NCBI GenBank assembly: GCA_944324165.1
Contig: CALUVG010000002.1
Span: 1-64,000, forward strand
Reading direction: 5' to 3'
Source of the DNA: Candidatus Gastranaerophilales bacterium
Lineage (GTDB): Bacteria; Cyanobacteriota; Vampirovibrionia; Gastranaerophilales; Gastranaerophilaceae
Length of the DNA stretch: 64,000 bases
This document shows positions 1 through 64,000 of this stretch, piece after piece; the stretch's first letter is position 1, and every line of letters starts with the position of its first letter. The translations under genes were made by a program, and so were the position numbers. Below the pieces are notes generated by a model, which ran no database searches, had not been told where the DNA came from, and saw only the letters and a program-made list of their open reading frames with translations.

Positions 1-3000
1 TAGCTCCACCTTTGCCTGCTGCGGTGTTACCTTCAAAATCAGCAGCAATTTTATTGATTGATTTACTGTTGTATATTGCACCGCCGCCGCCATATTGGTA
101 ATTAGAATTATTATTACTAAATGTAGCACCTATTGAGTCAATTGAGCCTGAATTATAAATTGCTCCGCCTTCATCGGCACTATTTGCGTCAAATTCTGCG
201 GAATCTATATTTGTAATTGTACTGTAGTTATAAATTGCTCCGCCATCACTTGCTGTTGCCTTGTTACTTATAAATTTACCTGAAATCTTATCAATTGTAG
301 CATCAAAACTGTTATATATAGCTCCACCATTGTCTGCGTTAGTATTATTTTCAAAATCTGTGTTTTCTATACTTAAAGTTCCTAAATTACTGATTACACC
401 GTTAGCCCCTGTTGCGTCATTATTATTATTCGCAAATTTTGAACCGCTAACCGTTAATTCCCCACTATTACTTATAACATTACCTGTATTTTGAGTAAAA
501 TATGTATCAACTACATTTACCCTAGAACCTTGAGTGCCCGTGATGAATTTCGAAAATCCGCTAACACCATCTGTTGCATTTGCAATATCATTATTATTTT
601 TAATATTTTGTATATTTAAAGTTTGACCGTTTCCTACTTGAATACCGCTTGAGCCGTTTCCATTGAGTACATAAGTATTTCCATCACTCTGACCGATTGT
701 AAAATTCCTGTCTGCACCGCTTAAGACCGTAGTGTTGCTTGAGGTAAGAGTATAATCTTCAACAAGCGACCAACTTGAAATAGCGCTATTTTTGATTGCG
801 TCTTCTAAAGTACCTTGTCTATTTTCTCTTGTTACTATAAGTAAGCCGTTTGTATTCGAATCGGGCGTAAAGGTGTAAACCCAGCCTTGAGAAGTCATTG
901 CAGATACAACAGGGCTTGATGTTACGCTGACATTTTGAGCTCCTGCGCCATCAAGGTAAGTTGCACTGTTTGCGCTGCCGTCAGTACTTATAAGTATGGA
1001 ATTTAACAGTACGGATGAGCCGGCTTCAGCACTGTTTACGGTAAGTTTGTCCATAACTCCTGTGCTTGCGTCAAAATCTACATTTAATAAAGCGCCTGCT
1101 GCACCATTTTCAACGGCTTTTAAGTTATCTACAGTTACAATATCGCCTACTTTGCCGTTTTGCAAATCCAAAATACCGGAGTTTGAGTATAAATTATCAG
1201 TACTTAAAGTTCCGTTTTGTCCTACTTTTACGGTTCCGCCGTTTAAATATAAATTTGCTAAATCAGAGGTTGCGTTAAATTCTGTAGTGCCGGCTTTGTT
1301 ATCAATTGAGCCGCCTGTAACGGAAGAATTAAACAAAACGCTTCCTGTTTCTCCGTTAGAATTTACATTTATTGTGCCTGAATTTTGTATAGAAGTATTA
1401 TTAAATACTATTTTCTTATCCTGAGAAGCATTAAGATTCATTGTTCCGCTGTTTGTAACAGAGTTATTATCAAATATTGAATCTTTTACGTTTAATGTTC
1501 CTTTGTTATTTAAAGATGAATTATCAGAAATATAAGAATTTTGGATATTTGTTGTGCCTGAGTTATCAAGCAAATCTGAAAAACCGCTAATACCTGCAGT
1601 TGCAGAATTTATATCCGCATTATTTCTTATATTTTGTAAATTTAAAATCTGCCCGTTGGCAATAGTGAAACCTTTTTTACTATCACCTGCTATGATAAAT
1701 GTATTTCCGTCTATTTCACCAATGGTAAATTCTCTGTTTGTACCGACTAATTGAGGTAAATCTGAAGGTACGGTGTATGAAGAAGTAAGCGTAAAGGTGC
1801 TTCCGTTTGATTCATCTTGAAGCATATCAGCTAAAGTTATTCCGCCGACTTCTCTTGTAACTTGAAGAACACCTTGTCCGTTTGGTGTGAAAGTGTAAGT
1901 ATATCCGCCTGATGTAACGGTTTTAATCGCATTAGATATAAGAGTTACTTCATCTTTTGCCGCACCATCCAAGTAAACAGTCGAAGCAACATCTCCGTCT
2001 TTTGAGATAAGAATGCTGTTTAAGTCTAATCTGGCTGAACCGGTTTCGGTTGAATTTATAATCAATTTATCTATTACACCGGTTGAAGCGTCATAGTCTA
2101 AGTTTAATTTTGTTCCAATATTACCGCCAAGAGTTGTGATAGTTAAATTATCACCTATGCTGTTATTTTGTAAATCCAGCGTTCCGCCGTAAGCTCCAAA
2201 GAAATTAAGCGTTTGATTAGCAGCTTCTTGACCTAATTTTAGGGTACCGACATTACCTGTTGCAGAATCACTACCGAGATTAATCCCATATCCGCCATCA
2301 AGAGCTTTATCTAATACTACAGTACCTGAATAATTATTAGTAAAATCAGTATTAACATTTAACATTGAATTTGCATTTGCAAATTTGATTGTATCATTTA
2401 TTGTTAAAGTTCTATTATCTGATGCTAAAGCATTCAATGTGCCATTTAAATAAATACCGCTGCCACTTCCGTCTACTGCACCTGTAGAATTATTATTTTC
2501 AAAAACAACATCCTTGGTTTTTGCATGGATTGTTGTTGCAGCTAATGAATCATTATATATTGCGCCACCTTCTTTAGCTGAGTTATTTTTAAATGAAGAA
2601 TCAACTATAGTTAAACCTGTAACATCCTCAGAAGCATATATTGCGCCGCCTTTTGAATCAGCTCCTGTTGCTTTATTTGAAGTAAAATCAGTATTTTCTA
2701 CAGTTAATCCGATATTTGCGGAATCGGTAATATGCGATTTTTTAGCATATATTGCACCGCCTTTATTTACGGTTTCGTTACCTTCAAAAGAGGAATTCTT
2801 TATTGTGGAATTTATATTATTTACAGGAATATAAGCTATTGCACCACCTGAATTTGTTGATTTATTAAAAGTAAAAGTAACATTATCAAGAGTTGAGTTT
2901 TCAGAAGCAATCATCATTGCTCCGCCGTCTTGCGTTGTAGTTTGAGCAGAATCAGTACCGTAATTTAATATACCGTTACCAATGAATTTTGTATTTTCAA

Positions 3001-3619
3001 CAAGAAGGTTATTTGCATAAGACTCAACTGCACCGCCATAAGACTCTGCTCCTGCATTAATAACAGTATTTCCGATAAATTCAGAATCTGTTATTGTTGT
3101 ATCTGTTATGTTGCCTATTTTTAAAGCTCCGCCTTGAGCATAACCGCTATGGTTTTTTCCATCTGCGATATTATTAAGAAAACGTACATTCGAAACCGTT
3201 CCTGAAGAATCATCAACAAAAACTGCGTCAAAGAAAAGTGCAGATTCTACTGCATTTTGTATAGTACCGTCTTTTACGGTAAAGTGGAAATAGCCTGACT
3301 CTCTTGCATCTGAACTCAAAATTGTATATTCAACATCTTTTTGTGTATTAGCGATTTGAACATCAATTGTTTTATTATTAAGGTTAAGAACAATATTAGA
3401 ATTGCCTTTTGCAAGGGCTCTTTCAAGAACTCCTGATTCAACAATATTAGAAGTAAGTGTTATTGTTGTATCACCTGTTGCATTATCAATCGCCGATTTA
3501 AGCGCTGACCAATCAGCAACAGAAACCTCCGTCGCACTTGTTTTTATAGAAACACATAACAGCATTGACACTATAGCTGCAATTGCTAATGTTCTTTTTG
3601 ATAACCTCTTCAAATCCAT
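1..3619 (-). CDS. Pmp-like beta-helical surface adhesin (3' end outside window)
   Basis: Reading the minus strand from an ATG at 3619 (RBS-like AGGAAT upstream) gives an open frame of about 1206 codons that leaves the window at its left edge. The N-terminus (MDLKRLSKRT, then a hydrophobic stretch to about residue 28) is a Sec signal peptide. The body is a run of imperfect repeats with GGAIY/GGAI and FxxN motifs, e.g. at 2750, 2640, 2560, 310 and 240, the hallmark of chlamydial polymorphic membrane proteins and similar right-handed beta-helix passengers. The C-terminus, where an autotransporter barrel or other anchor would be, is not in the window. Expected to be exported to the cell surface and act in adhesion; the ligand is unknown. 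Its upstream region contains an attenuator-like hairpin and an invertible promoter segment, so expression is probably phase variable. Confidence 0.85.
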   Translation of the reverse strand, partial: MDLKRLSKRTLAIAAIVSMLLCVSIKTSATEVSVADWSALKSAIDNATGDTTITLTSNIVESGVLERALAKGNSNIVLNLNNKTIDVQIANTQKDVEYTILSSDARESGYFHFTVKDGTIQNAVESALFFDAVFVDDSSGTVSNVRFLNNIADGKNHSGYAQGGALKIGNITDTTITDSEFIGNTVINAGAESYGGAVESYANNLLVENTKFIGNGILNYGTDSAQTTTQDGGAMMIASENSTLDNVTFTFNKSTNSGGAIAYIPVNNINSTIKNSSFEGNETVNKGGAIYAKKSHITDSANIGLTVENTDFTSNKATGADSKGGAIYASEDVTGLTIVDSSFKNNSAKEGGAIYNDSLAATTIHAKTKDVVFENNNSTGAVDGSGSGIYLNGTLNALASDNRTLTINDTIKFANANSMLNVNTDFTNNYSGTVVLDKALDGGYGINLGSDSATGNVGTLKLGQEAANQTLNFFGAYGGTLDLQNNSIGDNLTITTLGGNIGTKLNLDYDASTGVIDKLIINSTETGSARLDLNSILISKDGDVASTVYLDGAAKDEVTLISNAIKTVTSGGYTYTFTPNGQGVLQVTREVGGITLADMLQDESNGSTFTLTSSYTVPSDLPQLVGTNREFTIGEIDGNTFIIAGDSKKGFTIANGQILNLQNIRNNADINSATAGISGFSDLLDNSGTTNIQNSYISDNSSLNNKGTLNVKDSIFDNNSVTNSGTMNLNASQDKKIVFNNTSIQNSGTINVNSNGETGSVLFNSSVTGGSIDNKAGTTEFNATSDLANLYLNGGTVKVGQNGTLSTDNLYSNSGILDLQNGKVGDIVTVDNLKAVENGAAGALLNVDFDASTGVMDKLTVNSAEAGSSVLLNSILISTDGSANSATYLDGAGAQNVSVTSSPVVSAMTSQGWVYTFTPDSNTNGLLIVTRENRQGTLEDAIKNSAISSWSLVEDYTLTSSNTTVLSGADRNFTIGQSDGNTYVLNGNGSSGIQVGNGQTLNIQNIKNNNDIANATDGVSGFSKFITGTQGSRVNVVDTYFTQNTGNVISNSGELTVSGSKFANNNNDATGANGVISNLGTLSIENTDFENNTNADNGGAIYNSFDATIDKISGKFISNKATASDGGAIYNYSTITNIDSAEFDANSADEGGAIYNSGSIDSIGATFSNNNSNYQYGGGGAIYNSKSINKIAADFEGNTAAGKGGA

Positions 3620-3664
3620 TCTTTATTCCTCATGTTTTATCTTTTTTATAACTCCACAAAAGCA

Positions 3665-3701
3665 AAAACACCCCTACAACAAAGTTGCACAGAGGTGTTT
3701 T
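3665..3701 (-). terminator. Terminator-like hairpin in the adhesin leader
   Basis: An 8-bp stem (AAAACACC with GGTGTTTT) encloses an inner CAAC-AAA-GTTG hairpin. On the minus strand it is followed by a U-rich run (GTTTTTGCTTTTG). It lies between the candidate promoter (3820-3848) and the adhesin start (3619), so it could work as an attenuator rather than an end-of-gene terminator. Confidence 0.55.
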
Positions 3702-3744
3702 AAAATTTCATTCGTTCACTGCCCGAATATAAACTCTTTTTCAT
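3700..3744 (-). CDS. Possible 14-aa leader peptide before the attenuator
   Basis: A short frame MKKSLYSGSERMKF* starts at an ATG at 3744, with a purine-rich AAGAAAG upstream, and stops exactly where the terminator-like hairpin begins. Its position resembles translated leader peptides that control attenuation, but such short frames are common by chance, so the call is weak. Confidence 0.2.
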   Translation of the reverse strand: MKKSLYSGSERMKF

Positions 3745-3786
3745 CACGCTTTCTTAAGTTATTTCTTCATCACTTCCTTATTTTTC

Positions 3787-4091
3787 ATAACAAAATTATT
3801 ATTTAGTTAAGAAAAACGAAATATAACTAATATTATCATGAATTACAAAATAAATCACTATTAATTTATTATGTAAAGAATTCGTTACAAAGCTTCAAAA
3901 ATACTGTTATTGCTTAATTATAGTTGTGTATGTAATTTTTAAAACATATTTATCTTTTAATAAAAAATCATGCTAATTATGTATATAAAAAAAATAAGTT
4001 AAGAAAAATTTTTACTACAAATTTTTATAATCCGAATTGGCAATAAAATCAGGGGTTCTTCCTTTTCTTAACTAAATAATAATTTTGTTAT
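3787..4091. repeat. Invertible-segment candidate with perfect 29-bp inverted repeats
   Basis: Positions 3787-3815 and 4063-4091 are exact reverse complements over 29 bp, separated by 247 bp of very AT-rich non-coding DNA. The left copy faces the adhesin leader. The right copy ends 25 bp from the stop codon of a FimB-like tyrosine recombinase (4117-4659). Perfect long repeats flanking a promoter and lying beside a recombinase are the architecture of an invertible promoter (fim-type or Bacteroidales-type phase switch). Both repeats carry a core ACAAAATTATTA that resembles the repeats of the second switch at 5667-5842. Confidence 0.75.
3820..3848 (-). promoter_or_regulatory. Candidate adhesin promoter inside the invertible segment
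   Basis: On the minus strand TTGTAA (3843-3848) is followed after exactly 17 bp by TATATT (3820-3825), pointing out of the segment toward the adhesin gene. In the present orientation the switch would be ON. The region is AT-rich, so a chance match is possible. Confidence 0.5.
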
Positions 4092-4116
4092 AAATAATTT
4101 ATGTTAAGTTAAAGTT

Positions 4117-4659
4117 TCAAAGAATAAAATTTGAGTAACTTTCTTCAATTTGGGACTGTTCAATTCCAATGTATCTTAATGTGACTTCAGGATTAGAATG
4201 ATTAAAAATTTTTTGCAAAATAGCTATGTCTTTAAATTGTTTATAATGGTGGTATCCAAAGGTTTTTCTTAAAGTATGAGTTCCAATATTTTCCTCTATT
4301 CCTGCTTTTTGAGAAACATTTTTTAATATCATATATGCGCCTACCCGCTCCAGTCTGTTATTAAACTTTGTTTTGAATAACGGTTCGTCATTTGTTCTAT
4401 TTTTGGTATATTCATCTATTATTGATTTTAGCTTTGTATTAATCGGAAATTTTTTAAATTTTCCGGTTTTCTTTTCTCGTATTGTTATATGAGTTTTATT
4501 CTTAACATCTCCGACATTCAGTGCCAAAATATCAGATATCCTTAATCCGCTATTTGTACCCAAAACAAAAAGCAATAAATCTCGTAAACCTCGCTTTTTA
4601 AGAAAATTTTCAAGAGATACTATATCTTGCTTTTTTCTAATTGGCTCTACTATGTTCAT
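4117..4659 (-). CDS. FimB/FimE-like tyrosine recombinase (invertase)
   Basis: A 180-aa protein consisting almost entirely of the catalytic domain of tyrosine recombinases, without the N-terminal core-binding domain of phage integrases; length and layout match FimB/FimE-type invertases. Catalytic residues visible are R40 (in GLRISD), H128 and R131 (in THTLRK), H154 (in FNHS) and the nucleophile Y163 (in LRYIG). The ATG at 4659 has AGGAGG 7-8 bp upstream. The gene ends next to the right 29-bp inverted repeat, so the likely job is to invert the 3787-4091 segment and switch the adhesin. It is 118/180 identical to the recombinase at 5895-6437. Confidence 0.85.
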   Translation of the reverse strand: MNIVEPIRKKQDIVSLENFLKKRGLRDLLLFVLGTNSGLRISDILALNVGDVKNKTHITIREKKTGKFKKFPINTKLKSIIDEYTKNRTNDEPLFKTKFNNRLERVGAYMILKNVSQKAGIEENIGTHTLRKTFGYHHYKQFKDIAILQKIFNHSNPEVTLRYIGIEQSQIEESYSNFIL

Positions 4660-4918
4660 TTAAATCCTCCTTTTATAAAATAAATTTGCGTTTTAAAACC
4701 ATAAATATTTTAAAACAATGACAACAAGCATTATAAAAGTCACTATTCAAAATTTAAAAATGATAAAATCCGGTTAATGAAGGGTGATAAAAAACAATGA
4801 ATCGCTACTGAATATAGGTATAAATGGAATTTAAAAACATAAATTATGCTATTCGCAATATGCAAAGATTTAAGATTTGATAAAAATAATAATTTGGAAT
4901 TTTAATATGCAATTGAAT

Positions 4919-5386
4919 TTATTCAATAACTTCTATTGTATTTTCAACAAACTCCCAGTGATATCCATAGGAGGTTTTTTGTTTGCCCTTGCAGGCTTGT
5001 CTAATTAAATTCATATCGCAATAATAGTTTTCTCTTACAAAAGCAACCCAATTACTTGCTGCTCTTACATTTTCAAATATTTGTCCTGTTTCAATGCATC
5101 TGACTTTTTTAGATTGTTCTTGCAATGATCTGAATGGTTTTATTTTTTCCATAAGAAGATTAAACATCTCCGAAGATATTTTATAACTTCCCATTTTAAT
5201 ATCTTCTTGCTTTAGAATTACCGTATATATTTTCTCGGATTTTATAACCTTGTTGTATAAAATCCTGTAAGGTTCTAATTCCTTTTGTATTTCATAAAAA
5301 ATCTCTTGTGTAGGTCTGTAAGTACCTATATGGACATATTTTTGTTTAAGTGTAACTGTACATCTGTTTTTCGCTTTCGTAGTCAT
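4919..5386 (-). CDS. Duplicated-repeat protein with a NUMOD1-like DNA-binding tail
   Basis: A 155-aa protein. Residues about 8-47 and 53-93 are two copies of the same unit (TVxLKQ...G(T/S)Y...E.F.......P.R.L). The C-terminal part (about 95-150: CIETGQIF, a middle helix, then RQACKGKQKTSYGYHW) resembles the NUMOD1/IENR helix-turn-helix modules found in homing endonucleases, but no nuclease domain is present. It overlaps the end of the LuxR-type gene by 41 bp, with its own GGAG before the ATG at 5386, so the two are co-transcribed. Role unknown; a DNA-binding accessory or regulator is the simplest reading. The LuxR-type gene and this one lie downstream of the second inverted-repeat segment. Confidence 0.6.
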   Translation of the reverse strand: MTTKAKNRCTVTLKQKYVHIGTYRPTQEIFYEIQKELEPYRILYNKVIKSEKIYTVILKQEDIKMGSYKISSEMFNLLMEKIKPFRSLQEQSKKVRCIETGQIFENVRAASNWVAFVRENYYCDMNLIRQACKGKQKTSYGYHWEFVENTIEVIE

Positions 5387-5633
5387 AAATCTCCTCTCTT
5401 ATTGCTTCGCATAAATCATTTTTGTGTAATAGCCCCATTTGTAATCCCATATAAATCGCATCAATAGCGGTGTGAATTTCGCCAAGAAAGCAATACAAAC
5501 GCCATTTTTGCATTCTTGTATTTGAAAGAGACAGTCCCATTTTTCTTGCAATTTGTTTATTCTTATAACCTTTTGCCATCAGGATCAAAATTTGGTGTCT
5601 TCTATCAGTCATAGTTGCTCGATGCTTGTACAT
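5346..5633 (-). CDS. Small LuxR/GerE-type HTH regulator
   Basis: A 95-aa protein. Residues about 11-53 read like a GerE/LuxR C-terminal helix-turn-helix (RRHQILILMAKGYKNKQIA followed by RKMGLSLSNTRMQKW), the pattern found in ERExLxLLAxGxxNKEIA regulators. There is no receiver or autoinducer domain. The ATG at 5633 lies 33 bp left of the inverted repeat at 5667-5683, so its promoter probably sits in or beyond the 142-bp segment that could be inverted by the adjacent recombinase. Predicted DNA-binding regulator; its targets cannot be read from the sequence. Confidence 0.65.
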   Translation of the reverse strand: MYKHRATMTDRRHQILILMAKGYKNKQIARKMGLSLSNTRMQKWRLYCFLGEIHTAIDAIYMGLQMGLLHKNDLCEAIREEIYDYESEKQMYSYT

Positions 5634-5666
5634 ATTTTTCCTTTCAATTCGTTTAATGGATTACAT

Positions 5667-5842
5667 TTTAACCATTTTGTAAGGCAATTTTTTTATGCCG
5701 AAAAAACTAGACATTCGGGGAATTGTTTTACAACTTTTTGACTGGTACATTACAAAAAGAAAATACATTGAAAATTTTGGAAACATTGATTGTATAATAG
5801 TTTCAGAGACTTTTTAATTTAATGTCTTACAAAATGGTTAAA
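5667..5842. repeat. Second invertible-segment candidate (17-bp inverted repeats)
   Basis: Positions 5667-5683 and 5826-5842 are exact 17-bp reverse complements enclosing 142 bp of non-coding DNA. Inside, TTGAAA (5768-5773), 19 bp and TATAAT (5793-5798) point right, away from the LuxR-type gene; a weaker TTGTAA-N17-TGTAAA points left. The adjacent gene to the right is a FimB-like recombinase. The core TTACAAAATGGTTA resembles the TAACAAAATTATTA of the first switch, as expected for paralogous recombinases. A direct repeat of GTAAGGCAA occurs beside both arms. Confidence 0.55.
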
Positions 5843-5894
5843 TTGTAAGGCAAATAAAATGTAATGCAATGACTCTGATAGAGAGGGTTTTGCA

Positions 5895-6437
5895 CTATAA
5901 AATAAAGTTGGAGTAACTGTAGTCAATCTGGTCTTGTTCTATGCCAATGTATCTTAAAGTTATCTGCGGACTTGAGTGATTGAATATTTTTTGCAGGATA
6001 ACCACATCTTTAAATTGTTGATAATGGTGGTAACCAAAAGTCTTTCGCATTGAATGCGTACCGATTCTTTCTTGAAGTCCGGCTTTTTCGCACGCATCAC
6101 GAATTAAATAATATGCAGTTACTCTGTCGAGCCGATGCCGCCAGTGAGATAAAAACAAAGGTTCTGCGTTCCGCCTGCCTTTAACAAAATCCTCAATCAT
6201 TGGTTTTAAGCGGTCATTAATCGGAAATTTTTTAAACTTCCCTGTTTTCTTTTCAACAATTTGAATATGAGTTTTATTTCTTACATCGCCGACATTTAAT
6301 GACAGCAAATCAGAAATTCTCAAACCGCAGTTTGTACCGAGGACAAAAAGCATTAAATCTCTCTGACTCTGTTGTGCTAAGACTTTTTCAACTTTTTTGA
6401 TATCAGATTTGTTTCTGATGGGTTCTACTGTAGTCAT
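5895..6437 (-). CDS. Second FimB-like tyrosine recombinase
   Basis: A 180-aa catalytic-domain-only tyrosine recombinase; R40, H128, R131, H154 and Y163 are all present. It is 118/180 identical to the protein at 4117-4659 and has the same length. The start at 6437 has GGAGAG 5-10 bp upstream and lies 33 bp after the stop of the prophage gpG-like gene, so it may be transcribed with the late operon. Its own downstream DNA contains the 5667-5842 inverted-repeat segment. Probable role is site-specific inversion there; excision or integration of the neighbouring element is an alternative. Confidence 0.8.
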   Translation of the reverse strand: MTTVEPIRNKSDIKKVEKVLAQQSQRDLMLFVLGTNCGLRISDLLSLNVGDVRNKTHIQIVEKKTGKFKKFPINDRLKPMIEDFVKGRRNAEPLFLSHWRHRLDRVTAYYLIRDACEKAGLQERIGTHSMRKTFGYHHYQQFKDVVILQKIFNHSSPQITLRYIGIEQDQIDYSYSNFIL

Positions 6438-6470
6438 TTTCTCTCTCCTTTCCTTTGACTTACAAACTAT

Positions 6471-6929
6471 TCAGGGGTTTAATCCCCCTAAAAAATTTTC
6501 GGTCATACTAAGGATTTCTTCAAAATCTTCAGGGGTGAGTTGCAGGTATGGACGTGCAGGGATTTCAACCGATTTATTCCGCCCTGCCTGTCCACCGAGT
6601 TGGTGTATTGCTGCGTATTCAAGGTTTGAGCCTATAACCGCAGAATCGTTATCGTAATAAGTATTAACAGAGGATGCGAGCTGACCTGATACCTGCAAAA
6701 TCATGCCGGGCCACTGTTTATTTTTAGTCCGCTGTTTTATTGTTGATTCAGATAGTTCAGTCCATTTATCAGGTCTGCCCTCGTTTTTAAAATTTTCTTC
6801 TGTTGAATATGCGAAAATCCCTGCGATGTTTTTCATTAAAGGTCGCAGGTTTTCACTTTTTTGTGCTAAGTCAAGAAGCTTTGACTCAACTTCTTTGTTA
6901 TCTATTTTTATTTCAATAGAGTCAGACAT
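6471..6929 (-). CDS. Mu gpG-like virion morphogenesis / tail completion protein
   Basis: A 152-aa protein with the pattern of the phage virion morphogenesis (gpG/gpS tail-completion) family: an N-terminal helix, the ENFKNEGRPDKWTELSEST segment, a Q..SGQLASSV motif, and the C-terminal YAAIHQLGG...IPARPYL block, which is the family signature. In Mu this family acts late in head-tail joining. It overlaps the upstream methylase gene by 8 bp and is the last structural gene of the minus-strand late operon. Confidence 0.85.
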   Translation of the reverse strand: MSDSIEIKIDNKEVESKLLDLAQKSENLRPLMKNIAGIFAYSTEENFKNEGRPDKWTELSESTIKQRTKNKQWPGMILQVSGQLASSVNTYYDNDSAVIGSNLEYAAIHQLGGQAGRNKSVEIPARPYLQLTPEDFEEILSMTENFLGGLNP

Positions 6930-7734
6930 TTTTAAATAATTCTTTTATAGGGTAATTAGCAATCAGCAGTTCTTTATATACCTTATTCGCCCTGCTAGTA
7001 CCCTCACGATTGTTAATTCCGTTCTGCCTTTCAACTTCAATCATCTCAAAGCCTTTGTATAATTCTCGGACTTTTGGAGAATCATCGTATGAGAGCAGAA
7101 AACGCCCTTTGATGCTGCCTAAAACATCTCTTAAACGTTCGTGGTCAAAGTCTGCTGTAGAGGTTACTTCATAACCGCAACCTGAAGTGTACGGCGGATC
7201 GCAATAGAAGAAAGCACCTTCAAAATCGTATTGTTTAATCAATTTTTCAAAGTCACGATTTTCAACCATAACTTTATCAAGGCGTTTGTGGATTGCATCA
7301 ATTTTTTCTAAAACATTTCGTTGGGATTTCGATGCACCGCCTGAAGATTTTTTTACAGTTCCGAAAGTATCACCACGCCCTCCGAATGAACGTGTGATTA
7401 AAAACAGAAATTGTGCGGCTTTTTGGATATCGGTAATAAAAGTTCCGTTTAAAAATTGGAAAAACATCTCACGTGAGCCTAAAAGATACTGTAATTCTTC
7501 TTTTAAGGCATTAGGGTGATATTTTACAATCCTGAAAAGATTCACCAATCTACCGTCAAGGTCGTTGTATATTTCCAAATCAGCCCAACGGTCTTTATAA
7601 AACAGAACCCAACCGGCACCACCGAATGGTTCAATGTATGATTGGATATCCGTAGGAACTAACGGTGCAATACGTTTGCGGAGTAATCTTTTTCCGCCAA
7701 CCCAGTTTAATAAACTTTTTTTATCAACTGTCAT
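6922..7734 (-). CDS. Dam-like N6-adenine DNA methyltransferase
   Basis: A 270-aa class D12 (alpha-type) adenine methyltransferase. It shows the N-terminal LLNWVGGKR block, the SAM-binding EPFGGAG (35-41) and the catalytic DPPY (179-182). No partner endonuclease is nearby, so it is an orphan phage methylase that probably masks phage DNA from host restriction or times replication and packaging; the target site cannot be read, although D12 enzymes often modify GATC. It lies between gpF- and gpG-like genes, an insertion relative to the Mu order. Confidence 0.88.
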   Translation of the reverse strand: MTVDKKSLLNWVGGKRLLRKRIAPLVPTDIQSYIEPFGGAGWVLFYKDRWADLEIYNDLDGRLVNLFRIVKYHPNALKEELQYLLGSREMFFQFLNGTFITDIQKAAQFLFLITRSFGGRGDTFGTVKKSSGGASKSQRNVLEKIDAIHKRLDKVMVENRDFEKLIKQYDFEGAFFYCDPPYTSGCGYEVTSTADFDHERLRDVLGSIKGRFLLSYDDSPKVRELYKGFEMIEVERQNGINNREGTSRANKVYKELLIANYPIKELFKNV

Positions 7735-7767
7735 TCAAAACTCCTTTAATTATTATTCAAATAGCAT

Positions 7768-8526
7768 TCAAATATCGTTTAAACCCGATGCGGGATTATG
7801 AGACCACCCGACATCAGGTGCAATCTTTTTACCTGTAAGAGGGTCTGTATAAACAGTCACTGGCTTATATTCACCCGATTTTTTAGAAACTAACCTCATT
7901 TCCTGAGACAAAGTTCCTGTGGAATTCCCCGGCTTTGCATCTTTCTTTTTGAGGTTATAATCTGAAAGAGCGTTAACTCTGCAACGGCATCTCCAACCGT
8001 TCGGTGGGTAAAAACTTGCCCAGAAAGGATCATCATATCTGTAAATTAATCCATGCAGTTGTGCGTGTTCGGGTCTTGTTCTGTTATCAAGGACAGCAAC
8101 GTATTCCCAATACGGTCTATTGTCCACATTATCCATCTGAGTTTTATAACGCCCTGTCATATATGAAGTCTGCATATTAACGGCATAGATGGTTTTTAAT
8201 CGGTACATTGAACCAAGCTGAACTTTTTCTGCGTTGCCTTGAGTATCAACAACAATCTGTTCTCCCCACCAACCTTTCTTTTGCAGGGTTGGTTTGAGTT
8301 CTTTTTGAAACTCACTGAATGTTTTTCCCTCAGACAGGGCTTTATCCAAAGCAGAGCGAATATCTTTTAGAATATCCTCACGCATAACTTTGGCAACTGT
8401 GAAAGTCTTTTTATGTGCATCTTGCCAGAGTTCGTACCAATCCCAAGTGAAAGTTTGACCTTTTCGCCTGAAATATTTTATGGCTGCTGCCGGAGCAAGT
8501 TTAAATAGACCTTTAAGTTCGATCAT
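7768..8526 (-). CDS. Mu gpF-like minor head protein
   Basis: About 252 aa from the ATG at 8526 (AGAGG upstream; a longer frame exists but lacks a ribosome site). The central and C-terminal part carries the phage Mu F-like head morphogenesis signature: DNRTRPEHAQLHG, then FWASFYPPNGWRCRCRV. In Mu, gpF is a minor head protein needed for head assembly around the portal. The start overlaps the C5-methylase stop by 14 bp, indicating translational coupling in the late operon. Confidence 0.88.
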   Translation of the reverse strand: MIELKGLFKLAPAAAIKYFRRKGQTFTWDWYELWQDAHKKTFTVAKVMREDILKDIRSALDKALSEGKTFSEFQKELKPTLQKKGWWGEQIVVDTQGNAEKVQLGSMYRLKTIYAVNMQTSYMTGRYKTQMDNVDNRPYWEYVAVLDNRTRPEHAQLHGLIYRYDDPFWASFYPPNGWRCRCRVNALSDYNLKKKDAKPGNSTGTLSQEMRLVSKKSGEYKPVTVYTDPLTGKKIAPDVGWSHNPASGLNDI

Positions 8527-9712
8527 TCTCGACCTCTGCCGCTTGGTTGCTCGCATTAAACGGGTCTGCGGTCTTGGACTTCTCCAAGCCCTCCGCCCTC
8601 TGCTCGCAATCCGCGATTTTTCTTGCAACAGCTTCAACAACATTTACGGTTACGGCATTGCCTGCCATCTTGTATAAACGACAATCTGCCAGTCCGATTT
8701 CACGTGCTTTCTCTATCATTTCATCAGGAAATCCCTGAAGTCTGAAACACTCAAGCGGAGTTAATCTGCGGATTCTGTATCCGTCAATAGTTCCCATATT
8801 GCAGTTTGTATCAAGAGTTTGAGAACAGCCTTTACCAACTCTTCCTCGTCTTGTTTTAGAATGTGGAAAAGCAAGATTTATTCCGTCTCCTGGGATTGCC
8901 TCATCGTAACCTTTTTTAGTACCGTTCCTCACACGCATTAAAGGAGTATCTCCTGCAACCAAAAGTGTTTGAACAGTATCAGAAGGACGATATTTGTCAT
9001 AACGTACCCTGTTTACAAAATACAAACCTGTTTTAGCACCGAGTCCGCCGCCGTTTGCAGTAAGACAGGAACTTAAACCGTCCGGTAAATAAATTCTGTT
9101 GCCTTGAGGTGTCTTGGGACTTAATGGATGTTGATTGAGCGTGCTAATATTTTCGATTCCGTCCGGGGTGAGAGGAAATATTTTTCCGGCACATCCTTTT
9201 CCATAACATCCAACAATGTACACTCTTTCCCTGTTTTGAGGAACTCCGAAGAACTTAGAATTAAGTAATTGCCATTGCACTTGATACCCAAGGTCGGTGA
9301 GAATTTTAAGTATTGTTTGGAAAGTTTTTCCACTGTCGTGATTAAGTAAGCCTTTAACGTTTTCGAGTATAAAATATCGGGGTCGCTTGTCTTTGAGAAT
9401 CCGTGCGACTTCAAAAAACATTGTGCCTCTGGTGTCTTCAAAGCCGCGTCTTTTTCCTGCAATCGAGAAAGACTGGCAAGGAAATCCTCCGCAGAGAATG
9501 TCGAAGTCGGGCAATTCTTCTGTATTGATTGTTCTGATGTCATTAAAAAATAACTCCTCTTCGGTATTAAAATATGCTTTGTATAATTTGTTGGCATATT
9601 CGTCATTATCACAATAGCCGATACTTTTAAAACCCGCTCTTTCAAGTCCGATTCTGAAACCGCCTATACCGGAAAATAAATCCAAAAACGTTAATTGCTT
9701 ATTCAAGACCAT
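8513..9712 (-). CDS. C5-cytosine DNA methyltransferase (Dcm family)
   Basis: About 399 aa from the ATG at 9712, which has GGGAGGAG just upstream and overlaps the portal stop by 14 bp. Motifs in order: I (FSGIGGFR, residues 13-20), IV with the catalytic cysteine (GGFPCQS, C79), VI (ENVKG, 117-121), VIII (QNRERV) and the C-terminal GNAVTVNVVE. The target-recognition region lies between motif VIII and the C-terminus. No cognate endonuclease is adjacent, so this is a phage orphan methylase, probably anti-restriction. It is inserted between the portal and gpF genes. Confidence 0.92.
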   Translation of the reverse strand: MVLNKQLTFLDLFSGIGGFRIGLERAGFKSIGYCDNDEYANKLYKAYFNTEEELFFNDIRTINTEELPDFDILCGGFPCQSFSIAGKRRGFEDTRGTMFFEVARILKDKRPRYFILENVKGLLNHDSGKTFQTILKILTDLGYQVQWQLLNSKFFGVPQNRERVYIVGCYGKGCAGKIFPLTPDGIENISTLNQHPLSPKTPQGNRIYLPDGLSSCLTANGGGLGAKTGLYFVNRVRYDKYRPSDTVQTLLVAGDTPLMRVRNGTKKGYDEAIPGDGINLAFPHSKTRRGRVGKGCSQTLDTNCNMGTIDGYRIRRLTPLECFRLQGFPDEMIEKAREIGLADCRLYKMAGNAVTVNVVEAVARKIADCEQRAEGLEKSKTADPFNASNQAAEVENDRT

Positions 9713-11162
9713 CACTCCTCCCTTGCAGTTCACACAGGAAAAGTGCCTTTTGAAGAGATTGTTCAAACTTCTTTGAATGCAGGTTTTTATCCGTTAAAAG
9801 TTCATAAGCCTCATCGAAGTCATCACAATCCTCAAGCAGTGAAATTAAAGGTGAAAGCATCTGTTGAGCCTGTTCATTTAATTTTTTTGTTGAAATAAAC
9901 TCAAGCAGATTTTCTATCTGGTCTTGTCCGGGAACGGACGGCTCGCTTTCCTTGAATTCCTTAAACTGAGAATTTGTTGCAGGGATAACATCTTCCCTGA
10001 TATCAAAATCCTCATCTTCAAGACCGTATGCTTTAATAAAATAATTTTTCGTAAATTTAACACCGGTATCGGAGAGAATTTTGTCTCTCTGTGCAAGAGT
10101 CAAATCAACTTCTTCCGGTGCATATAACTGAAATATAGGGACTTCTTCATTAGAAAAATTAATTTCGTAAATCCAACGGATAAGCTGGTTTATAACACTT
10201 TCAACGAGTTTTTTATCAGAATCAATAATATCCTGACGAACAGCCATATGCGTATTTGCCGCAGCATAACTTCCTGTTGAACCTATTTCGGTTGTAAGAG
10301 TTTGTCCTAAGATTGCTTTTGAAATTTCAGAATTCATCTTGTCGATGAGTTTTTCATAAATTTCGGCAGATGAAGATTTATTTGCCTCTTGAATTTCAAC
10401 AGACGAATCATCAGGAATAACAGCGATTGCATCTTGAACCATATCCTCTAACATATCGGCGAGAGTCGTTGTTTCTTCTCTTGATGCTCCACGTGGGTGT
10501 TTGCCTATCAAATGAGGCATTCCGTATTTTTCAGTGAATACTACCCAAAACTTCAGTCCGCCTTTTTTGAATGTTACAGACCAAAAGACACGAGATAACG
10601 TTCTCTCACCGTAAGGATTGTTATAAGATGGATTATTTTGAGCAAGCAGGAATTTTTTATCCGGAACAATTTCGCCGTAGTAATTTTCTTTAGTTCTAAA
10701 TTTTAGATTATTATCATCATCAAAACAAAACCATTCCGGCGGCTTTGCAATAATTTTTTCAGGCAGAACGTGTCCTGATTTTGTTTTCTTCCAAATAATC
10801 TCTAAAGGCTGATAACCGAACTGCGTTGCATCAAGAATATCACTTATTAATTTATGAATATCCAGTTTTTTAAGTAATTCTTCAATCGCCTCAGCGTTTT
10901 TATCTTTATCCAAACCTCGATTAATTTCCCAATCGAGAGATAAAACTCCTGCTTTTCGTGATTGAGTGCAGGCAAAAACGTGAGGATCACAAAGCAATTC
11001 CTTATAAATCCTAATATCCTTGCCCTGTTTTCTGAGAACAATATCAGGGTCGGGGAGAATGTTTGCCAGAGAATAAAAGTTTAATGCTCGTTTTCGGGTC
11101 GCAATTTCTTCTGACAAACTTTTTTTAGAGTTTGCTTTTTTGAGAATAGAATCGTCTGTCAT
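9699..11162 (-). CDS. Mu gp29-like portal protein (DUF935)
   Basis: A 487-aa protein resembling Mu gp29-type portals: an early block with LPDPDIVLRKQGKDI and a TRKAGVLSLDWEI-like segment, a central FGYQPLEIIW, and the GKHPRGASREE / ILGQTLTTEIGSTGSYAAANTH region typical of the DUF935 family. It should form the dodecameric ring at the head vertex through which DNA is packaged. The start abuts the tail-tube gene stop. Having the portal downstream of the tube gene differs from Mu, where the portal precedes the capsid genes. Confidence 0.9.
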   Translation of the reverse strand: MTDDSILKKANSKKSLSEEIATRKRALNFYSLANILPDPDIVLRKQGKDIRIYKELLCDPHVFACTQSRKAGVLSLDWEINRGLDKDKNAEAIEELLKKLDIHKLISDILDATQFGYQPLEIIWKKTKSGHVLPEKIIAKPPEWFCFDDDNNLKFRTKENYYGEIVPDKKFLLAQNNPSYNNPYGERTLSRVFWSVTFKKGGLKFWVVFTEKYGMPHLIGKHPRGASREETTTLADMLEDMVQDAIAVIPDDSSVEIQEANKSSSAEIYEKLIDKMNSEISKAILGQTLTTEIGSTGSYAAANTHMAVRQDIIDSDKKLVESVINQLIRWIYEINFSNEEVPIFQLYAPEEVDLTLAQRDKILSDTGVKFTKNYFIKAYGLEDEDFDIREDVIPATNSQFKEFKESEPSVPGQDQIENLLEFISTKKLNEQAQQMLSPLISLLEDCDDFDEAYELLTDKNLHSKKFEQSLQKALFLCELQGRSDGLE

Positions 11163-11683
11163 TAGGCACCTGTATTCTTTTTGAAGGTAGCGAGCATATC
11201 GACCATTCCAACTTTGTAGATGTTTTCAAGAACATCTATTTCAAAGATTTCTACTCCGTCAACGATTAACTTGGCATAGGTTACAGCCATAGTTGTTTCG
11301 TATTCGGCATTTTCCTGCGGCTTAATATTACCGAGAGGGAATTCTTTGAAAGTTCCGATTAAAAAAGCAGTGGCAGGAACTTCCTTAATTCTTCCCGTTC
11401 CGTTGTAAGTTTCAAGGTTTGCTCTAACCTGTATCATTGTTGCTAAAAACGGATTAGAACATATTGCCATAACACTCGGATAAAGTGCATTCCACTTAAT
11501 TTTGCATTCAAGTTTATCAATTCCGGCAAAAAATTCAGCAGAACCGACCATGCCAAGAGCCTTATGCTCAGCCATTTTATGCTTAATCTGCGGAAGCTGT
11601 ACTTCTTCAGCTCGTCCGAGCAGGTTGATGCCGTTCATATAAACATTGGCGTTGGTTAATTTGTTTATTTCAATTTTAGACAT
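11162..11683 (-). CDS. Contractile tail tube protein
   Basis: A 173-aa protein of the P2 FII / Mu gpM tail-tube type: NVYMNGINLLGRAEEVQLPQ at the N-terminus, a central LECKIKWNALYPSV, and a C-terminal VDGVEIFEIDVLENIYKVG. It should polymerise as the inner tube of the contractile tail. It follows the sheath gene (with one small gene between), the usual sheath-tube order. Confidence 0.88.
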   Translation of the reverse strand: MSKIEINKLTNANVYMNGINLLGRAEEVQLPQIKHKMAEHKALGMVGSAEFFAGIDKLECKIKWNALYPSVMAICSNPFLATMIQVRANLETYNGTGRIKEVPATAFLIGTFKEFPLGNIKPQENAEYETTMAVTYAKLIVDGVEIFEIDVLENIYKVGMVDMLATFKKNTGA

Positions 11684-11692
11684 ATAAACTCC

Positions 11693-11872
11693 CTAAGACT
11701 TTTTGAAAAGACCGCAATCCCTAATCTCCACATCCGAATAGTGCATAATGACATACTCCTTGCTGATGGCTTGGATTAAGGGACATTTATAGATGTTTTT
11801 GCAGTTAAAGCAAATATCCGCACAATCGGTGTGAACCTCTAAAACTCCTCTGTCATTGACAATTGCATACAT
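11693..11872 (-). CDS. Small cysteine-rich phage protein between sheath and tube
   Basis: A 59-aa frame whose ATG (11870-11872) overlaps the sheath stop as TAATG. The protein has five cysteines, four of them in a cluster (CADICFNCKNIYKC), suggesting a metal-binding knuckle, then a helical C-terminus ending DCGLFKKS. It occupies an otherwise empty 180-bp slot in a tightly packed operon, which supports coding. Function unknown; a tail assembly factor is a guess from position only. Confidence 0.65.
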   Translation of the reverse strand: MYAIVNDRGVLEVHTDCADICFNCKNIYKCPLIQAISKEYVIMHYSDVEIRDCGLFKKS

Positions 11873-13104
11873 TATGAACCGCCCAGAGATTTCAACAGTT
11901 CAATATTGATGAACGATTCAAACGTAATTCTTTCAGCCGGAGTCGGAGGCATAAATTCAATGTCAAACGTTAAATGTCCGTTTGCGATTTCCGTTGCAGG
12001 GTTTTTATCCTGATTGAATGTACATTTACCGTCAATCAATGCACCACGACCGATTAAGGTTCTGATAAACTGATTTACAGTTTCGCAGATTGAATCAATT
12101 AAGCCGTTATCAATCGGGTAATCCATGAATTGGAGCATTGAATATTCAACCGATTCATGAAGAATATCAGCGGTTCTTCTGACGTTTATAAAGTTGGTCG
12201 GATTTGTTGAACTCGGATAAGCAGCAGACCTGTTGCCCCATGTTCTGAAACCTGAGCCGTAAGAATTGAATACAGTTACAACACCGCATTCATTCAAAGC
12301 GTTAACTTCAGATGTCGGGTCATTAATCATTGAAGTTAATTGCCGTTCAACTCCGACAATTCCTTGAATTTCAGTATTTGAAGGAGACCAATGGTAACCC
12401 TTCTCAACATCTTTTGACGCAATTACACCGGCTAACCTTTGAGAATACGGTTGTAATTTTATGGAATCAGACTCTGAGTCATAAACCTTTAAATGCGGAT
12501 AGCAGAGGATTATACGTTCGGATGAAGTATTGAAATTGATTGTACCTTCAGGACCACGACCTGAAATAACTTCTTGAACAGAAGCACCGACAGGTGCATC
12601 AACAATACCCATCGCACGAATTTTATTGCAGATAGTATTCATCTCGGTTACAACAGCCGTTTCCTCACAAAATACAGGTGCAATAATCGTTTTAGGATAA
12701 TAGCCAAATAAAGAATAACAATCCTCAAAGGCTTTCATTCCGGTGCGTTTTCCTGTAAGAGCATCAACACTTCCGTTGATTTCGCCGACTGTAACATCTG
12801 AAACATCTTCGTGCTTTTCAGGGTCATAGACGTTTATAACAATCGCAATGCCGGCACCCTGATCGAATATTGCTTGCAGGGCTTGAGGTATAGTAAATCC
12901 TGCTTTATGATTACCGAAATACCTTACAGCCTCAATCTCGTTCATAATCAAAGTCGGGGTGTTGATTGTTTTGTACTCGTCTTCAACATCTTCAATCGGT
13001 GCAGTTCCGACAATTCCGACAACAGCAGTTTTTACTGTAGTAATTGTTCTTGCACCTTTTGTAATTTCTATGGTTTCAACACCATGAAGAAAACTTGCAG
13101 GCAT
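11872..13104 (-). CDS. Contractile tail sheath protein (gpL-like)
   Basis: A 410-aa tail sheath protein. Family features are the N-terminal FLHGVETIEITKGARTI, the TAVVGIVGTAP segment, a variable middle, FRTWGNRS with the following VRRTADILHESVEYSM, and a C-terminal domain ending near LTFDIEFMPPTPAERI. It wraps the tube and contracts on injection. The ATG at 13104 has GGAG upstream and lies 27 bp after the gp37-like gene. Confidence 0.92.
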   Translation of the reverse strand: MPASFLHGVETIEITKGARTITTVKTAVVGIVGTAPIEDVEDEYKTINTPTLIMNEIEAVRYFGNHKAGFTIPQALQAIFDQGAGIAIVINVYDPEKHEDVSDVTVGEINGSVDALTGKRTGMKAFEDCYSLFGYYPKTIIAPVFCEETAVVTEMNTICNKIRAMGIVDAPVGASVQEVISGRGPEGTINFNTSSERIILCYPHLKVYDSESDSIKLQPYSQRLAGVIASKDVEKGYHWSPSNTEIQGIVGVERQLTSMINDPTSEVNALNECGVVTVFNSYGSGFRTWGNRSAAYPSSTNPTNFINVRRTADILHESVEYSMLQFMDYPIDNGLIDSICETVNQFIRTLIGRGALIDGKCTFNQDKNPATEIANGHLTFDIEFMPPTPAERITFESFINIELLKSLGGS

Positions 13105-13130
13105 ATATATAAACTCCTTGGGGGTAAAAA

Positions 13131-13547
13131 TTAAATTTCTAAATCTTGTATATTTGTTGTGGTTAGTGTGAAATTAACTCCGTATTGCCAGATACCGGCT
13201 TTTTCGGAGATGAAAAAATCTTTTGATGGACTTAATTTTGAGCAACCGTCAGGTGCAAAACCTGTAAGAACTGCTTTAATTTTGTCAATATATTCGTATG
13301 CTCCCTCGTTTTTTCTGAGGTTTCGGGTTACAACAGTAATTGAAAATTCTTTTTTGTTTTCCTGAGAGATAAATCCGAGTGCATCTGTTGAAGTGTAGTT
13401 ACTTCCCTGATAATGCACAAGCAAAGCACCGATTGGATGGAGTAAGATAAATTCCGCAGGCTTGTCGGGAAAACCTTGAACAAGGACTTCGGAGAATACT
13501 GTTTTTAATTTTCCAATTATTGCGTTTTCAATATCACGTATATTCAA
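13131..13547 (-). CDS. Mu gp37-like head-tail protein (DUF1834)
   Basis: A 138-aa protein similar to Mu gp37 (DUF1834): N-terminal IRDIENAIIGKLK, LLHPIGALLVHYQGS, a central SITVVTRNLR and a C-terminal beta-rich end. By family and position, after gp36 and before the sheath, it is a head-tail connector or tail terminator component. It is separated from gp36 by an unusual GC-rich 116-bp spacer. Confidence 0.75.
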   Translation of the reverse strand: MNIRDIENAIIGKLKTVFSEVLVQGFPDKPAEFILLHPIGALLVHYQGSNYTSTDALGFISQENKKEFSITVVTRNLRKNEGAYEYIDKIKAVLTGFAPDGCSKLSPSKDFFISEKAGIWQYGVNFTLTTTNIQDLEI

Positions 13548-13555
13548 TAAATAAA

Positions 13556-13671
13556 GCTCCTGTGGTACTCGGACTTACGTCCTGCGTTCCTACGTCGCCA
13601 TCGAACGGTTACGCCCTGCATCGTCTTTGCCTACGCAAAGCCGTTTCGGGCTTCACACACGGCTCACGCAT
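13556..13671. other. GC-rich hairpin island between gp36 and gp37 genes
   Basis: A 116-bp non-coding spacer much richer in G+C than its surroundings. It holds consecutive hairpins: GGAC-TTAC-GTCC (13571-13582), CTTTGC-CTAC-GCAAAG (13625-13640) and AAGCC-GTTTCG-GGCTT (13638-13653, overlapping the previous stem), plus CGTTC/GAACG around 13584-13606. A short unit (C/T)TACG(T/C)C recurs four times at 16-21 bp spacing. It may be a structured RNA acting on the late mRNA, or a small palindromic mobile repeat; the sequence alone does not decide. Confidence 0.5.
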
Positions 13672-14115
13672 TTAATATTCAAACATCCGCTCCTTGCTAA
13701 AGAGCCTGTCAATTATCGACTTATTTGTTTTGTATTCTTCAGCATTAAATCCTGCGGTTTCAAGGGAATCGTTTTCGCTTTGCAGGGAGATAACACCTTT
13801 TTGAATATCTTTGAGAGTTGAGATTGCGTTTTTGTAGTTATTTTCAATAACTTCCGGCATTTCATCTCTCATTCTGCGTGTGTAGAGCCTATGAATGCTT
13901 AAATCAATGGCAAGAATTCTGAGTAAAGGGAAATGGGCATCTAAGGGTAGAGTGTATCTGCCACGAAGATACCCATCGATGAGCGTAGAAGAATAAAGGA
14001 TAGCCTCTTGGGCAACGACACGATCGACAGCTTCTTGCCCATCATCAGAAGTGAGCTGGATAAGAGTAGGGGTAGAGGTTTGTGTTTCGATATCGTCAAT
14101 CGTGCAATAATCCAT
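13672..14115 (-). CDS. Mu gp36-like head completion protein (DUF1320)
   Basis: A 147-aa helical protein matching the gp36/DUF1320 type: DYCTIDDIE at the N-terminus, a SSTLIDGYLRGRYTLPL block with the typical Y-L-x-x-R-Y-x-L-P-L motif, and LAIDLSIHRLYTRR. In Mu-like phages it acts in the head-tail interface. It begins 2 bp after the decoration-like gene ends. Confidence 0.85.
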   Translation of the reverse strand: MDYCTIDDIETQTSTPTLIQLTSDDGQEAVDRVVAQEAILYSSTLIDGYLRGRYTLPLDAHFPLLRILAIDLSIHRLYTRRMRDEMPEVIENNYKNAISTLKDIQKGVISLQSENDSLETAGFNAEEYKTNKSIIDRLFSKERMFEY

Positions 14116-14117
14116 TT

Positions 14118-14456
14118 TTAACCTTTCAAAATTCTTATTTCCTGACCTGCGGTTCCGGCATCAAGGGCATAGCCGTTTGTAATGGCAGAGTCTGCAACCT
14201 TAACAGCTTTACCTTCTGCATCAGATGCAACGGCATCTCCGACAGCGATTGTTCCTGCGGCTTCAACAAGCAGAATTCCTAAAACCGCAACAGGTGCATA
14301 TTCACCTTTAGCGGTTGAAACATCTGAGACACCGAGAGCTTTAGCACCTGCGGCACAATAATTGCCGTCAAATCCGATAAATCTGTGCTGTTCCAAATCC
14401 GCAGCAGCAAGAGTTGAATCAATTAAAAGAGGTTTGTAAGTTTTATTTGTTGTCAT
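14118..14456 (-). CDS. DUF2190-like capsid-associated (decoration) protein
   Basis: About 112 aa from the ATG at 14456 (AAGGAGG upstream). The small alanine/glycine-rich beta protein (FIGFDGNYCAAGAKALGV, LLVEAAGTIAVGDAVASD, ATNGYALDAGTAGQEIRIL-like end) fits the DUF2190 family encoded beside major capsid genes and thought to decorate or stabilise the shell. It overlaps the preceding gene by 14 bp, as do several neighbours. Confidence 0.75.
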   Translation of the reverse strand: MTTNKTYKPLLIDSTLAAADLEQHRFIGFDGNYCAAGAKALGVSDVSTAKGEYAPVAVLGILLVEAAGTIAVGDAVASDAEGKAVKVADSAITNGYALDAGTAGQEIRILKG

Positions 14457-14769
14457 CAGAACCTCCTTTTTCATCAGCTTTTGATTCTTCTTCCGCAGTT
14501 ACGGTTTGAGATTCAGTTTCGGTTTTTGTTTCTGCTTTTGTCTGATTTTTAGCAGAGGTTTTATTTTCAGACTTCTTGTTCCCTGTTGATGCGGTTTTAG
14601 AAGTCTGAGTTTGTGCTTTAGATTTTGCAGGGGCTGACTGATTCGGCAGAAGTTCCACAAAATCTTCAAGCCGTTTTGCTTGAGTGTCATCAAGTTCAAT
14701 GGTTGAACCTTCTTTATACACAGTTTTATTGTGCATGATTGAGGTATGTTTAACTTTATACAGTGCCAT
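14443..14769 (-). CDS. Small capsid-adjacent protein with acidic/lysine-rich tail
   Basis: About 108 aa from the ATG at 14769 (AAGGAGG 7 bp upstream; overlaps the capsid stop by 14 bp). Residues 1-42 form a compact domain (ALYKVKHTSIMHNKTVYKEG, then a helix DTQAKRLEDFVELL) seen in short head-region proteins of many phages. The remaining 65 residues are low-complexity Lys/Thr/Ser/Glu/Ala and probably disordered. Function unknown; context points to the head. Confidence 0.65.
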   Translation of the reverse strand: MALYKVKHTSIMHNKTVYKEGSTIELDDTQAKRLEDFVELLPNQSAPAKSKAQTQTSKTASTGNKKSENKTSAKNQTKAETKTETESQTVTAEEESKADEKGGSDDNK

Positions 14770-15727
14770 CAGTACCTCCTTGTTCGCTATCATCTTCTTT
14801 TTTGGTTTCACCGTTTACTTTTGAAATTAAGTACCCGGCTTCAGCACCGACTAAAAACGGTGTGTAAATGTCGGTAGCCCTGATATACTTAACTTTGTTG
14901 CCCTCTTTTTGATATTCATCAATTTGCAGGGCATCTTTTTTGCGGACAGTGTAACCGTAAGACGGATCGTATTCCGTTCTTGAATTGCCAAGATTTGGAA
15001 CATATGCAAGCACAATATTATCCTGCCAGATTCTGACAAAATTTCCGTCTTTATCCGCAAAGATTGATTTTCCGATGAAAATATTTTCAATCTCGAAAAT
15101 TTCTTTTAATAAATTAATTGTTACTAATTTATTGAGATTGTCGGAAATCAAACCTTTAAGCTGAGGGTGTTTTTTGAGGGTTTTCCAAGCTGCTTGCCCT
15201 ATAATCATAGTGTTCGGGTCTTGAGCAATTTTAGAGGAAACCGCATCTTTGGCATCATCGATTACACCCTGCGGATCAGAATTCTCATCGGTAAAACAAG
15301 ATGTGCCGGACAATAAAATTTTGTTGCCGGTAGGATATTTATTAGCATCTTGAGCCAAATCAGCACACTGTTTTTCAAGTTTCAGCTTCAAACCTTCCGT
15401 TACAACATTAGTTGCGTGAAGTTGTAATTTAACTTTTTCCGCTTCCTGTTCTTCACGATAATCAATCGGGTATGACAAATCGTGTTCAGCGAGGGTAGTT
15501 GTATGTTTTTTGAAACCTTGCGGCGAGATAACATTTGAATTCGCCCTTATTGCACGTTCGGTATCGTAAAGATTGAACGCTTCCTTGTTGAATTCAAAAA
15601 TGTCAATTTTTTCTTTCTCAGAAGTAATTTCAGGGAACAGATGCTGAGCCACAAAGGCATTATTACTGTAACCACGAGCGACCTCTGAGAGATACGCATT
15701 TATGCGTAATTCTTCAAGTCTTCCCAT
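14756..15727 (-). CDS. Major capsid protein
   Basis: A 323-aa protein with features of the HK97-fold major head proteins of Mu-like and related phages: an N-terminal ISEVARGYSNN-like LSEVARGYSNNAFVAQHLFP, a helical middle (the spine-helix region around residues 110-125), TMIIGQAAWKTLKKHP typical of the capsid axial domain, and a C-terminal IRATDIYTPFLVGAEAGYLI. Its position directly after the protease/scaffold gene matches Mu I then T. It should form the icosahedral shell. Confidence 0.85.
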   Translation of the reverse strand: MGRLEELRINAYLSEVARGYSNNAFVAQHLFPEITSEKEKIDIFEFNKEAFNLYDTERAIRANSNVISPQGFKKHTTTLAEHDLSYPIDYREEQEAEKVKLQLHATNVVTEGLKLKLEKQCADLAQDANKYPTGNKILLSGTSCFTDENSDPQGVIDDAKDAVSSKIAQDPNTMIIGQAAWKTLKKHPQLKGLISDNLNKLVTINLLKEIFEIENIFIGKSIFADKDGNFVRIWQDNIVLAYVPNLGNSRTEYDPSYGYTVRKKDALQIDEYQKEGNKVKYIRATDIYTPFLVGAEAGYLISKVNGETKKEDDSEQGGTDGTV

Positions 15728-15759
15728 TTAAACTCCTTTTATATCAATGTTTCGGGGTA

Positions 15760-16740
15760 TTACTTATTTAATTTGAGCAGTGCATCTTTAAATGAAATGT
15801 TTTCTTTTGTTGCAAGAGCCTTAGCCTCTTTGAACACCTCAAGGCTTTCCTCATCTGCGTTTGCAAATTTTTCCACATCTTCATTTGTTTGGTCGGTTTG
15901 CTTTTCTTTAGTGGCAAACTCACCGTATTTTATTTGATTCGGCAAGGACTCAATAAAAGATTTGAAGTCGAGAACGACTGTTGAATCCTCGCCGAATTTT
16001 TTGACATTATCTAACTCCTGAAGAACGGATAAGACAATATTCTTGTTTGCAGGGACTAACGTTCCTTTTTCAATTTGTTTGTCGATGAATTCTTCAAATT
16101 CTTTTTTCTTCAAAGAAGTTTTAATGTCATTCAATTCTTTTTCGATTTCTTCCTTACCCTGAGCTTTTTCTTTAAAAGTTGCGACTTCATCGGATAAGGC
16201 AGAAATTTTTTCTTTTAAAGATTTGATTGTTTCAAGTTTTTTGTTTGATTCCTTGAATGTTGCAAGCTGCTTTTCAAGGTCTGCAACCTGATTTTTCAAA
16301 TCTTCAATTTCTTGTTCCGAAAATTGTTCCGGCTCATCTTCAGCATTGAATTCAAAAGTATCAGCTTCTGATTCCATAAATTTGATAGGTTCTAAACCTT
16401 TAACCTGCGGAATTGCTGCTCCGAGGAATGAAACGGCTTTAAGGTATGCACCTTTGCCTTCAAGATTTCTGTACAATTCAACAGAAACTTTTTTGAACTT
16501 GCCGTCATTAACGTCCTTTTCAAACTCTTCCGGCACTTCTTTAAAACTCACTTTGAGTTTATCGCCATCGGCTTTTACGGTATCAACCCAGCCGTAAGCG
16601 GGTCCTGATTGCTGATGATCGATTGTAATCGGGGCTTCACAAAATTGCGGATCATAGTTTTTTGCAATCTGTGCGATTTCTTTTTTAGTAAACTTCCCTT
16701 GGGGGTAAGTTCCGGCTTTAAAAACTTCGTAAAATTTCAT
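15760..16740 (-). CDS. Mu gpI-like prohead protease/scaffold
   Basis: About 326 aa from the ATG at 16740, chosen because AGAAGG lies upstream; a 14-codon longer start has none. The N-terminal ~150 residues (KFYEVFKAGTYPQGKFTK, ITIDHQQSGPAYGWV, KKVSVELYRN) resemble the Mu I-type head maturation protease, where the histidine of the DHQ motif and the serine of KVSVEL fit the family. The C-terminal half is a long Lys/Glu coiled coil (about 150-240), the scaffold portion, followed by an acidic tail. It is the first gene of the minus-strand late operon. Confidence 0.85.
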   Translation of the reverse strand: MKFYEVFKAGTYPQGKFTKKEIAQIAKNYDPQFCEAPITIDHQQSGPAYGWVDTVKADGDKLKVSFKEVPEEFEKDVNDGKFKKVSVELYRNLEGKGAYLKAVSFLGAAIPQVKGLEPIKFMESEADTFEFNAEDEPEQFSEQEIEDLKNQVADLEKQLATFKESNKKLETIKSLKEKISALSDEVATFKEKAQGKEEIEKELNDIKTSLKKKEFEEFIDKQIEKGTLVPANKNIVLSVLQELDNVKKFGEDSTVVLDFKSFIESLPNQIKYGEFATKEKQTDQTNEDVEKFANADEESLEVFKEAKALATKENISFKDALLKLNK

Positions 16741-17057
16741 TTTTTCTAACCTTCTTTGTATATCTTTGTAGGATTTCCCCATTTTTTAGTTGGGGCTTAT
16801 ATCTCCAAATTAAACTTTTTGCACCTCAAAAGGTGTCCTTTTAAAAATCTGTATATTCGGAGTATAAACGTTGTCGTTATGCGGTTTCAAAGGTGTTTTG
16901 ACAGCGATTTTTACATGCAGAAGTTCAATAAAAAGTTCAATGCAAATATTGCCTTGAAATCGTTGGGGGATAAAGTTTAGACTGCAATATATATGAATTA
17001 AAAAAGGACACCAGTCCTTTTCTTTCGTTTCATCCTGTTAATAAATAGAGGAGTATT
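16741..17057. promoter_or_regulatory. Divergent late promoter region
   Basis: A 317-bp spacer between the two oppositely transcribed structural operons, so both late promoters are expected here. It contains a tandem AAGTTCAAT repeat (about 16921-16940) and a strong hairpin (17002-17021). The GGGG/CCCC stem near 16778-16796 is near the start of the minus-strand mRNA. A Mor-type activator encoded at 37129-37440 would be the natural candidate to act here, but I cannot identify its site. Confidence 0.5.
17002..17021 (+). terminator. Hairpin with U-run upstream of the plus-strand late operon
   Basis: AAAAGGAC-ACCA-GTCCTTTT is followed by TCTTT. It lies 36 bp before the first plus-strand late gene, so it either stops leftover rightward transcription or attenuates the operon. 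Confidence 0.5.
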
Positions 17058-17303
17058 ATGGATTTTATTACTCAAATTTCCCCGTTAATAGAAAACATTG
17101 GTTTTCCTGCACTGGTGTTTGCCATCTGGTATATTTATCACCAATCGCAGGTAAAAGCATTTGAAACAATTATTCAGGACAACTTTGAAATCTTAAAAGA
17201 CCTGTTGGAAACGAATCAATACCACGCAGCACTTCTTTCAAGAATTGAAAGTAAAATCGACAACAACCTCTGGTGTCCGATTTTAAAGAAGGAGGTTCAT
17301 TAG
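17058..17303 (+). CDS. Small single-TM protein, holin-like
   Basis: An 81-aa protein with one N-terminal membrane segment (about 13-28: NIGFPALVFAIWYIYH) followed by a soluble helical tail, similar in layout to YvrJ-like and small phage holin/antiholin proteins. It is the first gene of the rightward operon, with GAGGAG before the ATG. The lysis role is inferred from topology and from the amidase in the same operon, which is far downstream. Confidence 0.5.
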   Translation: MDFITQISPLIENIGFPALVFAIWYIYHQSQVKAFETIIQDNFEILKDLLETNQYHAALLSRIESKIDNNLWCPILKKEVH

Positions 17304-17549
17304 ATGAATCCTGAAATATTGCAATTAAAAGGAATGCTTGCCGAAAGCAAAAAAAACTTCCGTACTTTAGATACGGAAGCTTCAGGACTTGTTATATTAA
17401 TTCGTGCTCTTTTAAATCCATACGAAGATATTAAAAATCTTGATATGGATAAAGTATTTGTTTCTGTAAAAAGACTCAAAGAAATAACGGAAGAAATGCA
17501 AACTCTCAACGAAAAAATAAAAAAATTGGAGTCTGAATTTGAACAGTAA
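17304..17549 (+). CDS. Small coiled-coil protein upstream of terminase
   Basis: An 81-aa, largely helical protein (LKGMLAESKKNF at the start, LKEITEEMQTLNEKIKKLESEF at the end) with heptad-like spacing. It starts directly after the holin-like stop with GAAGGAGG, and its end overlaps the small terminase start. Mu-like phages have a short helical protein of this type (gp25/gp26 region) in the same place. Function unproven. Confidence 0.6.
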   Translation: MNPEILQLKGMLAESKKNFRTLDTEASGLVILIRALLNPYEDIKNLDMDKVFVSVKRLKEITEEMQTLNEKIKKLESEFEQ

Positions 17550-17973
17550 AAAACAAAGTTTATTATCCGAAGCAGAACGGCTTTTTATATATGAGTATTT
17601 ACCTGCCGCTGTTATAGCACGTCAACTTAATCTAAACCGGAAAACGGTGAATACCTGGAGAGCCCAGTATGAATGGGATAAAAAGCGTGCGGCATTTTTA
17701 AAATCCAAAATGTCATTTCATGAAGAATTATACGAATTTGCCAGAAAAATTATGCATGAAATTTCAGAAGAAATGGATGCCGGAGAAAAAGTAGATCCGG
17801 CAAGAATGAATGCTTTGTGCAGATTTATCCCGTTATTCACAACCTCCAAAAAGTATGAGGACACTATAAAGAAAAAAGAAAAAGAAACCCCCAAAGGCTT
17901 AACCCCTGAACTTATTTCTCAAATTGAAGAAGAAATTCTCGGAATAAAACAACCAGATGCTGACCAAGAATAA
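17539..17973 (+). CDS. Terminase small subunit-like HTH protein
   Basis: A 144-aa protein starting at TTG 17539, which overlaps the previous stop by 11 bp and has GGAG upstream. Residues about 9-40 are a helix-turn-helix (EAERLFIYEYLPAAVIARQL, then NRKTVNTWRAQYEW) of the kind found in terminase small subunits and transposase DNA-binding domains. The C-terminus is helical and charged. Its position immediately before the large terminase supports a role in recognising phage DNA for packaging (Mu gp27 equivalent). Confidence 0.75.
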   Translation: MNSKKQSLLSEAERLFIYEYLPAAVIARQLNLNRKTVNTWRAQYEWDKKRAAFLKSKMSFHEELYEFARKIMHEISEEMDAGEKVDPARMNALCRFIPLFTTSKKYEDTIKKKEKETPKGLTPELISQIEEEILGIKQPDADQE

Positions 17974-19309
17974 AACCCCGTTTTTTCTGCCATATCAATT
18001 AAGATGGTTGAACGATAATTCAAAAGTAAAAATATGGGAGAAATCCCGAAGAATTGGTGCAACCTACGTTCAAAGCTATGAGGACGTAAGAGATTGTGTC
18101 AAACGCACTGTTCCTGCGGTATGGTTTTCATCAGCGGATGAATCCGCCGCTCGTGAGTACATTGATTATTGCAAAATATGGGCGAATTTATTTAATGTTG
18201 CCGCAAAAGATTTAGGCGAACAGGTCTTGGACAAAGAAAAAGATGTCAAAGCCTACGTTATAGCTTTTTCAAACGGCACAAAAATTCACGCATTATCTTC
18301 AAATCCTAAAGGTTTCAGGAGTAAAGGCGGAAAAGTTGTACTTGATGAATTCGCATTCCACAACAACCCTGCTGAACTCTGGAAAGCAGCACGACCTTGT
18401 ATCACTTGGGGATATCCTTTAAGGATTCTTTCAACCCACAACGGTCAAAGCTGTCTTTATTACAGATTCTTGGATCAGGTTGAAAAAGGCAAACTAAACT
18501 GGTCTCATCACAAAACCCCGATTCAACTTGCAGTAGATGAAGGCTTAATTGATAAAATCTACGGTAGACAAACATCTCAAGAGGAACGTGAAGAATGGCT
18601 GAATGAAGAACGAAAAAACTGCTTTGACGATTACACGTGGTTACAAGAATACTGCTGTGTTGCGATTGATGAAGCGTGTGCCTTTCTTCCCTACGATTTG
18701 ATTTCAACTTGCGAGATGCCGGATGTTTTAAAATCGCTTGATGAGATAAAACATGACCTGTATGTCGGAATTGATATCGGCAGAAGAAAAGATTTAACCG
18801 TTATTTGGTGTTTGGAACGATTTGAAAATTCAAAATACACAAGAAAAGTTAAAGTCTTAGAAAAAACACCGTTCCATATCCAATACGAAATTATTTCAGA
18901 AATTCTAAAACACCCGAAACTCCGCAGATGCTGTATTGACTCAACCGGTATCGGAATGCAGTTAGCAGAAACGGCTCAAAGAGATTTCGGGAAATACAGA
19001 GTCGAGGCTGTAATGTTCACGAATAAATCCAAAGAGGAGATGGCATTTAATTTAAGAACCAATTTTGAAGATAAGTCGGTGTTTATTCCCACAGACCACG
19101 ATATTCGTGAGGATTTACACTCAATCAGAAGAGTTGCTACAAAAGCAGGAAATATCCGCTTTGATGCAGATACCGCAGAAGTCAATGGGCACGCTGACAG
19201 GTTCTGGGCATTGGCACTGGCTCTAATCGCCTGCTATGTACCGTATTCACCTGTAGAAATCGAAACAAGGAGAAGATATGAAACATTAAAGATGACTCAA
19301 AATTTTTAG
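17957..19309 (+). CDS. Terminase large subunit (Mu gp28-like)
   Basis: A 450-aa packaging motor. The ATPase part has a Walker A-like EKSRRIGATY (28-37) and Walker B VVLDEFAF (D130, E131), with a coupling-type STHNG near 159-163. The C-terminal RNase H-like nuclease has GIDIGRRKDLT (D273) and CCIDSTGIG (D about 327). It overlaps the small subunit by 17 bp. As in Mu, packaging should be headful from an integrated copy. Confidence 0.92.
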   Translation: MLTKNKTPFFLPYQLRWLNDNSKVKIWEKSRRIGATYVQSYEDVRDCVKRTVPAVWFSSADESAAREYIDYCKIWANLFNVAAKDLGEQVLDKEKDVKAYVIAFSNGTKIHALSSNPKGFRSKGGKVVLDEFAFHNNPAELWKAARPCITWGYPLRILSTHNGQSCLYYRFLDQVEKGKLNWSHHKTPIQLAVDEGLIDKIYGRQTSQEEREEWLNEERKNCFDDYTWLQEYCCVAIDEACAFLPYDLISTCEMPDVLKSLDEIKHDLYVGIDIGRRKDLTVIWCLERFENSKYTRKVKVLEKTPFHIQYEIISEILKHPKLRRCCIDSTGIGMQLAETAQRDFGKYRVEAVMFTNKSKEEMAFNLRTNFEDKSVFIPTDHDIREDLHSIRRVATKAGNIRFDADTAEVNGHADRFWALALALIACYVPYSPVEIETRRRYETLKMTQNF

Positions 19310-19438
19310 AATCGATTTTAAGCCGTTTAAATTTACTCAGACGATAATTTATACCACCCCGAACCCAAAAATTTAATACAGACGTTTTTGAACACTTTTT
19401 GAACGGGGTTAGGAATAAATGAATCTTTAATAATTTTA

Positions 19439-19660
19439 CTACTCAAATAATCTCATTCTACGAGGTGGATTTGCATATGTAGTTTGAGATAATGCTTCGG
19501 CAACCAAACATACTGCATTTAAACCATGTTTTTTAGAACCATAGTTTGCAATTGTATGAATTGAAAATGGGTGCTGCAATAAACTCATTCCAGTCTCATC
19601 ACATATAATTTCTTTTAATGTCAATTTTTTAATTGTACTCATATTAAACATTTTATACAT
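19439..19660 (-). CDS. Antisense small ORF between terminase and tail chaperone genes
   Basis: A 73-aa frame on the strand opposite to the late operon, filling a 390-bp gap. The product (TIKKLTLKEIICDETGMSLL, then a C-terminal NPPRRMRLFE) has no family I recognise. Just upstream on the minus strand are TTGACA (about 19670) and TATAAA/TAAAAT, so it could be an independently expressed moron gene. A gap of this size with only this frame in it favours coding, but the evidence is thin. Confidence 0.4.
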   Translation of the reverse strand: MYKMFNMSTIKKLTLKEIICDETGMSLLQHPFSIHTIANYGSKKHGLNAVCLVAEALSQTTYANPPRRMRLFE

Positions 19661-19698
19661 AATCTTTTTTCTGTCAACTTTATAGAAAGGAAAACACT

Positions 19699-20028
19699 AT
19701 GCCAAAAGAATTAACATTGCCATCCGGAAAAATTGCAATCATTGAAAAGGGCAAAGGCAAAGACCTTTTGCAAGCTCAAATCAAGGCAAAGACTTCTGAT
19801 GAAATTCCCTACGCCCTTATCGCCGAACTTGTTGAAATTGACGGACAAAAACTCGTCTATGAAGACATCCTTGAAATGGACTTAGAAGACGTGTTATCTC
19901 TTCAAGGTGAAATTTCGGGGAAGTTATCAGTTGGGAAAGCAAAAGAACTTCCGGAGAAAACGGAAGAAAAAACGGAGATAGTAACAGCTCTGACATCTGC
20001 TCTTACCTCCCCGACAGCCAAAGCATAA
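19699..20028 (+). CDS. Tail assembly chaperone (gp41/E-like)
   Basis: A 109-aa protein with KELTLPSGKIAIIEKGKGKDL at the N-terminus and an acidic DILEMDLEDVLSLQGE helix, the pattern of Mu gp41 / P2 E tail assembly chaperones; it binds the tape measure during tail-length determination. GAAAGG precedes the ATG. A -1 overlapping frame continues past its stop, as in most myophage and siphophage tail chaperones. Confidence 0.8.
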   Translation: MPKELTLPSGKIAIIEKGKGKDLLQAQIKAKTSDEIPYALIAELVEIDGQKLVYEDILEMDLEDVLSLQGEISGKLSVGKAKELPEKTEEKTEIVTALTSALTSPTAKA

Positions 20029-20171
20029 TCCATTTATGCAAAACTACCGGGTGGCAGTATTCGGAAATATCTGAAATGCCAATCCCAACACTTGCCTACT
20101 GGTGCAATCAGTCAATAAAATACACGAATAAACGTAACGAGGACTTTGAAGAACAATGCTCGATACAATGA
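19968..20171 (+). CDS. -1 frameshift extension of the tail chaperone (E'-like)
   Basis: In the -1 frame relative to the chaperone there is an open stretch without its own start codon, ending at TGA 20171 and overlapping the tape-measure start. It encodes GWQYSEISEMPIPTLAYW and KYTNKRNEDFEEQ, which looks like the second half of a P2 E+E'/lambda GT product. The A6 run at 19967-19972 is the likely slip site; the AAAAAAC heptamer there is not in the canonical phase for a tandem slip, so the exact site is uncertain. The fusion would be about 155 aa. Confidence 0.65.
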   Translation, partial: KNGDSNSSDICSYLPDSQSIIHLCKTTGWQYSEISEMPIPTLAYWCNQSIKYTNKRNEDFEEQCSIQ

Positions 20172-22603
20172 TGAAAGTATCATTAACTTTAGTCGCTTTC
20201 GACAAAATGTCGAGGGTTATTCGTGATGCTGTAAACAAATCCAATGATGAGTTTGATAAACTTCAGCGAGAAATCAAAAACACCTCAGATATGTTAGACA
20301 AACTCGGGCAGAATATGACAAAAGTCGGAGGTGCATTGACTCTTGCAGGGGGCGGACTTGCATATAAACTGGGAATCACAGAGGCTATTCCTGAAGCATT
20401 CCAAATGGAACACCGTTTAAGAGAACTTGGCAATGTAGGACAGTTATCCGCAAAACAACTTGAGGATATGGATAAACGTCTTGCATCTATTTCAAGATAT
20501 ACAAACCAGATGCGGCCTGAAATCGCAGAAGGTTTGAATGTCCTTGTAGCTTCAGGTATTGATCCCACAAAAGCCCTTGATTATATGAATGTTATCGGCA
20601 GAACCGCAACTGGTGAACAGGCAGCCATTGCAGATATTTCAAGAACTGCTTTTGCCGTAAGCGATAACTTAAAAGTTCCTATTGATGATTTGGGAAAATC
20701 AATGGATATTCTTGCAATGTCCGGTAAAGAGGGACGTTTTGAATTAAAGGATATGGCTGCGGCATTTCCGAGTTTAACAGCAGGTGCCGCTATGCTTGGA
20801 ATGAAAGGGACGCCTGCCGTTGCATCTTTAGGTGCTGCCCTACAAGTTGCAATGAAAGGTGCCGGCGAGGCATCGGAAGCAGCAAATAACTTAGAAAACT
20901 TTATTCAAAAAGTTACTTCTCCACTTGCAGTAAAAAACTTTGAGGAAGTTTTCGGCGTTAATCTCAAGCAGGTTCTTTTAGATGCGGCCGCTCAAGGTCG
21001 TGATCCAATCTTAGAAGTAATCGAGATGATGACGGAACTATCCGGCGGAGATGTGTTTAAGGTTTCCGAAGTCTTTCAGGATAAACAGGTTTTAAACTTT
21101 ATAAAACCGATGATGCAGAATCTTGATGAATATAAAAGGATAAAAGCATCTGCATTAAGTGCCGAGGGCGTTGTTGATTCCGACTTTGAACACATGATGG
21201 AAACAACAAACGAACAATTTAAGCTCTTAAAAATTAATATGAAAGAGCTTGTATTCCCTCATTTGCATAAGCCGATAGAGTTAATAAACAATCTTCTGAC
21301 AAAAATAAATAATAATCCTTTGCTACAAAAAGGTTTATTCGGGGCTATTATAGGAACAATCGGCTTAGGAATTTTGCTTACAACGCTTGGCACTGCAACA
21401 ATAATTATCGGCAAATTTGTTGGAATGTACGGCAAATTCTTGGGTTACGCTCGTGATTTAAGTCCTGTTCTTGCAAGAAATGCAGTTTTATTATTGCAAA
21501 ATGCAGGGTTAACAAGCACTTCTCACTCACTTGATACAGCATTTAACATCTTTAAATCAGGAAATAAACTTGGTTTAAATCTTCCTAAACACACATTGTT
21601 AGGTTTTAGTGCTGATATAAGGCGAATTGATAATGAGATGAGAAAAGGATTAATAAGGACTTTCACCGAACTGCCTGCAAATATTTCAAAGTCCGCTCTA
21701 TCACTAAAAGACTGGACTGTAACATCAATAAAAGCAATGCCGGCTAATTTTATAAATGGTTTAAAGGCGTTCAAAACAGGTTTTTTAAGTATTCCAAACC
21801 TGATTAAAAATGCAATGATTGCATTCAGAGCATTTTCTGTTACTTTGCTTACATCTCCTATCGGTTGGATTGCTCTTGCAATCGGAGTTGTTGCTCTTGT
21901 TATTTACAAATACTGGAAACCAATTTCAGGATTCTTTAAAGGTATGTGGCAGGGATTAAAAGAAGGTCTACAGCCATTAATGCCGTTATTCCAGAGAATG
22001 GGAAAAGCACTTTCGCCTATTCTTGCACCTATCAAAGCCATAGTTGATTGGTTCAAAAAACTAATAAAACCTGTTGAAGATACAGGCGGTGCTGCTGAAA
22101 AAATGGGCGTTCGATTTGGTAAAGCCATTGCTAATATAATCGTAAAATTGGTTGAACTTGTCACAAAAGCCTTTGAATTCGGAAGTAAAATCACGAGTAT
22201 GCTTGCCGCAGGGATTATGTCCGGCATTGCTAAAGTAAAAGGCTGTATTTCTCAGGTCGCTCAGGTTATAAGAGACCATCTGCCTCATTCCCCTGCAAAG
22301 ACTGGGCCGCTTAAAGATTTGCACAAGGTCAAAATTGTGGAAACTATTGCATCAACATTAAAACCGTTGCCGCTTCAAAATGCGATGACTAAAACCTTGG
22401 GTGTATTTTCAGGGGGCTTAAAAGCCAACGTGAGAGGTCGCTCATCTGCACCGGCATCCATTGTTGTAACCTATAACCCGACAATCACAATTTCAGGTTC
22501 AGAATCAAAAGAAGAATTTTTGAAGATGCTTAAAAAACATAAAGATGAAGTTGTGAACATTATTAAAAGAGAGTTTGAACGTAAGGAACGTGTTGCTTAT
22601 TAA
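20156..22603 (+). CDS. Tail tape measure protein
   Basis: An 815-aa protein. The N-terminal part is helical (DEFDKLQREIKNTSDMLDKL) with a TMP core block around 75-260 (RTATGEQAAIADISRTAF, MAAAFPSLTAGAAMLGMKG) typical of the phage TP901/P2 tail tape-measure family. Hydrophobic segments lie at about 393-425 and 575-585 (WIALAIGVVALVIY). The C-terminus includes the DHLPHSPAKTGPLKDLHK motif common in tape-measure proteins. Its length sets tail length. A second in-frame ATG at 20168 is a possible alternative start. Confidence 0.92.
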   Translation: MLDTMMKVSLTLVAFDKMSRVIRDAVNKSNDEFDKLQREIKNTSDMLDKLGQNMTKVGGALTLAGGGLAYKLGITEAIPEAFQMEHRLRELGNVGQLSAKQLEDMDKRLASISRYTNQMRPEIAEGLNVLVASGIDPTKALDYMNVIGRTATGEQAAIADISRTAFAVSDNLKVPIDDLGKSMDILAMSGKEGRFELKDMAAAFPSLTAGAAMLGMKGTPAVASLGAALQVAMKGAGEASEAANNLENFIQKVTSPLAVKNFEEVFGVNLKQVLLDAAAQGRDPILEVIEMMTELSGGDVFKVSEVFQDKQVLNFIKPMMQNLDEYKRIKASALSAEGVVDSDFEHMMETTNEQFKLLKINMKELVFPHLHKPIELINNLLTKINNNPLLQKGLFGAIIGTIGLGILLTTLGTATIIIGKFVGMYGKFLGYARDLSPVLARNAVLLLQNAGLTSTSHSLDTAFNIFKSGNKLGLNLPKHTLLGFSADIRRIDNEMRKGLIRTFTELPANISKSALSLKDWTVTSIKAMPANFINGLKAFKTGFLSIPNLIKNAMIAFRAFSVTLLTSPIGWIALAIGVVALVIYKYWKPISGFFKGMWQGLKEGLQPLMPLFQRMGKALSPILAPIKAIVDWFKKLIKPVEDTGGAAEKMGVRFGKAIANIIVKLVELVTKAFEFGSKITSMLAAGIMSGIAKVKGCISQVAQVIRDHLPHSPAKTGPLKDLHKVKIVETIASTLKPLPLQNAMTKTLGVFSGGLKANVRGRSSAPASIVVTYNPTITISGSESKEEFLKMLKKHKDEVVNIIKREFERKERVAY

Positions 22604-22616
22604 GGAGTTTTGAAAT

Positions 22617-23036
22617 ATGTTCGCTCAATTAGGAGACATAAAATTTGAACTAATAACTTATTTCAACGGTTTAAATGAAACCGTATCCTACAATTACGCT
22701 CAGCACGACCGTATTGAAAACAAACCCATTCTGCAATTCTTAGGCAAAAATTTGCAGGAAGAAGATATAAAGTTAAACTTCCACCGTAACTTCTGCGTGC
22801 CGGAAGATGAGATAAAAAACTTAAAAGATGTCGCAGATGCGGCAACCCCTTTGAAATTTATCAAAGGAAACGGTGAATATGTCGGTGTTTTCGTTATTGA
22901 TGAAATCGGACAAACCACAGAACAAGCCTCACCGGAGGGAGATTTGATGTCGGTTCAGGTCGATGTCCGACTAAGAGAATACACCGGAAAAATTCCTGAA
23001 GATAAACAGGAACAGAAAGGATTTAAAAAGAAATGA
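22617..23036 (+). CDS. P2 gpU-like tail protein
   Basis: A 139-aa protein with FAQLGDIKFELITYFNGLNE at the N-terminus and a LREYTGK near the end, the layout of the P2 GpU family (tail terminator/tube-associated). It has AAGGAG upstream and its TGA overlaps the next ATG (ATGA). U-X-D follow in the P2 order, showing that the tail distal module is P2-like rather than Mu-like. Confidence 0.82.
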   Translation: MFAQLGDIKFELITYFNGLNETVSYNYAQHDRIENKPILQFLGKNLQEEDIKLNFHRNFCVPEDEIKNLKDVADAATPLKFIKGNGEYVGVFVIDEIGQTTEQASPEGDLMSVQVDVRLREYTGKIPEDKQEQKGFKKK

Positions 23037-23251
23037 CGGAGGAGTTCTATTCCTATATCACTCGTGACGGAGACCGTTGGGATATGATTTCTCAGAAATA
23101 CTACAGCAACCCAAATTTGTATGAGGAGATTATTAAAGCAAACCCCGAAGTTCCGATTGAACCTGTCTTGGATGCCGGAATAAAACTCAAAATTCCAGTT
23201 CTTGAAGAGTCCGAAACTATACAGTTTGAACTACCCCCTTGGAAAAAATAA
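23033..23251 (+). CDS. P2 gpX-like LysM tail protein
   Basis: A 72-aa LysM-type protein: YSYITRDGDRWDMISQKYY, then NPEVPIEPVLDAGIKLKIP, the standard gpX pattern. It is thought to sit at the tail tip/baseplate interface. It overlaps the U gene by 4 bp and its stop overlaps the D start as TAATG. Confidence 0.88.
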   Translation: MTEEFYSYITRDGDRWDMISQKYYSNPNLYEEIIKANPEVPIEPVLDAGIKLKIPVLEESETIQFELPPWKK

Positions 23252-24219
23252 TGCTTGTACCAATATTTGAACTATTCTACGAACAAAAAAATATAACTAA
23301 AGACGTTTCCCCCTATGTTACTTCTATCGAATACACCGATGTTGAACATGGAGAGTCTGACGAACTTCAGATAACATTTGAGGATTCTGAAAAACTCTGG
23401 CAGGGTGCGTGGATACCTACTAAAGGCGATGCTTTGCGTGCATATATCGGTTACGAGGCGGAAAAACTTTTGAATTGCGGAGTTTTTGAAATTGATGAAC
23501 TGGAATACGATACTCCGCCTGATGTTATAACTGTAAAAGGTCTGGCTACAGGAATTAAAAAGCCTTTAAGACAAAAGAATTCTCAAGGTTATGAAAATAA
23601 AACCCTCAAACAAATAGCAAAAGAGATTGCCGATAAGCACGGATACACTTTAGTCGGAGAAGTTGCAGATATTCGTGTCGATAGAATTACTCAAAATAAA
23701 GAACGAGATTTAACATTCCTCACTAAACTTGCGGAGGAATATGGCTATATCTTTAAAATCGCTGAAAATAACCTCGTTTTCTATGATGTCAAAAAACTCA
23801 AAGGAGCAAATTCTACTCAGATATTTTATAAATCCGATTTGCTGCATATAAATCTCAGGGAAAAAACTTCTCAGAAATATAAAGCTGTTCAGGTTTCATA
23901 CTTCAATCCTAAAAAGAAAAAAGTTGTTAAAGCTACTGCCCGAAATGAAAATGTTAAAAAAGGTGATACTTTAAAGATTACCGCCCGGTGTTCTGACAGA
24001 AAGCAGGCTATTGCAAAAGCTCAGGCAGCACTTTCAACTGCTGACACTAAAATTGAGGGCTCTCTTGAATTTACAGGAAATCCGTATTTGATTGCAGGAT
24101 CAAATATTGAACTAAAAGGAGTCGGACATTTTTCAGGTAAATACCACATTAAGCAAGCCCGGCATGTAATCGATAGGGCAAGCGGTTACAAGACTTATTG
24201 CGAGGTGGAATCGTGTTAA
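23251..24219 (+). CDS. Baseplate hub protein (late control gene D-like)
   Basis: About 322 aa from the ATG at 23251, chosen because it overlaps the X stop; an upstream in-frame start adds only four residues. It matches the P2 GpD/T4 gp27-like hub family: FELFYEQKNITKDVSPYV, YTDVEHGESDELQITFED, LPSGYEYKT-like RASGYKTYCEVE at the end. It forms the trimeric hub connecting tube and spike. Confidence 0.88.
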   Translation: MLVPIFELFYEQKNITKDVSPYVTSIEYTDVEHGESDELQITFEDSEKLWQGAWIPTKGDALRAYIGYEAEKLLNCGVFEIDELEYDTPPDVITVKGLATGIKKPLRQKNSQGYENKTLKQIAKEIADKHGYTLVGEVADIRVDRITQNKERDLTFLTKLAEEYGYIFKIAENNLVFYDVKKLKGANSTQIFYKSDLLHINLREKTSQKYKAVQVSYFNPKKKKVVKATARNENVKKGDTLKITARCSDRKQAIAKAQAALSTADTKIEGSLEFTGNPYLIAGSNIELKGVGHFSGKYHIKQARHVIDRASGYKTYCEVESC

Positions 24220-24722
24220 GGTTTGGAATTGTATCGCAAATTGATCCCATAAACGTTCAGGCTCGTGTAAATTTTGAAGATGATGAGTCAACATCTTTTT
24301 GGCTTCCTATTATTCAAACAAAAACATTGAAAGACAAGTTTTACGCAATACCGGATATCGGAGAACAAGTTGCCTGTCTTATGGATGAAAATTCTGAAGA
24401 CGGAGTAATTCTCGGAGCAATTTATTCAACTGAAGATGTTTCAACCACGCAAAGCGAAAAACAATTATCTGTAAACCTTGAAGACGGCTCATATATAAAT
24501 GCTGATAAAGAAAATAAGACCCTCACCGTTGCTTTTTCAAAAATGAAATTAATCGGAAACATAGAACACGAGGGAACTTTCACTAACACCGCAGGAATAA
24601 AATCCAATGCTGATATTACGGACAAAACCTCATCAATGCAAGCAATGAGAGATGTTTACAATTCACACACGCACACAGGAAACCAAGGAAAAGCAACTTC
24701 TGCACCGAATAAAACAATGTAA
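24213..24722 (+). CDS. Baseplate assembly/spike protein gpV-like
   Basis: About 169 aa from the GTG at 24213, which has GAGGTGG upstream and overlaps D by 7 bp. The N-terminal OB-fold (RFGIVSQIDPINVQARV, FWLPIIQTKT, IPDIGEQVACLMDENSEDGV) and the C-terminal HTHTGNQG histidine motif fit the P2 gpV spike, in which such histidines bind iron at the needle tip. Confidence 0.9.
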   Translation: MLRFGIVSQIDPINVQARVNFEDDESTSFWLPIIQTKTLKDKFYAIPDIGEQVACLMDENSEDGVILGAIYSTEDVSTTQSEKQLSVNLEDGSYINADKENKTLTVAFSKMKLIGNIEHEGTFTNTAGIKSNADITDKTSSMQAMRDVYNSHTHTGNQGKATSAPNKTM

Positions 24723-24727
24723 CCCCA

Positions 24728-25099
24728 ATGACAAATTTAAATGAAATCACCTACGTTGACTGGCAATTAAAGCTCAACGCAATCGGCGGTGTCGCCGAGG
24801 GTGCTGATGATATTAACCAGTGCATCGCAATTATACTTTTAACAAAAAAAGGCTCTGTACCTCATCGTCCGACATTCGGTTCGGACATATATAAATACAT
24901 TGATTACCCCATAAACGAAGCAACTCCCAATATTGTACGTGAGGCAACAGATGCAATCACTATGTGGGAGACCCGCATAAAAATAAATTCTATCGAGGTC
25001 GAGATAGAAGAATCCACTTTAACCGTAAAAGTGGAATGGACATTAAAAGATTCAAAAGCAAACGGAGTTGCGGAGGTTAGTTATGACACAACTGCCTGA
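24728..25099 (+). CDS. Baseplate wedge protein gpW/gp25-like
   Basis: A 123-aa protein of the gp25/W lysozyme-like baseplate family: DDINQCIAIILLTKKGSVPHR, FGSDIYKYIDYPINEATP, IVREATDAITMWETRI. It overlaps the next gene by 17 bp. It forms part of the inner baseplate ring. Confidence 0.9.
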   Translation: MTNLNEITYVDWQLKLNAIGGVAEGADDINQCIAIILLTKKGSVPHRPTFGSDIYKYIDYPINEATPNIVREATDAITMWETRIKINSIEVEIEESTLTVKVEWTLKDSKANGVAEVSYDTTA

Positions 25100-26195
25100 A
25101 CCTAATTTTATCGAACGTGATCCCGATGTTGTTACAAAAGAATGGATTGCCGCTTATGAAGAAAAGTCCGGCAAAGTTCTTCAGCCTGCACAAATTGAAC
25201 GCTTGATGATTGATGTCGGTGCATATCGTGAAACCGTTTTGAGAATGAAAATTCAGGAAACCGCAAAACAAAACCTTTTAAGTTATGCACCGTTAGAAAT
25301 TCTTGAGCATATCGGCGAACCGTTAGGTGTTAGTAAACTTCTTGCGAATTGCTCGCTTACTACCTTAAAGTTTTCTGTTGATGATGCATTGGATTTTGAT
25401 TTCAAGATTGATGCAGGGTGCGAAGTTGAGACTAAAGACGGCTTATTCATATTCCAAACAACGGAGGCTGTTACATTAAAAGCCGGAGAAACTTCTATTA
25501 CAGCAGAGGCAATATGTGAAACTCCCGGAAGTGCATCTAATAATTACACTCTCGGTTCAATAAATAACCTTATAACTCCATTAAGTTATATCTCAACCGT
25601 TGAAAATATAACCGTAACTTCAGGCGGTGCAGATGATGAAGATGCCGCAAGTTTAAGAGAAAGAATCCGGCAGGCACCGGAAAAATTTTCAAATGCCGGA
25701 AGTCGTGGAGCGTATCGTTATCATACATTATCTGCACATCAATCAATAACAGATGTTGCAATAAATTCTCCGAGTCCGGGTGTTGTGAATATTTATCCTT
25801 TAACTAAGGACGGAAACCCGACAGAAGAAATTTTAAAAATCGTTCAAACCTACTTGAGCGATGACAAAGTCCGCCCTTTGACAGATAAAGTTCAAGTTAT
25901 ATCACCGGAGAAAAAAGATTTTTCAATTAAAGCAACAATATTTCTGTACAAAGATGCTGACGAAATAAGCGTTATGACAACCATTGATGCAAAACTCAAT
26001 GAATACAAAATATCTCTTAGTGAAAAACTGGGGAAAAACGTTATAAAAACACAAATTATTGCAATATTAAACAGCGTTTACGGAGTGTTCAAGGTCGAAA
26101 TTCAGACACCTGAGGCAGATATGGAAATCTCGGAAAGCCAGTGGGCGAATTTGGTTGATTTTGAAATAGAAATGGGAGGATATGCTGATGAATAG
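25083..26195 (+). CDS. Baseplate J protein
   Basis: About 370 aa from the ATG at 25083 (GGAGG upstream). It shows the gpJ/Mu gp47 pattern: EKSGKVLQPAQIERLMID, ETVLRMKIQETAKQNLL, EVETKDGLFIFQT, then TSGGADDEDAASLRERIR and FSNAGSRGAYRYH. It joins the outer baseplate wedges. W, J and I overlap end to end, suggesting coupled translation. Confidence 0.92.
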   Translation: MTQLPEPNFIERDPDVVTKEWIAAYEEKSGKVLQPAQIERLMIDVGAYRETVLRMKIQETAKQNLLSYAPLEILEHIGEPLGVSKLLANCSLTTLKFSVDDALDFDFKIDAGCEVETKDGLFIFQTTEAVTLKAGETSITAEAICETPGSASNNYTLGSINNLITPLSYISTVENITVTSGGADDEDAASLRERIRQAPEKFSNAGSRGAYRYHTLSAHQSITDVAINSPSPGVVNIYPLTKDGNPTEEILKIVQTYLSDDKVRPLTDKVQVISPEKKDFSIKATIFLYKDADEISVMTTIDAKLNEYKISLSEKLGKNVIKTQIIAILNSVYGVFKVEIQTPEADMEISESQWANLVDFEIEMGGYADE

Positions 26196-26736
26196 TCTTG
26201 CACCTATTGATGATATAAATCTGAAAATATTTGATGAAATATGCGAGGAACGCTTTGCAGGGTTAGACTTGGAATGCATATTAGTATCAATTATTGATAA
26301 TGTGCCTGCGGATGCACTGCCACACTTGGCAGAACAATACCACATAACAGGTAATGAGGGGTGGCTGCAAGCACTAAACGAGCAGGAAAAACGTGAGTTA
26401 ATTAAATCTGCAATCAAAATGCATCGTTATAAAGGTACAAAATATGCCATTGAAGAAATATTTAAAACATTAAATATTGTCGGCAATGTTGAAGAATGGT
26501 TTAACTATGGCGGACAACCGTATTATTTCAAAGTTATTCTGCAAATTTTTAACCGTTCAATCAATGAAGAGACTGAAAAGAAACTTCGAGACCTCATAAA
26601 CGAGTATAAAAATGAGCGTTCCTGGCTTGAGGAAATTCAATTTTACCTTACAACAAATGCAAAAATGCACGCATATTCTGCCTGCATTACCCAAGAAACC
26701 ATCACTGTTAATTCTAAGGAGATTGTAAATGTCTGA
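26188..26736 (+). CDS. Tail protein I (gpI-like)
   Basis: About 182 aa from the ATG at 26188 (GGGAGG 8 bp upstream; an ATG six bases earlier is too close to it). The P2 I family pattern is visible: ALPHLAEQYHITGNEGW, KRELIKSAIKMHRYKGTKYA and VEEWFNYGGQPYYFKV. It belongs to the outer baseplate, where fibres attach. Confidence 0.9.
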   Translation: MNSLAPIDDINLKIFDEICEERFAGLDLECILVSIIDNVPADALPHLAEQYHITGNEGWLQALNEQEKRELIKSAIKMHRYKGTKYAIEEIFKTLNIVGNVEEWFNYGGQPYYFKVILQIFNRSINEETEKKLRDLINEYKNERSWLEEIQFYLTTNAKMHAYSACITQETITVNSKEIVNV

Positions 26737-28105
26737 GGAATTTTATTCACTTGTCACAGATTTTGGAGCCGCAAAACAATTACAATGTATCCAAGAGGGC
26801 TTGCCGTTTGAGGTTTATCAAATAGCACTCGGAGACGGCAACGGAAAATATTATGAGCCTACAACGGATCAAACAGAACTTGTAAACGAAGTCTGGCGTG
26901 GTCTTATTGATAAATGCGAATGGACAGATGACAGATTTTACTGCGTAACAAGTGTTCCTGCTGAAGTCGGAGGATTTGTTGTAAGAGAAGCCGGTGTTTT
27001 TGATAAAGATAACAATATGCTTGTTGTTTCTAAATTCCCCGAAACAACAAAACAAGCACCTGATAGCGGTACAGTTAAACAATTAACCATAAGAATAGAA
27101 CTTCAATTATCTAATAAGGAACTTGCGGAATTAGTTATAAACCCGAATATGTCCGTTGTAACCAAAGATGAATTGGATAGTATCACCGAAGATATTGAAG
27201 AAACTTATCAAAAAATTTCAGAAAAAGGACAGCCCAACGGTTATGCACCTGTTGGCGAAAACGGTTTAATCCCTCTTGAATTTATCCCCGAAATAAGCAC
27301 AAAGAGTATTTTAACACCGTTTTGCTTAAACTCATGCCGGCTTGATACAAAAGGAAATCCCGATTTATTGAGTGCTGAAACCGTTAAGGTCTTAAAATAT
27401 ACTTCAAGTATTTCCGGAGTTTTTTATACTGCACTCGAAACGGTTCTTGAAAAAGATACGGTTGTATATGCTGATTCAGAACTTACTGAAGAATTAAATA
27501 CCATTGTTGCTGTTGATACTTCAACAAAATATATTGCTTTTGGTGAAATTGAAACTTTAACGGAGTATGAGGATAATCCCCTGCATTATTCTGCATCAAC
27601 AACCGGCGAATTTTATGTCAAAGAAACTCTTGCTGTTGGTTCTGAATGTTATTCCGACCCCGAATATGCAAATCTAATCGGAGTTGTTACATACCTCAAT
27701 CTTACAAGAATCTGTATAAGTGATGATGAAACTTATACTGACGATGGTGAAATAACAACACATATTTATATAACGGCTCATGCACCGTTTACTTATACAA
27801 CAGCATCAAGCCAAACCCACAATGTGGAAGAAGATTTAGTTTTGGATGTTGTGGATTTATGTCCGTCAACAGCTACAACACAGAATTTTAATTTATTCGT
27901 CAACTGCGAAAATGATGAATATTCGTTGACTGCACTTTCCAATCAAATATTTACGCAAATGCTTGAGCCGGAAGATTTTAGTGCAAATGATGTTTGGTTC
28001 AAAATTCTTGAACCGCTTGCAAGTTACATCTATCTGCTGAATATATGGCAGGAAACAAATATGGTTCCTGTCGGTGTATTTTCGCTTGAGGGCGGAGAAA
28101 CATAG
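26729..28105 (+). CDS. Tail fibre protein (gpH N-terminal type)
   Basis: A 458-aa protein. The first ~150 residues are the P2 H-like fibre N-terminal domain (EFYSLVTDFGAAKQLQCIQ, YQIALGDGNGKYYEPT, VPAEVGGFVVREAGVFD), which anchors to the baseplate. A PVGENGLIPLEFIPE linker follows at about 175-190. The remaining distal part is beta-rich and unrelated to known fibres by eye; it would contact the host surface. The five collar-domain genes downstream probably provide tip proteins. Confidence 0.85.
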   Translation: MSEEFYSLVTDFGAAKQLQCIQEGLPFEVYQIALGDGNGKYYEPTTDQTELVNEVWRGLIDKCEWTDDRFYCVTSVPAEVGGFVVREAGVFDKDNNMLVVSKFPETTKQAPDSGTVKQLTIRIELQLSNKELAELVINPNMSVVTKDELDSITEDIEETYQKISEKGQPNGYAPVGENGLIPLEFIPEISTKSILTPFCLNSCRLDTKGNPDLLSAETVKVLKYTSSISGVFYTALETVLEKDTVVYADSELTEELNTIVAVDTSTKYIAFGEIETLTEYEDNPLHYSASTTGEFYVKETLAVGSECYSDPEYANLIGVVTYLNLTRICISDDETYTDDGEITTHIYITAHAPFTYTTASSQTHNVEEDLVLDVVDLCPSTATTQNFNLFVNCENDEYSLTALSNQIFTQMLEPEDFSANDVWFKILEPLASYIYLLNIWQETNMVPVGVFSLEGGET

Positions 28106-28116
28106 GAAGGAATATT

Positions 28117-28683
28117 ATGGAGACAAAGTATTATTACAGTTACAACACAGAGGAGAATGCTTTTTTAGGTAAGTTCCCTGCAATAAAAAATCCGAGAAGA
28201 CAAACAGAATATCTGCTGCCTGCGATGGCAACATTCAAAGCTCCGCCAGAAACACAAGAAAAAGAAGCCGCAATTTGGAATGGTGAGGATTGGGTTATTG
28301 AACCGGATTTTCGAGGAGAGCAGCAGGTTAATCTTGAAACCTACGAAGTAACAACCGTTGAATATGTCGGAAAAATCAAAGACGGATTCCAGTCCGTAAC
28401 CTCTGAAGTTGCTGAAGATATTCAAACAAACCCTGATAAATACAAGGTTGTAAACGGTATTCTTACGGATATTTCAAATACCGATGAATACAAAGAGTTT
28501 TTGCATCAACAGGAAGTTCAAATCCGTAAATCTGAAATTGAACGGCAGCTTTTGGAACTCGATACAAAAAGAGTTCGTGCTATGTGTGAGCCGTCAATCA
28601 AAGATGAATCAACAGGCGAAACGTGGCTTGATTACTACAATGCACAGGTCGCCCAATTAAGAGAAGAATTAAACTCTTTATAA
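28117..28683 (+). CDS. Tail-fibre-associated protein (assembly/chaperone-like)
   Basis: A 188-aa protein. The N-terminus (YYYSYNTEENAFLGKFPAI, then WNGEDWVIEPDFRG) resembles fibre-associated and tail-fibre assembly proteins that carry a W-x-G-x-x-W motif. The C-terminal ~60 residues form a helical coiled coil (QQEVQIRKSEIERQLLELD ... QVAQLREELNSL). Located between the fibre gene and the collar-protein array, it is likely a fibre chaperone or adaptor. Confidence 0.55.
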   Translation: METKYYYSYNTEENAFLGKFPAIKNPRRQTEYLLPAMATFKAPPETQEKEAAIWNGEDWVIEPDFRGEQQVNLETYEVTTVEYVGKIKDGFQSVTSEVAEDIQTNPDKYKVVNGILTDISNTDEYKEFLHQQEVQIRKSEIERQLLELDTKRVRAMCEPSIKDESTGETWLDYYNAQVAQLREELNSL

Positions 28684-28693
28684 GGAAGAATTA

Positions 28694-29215
28694 TTGAAAA
28701 TTAACGCTTTAAAGTGTCCTTTGGTTAATCAAAACGGATACCATAAAAATATCCTTACCAAAGAACGAATCGGAACACTATTTATTTATCCCATAGATTT
28801 TACCCCTGATGACTGCTTGGCATGTGATGGTTATTTATTGAACATTATCGACTATGAAGATTTGTACAAAGTAATCGGCACGAAGTTTAATAAATCAGGA
28901 GATACCGCAGGCAAATTCAGGATTCCTGATTACAATGTAACCGGAAGATTTCTGCAACCTGGAGCAAATGTCGGAAGTCAGATAGCCGCAGGTTTGCCTA
29001 ATATTACAGGTTGGCTTTCAGATATAAATGCCGGGAATGTTCATTGTGGAGGGGCTTTTTATAACGCTTCTAGTTGCACTCATAAAATGAATAATACAAA
29101 TGCTGTTTCAGGTGGTTGGGGATTTGATGCAGGGTTTAGTAACTCAATATACGGTAAAAGTAATACCGTTCAACCTCCTGCTCAAATCGTTCATATTTGC
29201 ATCAAATATAAGTAA
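28694..29215 (+). CDS. Tail collar domain protein, copy 1
   Basis: A 173-aa protein that starts at TTG 28694 (AAGGAAGAA upstream), supported by the alignment of its MKINALKCP with the starts of its four paralogues. The conserved part is the phage tail collar domain (DFTPDDCLACDGYLL, FRIPDYNVTGRFLQPGANVG); the C-terminal third, IYGKSNTVQPPAQIVHICIKYK-like, is also conserved. Between them is a variable loop (about 110-150, WLSDINAGN...), the probable receptor-contact region. Confidence 0.85.
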   Translation: MKINALKCPLVNQNGYHKNILTKERIGTLFIYPIDFTPDDCLACDGYLLNIIDYEDLYKVIGTKFNKSGDTAGKFRIPDYNVTGRFLQPGANVGSQIAAGLPNITGWLSDINAGNVHCGGAFYNASSCTHKMNNTNAVSGGWGFDAGFSNSIYGKSNTVQPPAQIVHICIKYK

Positions 29216-29221
29216 TAAATA

Positions 29222-29740
29222 ATGGAAATACTCAGCCTTTTAACAAATGAAATAAACCAAAACGGTTATAATTTCAATCTTTTAACTAAAAATAAAATCG
29301 GATTTTTATACATCGCTCCTGTAAACGTAGTACCTGAAGATTGTCTGGCATGTGATGGGTATATCTTGAAAATTGCTGATTACAGAAAACTGCACGCAGT
29401 AATTGGAACAACATTTAATACTGGCTCGGAAGCTTCAGATGAATTTAGAATCCCAGACTATAACATCACCGGAAGATTTTTACAGCCGGGGGCAAACGTA
29501 GGAACTCAAATAGCAGCAGGCTTGCCTAATATTACTGGAGGAAACACCGTTGTAAGCCCATATAATTCAACTCCTTATGGTGCTTTTGCAACTACCTCAG
29601 GAAGTCAAAATATCCATGGTGGCGGCGAATGGTATAGTGTATCCAATTTTAATGCTTCTCGTTCAAGTTCTATATACGGTAAAAGTTCTACGGTTCAACC
29701 TCCATCACAAATAGTTCACGTCTGCATTAAATATAAATAA
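29222..29740 (+). CDS. Tail collar domain protein, copy 2
   Basis: A 172-aa paralogue starting 6 bp after copy 1. Same FRIPDYNITGRFLQPGANVG core and IYGKSSTVQPPSQIVHVC end. The variable insert reads GGNTVVSPYNSTPYGAFATT and is glycine/serine/asparagine rich. No clear RBS precedes the ATG, so translation probably depends on coupling with copy 1. Confidence 0.85.
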   Translation: MEILSLLTNEINQNGYNFNLLTKNKIGFLYIAPVNVVPEDCLACDGYILKIADYRKLHAVIGTTFNTGSEASDEFRIPDYNITGRFLQPGANVGTQIAAGLPNITGGNTVVSPYNSTPYGAFATTSGSQNIHGGGEWYSVSNFNASRSSSIYGKSSTVQPPSQIVHVCIKYK

Positions 29741-29745
29741 AAACA

Positions 29746-30282
29746 ATGAAAATACTTAATTTAACAACAAATGAAGTCAACCAAAACGGCTACAATTTCA
29801 ATATCTTTACAAGGAATAAAATTGGCTTTTTATATATCGCCCCTGTCAATATAGTTCCAGATGATTGTCTGGCTTGTGATGGATATGTTCTAAAAATTGC
29901 TGATTACAAAAAACTTCATGCTGCAATTGGAACAAAATTTAATACCGGCTCGGAATCTTCAGATGAATTTAGGATCCCGGACTATAACGTAACCGGAAGA
30001 TTTTTGCAACCAGGAGCAAATGTTGGAGTCCAAATTGCAGCAGGACTGCCCAATATTACTGGCGGTTGGAATAATGTCGGGGTTGAACCCGGGTACAATT
30101 CAGCTTCCGGAGCATTCTATCAAAATAATATAGGCGGAACTTTCTTTTATCACGCATCCGGACGTGGGGGAAGTGTTGGAGGATTTTACTTTAATGCTTC
30201 TCGCTCAAGTGCTGTTTATGGCAAAAGTTCAACCGTTCAGCCCTCATCACAAATCGTTCACATCTGCATCAAATACAAATAA
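29746..30282 (+). CDS. Tail collar domain protein, copy 3
   Basis: A 178-aa paralogue, the longest of the five, closest to copy 2 in its first 60 residues (NEVNQNGYNFN, IGFLYIAPVN). The variable insert (about 105-150) is extended by glycine-rich sequence (GFYFNASRSS shared in part with copy 2), which suggests recent duplication followed by change confined to the insert. Confidence 0.85.
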   Translation: MKILNLTTNEVNQNGYNFNIFTRNKIGFLYIAPVNIVPDDCLACDGYVLKIADYKKLHAAIGTKFNTGSESSDEFRIPDYNVTGRFLQPGANVGVQIAAGLPNITGGWNNVGVEPGYNSASGAFYQNNIGGTFFYHASGRGGSVGGFYFNASRSSAVYGKSSTVQPSSQIVHICIKYK

Positions 30283-30284
30283 AT

Positions 30285-30785
30285 ATGAAAATCTCTAATT
30301 TAACAACAAACCAGTTAAACCAAAATGGTTATAACAAAAATTCTCAAACACGAGATAAAATCGGTGCTTTATATACATTTCCCATCGATTACACTCCGCA
30401 TGATTGCCTCTCCTGCGAGGGATTTGTCTTAAAAATAGTCGATTATAAAGTCCTTTATTCAATCATTGGCAAAAAATTTAATAAAGGCACTGAAGCTTCC
30501 GATGAATTCAGAATACCGGATTACAACATTACAAAACGATTTCTGCAACCCGGGACGGCGGTCGGAACACTTATTGAGGCAGGACTTCCAACTCACACTC
30601 ATACAATCACAATGAACAGAACGGATAAATCCGGCAATGATACTGATTGCGTTTGGTCTTACGGAGAAAATAGAAACGGAGCGGCTAAAGTTACATCGTC
30701 CGCACCATCAAACGCAATTTATGGAAAGTCATCAACCGTTCAACCACCTTCACAAGTCGTTCATATCTGCATCAAATACAAATAG
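30285..30785 (+). CDS. Tail collar domain protein, copy 4
   Basis: A 166-aa paralogue. It differs from copies 1-3 after the core: the insert carries the THTHTITMNRTDKSGNDTD motif, where the HTH-type histidine pair is typical of collar/fibre tips and can bind metal ions, and ITKRFLQPGTAVG replaces ITGRFLQPGANVG. It begins 2 bp after copy 3. Confidence 0.85.
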   Translation: MKISNLTTNQLNQNGYNKNSQTRDKIGALYTFPIDYTPHDCLSCEGFVLKIVDYKVLYSIIGKKFNKGTEASDEFRIPDYNITKRFLQPGTAVGTLIEAGLPTHTHTITMNRTDKSGNDTDCVWSYGENRNGAAKVTSSAPSNAIYGKSSTVQPPSQVVHICIKYK

Positions 30786-30792
30786 GTAAAAG

Positions 30793-31293
30793 ATGAAATT
30801 AGTTTCTTTAAAAACCAACCCCTTAAATCAAAATAATTACAACAGAAATGCTCTCACCCCTGAATTCATAGGTTCGCTTGTTATTTATCCGGTAGATATT
30901 ACCCCCGAAAAATGTCTTCCCTGCGATGGCTACAAATTAAAAAAGGCTGATTATGCTCAACTTTATGCAGTCATTGGCAATAAATATAATGATGGAAGTG
31001 AGGCTTCAGATGAATTCAGAATTCCAGATTACAACGTAACAGGAAGATTTTTGCAACCCGGTGCAAAGGTTGGAACTCAAATTGCCGCAGGAATCCCGGA
31101 TCATACACATACAGTAGTTGCTCTTTATTGGGATTCTAACGGTATTGTTGAAGAGGGACGTGGAAATCCTGATTTCGGACATCAAAAAACACTTACAACA
31201 AGTAAAGCCTCAGCAAACAATTCCATTTACGGCAAATCAAAAACCGTTCAGCCACCTTCACAAATTGTTCATATTTGCATTCGTTACAAATAA
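30793..31293 (+). CDS. Tail collar domain protein, copy 5
   Basis: A 166-aa paralogue similar to copy 4 in having a DHTHTVVALYWDSNG insert, but with its own N-terminal half (LVIYPVDITPEKCLPCDGY). It ends the array and is followed after 9 bp by the endolysin gene. AGGTAAAAG precedes the ATG. Confidence 0.85.
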   Translation: MKLVSLKTNPLNQNNYNRNALTPEFIGSLVIYPVDITPEKCLPCDGYKLKKADYAQLYAVIGNKYNDGSEASDEFRIPDYNVTGRFLQPGAKVGTQIAAGIPDHTHTVVALYWDSNGIVEEGRGNPDFGHQKTLTTSKASANNSIYGKSKTVQPPSQIVHICIRYK

Positions 31294-31302
31294 GGAGTTT
31301 TT

Positions 31303-31860
31303 ATGACATCATTAACAAAAATTTGCCTGCACTGGACGGCAGGTTCAAACTCACCATGTGCCGAAGATTTGGCGGCATACCATTATTGCGTGGATAAATA
31401 CGGCAGAATCTATGCAGGGAAACATAAACCTGAAGATAACCTGAACTGCTATGATGGTAATTATGCAATGCACTGCGGTGGCGGAAATACTGGTTGCATC
31501 GGATTATCTGTCTGCGGAATGGCTGGTTTTACGACAGATAAAAAGCAGACAAAATATCCGCTTACTCAAAAACAGGTCGAATCTTTGAGCTGCCTTGCAG
31601 GGTATTTATCCGTAAAATACGGAATTTTAATTACTGAAAAATCAGTATTTACGCATTATGAGTTCGACCAAAGACGAGCCAAAACCAAACGTGAAGGCAA
31701 GATAGATATTACTTATCTTCACTACTTGCCGCATTTATCCCCGAATAGTGTCGGGGAATACCTCAGACAAAAAATATCTTGGTACAGAACCAAGATAAAA
31801 GCCAACAAATACAAGTTTATTAAGAAAGGAGACTACTATGAGTTTATTCTCGTGGCTTAA
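31303..31860 (+). CDS. Endolysin: N-acetylmuramoyl-L-alanine amidase (Amidase_2)
   Basis: A 185-aa amidase_2/PGRP-type protein. Zinc-ligand positions visible are H10 (in CLHWTAG) and H118 (in FTHYEF); YHYCVDKYGRIYAG and CIGLSVCGM are family blocks. It should cleave the peptide-glycan bond of peptidoglycan during lysis. No signal peptide, so it needs a holin. The last ~25 residues (YKFIKKGDYYEFILVA) overlap the next gene by 23 bp. Confidence 0.85.
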   Translation: MTSLTKICLHWTAGSNSPCAEDLAAYHYCVDKYGRIYAGKHKPEDNLNCYDGNYAMHCGGGNTGCIGLSVCGMAGFTTDKKQTKYPLTQKQVESLSCLAGYLSVKYGILITEKSVFTHYEFDQRRAKTKREGKIDITYLHYLPHLSPNSVGEYLRQKISWYRTKIKANKYKFIKKGDYYEFILVA

Positions 31861-32128
31861 AGACTGGAAAGTCTTGAATGAACTGTGGGATGCCACTGAA
31901 CCTTTTGTAATTAACCTTGCAGAAAAAAATGTTCCCAAGTATATTACAAAACTCTATGAAAATCTCGCAAAAGCAACACAGCCGGCTCTTGACAGTTTGA
32001 AAAAACTGAAAGAAAAGATTAAAACTTCTCCGAATGCTCTGGACGATTATTGTTTTAATCAGGGTGTGAACGCTATTGAAACATTTGCCAATCACCTCTT
32101 GACCGTAGTTGCGGATTTGAGGAAATAA
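31838..32128 (+). CDS. Small phage protein after the endolysin
   Basis: A 96-aa protein of unknown function, mostly amphipathic helix (SLFSWLKDWKVLNELWDATE, KATQPALDSLKKLKEKIK). The strong GAAAGGAG RBS is inside the amidase gene. There is no clear transmembrane segment, so holin is not well supported; context (lysis cassette) is the only clue. Confidence 0.6.
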   Translation: MSLFSWLKDWKVLNELWDATEPFVINLAEKNVPKYITKLYENLAKATQPALDSLKKLKEKIKTSPNALDDYCFNQGVNAIETFANHLLTVVADLRK

Positions 32129-32132
32129 GCAG

Positions 32133-32375
32133 ATGTGGTTTTCTGCAATGATTAAATCTTTATGTGACTGTATCTCGCAAATTGCGAGGTACGGTCAGAC
32201 AAAGATTGAAAATCAAGAGGCTTCCTCAATTATTCAGGACAAGGAAGATTTGGAAAAAGCCGGCAATTATGCAGAGCAGATTATTGAAATTGCTCAGAAG
32301 TATAAATCTTCAATGTCTAAAAAGGATCAGCGAAAACTGAAATCGTTAATAAAAAAATTTAATAAGGTGGATTAA
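32133..32375 (+). CDS. Small phage protein, helical
   Basis: An 80-aa helical protein (SAMIKSLCDCISQIARYG, then a charged EDLEKAGNYAEQIIEIAQKY). Begins 4 bp after the preceding stop and ends 2 bp before the DUF4417 gene, so it is part of one operon. No recognised family; spanin- or holin-partner roles are possible from position only. Confidence 0.55.
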   Translation: MWFSAMIKSLCDCISQIARYGQTKIENQEASSIIQDKEDLEKAGNYAEQIIEIAQKYKSSMSKKDQRKLKSLIKKFNKVD

Positions 32376-32377
32376 TT

Positions 32378-33001
32378 ATGTCTTGGAGAGATTTATTAAA
32401 CGTACAAAATGTTGAAAAAGGTTTCTTTGCCTCCTCCAATTCCTATGGCATACCCGATATTATTCCGGATGAGTTTGATGTAAAAGAGCTCATCCCTTAT
32501 CGGGTAGATTCTAACAGAAACGGAACGGCACATTTTTTCTTAGATGATTACAGGTTTGAGAGATGTTGGAAAAATGCCGACTCTCAAATAGAAGAGTTGA
32601 AAAAATATGCAGGGGTGTTGTCTCCTGATTTTTCAATGTACACAAATTACCCTGAAGCGTTCCAAATTTGGCAGGTTTACAGAAACCGCTGGTGTGCTGC
32701 TTATTGGCAAAGTAAAGGAATAAAAGTTATTCCGACAATCAGTTGGTCTGATGAATCCAGTTATAAATATGCATTCCTGGGTATTCCTAAAAATTCTGTT
32801 GTTGCAATAGGTACGGTTGGAGTTGTTAATGACAAAAACGCTGAAAGACTCTTTATGCAGGGCTTTAAAGAAATGTTAAAACAACTTGAACCCAAGCGTA
32901 TTTTGATTTATGGAAACAGACTGACCGAACTTGAGGGATACAAAAATCTTCAATGGTTCGAACCTTACACAAACAAATGGAATAAAAAGAAAGGCAGGTA
33001 A
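32378..33001 (+). CDS. DUF4417 family protein
   Basis: A 207-aa protein matching the DUF4417 pattern found in phages and mobile elements: GIPDIIPDEFDVKELIPY, AHFFLDDYRFERCW, GVLSPDFSMYTNYPEAFQ, RNRWCAAYWQSKGIKVIPTI, and a C-terminal RILIYGNRL. The family's biochemical role is not established. Often next to MGGRGS-type genes, as it is here. Confidence 0.8.
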   Translation: MSWRDLLNVQNVEKGFFASSNSYGIPDIIPDEFDVKELIPYRVDSNRNGTAHFFLDDYRFERCWKNADSQIEELKKYAGVLSPDFSMYTNYPEAFQIWQVYRNRWCAAYWQSKGIKVIPTISWSDESSYKYAFLGIPKNSVVAIGTVGVVNDKNAERLFMQGFKEMLKQLEPKRILIYGNRLTELEGYKNLQWFEPYTNKWNKKKGR

Positions 33002-33003
33002 AA

Positions 33004-33645
33004 ATGGGCGGTCGAGGATCCGGAGGAAGTAAAAATGGCGGCGGTGCTGCCTCAAAAAATATCGGAGAAGGTATAACAGACAAAGACGAGCTTATTAGAT
33101 TGTATAACAGTATTTCAGGAAATCCAGCTTATACAACTGAAGAAAGAGTACGAGCCATGGAGTCTATCAAAAAAAGAATTGATGAACTTGATGCTAAAAA
33201 AGCCGCAGATTTAAAACAAAAACGTCTTGATGCTTTAGCCAAGGCTCGTGCTAAACGTGCGGAAAACCTCAAAAACGGTGTTAAAACAGAAAAGAAACCT
33301 CGAGCTAAAAAGGCAAAAATGTCTATGGACAGCACAGTTTCTAACTTGAAAGATGAATTAATAAATAAAGTTTCAACTGATGGATACATTCGCCGAAGTG
33401 ACTTTAGAGTTGAAGATTATGGAGATTTCATAAATGTTTCAGTTCGAAGTCTTGGTAAATGGAAAAATCCTTCTGATGCAAGAGACGAGGAAGATTATGA
33501 TTGGCAAGTCCTGCATAAATCAAGTCGTTCTCAAATTGATAAAGTAGTTAAACGAATATCCAGACAATCCGGCAGAAAACTTTCTTGGTCGCAAGAAGAA
33601 AAAAATTGGATTGGTGTAGATATTCCAAAAATGAAAGGAGATTAA
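33004..33645 (+). CDS. MGGRGS-type phage protein, copy 1
   Basis: A 213-aa protein with a glycine-rich N-terminus (MGGRGSGGSKNGGGAASK), a lysine/alanine-rich helical middle (about 60-100, AKKAADLKQKRLDALAKARA) and a C-terminal folded part from about 115 (FRVEDYGDFINVSVRSLGKW). It and the next gene share only the N-terminal tag. Such tags recur in phage accessory proteins; function unknown. Immediately follows DUF4417. Confidence 0.6.
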   Translation: MGGRGSGGSKNGGGAASKNIGEGITDKDELIRLYNSISGNPAYTTEERVRAMESIKKRIDELDAKKAADLKQKRLDALAKARAKRAENLKNGVKTEKKPRAKKAKMSMDSTVSNLKDELINKVSTDGYIRRSDFRVEDYGDFINVSVRSLGKWKNPSDARDEEDYDWQVLHKSSRSQIDKVVKRISRQSGRKLSWSQEEKNWIGVDIPKMKGD

Positions 33646-33648
33646 TAT

Positions 33649-34203
33649 ATGGGAGGACGTGGTTCAGGCGGAAGTCGTGGCGGTGGTGGAGCAAGCAAAT
33701 CTATTGATGCCAAAACCGAAAATAAATTGAACTCATTGTTAAATAAATCATATAAATATGATGACGAGGCTTATGAATTTTCAAGAAGAGCTGCTACTGA
33801 AAGAGCTATGGCAAAAAGGTATAAACAACTCGGCAAAAAACAATTAGCAAAAGATTATACTCAATATGCAAAAGAGGCTCAAGCAAGAGCGGATAAAGCA
33901 AAAGTTCGGGCTAAACAATATCTAGATGAGGCTTCCAAACTTACAAGCAAAAAAATTCGAGATATTCCGAGAACTTATCAATATAAGGGCGAAAAGGGTG
34001 TAAGGACTGTGTATAAAAGCCCTCAGAATGCTAGAAAAGCTTACGAACAATCAAGACAAAATTTAGTCAGCACTGCATACCGAGACCATCCAACCATTGT
34101 AGAATCACCAAAAGGCGGATATAGCGTAATGCCCCATGGGATAGCAAAATTAAACAAATTAAAAGAAATAAGTCCATATAGTATTGATATGGGGAATTCT
34201 TAA
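33649..34203 (+). CDS. MGGRGS-type phage protein, copy 2
   Basis: A 184-aa protein with the tag MGGRGSGGSRGGGGASK, then a strongly basic, Ala/Lys/Arg-rich helical region (EFSRRAATERAMAKRYKQLG and AKEAQARADKAKVRAKQY), which could bind nucleic acid. It starts 3 bp after copy 1 with GGAG inside that gene's end. The first leader repeat begins 1 bp after its stop. Confidence 0.6.
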   Translation: MGGRGSGGSRGGGGASKSIDAKTENKLNSLLNKSYKYDDEAYEFSRRAATERAMAKRYKQLGKKQLAKDYTQYAKEAQARADKAKVRAKQYLDEASKLTSKKIRDIPRTYQYKGEKGVRTVYKSPQNARKAYEQSRQNLVSTAYRDHPTIVESPKGGYSVMPHGIAKLNKLKEISPYSIDMGNS

Positions 34204-34204
34204 T

Positions 34205-34297
34205 TGTGTCTGAATGATACGGAATTGGGAGCAATGACTTCCAATTCTTTCTCTTCAGAGCGATGAATGTGGTTGTTAATAAATAAAGGAGGTCAAT
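34205..34297 (+). repeat. Cassette leader repeat, copy 1
   Basis: Begins TGTGTCTGAATGATAC and contains AATGACTT, then AGAGCGATGAATGT, ending at the RBS of the DUF4268 gene. In this copy GAATTGG and CCAATTC pair perfectly around the AATGACTT block. Its segment from TTCCAATTCTT to TCTTCAGAG is also found upstream of the second transposase (45583-45645, minus strand). Confidence 0.8.
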
Positions 34298-35110
34298 ATG
34301 ACAGAAACAATCACAGCAACTGAAGTTTTAAAAAGCAGACAAAACTTCTCAGATTACATTGAACAAAATGCCGATACGGTAATCAAAAATTTACTCAAAG
34401 ATTATCCGCCTCGACCGTTACAAATTATTTATCCGCAACTTACACAAAGTTCAGATGGTTTAATAGAAATTATAAGGCAATTAGAGGGTAATCAAAAAGC
34501 GTATATTTTCTGGTTTATCGTCAACGAGAAAGAAGATTTAAAAAATATCGCTTTAAAGTTAAATCTTTTTTTCGATAAAAATTACTGCGGTATATTTATC
34601 ATTAAAGCAGTTCTGAACGAGGATAAAATAGAGTTTGAACCCGTTTTGAAACCAGAACTCGTTGTTAAGCAAAAACGAGAAGTAAATACAAATACCCCCT
34701 CAAAACAATTACAAAAGAAATATTGGGACAAATATATTGAACTTTGTGATACGAGCGAGCATCCCGAAATGCAAATAAGCGAGGCTTTGCCGAGACATTA
34801 TCAATATATCTCAATAGGAAAAGCCGGCATTCAAATTTTACAAACGATCAATACCGCTAAAAATTATGTTGCATCTGAGATTGCAATCAATAACAATAAG
34901 TCAATTTATGAATTTTTCTTTGACTTAAAAGATAAGATAGAGGATGAAATCGGCGAACTAGAGTGGTATTGCAAGGATAATACCAAGTCCACAAAAATAA
35001 GAAAAGTCTTTGAAATTGATGTCAATAATCCGGAAAACCACGAAAAGGCAATATTAGAACAAGTAAAAATGGGGGCAGAGTTGAAAGCCATCATTTATAA
35101 ATATCTATAA
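34298..35110 (+). CDS. DUF4268 family protein
   Basis: A 270-aa protein. The C-terminal half from about residue 135 (LQKKYWDKYIELCDTSE, ALPRHYQYISIGKAGIQI, NNKSIYEFFFDLKDKIEDEI, NPENHEKAILEQV) matches DUF4268, a module usually found at the end of nuclease-like proteins of defence and mobile loci. The N-terminal half is divergent and lacks an evident PD-(D/E)XK motif. It is first in a leader-repeat cassette series and is followed by an intrinsic terminator. Possible anti-defence or DNA-processing role; not shown. Confidence 0.75.
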   Translation: MTETITATEVLKSRQNFSDYIEQNADTVIKNLLKDYPPRPLQIIYPQLTQSSDGLIEIIRQLEGNQKAYIFWFIVNEKEDLKNIALKLNLFFDKNYCGIFIIKAVLNEDKIEFEPVLKPELVVKQKREVNTNTPSKQLQKKYWDKYIELCDTSEHPEMQISEALPRHYQYISIGKAGIQILQTINTAKNYVASEIAINNNKSIYEFFFDLKDKIEDEIGELEWYCKDNTKSTKIRKVFEIDVNNPENHEKAILEQVKMGAELKAIIYKYL

Positions 35111-35112
35111 CT

Positions 35113-35135
35113 AAGGGGAGATATTCTCCCCCTTT
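35113..35135 (+). terminator. Intrinsic terminator after the DUF4268 gene
   Basis: GGGGAGA-TAT-TCTCCCC followed by CCTTTAT, 5 bp after the stop codon. It ends the first cassette before the 84-aa gene. Confidence 0.7.
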
Positions 35136-35192
35136 ATAAATAACCCCAATCGGGTAATAGACACATGAACAATAAAGGAATAGGATTGAACT

Positions 35193-35447
35193 ATGGCACA
35201 AAAAATTATTGTAAAAAATAAAAGAACTCGTGAACTCTTGGAATTAACCCTGCCGGAATTTAAGGAAAAATTTAAAGCCGAATTAAAAACGGCTCTTGAT
35301 AATTTTGAAAAGCAAGAAAGCCGGAAAAATTTTCTGCCGTCATTTGTTAAACCAAACAATAATTTTGAATCCGATTTTTACTTCAGCTTGCGTTGGAATT
35401 TCAATAATTTGCAAAATTCAAACTGGTATATTGAACGCATCCTTTAA
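35193..35447 (+). CDS. Small cassette protein (84 aa)
   Basis: An 84-aa basic protein (KIIVKNKRTRELLELTLPEF, KAELKTALDNFEKQESRKNF, aromatic-rich C-terminus FYFSLRWNFNNL). Unrecognised. It has an upstream AAAGGAATAGG but no leader repeat of its own; leader copy 2 starts 4 bp after its stop. Confidence 0.6.
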   Translation: MAQKIIVKNKRTRELLELTLPEFKEKFKAELKTALDNFEKQESRKNFLPSFVKPNNNFESDFYFSLRWNFNNLQNSNWYIERIL

Positions 35448-35451
35448 TTAA

Positions 35452-35548
35452 TGTGTCTGAATGATACGAAATGTCTGCAATGACTTCACTTTTGCCCTGC
35501 CAAGAGTGATGAATGTCAGTGTATAACAAAACATAAGGAGACAAAATT
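35452..35548 (+). repeat. Cassette leader repeat, copy 2
   Basis: TGTGTCTGAATGATAC, AATGACTT and AGAGTGATGAATGT at the same spacing as copy 1 (11 then 16 bp between blocks), ending in TAAGGAG before the 67-aa gene. The stem around AATGACTT is imperfect here (AAATG with CACTT). Confidence 0.8.
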
Positions 35549-35752
35549 ATGAACAACAGACAACTGGAAAATTATTTGATTGACAAATTGTATGAGGATA
35601 AAGACATAAGCTATGTCGATACTTTTGACAATTGTGGTCTTTTAACAAGAAATCAAGGAGTTGTTATTAAATTTAAAAATGGGGACGAGTTCCAAATTAC
35701 GATTGTAAAATCTCAATCTGGCAATGGCTGGGATGACGAGGAGGATTTTTAA
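35549..35752 (+). CDS. Small cassette protein (67 aa)
   Basis: A 67-aa acidic protein (NNRQLENYLIDKLYEDKDIS, VVIKFKNGDEFQITIVKSQ, ending DDEEDF). The beta-hairpin-like middle and acidic tail recall small DNA-mimic or inhibitor proteins, but there is no family match by eye. One gene per leader repeat. Confidence 0.6.
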   Translation: MNNRQLENYLIDKLYEDKDISYVDTFDNCGLLTRNQGVVIKFKNGDEFQITIVKSQSGNGWDDEEDF

Positions 35753-35764
35753 ATCAATAAACAT

Positions 35765-35860
35765 TGTGTCTGAATGATACAAAACGTCTACAATGACTTG
35801 AGATACAGACTATTTAGAGCGATTAATGCTAATGTAGACAACCAAAGAAAGGATTAAATT
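35765..35860 (+). repeat. Cassette leader repeat, copy 3
   Basis: Same three blocks; the base after ATAC is A rather than G (ATACAAAAC) and the third block is AGAGCGATTAATGC. GTCTAC before AATGACTT can pair with GTAGAC downstream (about 35833-35839). Confidence 0.8.
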
Positions 35861-36112
35861 ATGAAACAGACAGCATATAATATCAGATTTTCCGCAACGG
35901 TACATATTAGCGGAGATCTTCAAGTAAAAGCGGCAGGTGAAACCGAAGCACAAAAAATTGCAAGACTTATATTAAGACAAAATCTTAACAGTGAGGACTG
36001 CCTTATTGAAATAGGAGAAGACGATAATAGCAATAATATTACAGTAAGAGAAATGACGCTGTTGCCAAATATAACAGCTCTTGATGTTCAAGATGCTATG
36101 CCCCTTGATTAA
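35861..36112 (+). CDS. Small cassette protein (83 aa)
   Basis: An 83-aa protein: N-terminal beta-strands (QTAYNIRFSATVHISGDL), then a helix (TEAQKIARLILRQNL) and an acidic ENCLIEIGEDD-like segment; residues 23-45 read like small phage proteins with a beta-alpha-beta ATEAEAxxxA pattern. No assigned function. RBS AAAGGA is supplied by leader copy 3. Confidence 0.6.
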   Translation: MKQTAYNIRFSATVHISGDLQVKAAGETEAQKIARLILRQNLNSEDCLIEIGEDDNSNNITVREMTLLPNITALDVQDAMPLD

Positions 36113-36209
36113 TGTGTCTGAATGATACGAAACATCTGTAATGGCTTGATGTCCAGACTATTCAGAGTGATTAATGTCAATGTAGACAAATAAAAGAAAG
36201 GATAAAATT
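36113..36209 (+). repeat. Cassette leader repeat, copy 4
   Basis: Begins directly at the preceding TAA. ACATC and GATGT pair perfectly around TGTAATGGCTT, replacing the GAATTGG/CCAATTC pair of copy 1; this covariation supports an RNA or cruciform hairpin. Confidence 0.8.
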
Positions 36210-36725
36210 ATGACAAAGAAAATTTTAAAAACGCAAAACAAAGAATGGGGGTTCTGGGGAACAACAGCACAACATTATACAAACAAAGAAACTCAACAGA
36301 GATGGAATGATGCTTTTGTAACCCTGCTTGAATTGTCCGGTGCAAAACCTGAACAGGTTAGAGAATTATTAGATGCAAGAATAGGCAGACACTTCGCAGA
36401 CCAGTGTTTTGGAGAAAAAGACGTCAAACAAATTACAAAAGAATGCTATTTTAACTGGCTTGCCAAGGAATTATTTGACGATGCAAATTCTAAAAAGCCA
36501 TTAGAAACAGAAAAAAATTCAGTTTTATTCGGAACGAATGTTTATAACACCATTTACGACAGAGTAGATGTTGTATTATACACTTACAAAAATAAAAACA
36601 GAATCCACGAAGATTACGCTCTATGCATAACTAAAGATCTTAAAAAATATAGAGTCGGAATGGATTATATTAAACCGATTGAGGATATGGATGAGGAAGA
36701 ATTATGCAGAGCCGGACTGGCTTAA
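36210..36725 (+). CDS. Cassette protein (171 aa)
   Basis: A 171-aa protein (NKEWGFWGTTAQHY, RWNDAFVTLLELSGAKPEQV, ELLDARIGRHFADQCFG, then a C-terminal beta part YNTIYDRVDVVLYTYKN). The first ~90 residues look like the small helical proteins found in conjugative and phage accessory regions. Function unknown. It is the last rightward gene; a bidirectional hairpin follows. Confidence 0.6.
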   Translation: MTKKILKTQNKEWGFWGTTAQHYTNKETQQRWNDAFVTLLELSGAKPEQVRELLDARIGRHFADQCFGEKDVKQITKECYFNWLAKELFDDANSKKPLETEKNSVLFGTNVYNTIYDRVDVVLYTYKNKNRIHEDYALCITKDLKKYRVGMDYIKPIEDMDEEELCRAGLA

Positions 36726-36745
36726 TCAATTAAAATTTAACAACT

Positions 36746-36766
36746 AACGCTATATTTTATAGCGTT
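36746..36766. terminator. Bidirectional terminator between convergent operons
   Basis: AACGCTATA-TTT-TATAGCGTT followed by TTAC on the plus strand; it separates the rightward late operon from leftward genes. It overlaps the stop region of the 36757-37044 gene. Confidence 0.65.
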
Positions 36767-37044
36767 TTACTTTTCCCAATATATTCTAAATACCGATTAT
36801 AACAATTAAAAAATACGTTTTCTTCATCAATCAAACTAGACGACTCAAGAGCTTCCTGCATTACATTTACAGGCATTGAAAAATAATCGCTCGGCTGATT
36901 CCCCAGTCTTATTATAAGAGAGCCGGCATCTGATACAGAATGCTCAACGCAAAAATAATAATCTCTGATTTCATCAGAACCTAAATATATGCAATCTTTA
37001 CAATCGTGTCTATATAAAGGTTTTTGTTTTTCTAATACCGGCAT
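36757..37044 (-). CDS. Small Cys-containing phage protein
   Basis: A 95-aa protein beginning MPVLEKQKPLYRH with a CKDCIYLG segment and later C and H residues (FCVEH), a possible zinc knuckle. It lies after the early-operon terminator (37081-37104) and so probably has its own promoter in the 84-bp gap. Unrecognised. Confidence 0.55.
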   Translation of the reverse strand: MPVLEKQKPLYRHDCKDCIYLGSDEIRDYYFCVEHSVSDAGSLIIRLGNQPSDYFSMPVNVMQEALESSSLIDEENVFFNCYNRYLEYIGKSKTL

Positions 37045-37080
37045 GTTATCCCCTCATGTAAAATAAATTATACAAGAAAA

Positions 37081-37104
37081 ACTCTAATGTTTAAACACTA
37101 GAGT
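37081..37104 (-). terminator. Early-operon terminator
   Basis: ACTCTA-N12-TAGAGT, followed on the minus strand by TTTTTC. It sits just after the Mor gene stop (37129), as expected for the end of the Mu-type early/middle transcript. Confidence 0.65.
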
Positions 37105-37128
37105 AAAGAAGTGATGTTTAAAGATTCA

Positions 37129-37440
37129 CTATTTATCCGACTTTGGCAAGTTGTACTTTTTGTGGAGATTCTTTTTTATAATTTTATAAATATATCTTTG
37201 AGATAAATCGCATTCAATTGCGAGGCGGTTTACGGTATATTTTCTGCCATCATACTGGCTCATGATATATTTTTCTTTTATCTCACGAAACGGATTTTTC
37301 GGGATACTTACTGTTAATCCAGGCGAGCAGAAAATAAGAGCCAAGGCGGATTTTATGCCGGCAGATTCTGCGATGAACTTCAAGTCATCGTTCGGCATAT
37401 CTTCAGGCTGTATCAAGTCCATCCAAGGCTTGTAATCCAT
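37129..37440 (-). CDS. Mor-family middle transcription activator
   Basis: A 103-aa protein of the Mu Mor/C activator type: an N-terminal dimerisation part (DLIQPEDMPNDDLKFIAESA, IKSALALIF, the SIPKN strand) and a C-terminal helix-turn-helix (RKYTVNRLAIECDLSQRYIY). In Mu, Mor is the last early gene and activates the middle promoter leading to late expression; position and terminator agree. GAGGAG lies 4-9 bp before the ATG. A hammerhead ribozyme cuts the message 49 nt upstream of the ATG. Confidence 0.85.
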   Translation of the reverse strand: MDYKPWMDLIQPEDMPNDDLKFIAESAGIKSALALIFCSPGLTVSIPKNPFREIKEKYIMSQYDGRKYTVNRLAIECDLSQRYIYKIIKKNLHKKYNLPKSDK

Positions 37441-37461
37441 AATCTCCTCTTATTTAATGGT

Positions 37462-37526
37462 GGTCTCATCAGTTAACGCATTACGTTAAGACGGTCAGCT
37501 TGCACTGTTAGCCGACCGTTTCGACC
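37462..37526 (-). ncRNA. Type II hammerhead ribozyme A
   Basis: A 65-nt minus-strand element with all core elements in order: GGTC (stem II strand), GAAA, stem III CGGTCGGCT/AGCTGACCG with loop AACAGTGCA, the cleavage triplet GTC, stem I TTAACG/CGTTAA with loop TAATG, CTGATGA, and GACC (closing stem II). Predicted scissile bond is between 37490 (C) and 37489 (U). It lies between the 89-aa gene and the Mor gene. Stem sequences differ from copy B but every pair is kept. Confidence 0.93.
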
Positions 37527-37529
37527 TTT

Positions 37530-37799
37530 TTAGCCTTTTGCCATTTCTAACTCTTGCTCAAGCTCATCTTCGATTTTTAATTTAGTTTTAAATAATTCAC
37601 TAAGCATAACTTCTTTTGGCTTGACTTCATCAATTAGCTTTGCCATTTGATGTAAGTTGTCAAAAATAACATTGACTTCTTGAGGAGGGGTGCTATGTGC
37701 TTTAATGGCACAATCTGCAATTTTGATTTTTAAATTCTCAATGTCCACCTGATACTCTGTAATTTTTCGTTCTAAAACTAGTAGTGCTGTGTTGCCCAT
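37530..37799 (-). CDS. 89-aa protein flanked by hammerhead ribozymes
   Basis: About 89 aa from the ATG at 37799 (AAAGGAGA upstream; a longer frame would run back into ribozyme B). Mostly helical and acidic, with coiled-coil tendency (LERKITEYQVDIENLKIKI, LFKTKLKIEDELEQELEMAK). No family recognised. The gene exactly fills the 360-nt RNA that the two ribozymes would release, so its message would be separated from GemA-side and Mor-side RNAs. Confidence 0.7.
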   Translation of the reverse strand: MGNTALLVLERKITEYQVDIENLKIKIADCAIKAHSTPPQEVNVIFDNLHQMAKLIDEVKPKEVMLSELFKTKLKIEDELEQELEMAKG

Positions 37800-37821
37800 T
37801 TTTGTCTCCTTTACTTTTATT

Positions 37822-37886
37822 GGTCTCATCAGTTAGAGCCTTACTCTAAGACGAGCCGCTTGCACTGTTAGCAGCTCGTTTCGACC
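37822..37886 (-). ncRNA. Type II hammerhead ribozyme B
   Basis: A 65-nt element with the same layout as copy A: GGTC, GAAA, stem III CGAGCTGCT/AGCGGCTCG, loop AACAGTGCA, GTC, stem I TTAGAG/CTCTAA with loop TAAGG, CTGATGA, GACC. Predicted cut between 37850 (C) and 37849 (U), 50 nt before the ATG of the 89-aa gene. Covarying stems I and III relative to copy A show that the structure is maintained by selection. Confidence 0.93.
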
Positions 37887-37897
37887 TCGTGTAAAAT

Positions 37898-38221
37898 TTA
37901 GTCAGGAGGCATTTTTGCAGGGGTAAGCATATCTTCTAAGTCTCGTTCAATCTTTGATAAGATAGAGATTTGTCCTTCAAGAACCTTGCAATCGATTTCT
38001 CGTTCTTTAGCACAACTCCAGTTATCTTTAACCAGATTCGCATCGGCAAACTTCAATTTTGCATCGTTCAAACGCTCTTCAAGGTCAATTTTTTGATTCC
38101 TGATTAACCCCATCATTGCACATTCTTTAGGATCATCAGAACTGTGAGAAACTTCTCCAAAGAATGCATTTCCCATCATTGGTGACATTGAATCGGTTGT
38201 TTTTTCTGCTGTTAGCATCAT
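37898..38221 (-). CDS. Early-operon protein of unknown function
   Basis: About 107 aa from the ATG at 38221 (AAAGGAGAAAAA upstream; a longer frame starts inside the GemA gene). Met/Ser-rich N-terminus, then helices (MGLIRNQKIDLEERLNDAKL, EISILSKIERDLEDML-like end). Similar charged helical proteins are common in the early regions of Mu-like phages. Followed 11 nt later by ribozyme B. Confidence 0.6.
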   Translation of the reverse strand: MMLTAEKTTDSMSPMMGNAFFGEVSHSSDDPKECAMMGLIRNQKIDLEERLNDAKLKFADANLVKDNWSCAKEREIDCKVLEGQISILSKIERDLEDMLTPAKMPPD

Positions 38222-38246
38222 TTTTTCTCCTTTACTTTCTCTTCTA

Positions 38247-38699
38247 CTACTCAAGTGTGGCCGCACTTTTTTCTTTTAATTTCTTTTTTATTGCCGTTAT
38301 TGCCTGAATAACTTTACAGGCTTTGGCTCTGGTCAAAAACATAATGTCATCGACCTTAAACTTTGATTTTAAAAACTTTCTCAGGGATTTTTTCGCAAAT
38401 TTATCATCATTGAAATAGCAGACATCTCTCCACAAACCTTCAATCATTCTGAGTTGTGCATCAGATGCCATATTTTCTGTGCGATTCAAATCCGCATATT
38501 TTTTCGGCTGTTTAATCCATTTGTTTATAGCTACAGCTTTATCTTCAAGGATATCTACAAAAATTGCCGCTTCAGTAAATGTCAAATCCTTTGATGATGT
38601 AACATCAAAAGACATAAGCATTTCACGATATAAATCGTCATCCATACCTATAACATTTTTTAATGCGTGAATTTTTCTAATCTGAAAAGTCGTAGCCAT
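38247..38699 (-). CDS. GemA/gp16-like regulatory protein (DUF1018)
   Basis: A 150-aa protein with the GemA (Mu gp16, DUF1018) pattern: QIRKIHALKNVIGMDDDLYR, EMLMSFDVTSSKDLT, ASDAQLRMIEGLWRDV, and the C-terminal KVIQAITAIKKK. In Mu, GemA modulates host gene expression and DNA topology. It overlaps the small membrane protein gene by 23 bp. Confidence 0.9.
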   Translation of the reverse strand: MATTFQIRKIHALKNVIGMDDDLYREMLMSFDVTSSKDLTFTEAAIFVDILEDKAVAINKWIKQPKKYADLNRTENMASDAQLRMIEGLWRDVCYFNDDKFAKKSLRKFLKSKFKVDDIMFLTRAKACKVIQAITAIKKKLKEKSAATLE

Positions 38700-38841
38700 A
38701 CTTTATCCTCATATCCTCAAGCTGTAACTCACGTCCGTGCTTGATTCCGATTTGAACTCCCAAAATAAAAATGGCTAAGGCGATAATAAAAATGTGTAAC
38801 AATGTGTCGGGTCGGAATAACTTACCATTATTGTTTTTCAT
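38677..38841 (-). CDS. 54-aa single-pass membrane protein
   Basis: ATG at 38841 with GGGAGG upstream, stop at 38677 inside the GemA start. One transmembrane segment (TLLHIFIIALAIFILGVQIG) preceded by a basic N-terminus and followed by a charged tail. It fills a 154-bp gap in the early operon. Unknown function; superinfection exclusion or early lysis-control membrane peptides are possibilities only. Confidence 0.6.
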   Translation of the reverse strand: MKNNNGKLFRPDTLLHIFIIALAIFILGVQIGIKHGRELQLEDMRIKYGYDFSD

Positions 38842-38853
38842 TACCGTTCCTCC

Positions 38854-39732
38854 CTATGCCATTAATAATTTGGAAGTTTGTTTAATCACAGCATCATCGA
38901 CCTCAGCTTTACCGTTGAATTTGGCAATGCTGATACTGTGGGAAATTAAGTGTTCTAATCTTCTGGTATTTCCATCCGAATACTGAAGATATGTTTCAGC
39001 CAGTTTTGTATTCTGTCCGATAGATTCAAGAATTTTTATGACGTCTTGAATTAAAATTTTGTCTATAATTTTTGTAAATTTGACTCTTGAGTACAACTGG
39101 TCATACTGATTGTTGTAACCTTTCAGGTTTTCTAACAGAATTCCTCTACCCACTAAAAGAATACCTACACCTGTTTTATCGTGGATCCGGCGAGTAATTT
39201 CTAAGGCTCTATATGGAAGATTTTCAGCCTCATCAATAATTAAAAGTCTGCCTGATTGGTTTAATTTTCTGACGACTTCATCCATCAAGTCATAAACCGA
39301 ACCCTTACCGGAAAGTCCTAAACGTCTGTGAATTTCCTTGAGAAGAGATTTTGCAGTGTAACCTGAATCGCTCTCAATAAGGATTGAGTCCATAAATTCT
39401 TTGGTATATCTTTTTACGGCAACGGTTTTACCAAGCCCGGCTTTACCCACACAAACTCCGATTTTACCTTGAGTATGGCAAAGTCTGCCGATTTCAGTGA
39501 TATATTTAACCGTTGAAATATCTACAAAAGGCAGGTCGCTGTTGCCGGAACGTTCGTGTTCACGTTGAATAAAATTATTTATAGCATCAGTAATTTTATC
39601 ATTTTTGCCGTTGTAATTACCGTTCATCCACATACTGATTGTAGACTTAGCAATCCCTGTAGCAGTTGAAACGTATGCTATACTGTAATTTTTAGATTCC
39701 ATCAAATCTTTTAATTCGGCTCTAATATCCAT
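38854..39732 (-). CDS. MuB-like transposition ATPase (phage module 1)
   Basis: A 292-aa protein: an N-terminal helix-turn-helix (about 1-60; IAYVSTATGIAKSTISMWM) as in MuB, then an AAA+ domain with Walker A GKAGLGKT (96-103) and Walker B LLIIDEAE (D167, E168), and a C-terminal helical domain. It binds target DNA, delivers it to the transposase and gives target immunity. Overlaps the transposase stop by 11 bp. Not closely related to the ATPase at 42865-43581. Confidence 0.92.
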   Translation of the reverse strand: MDIRAELKDLMESKNYSIAYVSTATGIAKSTISMWMNGNYNGKNDKITDAINNFIQREHERSGNSDLPFVDISTVKYITEIGRLCHTQGKIGVCVGKAGLGKTVAVKRYTKEFMDSILIESDSGYTAKSLLKEIHRRLGLSGKGSVYDLMDEVVRKLNQSGRLLIIDEAENLPYRALEITRRIHDKTGVGILLVGRGILLENLKGYNNQYDQLYSRVKFTKIIDKILIQDVIKILESIGQNTKLAETYLQYSDGNTRRLEHLISHSISIAKFNGKAEVDDAVIKQTSKLLMA

Positions 39733-41665
39733 TGGCGACTCCTTTTAATTCTTGCTCAAGGATTTTGTCGGTTTCATATAGATAAAGCGGTTTTTCCTGC
39801 GGTTTGTTTTCATCTAAAAGCATCGACAAATCCTGCCGACCAAAAGCATCCATCTCCTTACTTTTGCGAATAACCTTGTCCATATTTGTATTTGCAATTC
39901 GTGAAACTTTTGGTTTAATTTCTTTTTCAACGCTTGCGTATGCGGCTTTATAATTTGCACATTTTTCTTCAAGGCTAATCTCACGAGTTTGTTTAATATA
40001 TGATTTTGCAATCTTCAAACTGCGTTTTTTGATAGCCATTGCATCTTTGAAAGCTTCTTTTGAAATTTCGTCTGCGTGAAGTGCCGCAACGGCTTTGACC
40101 GCCGTAACCTTACCGATAAAGGCATTATTGTCGGCTCTGAATACCCACGCAACCTTGAAATTTTGAATATCTCTGCGTAAGTAGACTTTCAGACCTGTTT
40201 TTGAAATCATCCAATCTGCCCAATAGGTAATACCCAGTTCATTATCTTTAATGCCATTTCGTCTTATAGTGTAATTTTTAGAAGTCCTTGTGCAGAATAA
40301 TTTCAAAGCATCGGATTCTACTTTTATAACTTCAGCACATTCCTGATTAAAGAGTTGATCAGGAGATAAGCCCTCGTGGTTTTTACCACGAGACGGGCGT
40401 TTATTTAAAACATTAATCACAAAATCATCAAAGACTTCTTTAAATACATCAAACGGAATAATTTTTCCTGCTTTAATCTCTTTTGCCAGTTTTTCCGGAC
40501 GTTCAACAACATTACCTCCCCTGTAACCAATACAATGTTTTGAAAGTAATTCTTTAATCTTTAAAAAATCTCTTTCAATTGGTTTTGTCTGAGCATTATA
40601 TGGTAAAGCAAAATTTGCTTTGACATTTAATTCTTCAAGCATACAAGTCGTTTTGAACTCATCTGCTTCAATTTTAAATTTTCGTCCGCCGGCAAAATCT
40701 TTAGAACGATAATCTTTACCGTTATCAATAATCACATCTTTTGGCAAACCGTATTTTTCTACAGCATAATAGAAAGACTGGAAAATGTGATCTGAATTTG
40801 GATGTCCGCACTGAAGAATCCAACCGAGCCATTTGCCTGATTTGTAATCTCTCCAAGCAGTAACCCAAGGAAAAACAACGCTGCCGTCTGAATTCAGACA
40901 GGCAACGTCTATTTGAGCGTGATCTGAAACCCACGCTTCTCCGCAAATTACAGTAGAATAGTCTCTATCAATGTAATTGCCGTATTTCCTATTCCAAGCA
41001 GATTCCCCATATCTCGCTAAATAAATACTTTGCTCAGGAACTTCACGTTCCAAACGTCTTTTAAAAGTTGCGTGACAAGGAAATTCATATCTACTAATTC
41101 CATATTTACGCATTGCATATCCTAGGGTTTGCTCCCAACAACTCCGTAGAGATGGTGCACCCTCAACTAAATAAAGATTTTTAAAATATTCAAAATAACA
41201 ATCTTCAATTATTGTTCTACCTGAATTATTTCCGTATCTTGATAATAAACCATTTATTCCACTAGCAAAGTATCTATTTCTCATTCTAATTAAGGATGAA
41301 TAAGACGTATGGTTATCAGGATTATTTTTATTCCAATTTTCGATGAACAGTTTTAAGGCTCTGCCTCTCAAACAAAGACTTTTTTTTATAACATCGATGT
41401 ATTTGTCTGCCTGAATTCGTGACCATAAAGGAGCTTCAGAATATTTTTTATTATCAGATCCGTTGTTAATTTTTTTTGATATTGATAAAGATGAATAACG
41501 AATAAAAATTTGTTTTATATTATCTTTTGCTTCAATTTTATAAATAAAATCACCTTTATAGCAGCGATTTTTTATTGTCTTTTCTTTGACATTCAAGAGA
41601 TTACACGCTTCTTGAACAGAAATCCAAGTCGGAATATTTGATTTTACTTGCTGGGTTTCATTCAT
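39722..41665 (-). CDS. MuA-like DDE transposase (phage module 1)
   Basis: A 647-aa transposase. The N-terminal winged-helix part (WISVQEACNLLNVKEKTIKN) is the MuA domain-I type, then further DNA-binding helices, then an RNase H-like core with D248 (WVSDHAQ), D314 (VIIDNGKDY) and E364 (PIERDF), and a MuA C-terminal beta-barrel and basic tail. It catalyses replicative transposition of the prophage, with MuB. The start follows the small HTH gene stop with an 8-bp overlap. Confidence 0.95.
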   Translation of the reverse strand: MNETQQVKSNIPTWISVQEACNLLNVKEKTIKNRCYKGDFIYKIEAKDNIKQIFIRYSSLSISKKINNGSDNKKYSEAPLWSRIQADKYIDVIKKSLCLRGRALKLFIENWNKNNPDNHTSYSSLIRMRNRYFASGINGLLSRYGNNSGRTIIEDCYFEYFKNLYLVEGAPSLRSCWEQTLGYAMRKYGISRYEFPCHATFKRRLEREVPEQSIYLARYGESAWNRKYGNYIDRDYSTVICGEAWVSDHAQIDVACLNSDGSVVFPWVTAWRDYKSGKWLGWILQCGHPNSDHIFQSFYYAVEKYGLPKDVIIDNGKDYRSKDFAGGRKFKIEADEFKTTCMLEELNVKANFALPYNAQTKPIERDFLKIKELLSKHCIGYRGGNVVERPEKLAKEIKAGKIIPFDVFKEVFDDFVINVLNKRPSRGKNHEGLSPDQLFNQECAEVIKVESDALKLFCTRTSKNYTIRRNGIKDNELGITYWADWMISKTGLKVYLRRDIQNFKVAWVFRADNNAFIGKVTAVKAVAALHADEISKEAFKDAMAIKKRSLKIAKSYIKQTREISLEEKCANYKAAYASVEKEIKPKVSRIANTNMDKVIRKSKEMDAFGRQDLSMLLDENKPQEKPLYLYETDKILEQELKGVANGY

Positions 41666-41873
41666 TAATTGTGTAATCCTTTACTTTTATTCCGAAAATC
41701 TTTTCAATAATGTAAAGGTCAATTTCCGGACAACCTCTCTCCCCAGTCAAATAGCGGCTTACTACACTTTTGGAAATATTCAAAGCCATCTGAATTTCTT
41801 TTGATTTAAGATCCAAAAGAGAAAAAATAATTTTAGTTAAAATTTGTTTTTTGCAATAAACACAATTTGACAT
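41658..41873 (-). CDS. Small HTH protein, Ner/Cro-like position
   Basis: About 71 aa from the ATG at 41873 (AGAGAGG 10 bp upstream; a TTG nine bases earlier sits too close to it). CVYCKKQ at the N-terminus may be half a zinc knuckle; residues 20-55 form an XRE-like helix-turn-helix (SKEIQMALNISKSVVSRYL). In Mu-like phages the short DNA-binding Ner gene is in this place, first in the early operon, where it represses. No larger c repressor is visible nearby. Confidence 0.7.
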   Translation of the reverse strand: MSNCVYCKKQILTKIIFSLLDLKSKEIQMALNISKSVVSRYLTGERGCPEIDLYIIEKIFGIKVKDYTINE

Positions 41874-42230
41874 ATTTTTCAATCCTCTCTTGATATAGTT
41901 AGTTGTCTATAATCAAGCTGTATAAGATTTTGAAAATTTTTCTATAAGCCGACTGTCCAGTATTTTTTGCACAGCAGAATAATGCCTAATAAGGCAATAT
42001 GACTGGCTCTACCGGGAAATCTTTAACCTATAACTCAATTATATGAAAATTATTTATATATGGAAGAGGCAAAAATTCAAGAGCGGGGAATATTCCCCGA
42101 CTTTTGAAAATAAAAAACAGTAATAACAAGAACAGAAAAAATGAACGAATTTTTTATATTTACTTTAAAATCGGATAACAAAAAGGATAAGGGCTATTTT
42201 AAAAATCGGGGAAAAGTTTATGAAGAAATA
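41874..42230. promoter_or_regulatory. Early control region / candidate phage end
   Basis: 357 bp without a convincing gene. It must hold the promoter for the leftward early operon. Two related copies of CTATAA-N5-CTGT occur at about 41906 and 41941. A perfect CGGGGAATATTCCCCG palindrome (42084-42099) followed by ACTTTT looks like a terminator. TGTCCAGT at 41954 matches the TGTCCAGT read leftward from 54823, a possible but unproven element terminus. Confidence 0.45.
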
Positions 42231-42905
42231 TTAAGCAAATAATAATGTATTTATTCCTGAATATCTTTCAGAAAAATCCTTTCCATATTTCCATAACTCT
42301 TCAGCCAGGTGTAAATGAAATCTATGAGCAAATGAGCGGCTTAAAACTTTTCTATAACTTCTCAAATAGATGTTTTTTATTTCTAAACGTTCGTCATTAG
42401 TATGTTTACGTGCATCTTTAGATATTAAGTATTTATCAGATACAAATAATTTGTGTTCATATAAATACAGATAAACTTTTGTATTCATATAAATCCTTTC
42501 TTGCGGTATTTTAGGGGATTTTTCAAAGTACTTAACAAGTTCGTTCTTTTGTTGTTCATAAATTATTGTCCTAAAATATTGATAAAAATTATTCATAACA
42601 TGTTTTGAAAAACCGAATAAATCAATCATTTTTAAGACTTCTATATCAATACAAAAACCTTTTATTATGTAATCTATATCCGTTTTGGAATGATGTTGAA
42701 AAAATTGCGGAAGTCGTTGTTTGTTACAACCTTGTTCTTTATTATACAAATATATATTGTCTTTAAAAATAAGTTTTCCCTCTTGCACAAGAGTTAAAAG
42801 AAGTAACTCTAATACAGATTCGTCAATATCTTCTGCAATAGTTGAAATTTCATCAAGTGTAAATTTATCCAACCTTCTGCAAAGCTTTAATACTCGTTCT
42901 TTCAT
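42231..42905 (-). CDS. Unknown third gene of the second transposition module
   Basis: A 224-aa protein. Residues 1-60 resemble a winged helix (KFTLDEISTIAEDIDESVLE, then a KLIFKDNIYLY hairpin). The rest is helical and basic (RLEIKNIYLRSYRKVLSRSF, AEELWKYGKDFSERYSG) without zinc ligands, so TniQ/TnsD is not supported. The start overlaps the ATPase gene by 41 bp with AAAGGA upstream: tight coupling suggests a transposition or target-selection partner. No family recognised. Confidence 0.6.
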   Translation of the reverse strand: MKERVLKLCRRLDKFTLDEISTIAEDIDESVLELLLLTLVQEGKLIFKDNIYLYNKEQGCNKQRLPQFFQHHSKTDIDYIIKGFCIDIEVLKMIDLFGFSKHVMNNFYQYFRTIIYEQQKNELVKYFEKSPKIPQERIYMNTKVYLYLYEHKLFVSDKYLISKDARKHTNDERLEIKNIYLRSYRKVLSRSFAHRFHLHLAEELWKYGKDFSERYSGINTLLFA

Positions 42906-43581
42906 TGAGCAGTCCTTTCAATGTGTATTCGTCTATCTCATCAATTTTGTTTGTTTCCGACAGTTTTTCTATTTTATTAATTAACTTAACCAGTTGTCTG
43001 AATTGGTTTGTCCTTGTTGCAAGGTAGTTTATTCCATTATCTGTAAAATTGAGTTCTGTCAAGTTTTCAATAATTTCTCTAATATCTTCAGCATTAAACT
43101 GTTCAAATCTCAAAGTTTTGTACAACCTATCGACTAAATGCGGATATCTTGCGAGTTTTTTATCTGCCGCTCCCATTCCGACTAAAACTATCGGGCAGGT
43201 GGTTTTATCGTGCAAATCCCTCAAAGTTTCAACCGTATGCTTTTCAATCAAATAATCAATCTCATCAACAATAATAATCTTAGGATTCTGCCTTAAATAA
43301 TTTTCTATGAGTTCAAAAGTTTCCTGCGTGTGCCAGTAAGGTTCTTCTCCAAGCTCCTCCGCAATTTCAGATAATAGCCATCTGCTCGTCATTCCCTGTG
43401 TTGCCCGAACATATACAGAATCGTTTTTATCTGCCCACCACTGGATTGTCTGAGATTTTCCAAGCCCATGGTCGCCGTAAACTAATGCAAGTTTTGGAAT
43501 GTTCGGCGGAAGTTTCTGCAACTCATCCATCAAAGCCACAAACCGCTTGACGTTTTTTGTTTTAATAAATGTTTTCTTCAT
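42865..43581 (-). CDS. MuB/TnsC-type ATPase (module 2)
   Basis: A 238-aa AAA+ ATPase: Walker A GDHGLGKS (36-43), Walker B IIIVDEID (D106, E107), then CPIVLVGMGAADKKL and a C-terminal helical lid. It lacks the N-terminal HTH of the phage MuB at 38854-39732. It starts 3 bp after the transposase stop and presumably activates that transposase. Confidence 0.9.
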   Translation of the reverse strand: MKKTFIKTKNVKRFVALMDELQKLPPNIPKLALVYGDHGLGKSQTIQWWADKNDSVYVRATQGMTSRWLLSEIAEELGEEPYWHTQETFELIENYLRQNPKIIIVDEIDYLIEKHTVETLRDLHDKTTCPIVLVGMGAADKKLARYPHLVDRLYKTLRFEQFNAEDIREIIENLTELNFTDNGINYLATRTNQFRQLVKLINKIEKLSETNKIDEIDEYTLKGLLNERTSIKALQKVG

Positions 43582-43584
43582 AGA

Positions 43585-45573
43585 TTAATCTCCATATAAG
43601 TTGTAATATTCATCGCTTTTTATATAATCCGCAAGCCACTTTCTATCCTGCGGATTTGTTGTTCCGTTTGTCATAAGCCACTCGTATTTTTCATAATTTG
43701 AATTAAACATTGGTACGTTCATCTGCCGTTCACGAGGGGTTTGTTTGTGTTCTCTCTTTGGCTTTGGTTGTTCTTCTATTTCTAAAACAGGTTCCGGTTC
43801 AATTTCTAAAACTTGAAGTTCATCTTTAGTGAATGTCTTTTTAATTTGTTTAACAAGCCGGCTTTTAATTTTCTGCTGCCTTTGATACTGCTGCTTGTAT
43901 TCTTCCATATCTTTAACTGTGCCGAGAACATTTGCCATCGGGTGAACTTTCTGAACCCTATGTGCCACGCATAAAAATTCACCTTTCATTGAATAAACTT
44001 GAACCTTTGAAAGGTCAAATAAACTGTAACGGACATAAACCTTATCCCGAAGTCCAAGAATAACATCACTCCTGTAATGCATTCCGAGGAACGTTATTCC
44101 ATGCTTGTTTATTGTCCTTGATTCTGTTTTCATCATTAAATAATCAAGTGCAGATTTATTAATATCTTGTTTCCGAACAGAGTTTAATACCTCTTGAATG
44201 CTCCTTGAACGGTCATTAGGACAGGCTTTTTGATTCCTGTATTCCAGCCAGGCATTAATATATTTAATAGTCTCTTGTACTGTCGGAATATTTCCTTTTG
44301 TTTGTTGATTATGAAGTTGTAAATGCAGTTTTTCATTTCTATTCATCCACGCAGGACGGTTTTCAATTGAAGTACCGATATAACTTGGCATAAGTTTTTC
44401 AAATTCTTCCTGAAAATCTAAGAAAAATCTTTCTATAACTTTTGCACGTGCATTGTATGGTTTAGCAAAAACGGAGTGAATACCTAAATTGGCATACACT
44501 CCGTTAAAACACTCCTCGTCAAAATCACAAGATTGAAAATACTTTGCCTTAAATGCTTTACCATTATCCTGATAAACTACTTTCGGGATAATACCTAAAT
44601 TAATAATTGCATTTCTAAGGGCAGAGGCTATGCACTGAGTATTTTCAGTCATCATAATTTCATAGCCGACAAATGCTGTTGATTTCCAGTCTAAAAAACC
44701 GACCAAAGTTGCTCTGGTCGGTTTTCCTGTAAACGGATTTATTACTTGAAAGTTTAGAACGTGTCCGTCTGCGATTAACACATCTCCAACTTCTATTTTA
44801 CTTATATCTCTTTCAATATATGGTTCAACCTTATCGTGGTAGGCTTTCATACCCTCACGTTTTAGCACCCACTCCGCATAATGGTTTCTTCTGAAATGCT
44901 CCGCAAACCTTTTGAAAGTTATATTACTCGGCAGAGCATCTTCATCATATCCTTTTTTAATCAACACTTGTTTTGCAAGCCTGATTGCCGTATTGTACCC
45001 GAATTTATTCTGATGAAGTAAAAGAGCAAGCAGAACTTTTTTCATATTGTCATCTAAAATACTGTTATATTCACCCTGTTTTGTTATTTTGTATTGAGGT
45101 ATTAGGGATTCTGCGTTGCCTGTTTTCTTGTAGGCTTGTATGTATCTTCTTAATGTTCCGATTGAAATACGGCCCAGAAATTCGTATGCTTTTGGTAAAT
45201 ACAATCCAGAATTATACAGGTCTAAAAATTCAGCATCAGCCTCTTTTATACTCGGATATTTATTTCTGTGTTCAAGTGCGGCTTTAACAATGTTCATTCT
45301 GTGATTTGCCGTCTGTCTTGCTTTATCTGTAATAATAGGCGGTTTGTAATTCAACGGAACAATTGCCGTTGATTTTGTTTCGCATTCCCGAAGTTTTTGT
45401 TGTAATTCAGGTTCTAAACTTGAAAACAATATTTCGTATGAGATACCGCCGTTAACTTTGACTTCCCTTGAAATATATTTGCTTTCAGGTTTGTTGATTT
45501 CCATTCGGATTGAACGAGTGCTCTTTAACCCCTTAGCCTGTGCGATTTCTTTAATAGTTACATATTCATTCAT
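43585..45573 (-). CDS. MuA-like DDE transposase (module 2)
   Basis: About 662 aa from the ATG at 45573 (a GTG nine bases earlier is possible). MuA-type N-terminal HTH (EYVTIKEIAQAKGLKSTRSI), helical DNA-binding region, core with D269 (LIADGH), D336 (VVYQDNGKA) and E381 (VIERFF), then a beta-barrel and a Lys/Glu/Pro-rich tail that likely contacts the ATPase. Clearly divergent from the phage transposase at 39722-41665, so not a recent duplication. The repeated sites at 45604-45970 lie directly upstream. Confidence 0.93.
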   Translation of the reverse strand: MNEYVTIKEIAQAKGLKSTRSIRMEINKPESKYISREVKVNGGISYEILFSSLEPELQQKLRECETKSTAIVPLNYKPPIITDKARQTANHRMNIVKAALEHRNKYPSIKEADAEFLDLYNSGLYLPKAYEFLGRISIGTLRRYIQAYKKTGNAESLIPQYKITKQGEYNSILDDNMKKVLLALLLHQNKFGYNTAIRLAKQVLIKKGYDEDALPSNITFKRFAEHFRRNHYAEWVLKREGMKAYHDKVEPYIERDISKIEVGDVLIADGHVLNFQVINPFTGKPTRATLVGFLDWKSTAFVGYEIMMTENTQCIASALRNAIINLGIIPKVVYQDNGKAFKAKYFQSCDFDEECFNGVYANLGIHSVFAKPYNARAKVIERFFLDFQEEFEKLMPSYIGTSIENRPAWMNRNEKLHLQLHNQQTKGNIPTVQETIKYINAWLEYRNQKACPNDRSRSIQEVLNSVRKQDINKSALDYLMMKTESRTINKHGITFLGMHYRSDVILGLRDKVYVRYSLFDLSKVQVYSMKGEFLCVAHRVQKVHPMANVLGTVKDMEEYKQQYQRQQKIKSRLVKQIKKTFTKDELQVLEIEPEPVLEIEEQPKPKREHKQTPRERQMNVPMFNSNYEKYEWLMTNGTTNPQDRKWLADYIKSDEYYNLYGD

Positions 45574-45582
45574 GGTACACAC

Positions 45583-45645
45583 ACATTAACTCTGAAGATG
45601 AAGAATTGGAACACTACTTCCGAGCATTGTGTCGGTTTCGTATCA
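45583..45645 (-). repeat. Leader repeat copy 5, upstream of the second transposase
   Basis: Minus strand: TGATACGAAAC, CAATG, then TTCCAATTCTT, two bases, TCTTCAGAG and AATGTG, matching cassette leader copy 1 at 34205-34297 in order and nearly in spacing (about 8 bp longer in the middle). A further partial copy (TGATACAAAA to TTCC) lies at 45916-45957. Confidence 0.65.
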
Positions 45646-45970
45646 ATTAAAAAATTTAACAGAACGGCAGAATTTTCAAAAACCTCAAACGACTCACTTG
45701 CCCAAAATAATCATACCATTTGTACCAAGCCTTAATCGCCCTAAAACACAAGCAGAAAGAGGGTTGTAATCCTTTTGCCCGAAATAATCACACCATCTGT
45801 GCCGAGTAGAAAAAGAGTAAAAAGAGTATTTATGGTACACATGGTTTGATTATTTCCTACCCCTAAAATCCGCTACACAAGCCGATTGCCCGAAATAATC
45901 GCACCATCTGTTGGAAATGGAACACCGTTTCCGACTTATTGTGTCGCTTTTGTATCAATTTTTCCGAAAT
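45604..45970. repeat. Cluster of candidate transposase-binding sites, module 2 end
   Basis: Three direct copies of GCCC(A/G)AAATAATC followed by ACCAT(T/C)TGT occur at about 45700-45726, 45776-45802 and 45888-45912, plus one inverted copy at about 45837-45861. A ~50-bp direct repeat (GGAACAC...TTCCGA...TGTGTCG...GTATCAATT) flanks them at 45608-45647 and 45919-45959. Arrays of about 22-25-bp sites in mixed orientation next to the transposase gene are typical of MuA/TnsB ends. Confidence 0.65.
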
Positions 45971-46020
45971 TTTGTGTTATTATTATTCCAACAGAAACTT
46001 TAAATTATAGGAGGTGAATT

Positions 46021-46446
46021 ATGCAAATACAACCAATTACCAATCGCACAAGTAACACAAGTTTCGGTGCTAAAATTAACTGGGTTGGCGGTTCAATTGT
46101 GACACCGAAAGCTAAAAAATTATTGCCAAAAAATTCCTTCAGAAGATTAGAAGAAAAAGCTAAAAAAATAGGAACAGATACTGATTCTGTACATGTTGGG
46201 CTTTGGTACACGTATGATTTTGAGCCTTCTCGTAATTTGTTTTTAAATGCATTAGGAGTGCCAACATATAGAGTAAAGGAACGCAAAACATCTTTATCAC
46301 TAACCTCTGTATTTCCATCAAAAAAAATGGTTGATGACTTACATAGAACTGAGATAAAAGGGTCTTCGGATAAACAAAAATTATCTGCATACAAAGCGAT
46401 ATGGAAATATCTGGATGCTTTGGAAGAACAATATAAAACTAAATAG
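46021..46446 (+). CDS. Small tagged accessory protein (xxSFGAK type)
   Basis: A 141-aa protein starting MQIQPITNRTSNTSFGAKI. The short polar lead followed by (S/N)FGAK recurs in five nearby genes and is common in this bacterial group. The rest is basic and helical at the C-terminus (AYKAIWKYLDALEEQYK). No enzyme motif. GGAGG precedes the ATG and a terminator follows. Location in a cargo island suggests a lineage-specific secreted or surface-related protein; not demonstrated. Confidence 0.6.
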   Translation: MQIQPITNRTSNTSFGAKINWVGGSIVTPKAKKLLPKNSFRRLEEKAKKIGTDTDSVHVGLWYTYDFEPSRNLFLNALGVPTYRVKERKTSLSLTSVFPSKKMVDDLHRTEIKGSSDKQKLSAYKAIWKYLDALEEQYKTK

Positions 46447-46452
46447 ATAACT

Positions 46453-46486
46453 AAAAAGTCGGGCATATAACATTCCCGACTTTTTT
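46453..46486 (+). terminator. Intrinsic terminator
   Basis: AAAAAGTCGGG-N11-CCCGACTTTTTT, 6 bp after the preceding stop; usable in both directions for the convergent pair of genes. Confidence 0.8.
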
Positions 46487-46504
46487 AGTTAAATTATTTA
46501 CATA

Positions 46505-46897
46505 TTATTTAGCTTGACTTAATACTTTATCAACGTCAGGTATTTTCCCTTTTTCAAGTTTATTTGCATATCTTTCAGCTCTTTTTAGCATAAAAATTGG
46601 CATATCAAAGAACATATTACTATTGAACGTCTTTTCTTTTACTGTTGCATAAAGATGTTTCACTTTTTTATAAAGAGGTTTGTAATCAGAAGACATACCA
46701 GTTTTTACTAATTGAGTATTTGTTGACAAATAAATATCGTATGGATTATTTTTTTGATTTTCAATAACTTTAGAAAGCTTTTTTAATTGTCTTGCACTAA
46801 AATTATCTCTAATGTATTTCTGAGCTTCAGAATCTATTTTTAGAGCCATCCCAAAGTTTAAATTATTACTTGAGCTTTGTATTGCTTGTATTTGCAT
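46505..46897 (-). CDS. Small tagged accessory protein (xxNFGMA type)
   Basis: A 130-aa protein starting MQIQAIQSSSNNLNFGMAL, the same tag type as the gene at 46021. The remainder is Lys-rich and helical (FSARQLKKLSKVIENQKN ... AERYANKLEKGKI) with no known domain. Convergent with 46021-46446; AAAGGG upstream of the ATG. Confidence 0.6.
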   Translation of the reverse strand: MQIQAIQSSSNNLNFGMALKIDSEAQKYIRDNFSARQLKKLSKVIENQKNNPYDIYLSTNTQLVKTGMSSDYKPLYKKVKHLYATVKEKTFNSNMFFDMPIFMLKRAERYANKLEKGKIPDVDKVLSQAK

Positions 46898-46970
46898 AAA
46901 TATATCCCTTTCAATTTTGAATTATCATAACATAAAAATACGAGTGTTATATTTATGATAATATTTAACT

Positions 46971-47331
46971 ATGTTTAAACGCTTACTTTTATGTTTAATA
47001 ATCCTTTTACAAGGAATATGTTTTGCTTATGACAAACAAAATGATGAGTATTCCTGTGGTGTTGTAAGTGCTTATAACCTAATAAATGAAGAATGCCCTG
47101 ACTGTAAAAACAATGGAATCCCTGAGTTAAGTAAGCTATTAAAGACAGACGAAAATGGCACGACAACTTTCAACCTATGTAACGGATTAGAAAAATACTT
47201 TTCAAAACAACAGATTAGTGCTGATATTAAATACTATGGAATAAAGTGTTCTCTCACCTATCAATTACCTTGAACAAGACGAATATGCCATAATTAATGG
47301 AATTATACTTGTAAAAATTTTAGATAAATAG
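46971..47331 (+). pseudogene. Frameshifted C39-like peptidase
   Basis: A signal peptide (FKRLLLCLIILLQGICFA) is followed by DEYSCGVVSAYNLI, the catalytic-cysteine motif of C39-type bacteriocin-processing peptidases. The first frame ends at 47273, but a neighbouring frame continues with NYLEQDEYAIINGIILVKIL to a stop at 47331, so a single-base shift near 47250 has split a gene of about 119 codons. Even joined it is shorter than a full C39 domain, so it may be a remnant. Confidence 0.6.
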
Positions 47332-47334
47332 TTT

Positions 47335-47913
47335 TTATTTTGTTTTAATATTTTCTTTGTTGTATTGCTCTCTAAAGAGACGATTTAAAACTTTTTCAGA
47401 AGGATTATCTACTATAGTATTATCAATTTTATATAATTCGTTAATTTCTTTCCATATAGGCTTTATATTCGCATTCCACCACTTATGATAAATATTAGAA
47501 TATTCTTTTCCCAATAAGCCGTTAAATACTTCCTTATTTTCAGGATTTAGCAATTTTCTAAACAAATATTCCATAGGACCTGTTCCGTCATCACTTCTAG
47601 AAGGTTCTATATCTGTAATTTTCCCTCTACTTGTTTCTAACACTCCACGAGCATTGAATAATTCTCCCTTACGATATATCACTTTTGTTTCAATAACTTC
47701 TTCTGAAGGATGATTTTTAAAAGCTTTACATATGCGAGAAAATAAATCTATATTACGATTTGACGAAAAGTAACCTTTTGGAGCATCTTTGCACTGCTCT
47801 AAGTAGTTACAATACTCTGCAATTCCTGAAGATTTCAAATTGATTTTTGCTTTAAAGGCAGGTAACTTTGTTTGTAAATTATTAGAATTGTTTTCAATTT
47901 TAGCTATACGCAT
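47335..47913 (-). CDS. Tagged accessory protein (LPAFKAK type)
   Basis: A 192-aa protein starting MRIAKIENNSNNLQTKLPAF followed by KAK, the tag again about 20 residues in. The body is helical with a YHKWWNANIKPIWKEI aromatic segment. Unrecognised. Convergent with the broken peptidase gene, 3 bp apart, with no spacer. Confidence 0.6.
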   Translation of the reverse strand: MRIAKIENNSNNLQTKLPAFKAKINLKSSGIAEYCNYLEQCKDAPKGYFSSNRNIDLFSRICKAFKNHPSEEVIETKVIYRKGELFNARGVLETSRGKITDIEPSRSDDGTGPMEYLFRKLLNPENKEVFNGLLGKEYSNIYHKWWNANIKPIWKEINELYKIDNTIVDNPSEKVLNRLFREQYNKENIKTK

Positions 47914-48094
47914 TACACCATTCTCTTTAAAGTTTTATAAATTGACATAAAAGAGCATATCACAAATTATCAACTTATACAAAATCGAATACAAACAAAA
48001 CTTAAAATCAAAAAATTAGTTCATTCTTAGTTATAAAATAACAAGATAGCAAAATTTATATTTACGGGTTTTAAAAGATATTAGGAATTAAAAT

Positions 48095-49012
48095 ATGAAA
48101 ATAAACGGAATAAAGACAAATATATTTAAAGATATTATTATCCCTGCGACTAAAAGAATGTTCAATTTTAAAAAAGTTGACCTTGTACGTCAGCCGGCAG
48201 CAGATACGGTTGAAGTTAGCTTATTAAAAGAGAATTTTCAAGGAATTAGTTCTAAGACTTTTAAAAAACTACTCTCACCTGAATTTACTCCTAAAACTAA
48301 CTTAGATGAAAGTGGCTTAAGGATAACAACTCTGATTGATAAAAAGACAAATAAACCTGTAAACGCATATATTGCAAGAGTTGATGAAGATATCCCTAAT
48401 ATGGAAAAATACTATCTTATGGTTCCAGATGCAAACGGGGAAATAAATATTAAAAATAAAAATTATAGAGTTGTAGGTGATACATATTTTTATATAGATA
48501 AAGAACAGGAAATGATAAGTCCAAAATTTGAAGGAGCATTTATTAACGGGGAACTTTGTGAAAAAGTCCTATCCTATATGAATGCAAAGGGCAATAAGGA
48601 TTTTGGCGGAATCGGAACAAGAATGCATCAATTACGAGTAGAAAGAATGCTCCAAAACGGTTTGGGCAATGTTTGTATTGTTGCAGAAGGAAATTCTTTT
48701 CCATTCCATTATTCAATGGGATACAGACTACCTGATGCGAAAAGACCACTTGAAGATTCAACAAAAATATTACAAGAATTTTCAAGTTTAAATCAAAAAT
48801 CTCCACGTGATAATTCAAAATACATCTTTCTCGAACGTGATAATGACAAAAAAGTCGTTATCAATTGGTCAGCGACATTAGAGCACTTTTTGAATGATTA
48901 TTACAAAAATGGCGGAACTCCACTAGTGGATTTTTCTCCAAACATGTATTTGAACGAAGCATCTCTTGAACAATGGATTGAAATGATTAAAAAACAACCA
49001 ATATTATATTAA
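48095..49012 (+). CDS. GNAT-like protein of a lineage-specific family
   Basis: A 305-aa protein. The centre (about 165-215) has FGGIGTRMHQLRVERML, then CIVAEGNSFPFHYSMGYR, which matches the acetyl-CoA-binding helix and the C-terminal strand pattern (F-Y-x-x-x-G-F/Y) of GNAT acetyltransferases. The N-terminal ~100 residues include LLKENFQGISSKTF, a looser version of the tag. Substrate unknown; possibly peptide or aminoglycoside-like targets, but nothing in the sequence decides. Confidence 0.55.
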   Translation: MKINGIKTNIFKDIIIPATKRMFNFKKVDLVRQPAADTVEVSLLKENFQGISSKTFKKLLSPEFTPKTNLDESGLRITTLIDKKTNKPVNAYIARVDEDIPNMEKYYLMVPDANGEINIKNKNYRVVGDTYFYIDKEQEMISPKFEGAFINGELCEKVLSYMNAKGNKDFGGIGTRMHQLRVERMLQNGLGNVCIVAEGNSFPFHYSMGYRLPDAKRPLEDSTKILQEFSSLNQKSPRDNSKYIFLERDNDKKVVINWSATLEHFLNDYYKNGGTPLVDFSPNMYLNEASLEQWIEMIKKQPILY

Positions 49013-49109
49013 TTCAAATAGCAAAAAAAATATTCAGGAGTTTTGTAGTAATATAGCAGTAGAGTATAATTTAATTTATTATACAATGTTTATAGAAAGG
49101 AGTATAAAT

Positions 49110-49556
49110 ATGAATATTCAATCAATTAATGCCTATAATAATAGTCCATCATTTTCGTCAAAATTAGTTCCAAATAATACTTTGAGAGATGCATTTGATC
49201 ATGCTCGAAAAACAGGTAATGTAAAATTTTTAAATTCAATAAAAAACATTTTAAATGATGGAAAAGATAATACTGTAAAAATTGTTTCATATCGTTGTCC
49301 ACAGAATACAGATGAGTATTTAAAGACTAGCTTATTTATTAATGATATGGAAAAAGACTTTTTAGATAATCAAGCTCTATTCACTTCTAAGAAAAATATT
49401 AGTACAGGTAACAGAATTACTGATTCAATAAAATTAATTGTAAGAAATTTCACTGATAAAAAACAAGTACGTGCAGAATTAGACGAAATATACAAAAAGT
49501 ATAATTTAGAGAAAGGTGATACTAGATATCTAAGTGAAGAACCTGAATTCTTTTAA
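49110..49556 (+). CDS. Tagged accessory protein with in-frame stop near its end
   Basis: About 148 aa from the ATG at 49110 (GAAAGGAG upstream; an earlier in-frame ATG at 49086 lacks one). Tag at the N-terminus: SINAYNNSPSFSSKL. After the TAA at 49554-49556 the same frame continues for 19 codons (KEETKLLADMIDNLPTYRK) to a second TAA at 49616, so the stop may be a recent nonsense mutation truncating a ~168-aa protein. Function unknown. Confidence 0.55.
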   Translation: MNIQSINAYNNSPSFSSKLVPNNTLRDAFDHARKTGNVKFLNSIKNILNDGKDNTVKIVSYRCPQNTDEYLKTSLFINDMEKDFLDNQALFTSKKNISTGNRITDSIKLIVRNFTDKKQVRAELDEIYKKYNLEKGDTRYLSEEPEFF

Positions 49557-49656
49557 AAAGAAGAAACAAAACTTCTCGCAGATATGATTGATAATTTACC
49601 AACTTACCGTAAATAAAATATATTAATTAAAAAAGGAAGCAAGGAAGGGTCTGATA

Positions 49657-50199
49657 GTGAGAATAGAAAATAACTCAGCTTATAACCACCAAAATTTTGG
49701 AGCTCTTAAATCGATACAATGTAAAGGAGCATTTAATGTGAAGAATTACCCTAACGAAGTCCTTTGGGTAATGAAAGCATTTAGAGATTCAGAAGGAATC
49801 TCTAAATTTTGTAAAAAATATGATGTAGAAGCAATTTTTAAAGCAAAAGAGAAGTCTTGTTCTGTTCATTGGGATGAATTTGATAGAGCTAATGCTTCAG
49901 TAACTTTACGAACAAGAATACAAAAGACACAAGATAGTGAAATAATTCCAGAGATTTCTTTGTGTAGGTATTCCGATTCAGATTCTAAGCATAATAACTT
50001 TGCGGATACTGCTCTTTATAAATTATCAAAGGCAATCAAAAGTTTAACTTTTGAAAATCTTGAAACAGAATTGCATAAAGCTATCGAAAATATTCCAAAA
50101 CCTATCACCCCAAAAAATAAAATAGAAAAAGATTTTAATGATATTGTTAAAAGTTTGCTTTCTAATAAATTTAATAATAATGAAAAACCAATTAAATAA
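49657..50199 (+). CDS. Tagged accessory protein (HQNFGAL type)
   Basis: A 180-aa protein starting at GTG 49657 (AGGAAGCAAGGAAGGG upstream): MRIENNSAYNHQNFGALK. The body is Lys-rich and helical at the C-terminus (LYKLSKAIKSLTFENLETEL). A strong terminator follows. Fifth member of the tagged set in this island. Confidence 0.6.
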   Translation: MRIENNSAYNHQNFGALKSIQCKGAFNVKNYPNEVLWVMKAFRDSEGISKFCKKYDVEAIFKAKEKSCSVHWDEFDRANASVTLRTRIQKTQDSEIIPEISLCRYSDSDSKHNNFADTALYKLSKAIKSLTFENLETELHKAIENIPKPITPKNKIEKDFNDIVKSLLSNKFNNNEKPIK

Positions 50200-50225
50200 A
50201 AGTCGAGAAAAATATCTCGACTTTT
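50198..50225 (+). terminator. Intrinsic terminator
   Basis: AAAAGTCGAGA-N6-TCTCGACTTTTATT directly at the stop of the preceding gene. Confidence 0.8.
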
Positions 50226-50930
50226 ATTAATTTTCATATATTTATACTTCCGAGTAAATTAGAATAAATTTCCACCTAAAATTAAAATTTTGAAAAAATT
50301 TTTAACACTGTCCTGTCCCAAAATTCCTGAACTGTCCCAAAATTCCTGAACTGTGTCTAAATTCCCGCCATTTAAGGTTTTGAGACACTGTCTCGTTTCA
50401 GACATTGACGGACAGTAATCGGACTTTTTTGCCAGTTCAGGAATTTCATTTTTAGCGATTTCCGACTAAAAAAATCAAGATATATTTGAAACACACCCCT
50501 ATTAGTTCAAAAAAATCAAATTCCTGCAATGTCTGTTCAATGATATCTGTCATACGCAAAACACTCACTTTATTACACCTGGACAGATGTAATTTTTCAT
50601 GCAGTTTGACTAGTTTTCACAGTTAGTTTGATTTTAACATGTGCCCCAGGTTGGAAACGAACCAAAATGTTTAAGAATATATGCAATGAATTATTAATTC
50701 ATCTATGTCATTGTGAGTATAAACTATTTCTCACAATATTTCAAGTCTATTTAAAAAATTGTCCGAAACAGGACAAGAAAATTTTTTTAATTACACATGT
50801 TTTATATATTTTTTCTAATATATTTATAGGGTACATTATTGACAATGTACACCATTAGCTTGATTTACATTTCTTAATATTTTGAGAAAATTATTTTGGT
50901 TAGTTATAATCAAAATCAAGAGAGAGTAAG
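50226..50930. repeat. 705-bp spacer with tandem 19-bp repeats upstream of the R-M gene
   Basis: Two exact head-to-tail copies of CTGTCCCAAAATTCCTGAA lie at 50313-50331 and 50332-50350, with a degenerate third at 50351-50369. An inverted TTCAGGAATTT is at 50436-50446, and GAGACA-C-TGTCTC is a perfect palindrome near 50386. Such iteron-like arrays act as regulator or transposase sites. The rest shows no convincing gene; a 76-codon frame at 50628 has no RBS or family match. Confidence 0.55.
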
Positions 50931-53900
50931 ATGAGTGATATTATAAAATCAGGAATTATAGCTTTAGGATTTAAGCCTAAAGATGGGTGTTGCAATGTTT
51001 ATTTCAAGAAATTTGGAGCTTATGAAATAAATATCGATTATAATGAAAATAATCCTGAAAAATCTAATATTGATTATGGCAAAGATATAAAATGTGGAAG
51101 AAAAACAACAAGCAATTTTTCTCAAAATGAATCTTTTGTTGTTTTAGAATGTGTGAATAGATTATTAGAAAAAGGATACAATCCAAACAGCATAGTATTG
51201 GAACAACCATATAAAGCTGGGCATAAGGATTGTTATCTTGACATATTAGTGAAAGATCTTGATAATAAATCATTTTTGATGATTGAATGCAAAACTTGGG
51301 GAAAGGAATACGAAAAAGAAAAAAATCAAATTTTTAAAGATGGAGGGCAATTATTAAGTTATTTCAACCAAGATAAGAATAGTAAAGCTTTGTGTTTATA
51401 CGCATCTCATATTGAAAATAATGAAATTTCATACAGAAATGACATTATAGATACAAAAGAACTAAGCGGAAATAATGTACAAGAATTGTTTGATAGTTGG
51501 GATAATACTTTTTATCAAAAAGGTATTTTCGAAAAACAAATAAATGCTTATGATTACAGGAATATTGGCTTAACTTATGAAGATTTACAAGATTTAAAAG
51601 ATACGGATGGCGGAACAATATTTAATCATTTTGCAGAAATTTTAAGAAAACACATTGTTTCTGATAAAACAAATGCTTTTAATAAAATGTTTAATCTTTT
51701 TATTTGTAAAATTCAAGATGAAGATGATAATTATGATAAAGACGCTGATTTAAAGTTTCAATTTAAAAGCAATGATACGTATGAAAGTTTTTTTGATAGA
51801 TTGAATAACTTATACAAAAGAGGCAATAAAAATTACATTGATATTGATTTACCAGATATAAGCCAAGATGATTTTGATGAATTATTAAAGCTTGCTGATG
51901 AAAAAGATGAGCATTTAAGAAAAACTTTTAATGAATTGAGATATTATAGGAGTTCTCAAGAGTTTTCTTTTAAGGAGGTTTATAATAAAGAAACTTTCGA
52001 AGAAAATGCTGAAATCGTAAAAGAAATAGTTAAACTTTTGCAAGGCTATAAAATTAAATATTCTCAAAAACATCAATATTTAGGCGATTTTTTTGAATTA
52101 TTGTTAAATACAGGTATCAAACAGGAGGCAGGACAATTTTTTACTCCAATCCCGCTTACAAGATTTATTTGTAAGTCAATTCCAATAAAAGAAATTATCG
52201 AGGAGAAAAATAATAATGAAGATGACAATTTCTTACCTTATGTTATTGATTATGCCTGTGGTAGTGGACATTTCTTAACTGAAATTATGGATGAAATTGA
52301 CACATACGTTAAAAATTTCAAAATAGAAGATATTAAAGGTTCAAGAATTGCAAAAGAAAATTTTGAATCACTAAGAAATAATTTAAAATGGTCAAAAGAA
52401 TATGTTTATGGAATTGAAAAAGATTATAGACTGGTAAAAACATCTAAAGTGAGTTCATTTTTAAATGGTGATGGTGAAGCAAATGTAATGGCAGCTGATG
52501 GATTAGCACCATTTAATGATAAAAAATATAAAGGTGAACTAAAAATGAATGAATTCCAAAAATATAATTCTAATTTTGATATTTTAGTTGCTAATCCACC
52601 ATATTCAATAAGTGGTTTTAGAACGACATTAAAAGAAGGTAAAAAATGTTTTGATTTGTATAAAAGATTAACAGACAACAGTTCTGAAATTGAATGTTTA
52701 TTTGTGGAACGTGCCGTTCAATTATTAAAAGAAGGTGGTGTTGCAGGAATAGTGCTTCCTGTATCAATTTTAACAAATGGCGGAATTTATGAAAAAACAA
52801 GAGAATTAATTCTAAAAAACTTTGATATTGTTGCTATTCAAAAGCTCGGCGATAATGCCTTTATGGCAACCGGAACTAAAACAATTATTCTTTTTATGAG
52901 AAGAAAAAGTAATTTAGCATATTCTAATATAGAAAAATTGGTTGATAAATTTTTAAATGATTTTAAAGACATTACAATTAATGGAATTGAACATGCTTTT
53001 TCTACCTATGTTAATAATGTATTTGAAGATATATCATTTGAAGATTACATAAGCATATTGCAAGATAATCCAACTGAAAAAGCAAGAAAAAGTGAAATTT
53101 TTGACGAATATAAAGACTACGCTATTGAAAAAATACTTGAAATTGAGAAAGAAAAATTAGTCTATTTTATAATTACATATTCTCAAAAAATTATTTTAAG
53201 CGACTCTTTAGAAAAAGATATTGAAAAAGAATTTTATGGCTATGAATTTTCTAATAGAAAAGGTCACGAAGGAATTCATATATATAAAGATGAAGATGGA
53301 ATTTTGCAAAGCAAACTTTATAATCCTGAAAATCTTTATGATGAAGAAAAAGCTAACTACTATATTTTAAATAATTTCAAAGGATTGATTTCAGAAAAAA
53401 CAATTAATGAAATAAAACAATCAGAAGACCATCCACTGAAAAATCATATTGATTATATCAACCTATCTGATTTAATGTCATTTGATTTAAAAACATTTGA
53501 TAAACAAATTAATCTTAACTTTAAAAAAAAACTAAAAATTGATAGCAAATATCCATTACATAAAATTAAAGATTTAATTGATATTGAGTATGGGACTAGA
53601 ATTGTAAAAAATAAAGAAGCTGGGACATTATATCCAGTATACGGTGGAGGTGCAGAAACTTTTAAAGCTGATAAATTTAATAGAGAAGATTGTTTTGTAA
53701 TATCTAGGTTTGGAATGTCGCCGCATTGTGTAAGATATGTAAAGGATAAATTCTTTTTAAATGATTCTGGGTTTACATATTCAATAATACATGATGATTG
53801 TAACAAAAAATATTTAGATAATTTACTAGCAACTTATGAATCAATAGTTTATCTTTGCGGCAGAGGCGTTGGACAAAAAAATATTGATATTGATTTATTT

Positions 53901-54548
53901 AACAATATAAAACTTCCACTTCCTCCAATGGATATCCAAGAAAAAATTGTTAAAGAAATTGAAAATATTAATAATACATTTTTTCAACGATATAAGATGG
54001 TAAAAGATAAAAAAGCTGAAATTTCTACTATTTTAAATTCTTTTAATACTGGTCATCAATGTAGGCTAGGTAATGTTTTATCTTTGGAGTATGGAATTTC
54101 ATTACCAAAGTATAAAAGAATAAAAGGAATATATCCTGTTGTAGGTGCAAATGGTATAGATGGTTTTCATAATAGTTATTTTCTAAACGGTCCAAGTATA
54201 ATAGTTGGAAGAAAGGGCTCCGTTGGAAAAATCAACCTAATAAAACAAAATTGTACTCCTATTGATACTTGTTTTTTTGTAAAAATCAATGAAGAACAAT
54301 TGTTATTTCAATACACATATTATTTGCTAAAAAGTTTAAATTTAGAAACTCTTAATAAAGGGCTCGGTCCAGGAGGACTAAACAGGAATGATGTATATGC
54401 TTTATCTGTAGAAGTTCCTAGTTTAGATCTTCAAAAAGAAATAGTTGCACAAATTCTACCCCTTGAAGAAGAAATAGAAAAATTACAAAAAGAAATTGAT
54501 GAAATACCAGTTAAAAAACAAGCAATTCTCGATAAATATTTAAAATAA
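50931..54548 (+). CDS. Single-chain restriction-modification enzyme (R-M-S fusion, type IIG/I-like)
   Basis: A 1205-aa fusion. An N-terminal PD-(D/E)XK nuclease has D104 (CYLDILV) and E119/K121 (MIECKTWG). A helical linker is followed by a type I HsdM-like N6-adenine methyltransferase (GQFFTP near 400, VIDYACGSGHF about 437-447, catalytic NPPY about 554-557). Two tandem HsdS-like target-recognition domains start near 873 (KIKDLIDIEYGTRI, YGGGAETF) and 1041 (LGNVLSLEYGISL, VGANGIDG), each closed by a conserved helix. One polypeptide can therefore cut, methylate and choose the site. It is the defence cargo of the island; its GAGAGAG RBS precedes the ATG. Confidence 0.9.
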   Translation: MSDIIKSGIIALGFKPKDGCCNVYFKKFGAYEINIDYNENNPEKSNIDYGKDIKCGRKTTSNFSQNESFVVLECVNRLLEKGYNPNSIVLEQPYKAGHKDCYLDILVKDLDNKSFLMIECKTWGKEYEKEKNQIFKDGGQLLSYFNQDKNSKALCLYASHIENNEISYRNDIIDTKELSGNNVQELFDSWDNTFYQKGIFEKQINAYDYRNIGLTYEDLQDLKDTDGGTIFNHFAEILRKHIVSDKTNAFNKMFNLFICKIQDEDDNYDKDADLKFQFKSNDTYESFFDRLNNLYKRGNKNYIDIDLPDISQDDFDELLKLADEKDEHLRKTFNELRYYRSSQEFSFKEVYNKETFEENAEIVKEIVKLLQGYKIKYSQKHQYLGDFFELLLNTGIKQEAGQFFTPIPLTRFICKSIPIKEIIEEKNNNEDDNFLPYVIDYACGSGHFLTEIMDEIDTYVKNFKIEDIKGSRIAKENFESLRNNLKWSKEYVYGIEKDYRLVKTSKVSSFLNGDGEANVMAADGLAPFNDKKYKGELKMNEFQKYNSNFDILVANPPYSISGFRTTLKEGKKCFDLYKRLTDNSSEIECLFVERAVQLLKEGGVAGIVLPVSILTNGGIYEKTRELILKNFDIVAIQKLGDNAFMATGTKTIILFMRRKSNLAYSNIEKLVDKFLNDFKDITINGIEHAFSTYVNNVFEDISFEDYISILQDNPTEKARKSEIFDEYKDYAIEKILEIEKEKLVYFIITYSQKIILSDSLEKDIEKEFYGYEFSNRKGHEGIHIYKDEDGILQSKLYNPENLYDEEKANYYILNNFKGLISEKTINEIKQSEDHPLKNHIDYINLSDLMSFDLKTFDKQINLNFKKKLKIDSKYPLHKIKDLIDIEYGTRIVKNKEAGTLYPVYGGGAETFKADKFNREDCFVISRFGMSPHCVRYVKDKFFLNDSGFTYSIIHDDCNKKYLDNLLATYESIVYLCGRGVGQKNIDIDLFNNIKLPLPPMDIQEKIVKEIENINNTFFQRYKMVKDKKAEISTILNSFNTGHQCRLGNVLSLEYGISLPKYKRIKGIYPVVGANGIDGFHNSYFLNGPSIIVGRKGSVGKINLIKQNCTPIDTCFFVKINEEQLLFQYTYYLLKSLNLETLNKGLGPGGLNRNDVYALSVEVPSLDLQKEIVAQILPLEEEIEKLQKEIDEIPVKKQAILDKYLK

Positions 54549-54573
54549 GTATGCTTGTAATTTTTTAATATTA

Positions 54574-54823
54574 ACGAAACTGGACTATACCAAAATAATC
54601 ATTTTATCCGTACACCTTAAAAACGGTGCTAAACACAGCTATATTAAGAAAAAATCACTCTATCCGTACAGTCCAGAAAAAGTCCAGTTTTCCAGTTTGA
54701 TTATTTGGGAACACTTAATTTTTCCGACCCGAAAACGCCCACACAAAGCCTACTTTACCCAAATAATCTATCTAGCCGTACAAATCAACCTGGACAAAAA
54801 CTACATATACGACAAACTGGACA
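54574..54823. repeat. Candidate transposase-binding repeats beside tRNA-fMet
   Basis: CCAAAATAATC...TATCCGTACA (about 54588-54617), CCCAAATAATC...AGCCGTACA (about 54757-54782) and an inverted GATTATTTGGG (about 54700-54710) share the AAATAATC core of the sites at 45604-45970. CTGGAC/GTCCAG occurs at least five times between 54576 and 54822. Read leftward from 54823 the sequence begins TGTCCAGTTTGTCG, a plausible TGT-type terminus, ten bases from the tRNA terminator hairpin. Confidence 0.55.
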
Positions 54824-54832
54824 TAAAAATAC

Positions 54833-54867
54833 AAAAGAGGATTTCAAAAACCTTGAAACCCTCTTTT
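54833..54867 (-). terminator. Terminator of the initiator tRNA gene
   Basis: AAAAGAGG(A)TTTC pairs with GAAACCCTCTTTT with one mismatch. It lies 7 bp beyond the CCA end of the tRNA on the minus strand. Confidence 0.75.
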
Positions 54868-54873
54868 GATAAT

Positions 54874-54950
<77 letters not shown>

Positions 54951-55146
54951 ATAAATTCTTTTTTGGCTTTGATAAACTCTATTATCTTCACCTTACACTT
55001 TTATTATTAAACGCTGAAAACTAAAAATCAAGTCCCACGATTTTTTATTTAAAAATTAGTCTCCACATAAAATTATCTGTAAAAGTGTCATATATAGTTA
55101 AATCTGGTTAAATTTTAAATATTTTTGCACATTACAAGCCATTCAA

Positions 55147-55791
55147 TTAAGCATTTTTTGCAATAAAATCATTCTTGGCTTCATCCAAACCAAACGCTTG
55201 ATGAATCTTACCAAATTCTGATTTCGCTACATTTTCATTTTGAGGTATTACGTAAGCTATATTTGCATAAAGTCCTTGCTTATTTATCTTGCCGGTCACA
55301 TTTTTTGCATCCAGTGCATTTGGATTTTTACTCAACATATCTGCGGTTAATATGGTTGTTGCGTATTCGGACACATCAACTTTATTGTCATTATTTATAT
55401 CTAATGCCTTTGCTGATGCCATTGGGATTGATTGGTTAAGTTTTTGCGTTAATTCATCTACCCCTACTGCTATTTTTTGTCCCATTTCTTCAAATGCAGC
55501 CCCAAGTAATGCCAATTTATCAACTTTTCCCTCCTGAGGCATGTATTGATATTCAAAATCAAGCGGCGGTAATGAATTTAGGTATTCTTCATTTGATTTT
55601 ACAAATTTATCTCCAGATACATTGTTAAATTGCGGCTGAGGAGTTGCTGCGCCGGACAGTTTATTCAAATAGTCTAAATGATTGGCTGCAGCATTGCGTC
55701 CATATCTTATGGAAGAATTGGTGATTTTATTGTCATAAATACCCGTATTGCCATTTATTATTGCTATGTTATTTTGCACACTAAAACTCAT
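55147..55791 (-). CDS. Hypothetical protein with an EF-hand/dockerin-like motif
   Basis: A 214-aa protein with DINNDNKVDVSEY at about residues 131-143, a calcium-binding EF-hand or dockerin-like loop (D-x-N-x-D-x-K-V-D-x-x-E). There is no clear signal peptide, and the N-terminal part is Asn/Gln/Tyr rich. No partner dockerin repeat, so cellulosome function is not implied. Probably host; the first gene right of the tRNA. Confidence 0.55.
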   Translation of the reverse strand: MSFSVQNNIAIINGNTGIYDNKITNSSIRYGRNAAANHLDYLNKLSGAATPQPQFNNVSGDKFVKSNEEYLNSLPPLDFEYQYMPQEGKVDKLALLGAAFEEMGQKIAVGVDELTQKLNQSIPMASAKALDINNDNKVDVSEYATTILTADMLSKNPNALDAKNVTGKINKQGLYANIAYVIPQNENVAKSEFGKIHQAFGLDEAKNDFIAKNA

Positions 55792-55926
55792 CTACACATA
55801 CCTTTTTATTGTTAATATAAAAACAAATAAATTTATAAAATTGCCCTGCAAGTTATAATTGTAAAGAAAACTTTACTTTAATAATTAACAAAAATACTCT
55901 CTATGTAAACTGATATTTATAAAGCA

Positions 55927-56199
55927 TTAATCTATTAATGTGAAATTTTTCCCTAATTTTTTTTCTAAATCCATAATTATCTGTGAGGCTGTAATATTCA
56001 TTCCTTCTGCCATTCTGATTATTGTACTTAACTGTGGATCTTTTATACCTTTTTCCAGATCTGCCCACATTGATTTTGTCATACCTATTTCTGCTGAGAC
56101 AAGACTAATTGATTTTTTCTGCTCCTGCCGGTATTTTTTTACTATTTCTCCTAAGACTTTTTTATATAGACTTTTATTTTCTTTACAGCCGTCTTGCAT
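55927..56199 (-). CDS. XRE-family transcriptional regulator
   Basis: A 90-aa protein: a helix-turn-helix of the Cro/CI type at about 18-72 (VKKYRQEQKKSISLVSAEIG, TKSMWADLEKGIKDPQ, STIIRMAEGMNI). Single-domain DNA-binding protein, divergent from the prepilin gene at 56263, which it might regulate. Confidence 0.8.
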   Translation of the reverse strand: MQDGCKENKSLYKKVLGEIVKKYRQEQKKSISLVSAEIGMTKSMWADLEKGIKDPQLSTIIRMAEGMNITASQIIMDLEKKLGKNFTLID

Positions 56200-56262
56200 T
56201 TTTTTATTTTAGTGCTAAATTAAGAACAAAGTGTGCTAATATTAGAACAAAAGGAGATACGT

Positions 56263-56922
56263 ATGAAGAGACAAAATACTGCATTCACTCTTGCGGAAGT
56301 GTTAATTACTCTTGCGATTATTGGAGTTGTGGCTGCACTTACAATTCCTTCGCTGGTGCAAGGTTATAAGAAAAGAGTTGTTGAAACTAAATTAGTAAAA
56401 TTTTATTCAACAATAAATAACGCTCTTGACATGTCTGAAGTTGATAATGGCAGTAGACTTTACTGGGATACTCTGGACAGTTATTGTGAATTTGAAGATA
56501 ATGATGCAGAAATAAAAACTTGTGTCGCCGGAACAGAAGATGCACTTTTATGGTATAAAAAGTACCTTGCTAAATATATTAAAGTTTTAAAAGTTGAAAC
56601 ACGCACGATTACACATGATGATGGGAGTAACACATTTCCGAGTTATGTTATTTTATATTTACCAGATGGCAGTTTGACAATGTTTTCAGGATATGGGTGG
56701 AATTATTACATAGATGAAAAGGCATTTAAAGAGTTTAAATCCTGGGGTACTACAGCTTTTCCGTTCAAACTTGATGAAAATATGAAAGTAATTCCTTATT
56801 ATTATTCTGGAGCAGCTACTGATAAGTATGACTGTTCAAAAGAAGGTAATGGTGCGCTTTGCACAAAAGTTATTGCCGATAATGGCTGGAAAATTCCAAA
56901 AGATTACCCGTACAGATTTTAA
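56263..56922 (+). CDS. Type IV pilin-like prepilin
   Basis: About 219 aa from the ATG at 56263 (AAGGAGATAC upstream). The N-terminus MKRQNTAFTLAEVLITLAI is a class III/type IV prepilin leader: short basic lead, cleavage before F with E at +5, then a hydrophobic helix. The C-terminal globular domain has four cysteines (two pairs: CEF...CVAG and CSKEG...CTKV). Proteins of this exact N-terminal form are abundant in Gastranaerophilales and serve as pilus or pseudopilus subunits. Needs a prepilin peptidase and assembly ATPase elsewhere. Confidence 0.85.
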   Translation: MKRQNTAFTLAEVLITLAIIGVVAALTIPSLVQGYKKRVVETKLVKFYSTINNALDMSEVDNGSRLYWDTLDSYCEFEDNDAEIKTCVAGTEDALLWYKKYLAKYIKVLKVETRTITHDDGSNTFPSYVILYLPDGSLTMFSGYGWNYYIDEKAFKEFKSWGTTAFPFKLDENMKVIPYYYSGAATDKYDCSKEGNGALCTKVIADNGWKIPKDYPYRF

Positions 56923-56930
56923 TCTGAATA

Positions 56931-57452
56931 TTATCCCTTAATCGCGCCCCATGCTTTTATTGTGCCGCGTTCATATTTTATGAGATAATAACCGCCCTTT
57001 ATATCATATTCTATTGAGGCATCCATATGCACGTAAGGTTCATCGGGCGGCATTCCGACCTTAGCGCGTTTTTTATTAGTTTTTTCGCGTTCTTTAGCTT
57101 CTTTTTTTAGTTGTTTTTTATATTTGGGATCATTAAGCCGCTGCTGTTCTTTAACATCTTCTTCTATTTTGAACACAGGAATTATTGCACGAGCCTGCTT
57201 AGAAACGATTAATATCAAAAAATTTCTGTCATCAGACAGTGCAAGTCCATAATATCCCGGTTCAATTACATCTCCCTGACCGTCATATATAGGCTCAGGG
57301 ATTATTATGTTCGGGTAATCAGACTCTTTTAGAGAATAACGAAATACCGCATCAGTACCGTAAATTATTCCTGAGGTTTCTTGCGGTTGAATTGGATAGG
57401 GACGTGATTCTTTATGCATAAACACGCCATCTGTATAAATACCTTCTAACAT
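56931..57452 (-). CDS. Hypothetical protein downstream of rnpA
   Basis: A 173-aa soluble protein with a basic KKQLKKEAKEREKTNKKRA coiled segment (about 110-130) between beta-rich ends. It overlaps the rnpA stop by 7 bp, in the place where yidD/yidC are usual. No family recognised; genomic position hints at an RNA- or membrane-insertion-related role but nothing in it proves that. Confidence 0.6.
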   Translation of the reverse strand: MLEGIYTDGVFMHKESRPYPIQPQETSGIIYGTDAVFRYSLKESDYPNIIIPEPIYDGQGDVIEPGYYGLALSDDRNFLILIVSKQARAIIPVFKIEEDVKEQQRLNDPKYKKQLKKEAKEREKTNKKRAKVGMPPDEPYVHMDASIEYDIKGGYYLIKYERGTIKAWGAIKG

Positions 57453-57805
57453 TTTATGCCTTCCAATAACGTTTTAATGATTTTTTTCATTTCTGCAAAA
57501 TTTTTGCCTAAGGCATTTTCTCCGCCTACAAATATTAATGACATAAATTGTTGAGAATTTCCAAGGTCATTTTCTTTTAACAGCAGTCTGTAGCTTTCAC
57601 GCATAAGACGTTTTAAGCGATTGCGTTTTACTGCGCGTTTATGAGTTTTTTTACTGACCACAAACCCTACACGCGTAAGTGTATCTGTATCTTTCTTTTT
57701 TAAACCTGCAAACAAAGTTACTCCGCCCTTGTGGGTGGAGTTTTTAACTTTATATGTTGCAGTAAATGCGGATTTTTTTTTAAGCCTGTATTGCTCTGGT
57801 AACAT
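57446..57805 (-). CDS. rnpA: Ribonuclease P protein component
   Basis: A 119-aa protein with the RnpA pattern: LPEQYRLKKKSAFTATYK at the N-terminus, VGFVVSKKTHKRAVKRNRLK (the conserved RNR basic helix) and a C-terminal FAEMKKIIKTLL helix. It binds the P RNA and helps mature tRNA 5' ends. It follows rpmH with a terminator-like hairpin between, the conserved bacterial order. Confidence 0.95.
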   Translation of the reverse strand: MLPEQYRLKKKSAFTATYKVKNSTHKGGVTLFAGLKKKDTDTLTRVGFVVSKKTHKRAVKRNRLKRLMRESYRLLLKENDLGNSQQFMSLIFVGGENALGKNFAEMKKIIKTLLEGIKC

Positions 57806-57831
57806 TTACCGTCCGCCTTTCTGGTTGCACA

Positions 57832-57857
57832 AAAATCCGGTTGAGCAACCGGATTTT
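57832..57857 (-). terminator. Hairpin between rpmH and rnpA
   Basis: AAAATCCGGTT-GAGC-AACCGGATTTT, symmetrical, with U-runs on either strand. It lies directly after rpmH and may reduce read-through so that rpmH exceeds rnpA. Confidence 0.75.
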
Positions 57858-57860
57858 AAA

Positions 57861-58013
57861 TTATGCTCTTTTCTTAGCAGTAATAGCTAATTTATGACGA
57901 CCTTTTGCGCGGCGTCTGTTGATAACTTCCTGTCCGCCTGCTGTTGCCATTCTTGCTCTAAACCCGCTTACGCGTTGTCTTTTAATCTTTGTTCCTTCTA
58001 GTGTACGTCTCAT
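57861..58013 (-). CDS. rpmH: Ribosomal protein L34
   Basis: A 50-aa basic protein: [40 protein letters not shown]...ITAKKRA. This is bacterial L34, although the usual second half is RMxTxxGRxVLxxRRxKGR. ATG at 58013. The rpmH-rnpA pair often lies near the origin, but no dnaA is in view. Confidence 0.95.
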
Positions 58014-58111
58014 TTTTTTTATTTCCTTTTTGCTTATATTTGTCGTATAATTTTTATGCTATATGAAAAAAAGTTTTTAGTCAACATTTAAGGAAGGTCA
58101 GGTTAACTAAT

Positions 58112-58915
58112 ATGAACAAAAAGATAGGATTTATCGGATGCGGTAAAATGGCAAGTGCTATTATTACAGGGGTTAAAAACTCCTGCTGCAATAAGGGATT
58201 TGAATTAATGGGATCAGAAATTAATTGCGAAATAGCAGAACTTGCACAAAGCCGGCTGGGTATAGATGTAATAACGGATAACAGGGCACTGGTGATGAAT
58301 AGTGATGTTGTTTTTATTGCGACTAAACCGAATTATGTTGCGGCAGTGCTTGAAGAAATTAAAGATGAATTGACGCCGGAAAAACTTCTTGTTTCTATTG
58401 CTGCAGGCGTATCTACAAAAAAAATAGAAAATATTGTTGGAGCACAAAGAGTTGTAAGAGTTATGCCAAATACGCCGGCACTTTTGCTGGAGGGAATGGC
58501 TGGCGTTTGCAAGGGCGAACACGCGCTGGAAGAAGACGTGCAGTTTGTTATAGATTTGTTAACATCAGTGGGTAAAGCCATTGAGGTTGATGAAGACGAA
58601 ATGGATATAGTGACAGCAATATCAGGTTCAGGACCTGCGTTTTTCTATCAGGTGATAGAAGATATGGCGCGTGCGGGCGAAAAATTAGGGCTTGATTATG
58701 AAAAATCTTTGCTGCTCGCAACACAAACGGCTCTTGGCTCTGCGAAAATGCTTGAAAAACGCGGAGAGCTTACTGTGCAAAATTTGATTGACAATGTAGC
58801 AACTAAAGGCGGCTGCACATTTGTCGGGGTTTCCGTGATGAAAGAAGAAAATTCAGAAAAACTCTTCTATGACGTCATAAATGAAACAGCTAAAAAAGCT
58901 CATGCATTAGGTTAA
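58112..58915 (+). CDS. proC: Pyrroline-5-carboxylate reductase
   Basis: A 267-aa NAD(P)-dependent enzyme of proline biosynthesis. N-terminal Rossmann motif IGFIGCGKMASAI, then SVAAGVS-like VSIAAGVSTKKIE, RVMPNTPAL, and the C-terminal signature AISGSGPAFFY ... TALGSAKMLEK ... VATKGGCTFVG. Single gene, divergent from rpmH, with AAGGTCAGG upstream. Confidence 0.93.
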   Translation: MNKKIGFIGCGKMASAIITGVKNSCCNKGFELMGSEINCEIAELAQSRLGIDVITDNRALVMNSDVVFIATKPNYVAAVLEEIKDELTPEKLLVSIAAGVSTKKIENIVGAQRVVRVMPNTPALLLEGMAGVCKGEHALEEDVQFVIDLLTSVGKAIEVDEDEMDIVTAISGSGPAFFYQVIEDMARAGEKLGLDYEKSLLLATQTALGSAKMLEKRGELTVQNLIDNVATKGGCTFVGVSVMKEENSEKLFYDVINETAKKAHALG

Positions 58916-58933
58916 CAGATTTCTTTAAGGGTT

Positions 58934-58970
58934 GGCGGAACGCGGCAGGTGCCGCGTCCCGCCCTTTTTT
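58934..58970 (+). terminator. proC terminator
   Basis: GGCGG-AA-CGCGGCA-GG-TGCCGCG-TC-CCGCC followed by six Ts, 19 bp after the proC stop. Confidence 0.9.
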
Positions 58971-59016
58971 GTCCACGAAAACACCTACATGTTTTCACCT
59001 ACATGTTTTCGTGGAC
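58971..59016. repeat. 13-bp inverted repeat with internal tandem copy
   Basis: GTCCACGAAAACA and TGTTTTCGTGGAC are exact complements around two tandem CCTACATGTTTTC units. It directly follows the proC terminator. The perfect arms and internal duplication resemble a small palindromic repeat; no copy elsewhere in the window. Confidence 0.6.
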
Positions 59017-59100
59017 TTGTGCATTGCAGACAGATAGCTCATAATAGAACTATCATTTTTAATACTATTTATAATAAATCTGAAAAGAGGTGATATAATT

Positions 59101-59469
59101 TTACCCCATTCCAAATAACCTTAGTTCCGTAACGATATCAAGAATAAAAATAGTAATAATAAGCCAAACTGGTAAAAGTGAAAATATGACACCTAGTAAT
59201 TGTAAAATATAAATTTTACGACTTTGTAAAAATTTCCGGTTTGTAATTCTTTTATCAAACATTATTTCTAAGACATAAATAATAAATACAAGAAAATAAA
59301 ATATAACATCAACCGCTGAAATAATTACAAAAATCACAAAAAGAGGGAAACCAAGCCCCGGACTCCAAATATATGGGAAAAAATATTTAGCGAACAAAGC
59401 GAGAATAATCCAGCCGCATATGGCTAAAAAGTTAAAACTATACCGATTTTTATATTTTTTTAAAATCAT
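59101..59469 (-). CDS. Small integral membrane protein
   Basis: A 122-aa protein with about four hydrophobic segments (FLAICGWIILALFAKYFF; FPLFVIFVIISAVDVIFYFL; ILQLLGVIFSLLPVWLIITI) and short basic loops. No family recognised. AT-rich gene in a gap between proC and the Fe-S protein gene. Confidence 0.6.
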   Translation of the reverse strand: MILKKYKNRYSFNFLAICGWIILALFAKYFFPYIWSPGLGFPLFVIFVIISAVDVIFYFLVFIIYVLEIMFDKRITNRKFLQSRKIYILQLLGVIFSLLPVWLIITIFILDIVTELRLFGMG

Positions 59470-59515
59470 AATGTGATTATATAAAAAATCAAGACTTTAT
59501 TCAATCTCGTGCGCT

Positions 59516-60619
59516 TTAGTTAATCTCGTCTGCCAATGCCAGAAATTCAATCAGATTCTTAATTTTCGGATGTTTAAAATTCCCGTTTGCAATAAAGCCC
59601 TGATGCAGTCCCAAAGTGCATGAGGGACAAAGGCTCAAAACATAATCAGCATCCGTTTTTAAAATGTTTCGTGCTTTTTTCTTTCCTATTGCACGGGAAA
59701 TTTCATTATTCTTTAATGCAAATTCGCCCGCAAATCCGCAGCAGTCATCAAATCCATCCATCTCTATATATTCTGCATTCTCACACATCTTTAAAATTTG
59801 TGACAAAAAATTTATATCTTTCAGATGGCAGGGTTTGTGAAACGTTATTTTAACAGGCTTTTTAAATATAAATTTTTTGGGGTTCTGTGCAATAAAATCC
59901 GCTATATTTATTACCTTGTGCAGTCCGTAATCCCGCAATGTGTCTTCGCAGCTTGCACAATCCGTCAATATGTAATCATAAGTTTCGTCCAGCAAGCTTA
60001 AATTATATTCTTTTACCTGTTCAAAACGTTCTATATTTCCGCTTGATAAAAAAGGCAGCCCGCAGCACTCAAAATCCTTTTCTATCAATTCAACATCATA
60101 ATTCGATAATACTTTTTTTAATGCATTTTCAACTTTCGGGTACACATTATTTACGCATCCTTTAAAATAAATAAGTTTTAAAGGGCGTTGTGCAGGCAAA
60201 GCCTTTGAACAAGCCGCAATTTTATTTGAGTTTCGGCTGTTGTTCAAAAGCTTTTGCACCCTGCCAAGGACTTTTATAATACAACCAAAAATATATTTAG
60301 ATTCAAGCATCCAAACTATTTTGCCCCAAAAAGTTTTTTTAACATATTCATATTTTGCAGTTTCAAAAATTCTGCAAACATCAATATCACTGGGACAAAA
60401 TTCCTTGCATTTTCCGCATTTCAGACATAGATCCAGATATTTATTTATAGTTTTATCTAATTTTAAATCACCTTTTAGAACGCCGTCAAGCATAACAAAT
60501 TTTCCGCGGCTCACAGCACAGTCATTGCCAGTCTCTTTATAAACAGGACAAACAGACTGGCAAAGTCCGCATTTTGAACACTTATTTATATCTTCAGCAT
60601 AATCTTTTAGTGTCTTCAT
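59516..60619 (-). CDS. GlcF/LutA-like Fe-S oxidoreductase subunit
   Basis: A 367-aa protein: two N-terminal 4Fe-4S clusters (CSKCGLCQSVCPVY and CLKCGKCKEFCPSDID) and two CCG domains (CCGLPFLSSG and CCGFAGEFALK, each with preceding and following cysteines such as DCASCEDTL and CPSCTLGL). This is the layout of the glycolate oxidase iron-sulfur subunit GlcF and related lactate/2-hydroxyacid dehydrogenase subunits, which pass electrons from a flavin dehydrogenase to the quinone pool. The flavin partner is not adjacent. Confidence 0.88.
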   Translation of the reverse strand: MKTLKDYAEDINKCSKCGLCQSVCPVYKETGNDCAVSRGKFVMLDGVLKGDLKLDKTINKYLDLCLKCGKCKEFCPSDIDVCRIFETAKYEYVKKTFWGKIVWMLESKYIFGCIIKVLGRVQKLLNNSRNSNKIAACSKALPAQRPLKLIYFKGCVNNVYPKVENALKKVLSNYDVELIEKDFECCGLPFLSSGNIERFEQVKEYNLSLLDETYDYILTDCASCEDTLRDYGLHKVINIADFIAQNPKKFIFKKPVKITFHKPCHLKDINFLSQILKMCENAEYIEMDGFDDCCGFAGEFALKNNEISRAIGKKKARNILKTDADYVLSLCPSCTLGLHQGFIANGNFKHPKIKNLIEFLALADEIN

Positions 60620-60706
60620 AACCCAATTATTGCATCAAGAAACGCATAAAACAAGTTTTATGTTATACTTATAGGTGGCAAAATATCAGTATTAGTAAAG
60701 GGAAAA

Positions 60707-61531
60707 ATGAGAAAGCTGCGAATTATAATTGGTTATCTTACTCTTATTCTAATAGCAATAAGTATGCTGTATCCGTTTTTTGCAATGATTAATTTATCTT
60801 TTGCCGATGAAAATGCCATTTTTACAGAAGCAGGAAAGTTAATCCATACAAATTTAACCTTGCAAAATTATAAAAATGTTTTTACAGAACTTCCTATGAG
60901 CCGGTATTTCTTTAACAGTCTTGTTGTTGCGGTTGTTGCGACAGTCGGGCAGGTTTTATTTGCGGCACTTGCAGGTTACGCGTTTGCAAGATTAAAATTT
61001 CCATTTAGAAATGCTTTATTTTTACTTATACTAATAACAATGCTGATACCTCCGCAGGTCAACATAATACCTTTATTTTTTCTTATGAGAGAAATGCATA
61101 TGATTGATACTTATCAGGCGTTAATTTTACCTGCAATGTTCGGCGGATTTGGCATTTTTCTGATGCGTCAGTACTTTCTGGGATTTCCTAAGGATTTAGA
61201 AGAAAGTGCAAGAATAGACGGCTGCAATTTATTTCAGACATTTTTTAGAATTGCATTACCGCTTGCTTTACCTACAATAGCAACACTTGCTATTTTTACG
61301 TTTGTAACAACATGGAACAGTTTTATGTGGCCATTGATTGTAACAAATAGCGAAGGAATGCGGACTTTACCGGTTGGATTGGCTATATACAAAGGAAGTT
61401 TCAGAGAGATTACTCTGTGGGGTGAACTGCTTGCCTGTTCCGTAATTTGTACAATTCCTGTAATCGGGGTATTTTTACTCGGGAAAAAATATTTTATAAA
61501 TGATATACTTCAAGGCGGAGTAAAAGAATAG
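60707..61531 (+). CDS. Carbohydrate ABC transporter permease (MalG/UgpE type)
   Basis: A 274-aa inner-membrane protein with six hydrophobic segments and the cytoplasmic EAA loop EESARIDGCNLFQTFFRIALP (EAA-x3-G). The periplasmic loop after TM1 (SFADENAIFTEAGK) and the C-terminal IYKGSFREI-type block are typical of CUT1 MalG-like permeases. Its MalF-like partner, solute-binding protein and ATPase are not neighbours, so the transporter is scattered. AAAGGG precedes the ATG. Confidence 0.88.
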   Translation: MRKLRIIIGYLTLILIAISMLYPFFAMINLSFADENAIFTEAGKLIHTNLTLQNYKNVFTELPMSRYFFNSLVVAVVATVGQVLFAALAGYAFARLKFPFRNALFLLILITMLIPPQVNIIPLFFLMREMHMIDTYQALILPAMFGGFGIFLMRQYFLGFPKDLEESARIDGCNLFQTFFRIALPLALPTIATLAIFTFVTTWNSFMWPLIVTNSEGMRTLPVGLAIYKGSFREITLWGELLACSVICTIPVIGVFLLGKKYFINDILQGGVKE

Positions 61532-61534
61532 ATT

Positions 61535-61993
61535 TTATTGTGAGGACAAATTTTTCTTTTCAAGTTCAAGAAGTTTCTTTTTTACATCTACTCCGCACGC
61601 AAATCCGGTCATAGCACCATTACTGCCGATTACTCTATGACATGGAACAACTATAAGTATTGGATTTTTGTTATTTGCCATACCCACGGCACGTGATGCT
61701 TTTTCATTCCCTGCAGCCAGAGCAACCTCCTTATAGCTTCTTGTTTCACCATAAGGAATTTTGCGTAATACATTCCAGACCCTGAGTTGAAAATCTGTTC
61801 CACGTAAGTCTAAAGGAAGAGTAAACTTTTTACGTTTGCCATCGAAATATTCTTCTAGCTCTTTTTCCGCCTGCAAAAGAATTTTGTTGTCAGTAGATAT
61901 TATATTTTTCTCAGTCTTTTTTATGGAAATAATTTTTCCATTGTCTTCTGTTATTTCTATATTCCCGATAGGTGTTTTAATTATGGAATTCAT
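61535..61993 (-). CDS. ogt: Methylated-DNA--protein-cysteine methyltransferase
   Basis: A 152-aa suicide alkyltransferase. The active site is IVVPCHRVI with C118; RAVGMANNKNP precedes it, and RVWNVLRKIPYGETRSY is the DNA-binding helix. Removes O6-alkyl groups from guanine (and O4 from thymine). The start overlaps the stop of the outer-membrane efflux gene, so the two are co-transcribed. Confidence 0.93.
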   Translation of the reverse strand: MNSIIKTPIGNIEITEDNGKIISIKKTEKNIISTDNKILLQAEKELEEYFDGKRKKFTLPLDLRGTDFQLRVWNVLRKIPYGETRSYKEVALAAGNEKASRAVGMANNKNPILIVVPCHRVIGSNGAMTGFACGVDVKKKLLELEKKNLSSQ

Positions 61994-63369
61994 TATAATA
62001 ATTCCTTTATATTGTTATAATCTTTTCCGCCAACTGCTTTATAAACATTTATGGTTGCTATTATATAATCTATTTTATTGCTTACCTCATCTTTTTCAGT
62101 CATTAATACGCGTTCTTTATCACGAATATTTTCTAATTTAGATTTTGCGCCTATTTCCAATTTTCTTGAAGAAAGATTGTATTTTTCTTTTTCTAAATTA
62201 AACCGCTCTAAACTTGATTTGTAATTCTTTTTATTAGTATGTGCAATACCTAAAGAATTATTTACTTCCTGTAATGAAGTGAGAATAGTTTTTTCATACA
62301 TCTGTTGCGCCTTTTCAAGTTCTAACTTATTATAGCGTAATCTTGCCATTTTGGCTCCGCCGGTAAATAAATCTATTGAAGGTGCGAAACCTGCAGCACT
62401 TTTAAATGTATGATTTCCAAAAATATCCCCGAGTTGATAAGCATTAAATCCAACCTGTCCGTACAGGAGAATTTTTGGTAAAAAGTCACGTCTGGCAACT
62501 TTTACGTCAAATCCCGTTTTTTGAATATATAATTCTGTTTTGTTCATATCCGGTCTGAATTGAATAACTTCAGCCGCAATATTGTCAGGAATATCTATAA
62601 GTTTAACTGTGTCGTAATCTGAACGTGCTACTGAATTGTTAGTTCTATCACCCAGTAATACGACCATTTCTCTTGTTACTATATCTCTACGGTCATTATA
62701 AACCTCTAAAGATTCTTCAAAATTTGTTAAAAGCTGTTGCTCCTGCATTAATTCAGTTACAGGGCATAAGCCATTTTTATATTTTTTCTCAACCATTTCT
62801 ACAACTTCTTTTTGCAAGCTTACTAATTCTTTTTGGTTTTTAATAAGCTTATCAAGTTTTACCAGGTTGTAATAAGTCGAGGCAAGTGTTGATGTTAGAG
62901 CAATATAAGTTGCACGTTCATCCTGTTTTACCATATCGAGTTGTTTATTAATACTTTTAGTTTTTAATCTGTTTTCTCCCCACAGGTCAAGTTCATAAGT
63001 CATTGTTAACGGCAATACAAAGTTTGACTGACTATAGTCATTAATCAAAACATTACCAAATCTAACATCACTGGAGGCAAAATCTCTGAAATAATTTCCG
63101 GCAAATCCAAGATGCGGAAGTTCTTGTGCCAGAGATTGTTTGGCTACCTGCTGGGCTTGCTTCACACTAATTGTGGCTATTTTTAGATCTTGATTGTTCT
63201 GATATGCTTTCATAAGCGTATCAACCAATATTGGATCATTATAGTTTTCCCACCATTTAATATTTAAATATTCGAGTCGGTAATCGCTGTTTTCTTTATG
63301 TTTTGCATATGTGGGGCAAATATTGCACAGCAAAATAAACAGGGTTAGTATAATCTTAAAAATTTTCAT
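61993..63369 (-). CDS. TolC/NodT-type outer-membrane efflux protein
   Basis: About 458 aa from the ATG at 63369, chosen because AAGGAAAAAGAAAG lies upstream and a signal peptide (KIFKIILTLFILLCNICPTYA) begins there; a 110-codon longer frame is not plausible. The RND outer-membrane factor family pattern is clear: WWENYNDPILVDTLMKAYQN, YFRDFA, LPLTMTYELDLWGENRLK, two coiled-coil repeats, DYDTVKLIDIPDNIAAEVIQ and RPDMNKTELYIQ. It forms the channel for a tripartite drug exporter with the HlyD-like gene to the right. Confidence 0.9.
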   Translation of the reverse strand: MKIFKIILTLFILLCNICPTYAKHKENSDYRLEYLNIKWWENYNDPILVDTLMKAYQNNQDLKIATISVKQAQQVAKQSLAQELPHLGFAGNYFRDFASSDVRFGNVLINDYSQSNFVLPLTMTYELDLWGENRLKTKSINKQLDMVKQDERATYIALTSTLASTYYNLVKLDKLIKNQKELVSLQKEVVEMVEKKYKNGLCPVTELMQEQQLLTNFEESLEVYNDRRDIVTREMVVLLGDRTNNSVARSDYDTVKLIDIPDNIAAEVIQFRPDMNKTELYIQKTGFDVKVARRDFLPKILLYGQVGFNAYQLGDIFGNHTFKSAAGFAPSIDLFTGGAKMARLRYNKLELEKAQQMYEKTILTSLQEVNNSLGIAHTNKKNYKSSLERFNLEKEKYNLSSRKLEIGAKSKLENIRDKERVLMTEKDEVSNKIDYIIATINVYKAVGGKDYNNIKELL

Positions 63370-63386
63370 GCTTTCTTTTTCCTTTT

Positions 63387-63408
63387 TTGTGTTATCATAA
63401 TAACACAA
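63387..63408. promoter_or_regulatory. Probable MarR operator
   Basis: A perfect palindrome with arms TTGTGTTAT... to ATAACACAA (T-TGTGTTAT-CATA-ATAACACA-A) lies midway between the divergent MarR and efflux genes. Length and symmetry suit a MarR dimer; binding would repress both directions. Confidence 0.75.
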
Positions 63409-63430
63409 GATAAATATTAAGTAAATAGGC

Positions 63431-63889
63431 ATGGACAAAAAAGATTTATTAAACAGCAGAATAGGAATGAAACTGGTGCGTATCGGCAAAATGACACGCG
63501 CAATAGCAACACAAAAGTTCAAGAATGAAAAATATTCAATAACCCCCGAACAATTTACTGTTTTGACTGCAATCTTGGACCATGACGGCTTGTACCAGAG
63601 ACAAATTAGTGCTCTAACACTTAAGGATAGACCTAATATAACAAGAATTGTTAATATTCTTGAGAAAATGGAGCTTGTAACAAGGACTTCCGATGTTAAC
63701 AAAAGAAAAATTTACAAAATTAATATTACAGAAAAAGGAAAATCAGTACTTGAACAGGCAATGCCAACAGTTCTTGAATTATGGCAGGGCTCTGTTGAAG
63801 GTGTAACTGATGGCGAATTACAAAATTGTCTTGTTGTATTGAATAAAATTAAAAAGAATTTAGAAGACAGATTAAATATACAGATATAA
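63431..63889 (+). CDS. MarR-family transcriptional regulator
   Basis: A 152-aa winged-helix protein: helices 1-2 (LLNSRIGMKLVRIGKMTRAI), ITPEQFTVLTAILDHDGLYQ, recognition helix RPNITRIVNILEKMELV, wing VTRTSDVNKRKIYKINITEKG, and a C-terminal dimerisation helix. It is divergent from the efflux outer-membrane gene and precedes the HlyD-like gene, with the palindrome 63387-63408 as its likely operator. Expected to derepress efflux on binding an aromatic ligand. Confidence 0.92.
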   Translation: MDKKDLLNSRIGMKLVRIGKMTRAIATQKFKNEKYSITPEQFTVLTAILDHDGLYQRQISALTLKDRPNITRIVNILEKMELVTRTSDVNKRKIYKINITEKGKSVLEQAMPTVLELWQGSVEGVTDGELQNCLVVLNKIKKNLEDRLNIQI

Positions 63890-63905
63890 GAATATAGAGG
63901 TGAAT

Positions 63906-64000
63906 ATGGACGATCAGACCCCAAAAAAGAAACTTAGTAAAGAAGAACTAGACGAAAAAGCAAAAGAAGTATTAAAACAAAGAAAAGCAAAAGCAAAGAA
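63906..64000 (+). CDS. Start of a probable HlyD/EmrA-type membrane fusion protein (partial)
   Basis: Thirty-one codons from an ATG at 63906, 16 bp after the MarR stop, with AGAGGTG upstream: MDDQTPKKKLSKEELDEKAK and further Lys/Arg/Ala residues. EmrA- and HlyD-like adaptors often begin with such a charged cytoplasmic segment before the single membrane helix. The MarR/outer-membrane-factor context supports that call; the sequence leaves the window before any diagnostic region. Confidence 0.4.
   Translation, partial: MDDQTPKKKLSKEELDEKAKEVLKQRKAKAK

Follow-up and report, generated by a model that had tools for sequence, protein, structure and literature searches.

Type II hammerhead motifs at the mor junction of Mu-like phages: a position-locked element and a variable gene cassette

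Introduction

Natural type II hammerhead ribozymes were reported by Perreault in 2011, together with prophage clusters arranged around single, non-constant genes (PMC3088659). The tandem arrays cleave in vitro, and that of A. tumefaciens also in E. coli; processing into single-gene mRNAs was already proposed for tandem prophage hammerheads, whereas circular or spliced products were sought and none was detected. In the same work, 4 of 18 consensus-like hammerheads were inactive in vitro (PMC3088659). A 2023 article restates that hammerhead and twister ribozymes are most strongly associated with Mu-like phage genes, and gives the reason as unknown (PMC10085705).

The locus described here lies in the window, that is, the whole stretch of 64,000 nucleotides analysed. 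Two hammerheads, A and B, flank an individual gene in the window prophage, and the likeness to the Perreault clusters (PMC3088659) extends to the type II order, the tandem placement, the location on the coding strand and the bracketing of single genes, which vary there and here. In contrast to those clusters, the motif is locked before mor across one Mu-like lineage, closely related phages permit a comparison of the cargo slot, and cleavage is predicted. The resemblance to the Mu-like-associated ribozymes (PMC10085705) consists in proximity to Mu-like phage genes and to one another, with the difference that within this lineage the association is narrowed to a single junction, the one before mor. 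The tandem-pair arrangement is not new: the splitting of a phage message by a hammerhead pair, which the sequence-only reading had singled out as interesting, had been described (PMC3088659), and the Mu-like association was known (PMC10085705). The locking to mor and the allele evidence of exchange at hammerhead seams are, to our knowledge, additional to what is known.

A further natural counterpart is HHphage of haloviruses HF1 and HF2, a hammerhead that precedes the start of an early phage gene by 13 nt, for which a transcript 5' end was mapped close to the cut; it differs from the window elements in having a halovirus variant core and in preceding a helicase gene instead of mor (PMC3088659).

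Results and Discussion

Genomic context

All early genes are on the minus strand, where the succession runs MuA-like, MuB-like, GemA, 107-aa gene, hammerhead A, 89-aa gene, hammerhead B and mor (Table 1). The Mu-like phage context assumed in the sequence-only reading is thus borne out, with MuA, MuB, GemA and Mor all encoded on one strand. Consensus scans of the minus strand revealed no convincing promoter upstream of mor, and the terminator-like hairpin downstream of this gene is likely, judging from its sequence, to mark the end of the early transcript. A search of the locus against a phage collection returned no match.

Table 1. Features of the early region and of the two hammerheads in the window.
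Feature	Position	Strand	Remarks
Terminator-like hairpin and T-run	37081..37104	minus	downstream of mor; consensus match only
mor	37129..37440	minus	Mor/late transcription activator family; 21 nt downstream of hammerhead B
Hammerhead B, type II	37462..37526	minus	follows the stop of the 89-aa gene and precedes mor
Predicted cut of hammerhead B	after C37490		new 5' end 37489, ~49 nt upstream of the mor start
89-aa "cargo" gene	37530..37799	minus	bracketed by A and B
Hammerhead A, type II	37822..37886	minus	separates the 107-aa gene from the 89-aa gene
Predicted cut of hammerhead A	after C37850	minus	new 5' end 37849
107-aa gene	37898..38221	minus	directly upstream of hammerhead A
GemA (Mu gp16-like) early gene	38247..38699	minus	PF06252, E 1.1e-17
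MuB-like transposition ATPase	38854..39732	minus	
MuA-like transposase	39722..41665	minus	

Two other regions of the window deserve mention. A second transposase set, at 42231-45582 (-), adjoins the Mu-like early operon on its upstream side and shares its strand; it comprises an rve/Mu-transpos_C protein (43585-45582) and a TniB/AAA protein (42865-43581), and is possibly a second mobile element. At 28694-31293 (+), five successive paralogous ORFs of 166-178 aa share a C-terminal SSTVQPPSQIVHICIKYK-like motif, and the array resembles tandem phage tail-tip or collar proteins.

Anatomy and fold of the two elements

Direct reading and a pattern parse agree that A and B, each 65 nt long, carry every core nucleotide of a type II hammerhead. 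On the minus strand the layout is GGTC-GAA-stem III-C17-stem I-CTGATGA-GACC, and the order GAA-III-H-I-CUGAUGA is that of type II. Stem III comprises 9-10 bp, with A15.1...U16.1 included, and is closed by the loop TAACAGTGCAA; stem I comprises 6-7 bp, and stem II (GGTC/GACC) is identical in the two copies. Overall, 54 of the 65 positions are identical between A and B. Every pair is preserved, as the sequence-only reading had stated, and the coordinates and anatomy that it gave for both elements proved correct. Its predicted cut sites and 360-nt product also hold as sequence predictions: the positions of the two C17 residues place the cuts 360 nt apart, so a double cut would free a 360-nt piece with the 89-aa ORF entirely inside.

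The strict pattern occurs just twice within the 64-kb window, as A and B, and the same pattern applied to 100 dinucleotide shuffles gave two loose matches and no strong one. Each element alone folds into the expected three-way junction (z = -3.3 and -3.5), and both the MFE and the centroid folds contain three helices, with stems I and III closed by loops and stem II open. Covariance model R1 assigns 95.5 and 92.1 bits to the two copies, which the model itself includes; most of the related matches are not in the model.

Conservation and covariation among relatives

The covariance model for relatives was built from nine elements. It finds a match in 49 of 383 genomes in a survey of the host family and in 29 of 386 genomes in a sample of the phylum, 28 of the latter belonging to the host family and one lying elsewhere in the same order. 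The core does not vary across the 57 distinct elements that were parsed (CTGATGA or CTGACGA, GAA, A-U), and position 17 is C, A or U, never G. In an alignment of 61 distinct rows fitted to the model, 99.3% of the cells are paired and two-sided changes occur at 15 of 19 pairs; a smaller MAFFT alignment shows the same picture, with two-sided changes at 10 of 19. The covariation score is 0.499, against 0.155 for shuffled and at most 0.10 for slid alignments. Stems I, II and III all covary among relatives, with stem II near-fixed within the lineage of the window phage. Collectively, core elements, fold and covariation agree at the sequence level, and the type II identity given to A and B by the sequence-only reading is confirmed: both are real hammerhead motifs.

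Stem III has a median length of 10 bp in the mor-linked lineage, compared with 6 bp in 196 hammerheads from other viral contigs. The 11-nt loop TAACAGTGCAA was considered as a binding site and rejected, because close relatives swap it for short loops, and in one, L426:2860-2979, the stem III loop is extended by a long insert. Most matches of the loop-based collection scans are attributable to chance. Loss of the core is clear in one case among 60 distinct elements, L412:2681-2744, where both CTGATGA and stem II are gone and an apparently decayed hammerhead precedes a distant mor.

Other variants were noted. In L424, L435, L405, L399 and L432 an extra U separates the CTGATGA core from stem II (CTGATGATGACC). 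The phage of L402 is nearly identical to that of the window, and its hammerhead A has the entire stem III hairpin of 37822-37886 replaced by another fully paired hairpin, with stem I and the flanks unchanged; this difference suggests recombination on the scale of a single hairpin.

Tertiary contacts

A pseudoknot between loop I and the 3' tail of stem II has been described for type II hammerheads (PMC3088659); it is common in the type, not strictly defining. In copy B a 5-bp pairing (TAATG/CATTA) is possible, while copy A offers none. Over 57 relatives the observed pairing amounts to 2.88, compared with 2.84 after shuffling, which is no signal, and a generic set of 176 viral type II elements (L001-L120), itself selected for GGTC/GACC, shows no excess of pseudoknot pairing either. 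The Watson-Crick pseudoknot, promising in copy B, thus finds no support in either set. All 57 elements have an A immediately before stem II, against a frequency of about 32% for A nearby, and in all 57 loop I opens with U; the same A and U are found together in 166 of the 176 distinct other viral type II elements. The invariant A and U suggest another tertiary contact, from loop I to stem II.

The hammerhead before mor

A hammerhead lies no more than 200 nt upstream of 34 of the 37 mor homologues that score 85 bits or more; 17 of these homologues have two. Most of the hammerheads begin about 0-10 nt past the preceding stop codon and end 14-32 nt before the mor start, in a layout table in which some start codons chosen by the script are too early and yield negative gaps. 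Divergent Mor phages keep the hammerhead before mor despite a different upstream gene. By sequence reading, we take this upstream gene to be Gam-like. The hammerhead before mor is, on this comparative sequence evidence, a position-locked part of the junction, and probably its ancestral part. The constant feature is accordingly the single hammerhead before mor and not, as the sequence-only reading had it, the pair; the upstream hammerhead and its gene are variable.

The element is not essential, since three of the 37 close mor genes lack one and the L412 copy has decayed; in one of the three, G180, a different hairpin is found instead. More distant mor homologues are mostly without a hammerhead, and those that were read have promoter-like sequences upstream or stand in other gene contexts. 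Weak, related matches occur in L417, L419 and L425 in a different conserved context in which no mor was detected, with ORFs of about 133, 272 and 107-119 aa before the match and of 73 and 105 aa after it.

Hammerhead A and the cargo gene form a variable cassette

The 53 usable loci comprise 36 with one hammerhead and 17 with two. Mapping the pair label onto a Mor tree requires about 11 changes, of which nine or more fall on well-supported branches; the count is slightly inflated by the "single" row L427, which is cut by a contig end. The nature of the change is readily apparent from close pairs of phages. The Mor proteins of L400 (single) and L393 (pair) are identical and their flanks 97-98% identical; what sets the two apart is a hammerhead together with a gene, and the junction falls at GGTCGAAAC. 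The same kind of difference separates L416 from the window phage. Between L388 and L389 the hammerheads are 100% and the flanks 98-99% identical, the cargo is only about 51% identical, and the sequences agree again from the first base of hammerhead B onward. Among close pairs as a whole, the flanks are 85-100% identical, mostly above 90%; some relatives lack the cargo, and comparisons of those that have it give either 97-100% or 52-54% identity. The cassette junctions fall on the first nucleotides of the hammerhead. Because flanks and hammerheads are alike while the cargo is divergent or absent, the cargo must have been exchanged, lost or gained within a constant frame. Although MAG assembly could distort the single-versus-pair calls, the alleles recur in independent genomes. 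These sequence comparisons show hammerhead A and the ~90-aa gene to be a cassette that is gained, lost or replaced, with its seams at the hammerheads.

Family searches with the 89-aa cargo protein gave no usable match. Both this protein and the 107-aa protein are predicted to be two-helix hairpins, and a profile comparison between them reaches 55% probability (P ~1e-4), with reversed controls below 1%. The 107-aa gene is thus possibly a paralogue of the cargo gene, and on the basis of this comparison the cassette may have originated by duplication of a gene-plus-hammerhead unit, a reading offered as suggestive only.

Cargo gain, loss and replacement bounded by hammerheads would also be expected if the motif were kept mainly as a DNA recombination handle for cargo swaps, with RNA cleavage incidental. 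The pattern of conservation makes this unlikely: compensated changes in stems I and III lower DNA homology, while scattered catalytic nucleotides remain invariant, the core being clearly lost only in the L412 element; furthermore, the motif persists before mor as a single copy.

The paired loci also recall plant and animal retrozymes, in which tandem hammerheads a few hundred nt apart yield circles (PMC7761336), and the main role might be a 360-nt circular RNA with the small gene, closed by self-religation or by a ligase. The excised piece would derive its 5' end from A (stem I and the CTGATGA core) and its 3' end from B (stem III and C17); because stem II is identical in A and B, it would hold a full hammerhead set and could fold as a single hammerhead. 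The match of stem II is, however, uninformative, since this stem is almost fixed in the lineage. Most relatives have a single hammerhead before mor, unable to excise a circle, and RtcB ligase was not found in the host assembly (99.96% complete), whereas 9 of 14 control genomes were positive. In contrast to retrozymes, the window locus is a type II arrangement in a phage operon, the hammerhead is usually single among the relatives, and no retrotransposon features were found. Perreault, moreover, detected no circular or spliced products from tandem hammerheads (PMC3088659). Since most relatives are single and the host is without RtcB, a circular RNA as the main role is disfavoured and we hold it to be very unlikely.

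Proposed mechanism and meaning

The reading that we prefer, with a probability of roughly 0.7, is that the ribozymes cut the early transcript co-transcriptionally into hairpin-capped pieces and that the motif is in addition a gene-exchange seam. Each hammerhead would fold as RNA polymerase passes and cut itself after C17; B would then split mor from the remaining early message and A the small gene from the preceding genes. The released pieces would begin with a 5'-OH and, directly behind it, the stem I hairpin, a short way before the Shine-Dalgarno site, and the pieces ending at a cut would bear the stem III hairpin at the 3' end, which would protect the upstream pieces. Such hairpin bookends might give each piece a stability and a level of translation that do not depend on the neighbouring pieces, and so insulate mor expression, by analogy with RiboJ, with which transcript increases roughly twofold and protein by a factor of two to ten (PMC6206723). 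RiboJ likewise places a hammerhead just before a ribosome-binding site, with a defined 5' end and a hairpin; unlike the window hammerheads, which are natural, type II and within an operon, it is engineered from satellite RNA, has an added hairpin and sits after a promoter, so that the likeness is one of anatomy alone. Because the cassette boundaries lie at the hammerheads, the motif would also serve as an exchange seam, by design or as a by-product, and newly arrived genes would be processed separately.

The strict placement between the upstream stop codon and the mor Shine-Dalgarno site, and a stem III loop that is highly variable (with the long insert in L426), could instead point to a regulated switch, in which a ligand, a protein or upstream translation modulates cleavage before mor and thereby times the early-to-middle transition. 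A conserved sensor domain was not found, however, and the apical loop shrinks to a few nt in close relatives. The predicted accessibility of the Shine-Dalgarno site barely shifts on cutting, from 0.55 to 0.64 unpaired, a small mean effect for which unmasking of this site by cleavage was also discarded as a candidate. A switch of this kind appears distinctly unlikely to us.

Extending co-transcriptional cutting and seam function to the Mu-like phages of this bacterial family in general, hammerheads may act as a two-level modular joint before mor, combining RNA processing with a DNA seam; this generalization is tentative, and we would sooner expect it to fail than to hold. If it is true, a ribozyme-framed gene slot replaces the frame of promoter and terminator, and an inserted gene becomes at once its own message. 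The phages provide near-isogenic natural sets in which the mor hammerhead is nearly always present and the second hammerhead with its gene is present, absent or exchanged, which makes it testable whether cutting sets the level or timing of Mor and whether the hammerhead is an exchange joint. Furthermore, the lineage bears on why bacterial hammerheads cluster near Mu-like phage genes (PMC10085705).

Detection by Rfam and hammerhead-rich viral contigs

An Rfam search, which the sequence-only reading had named as a check, listed no hammerhead in the window at the gathering score or at E <= 10. Neither A nor B reaches the gathering score of RF02276, which is a detection threshold and not a biological feature of the family. 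At the control locus L076 the pattern parser recognizes nine hammerheads and Rfam none at the gathering score; since these nine are also missed, the negative result is uninformative and is attributable to the library model and not to the window. A large set of phage hammerheads escapes the Rfam hammerhead models.

The nine type II hammerheads of L076 lie on a viral contig within ~4 kb (L076:9152-13225, minus strand). Another viral contig, L113, carries six type II hammerheads within ~4 kb (L113:1346-4499, minus strand), which mostly sit between a stop codon and the following start.
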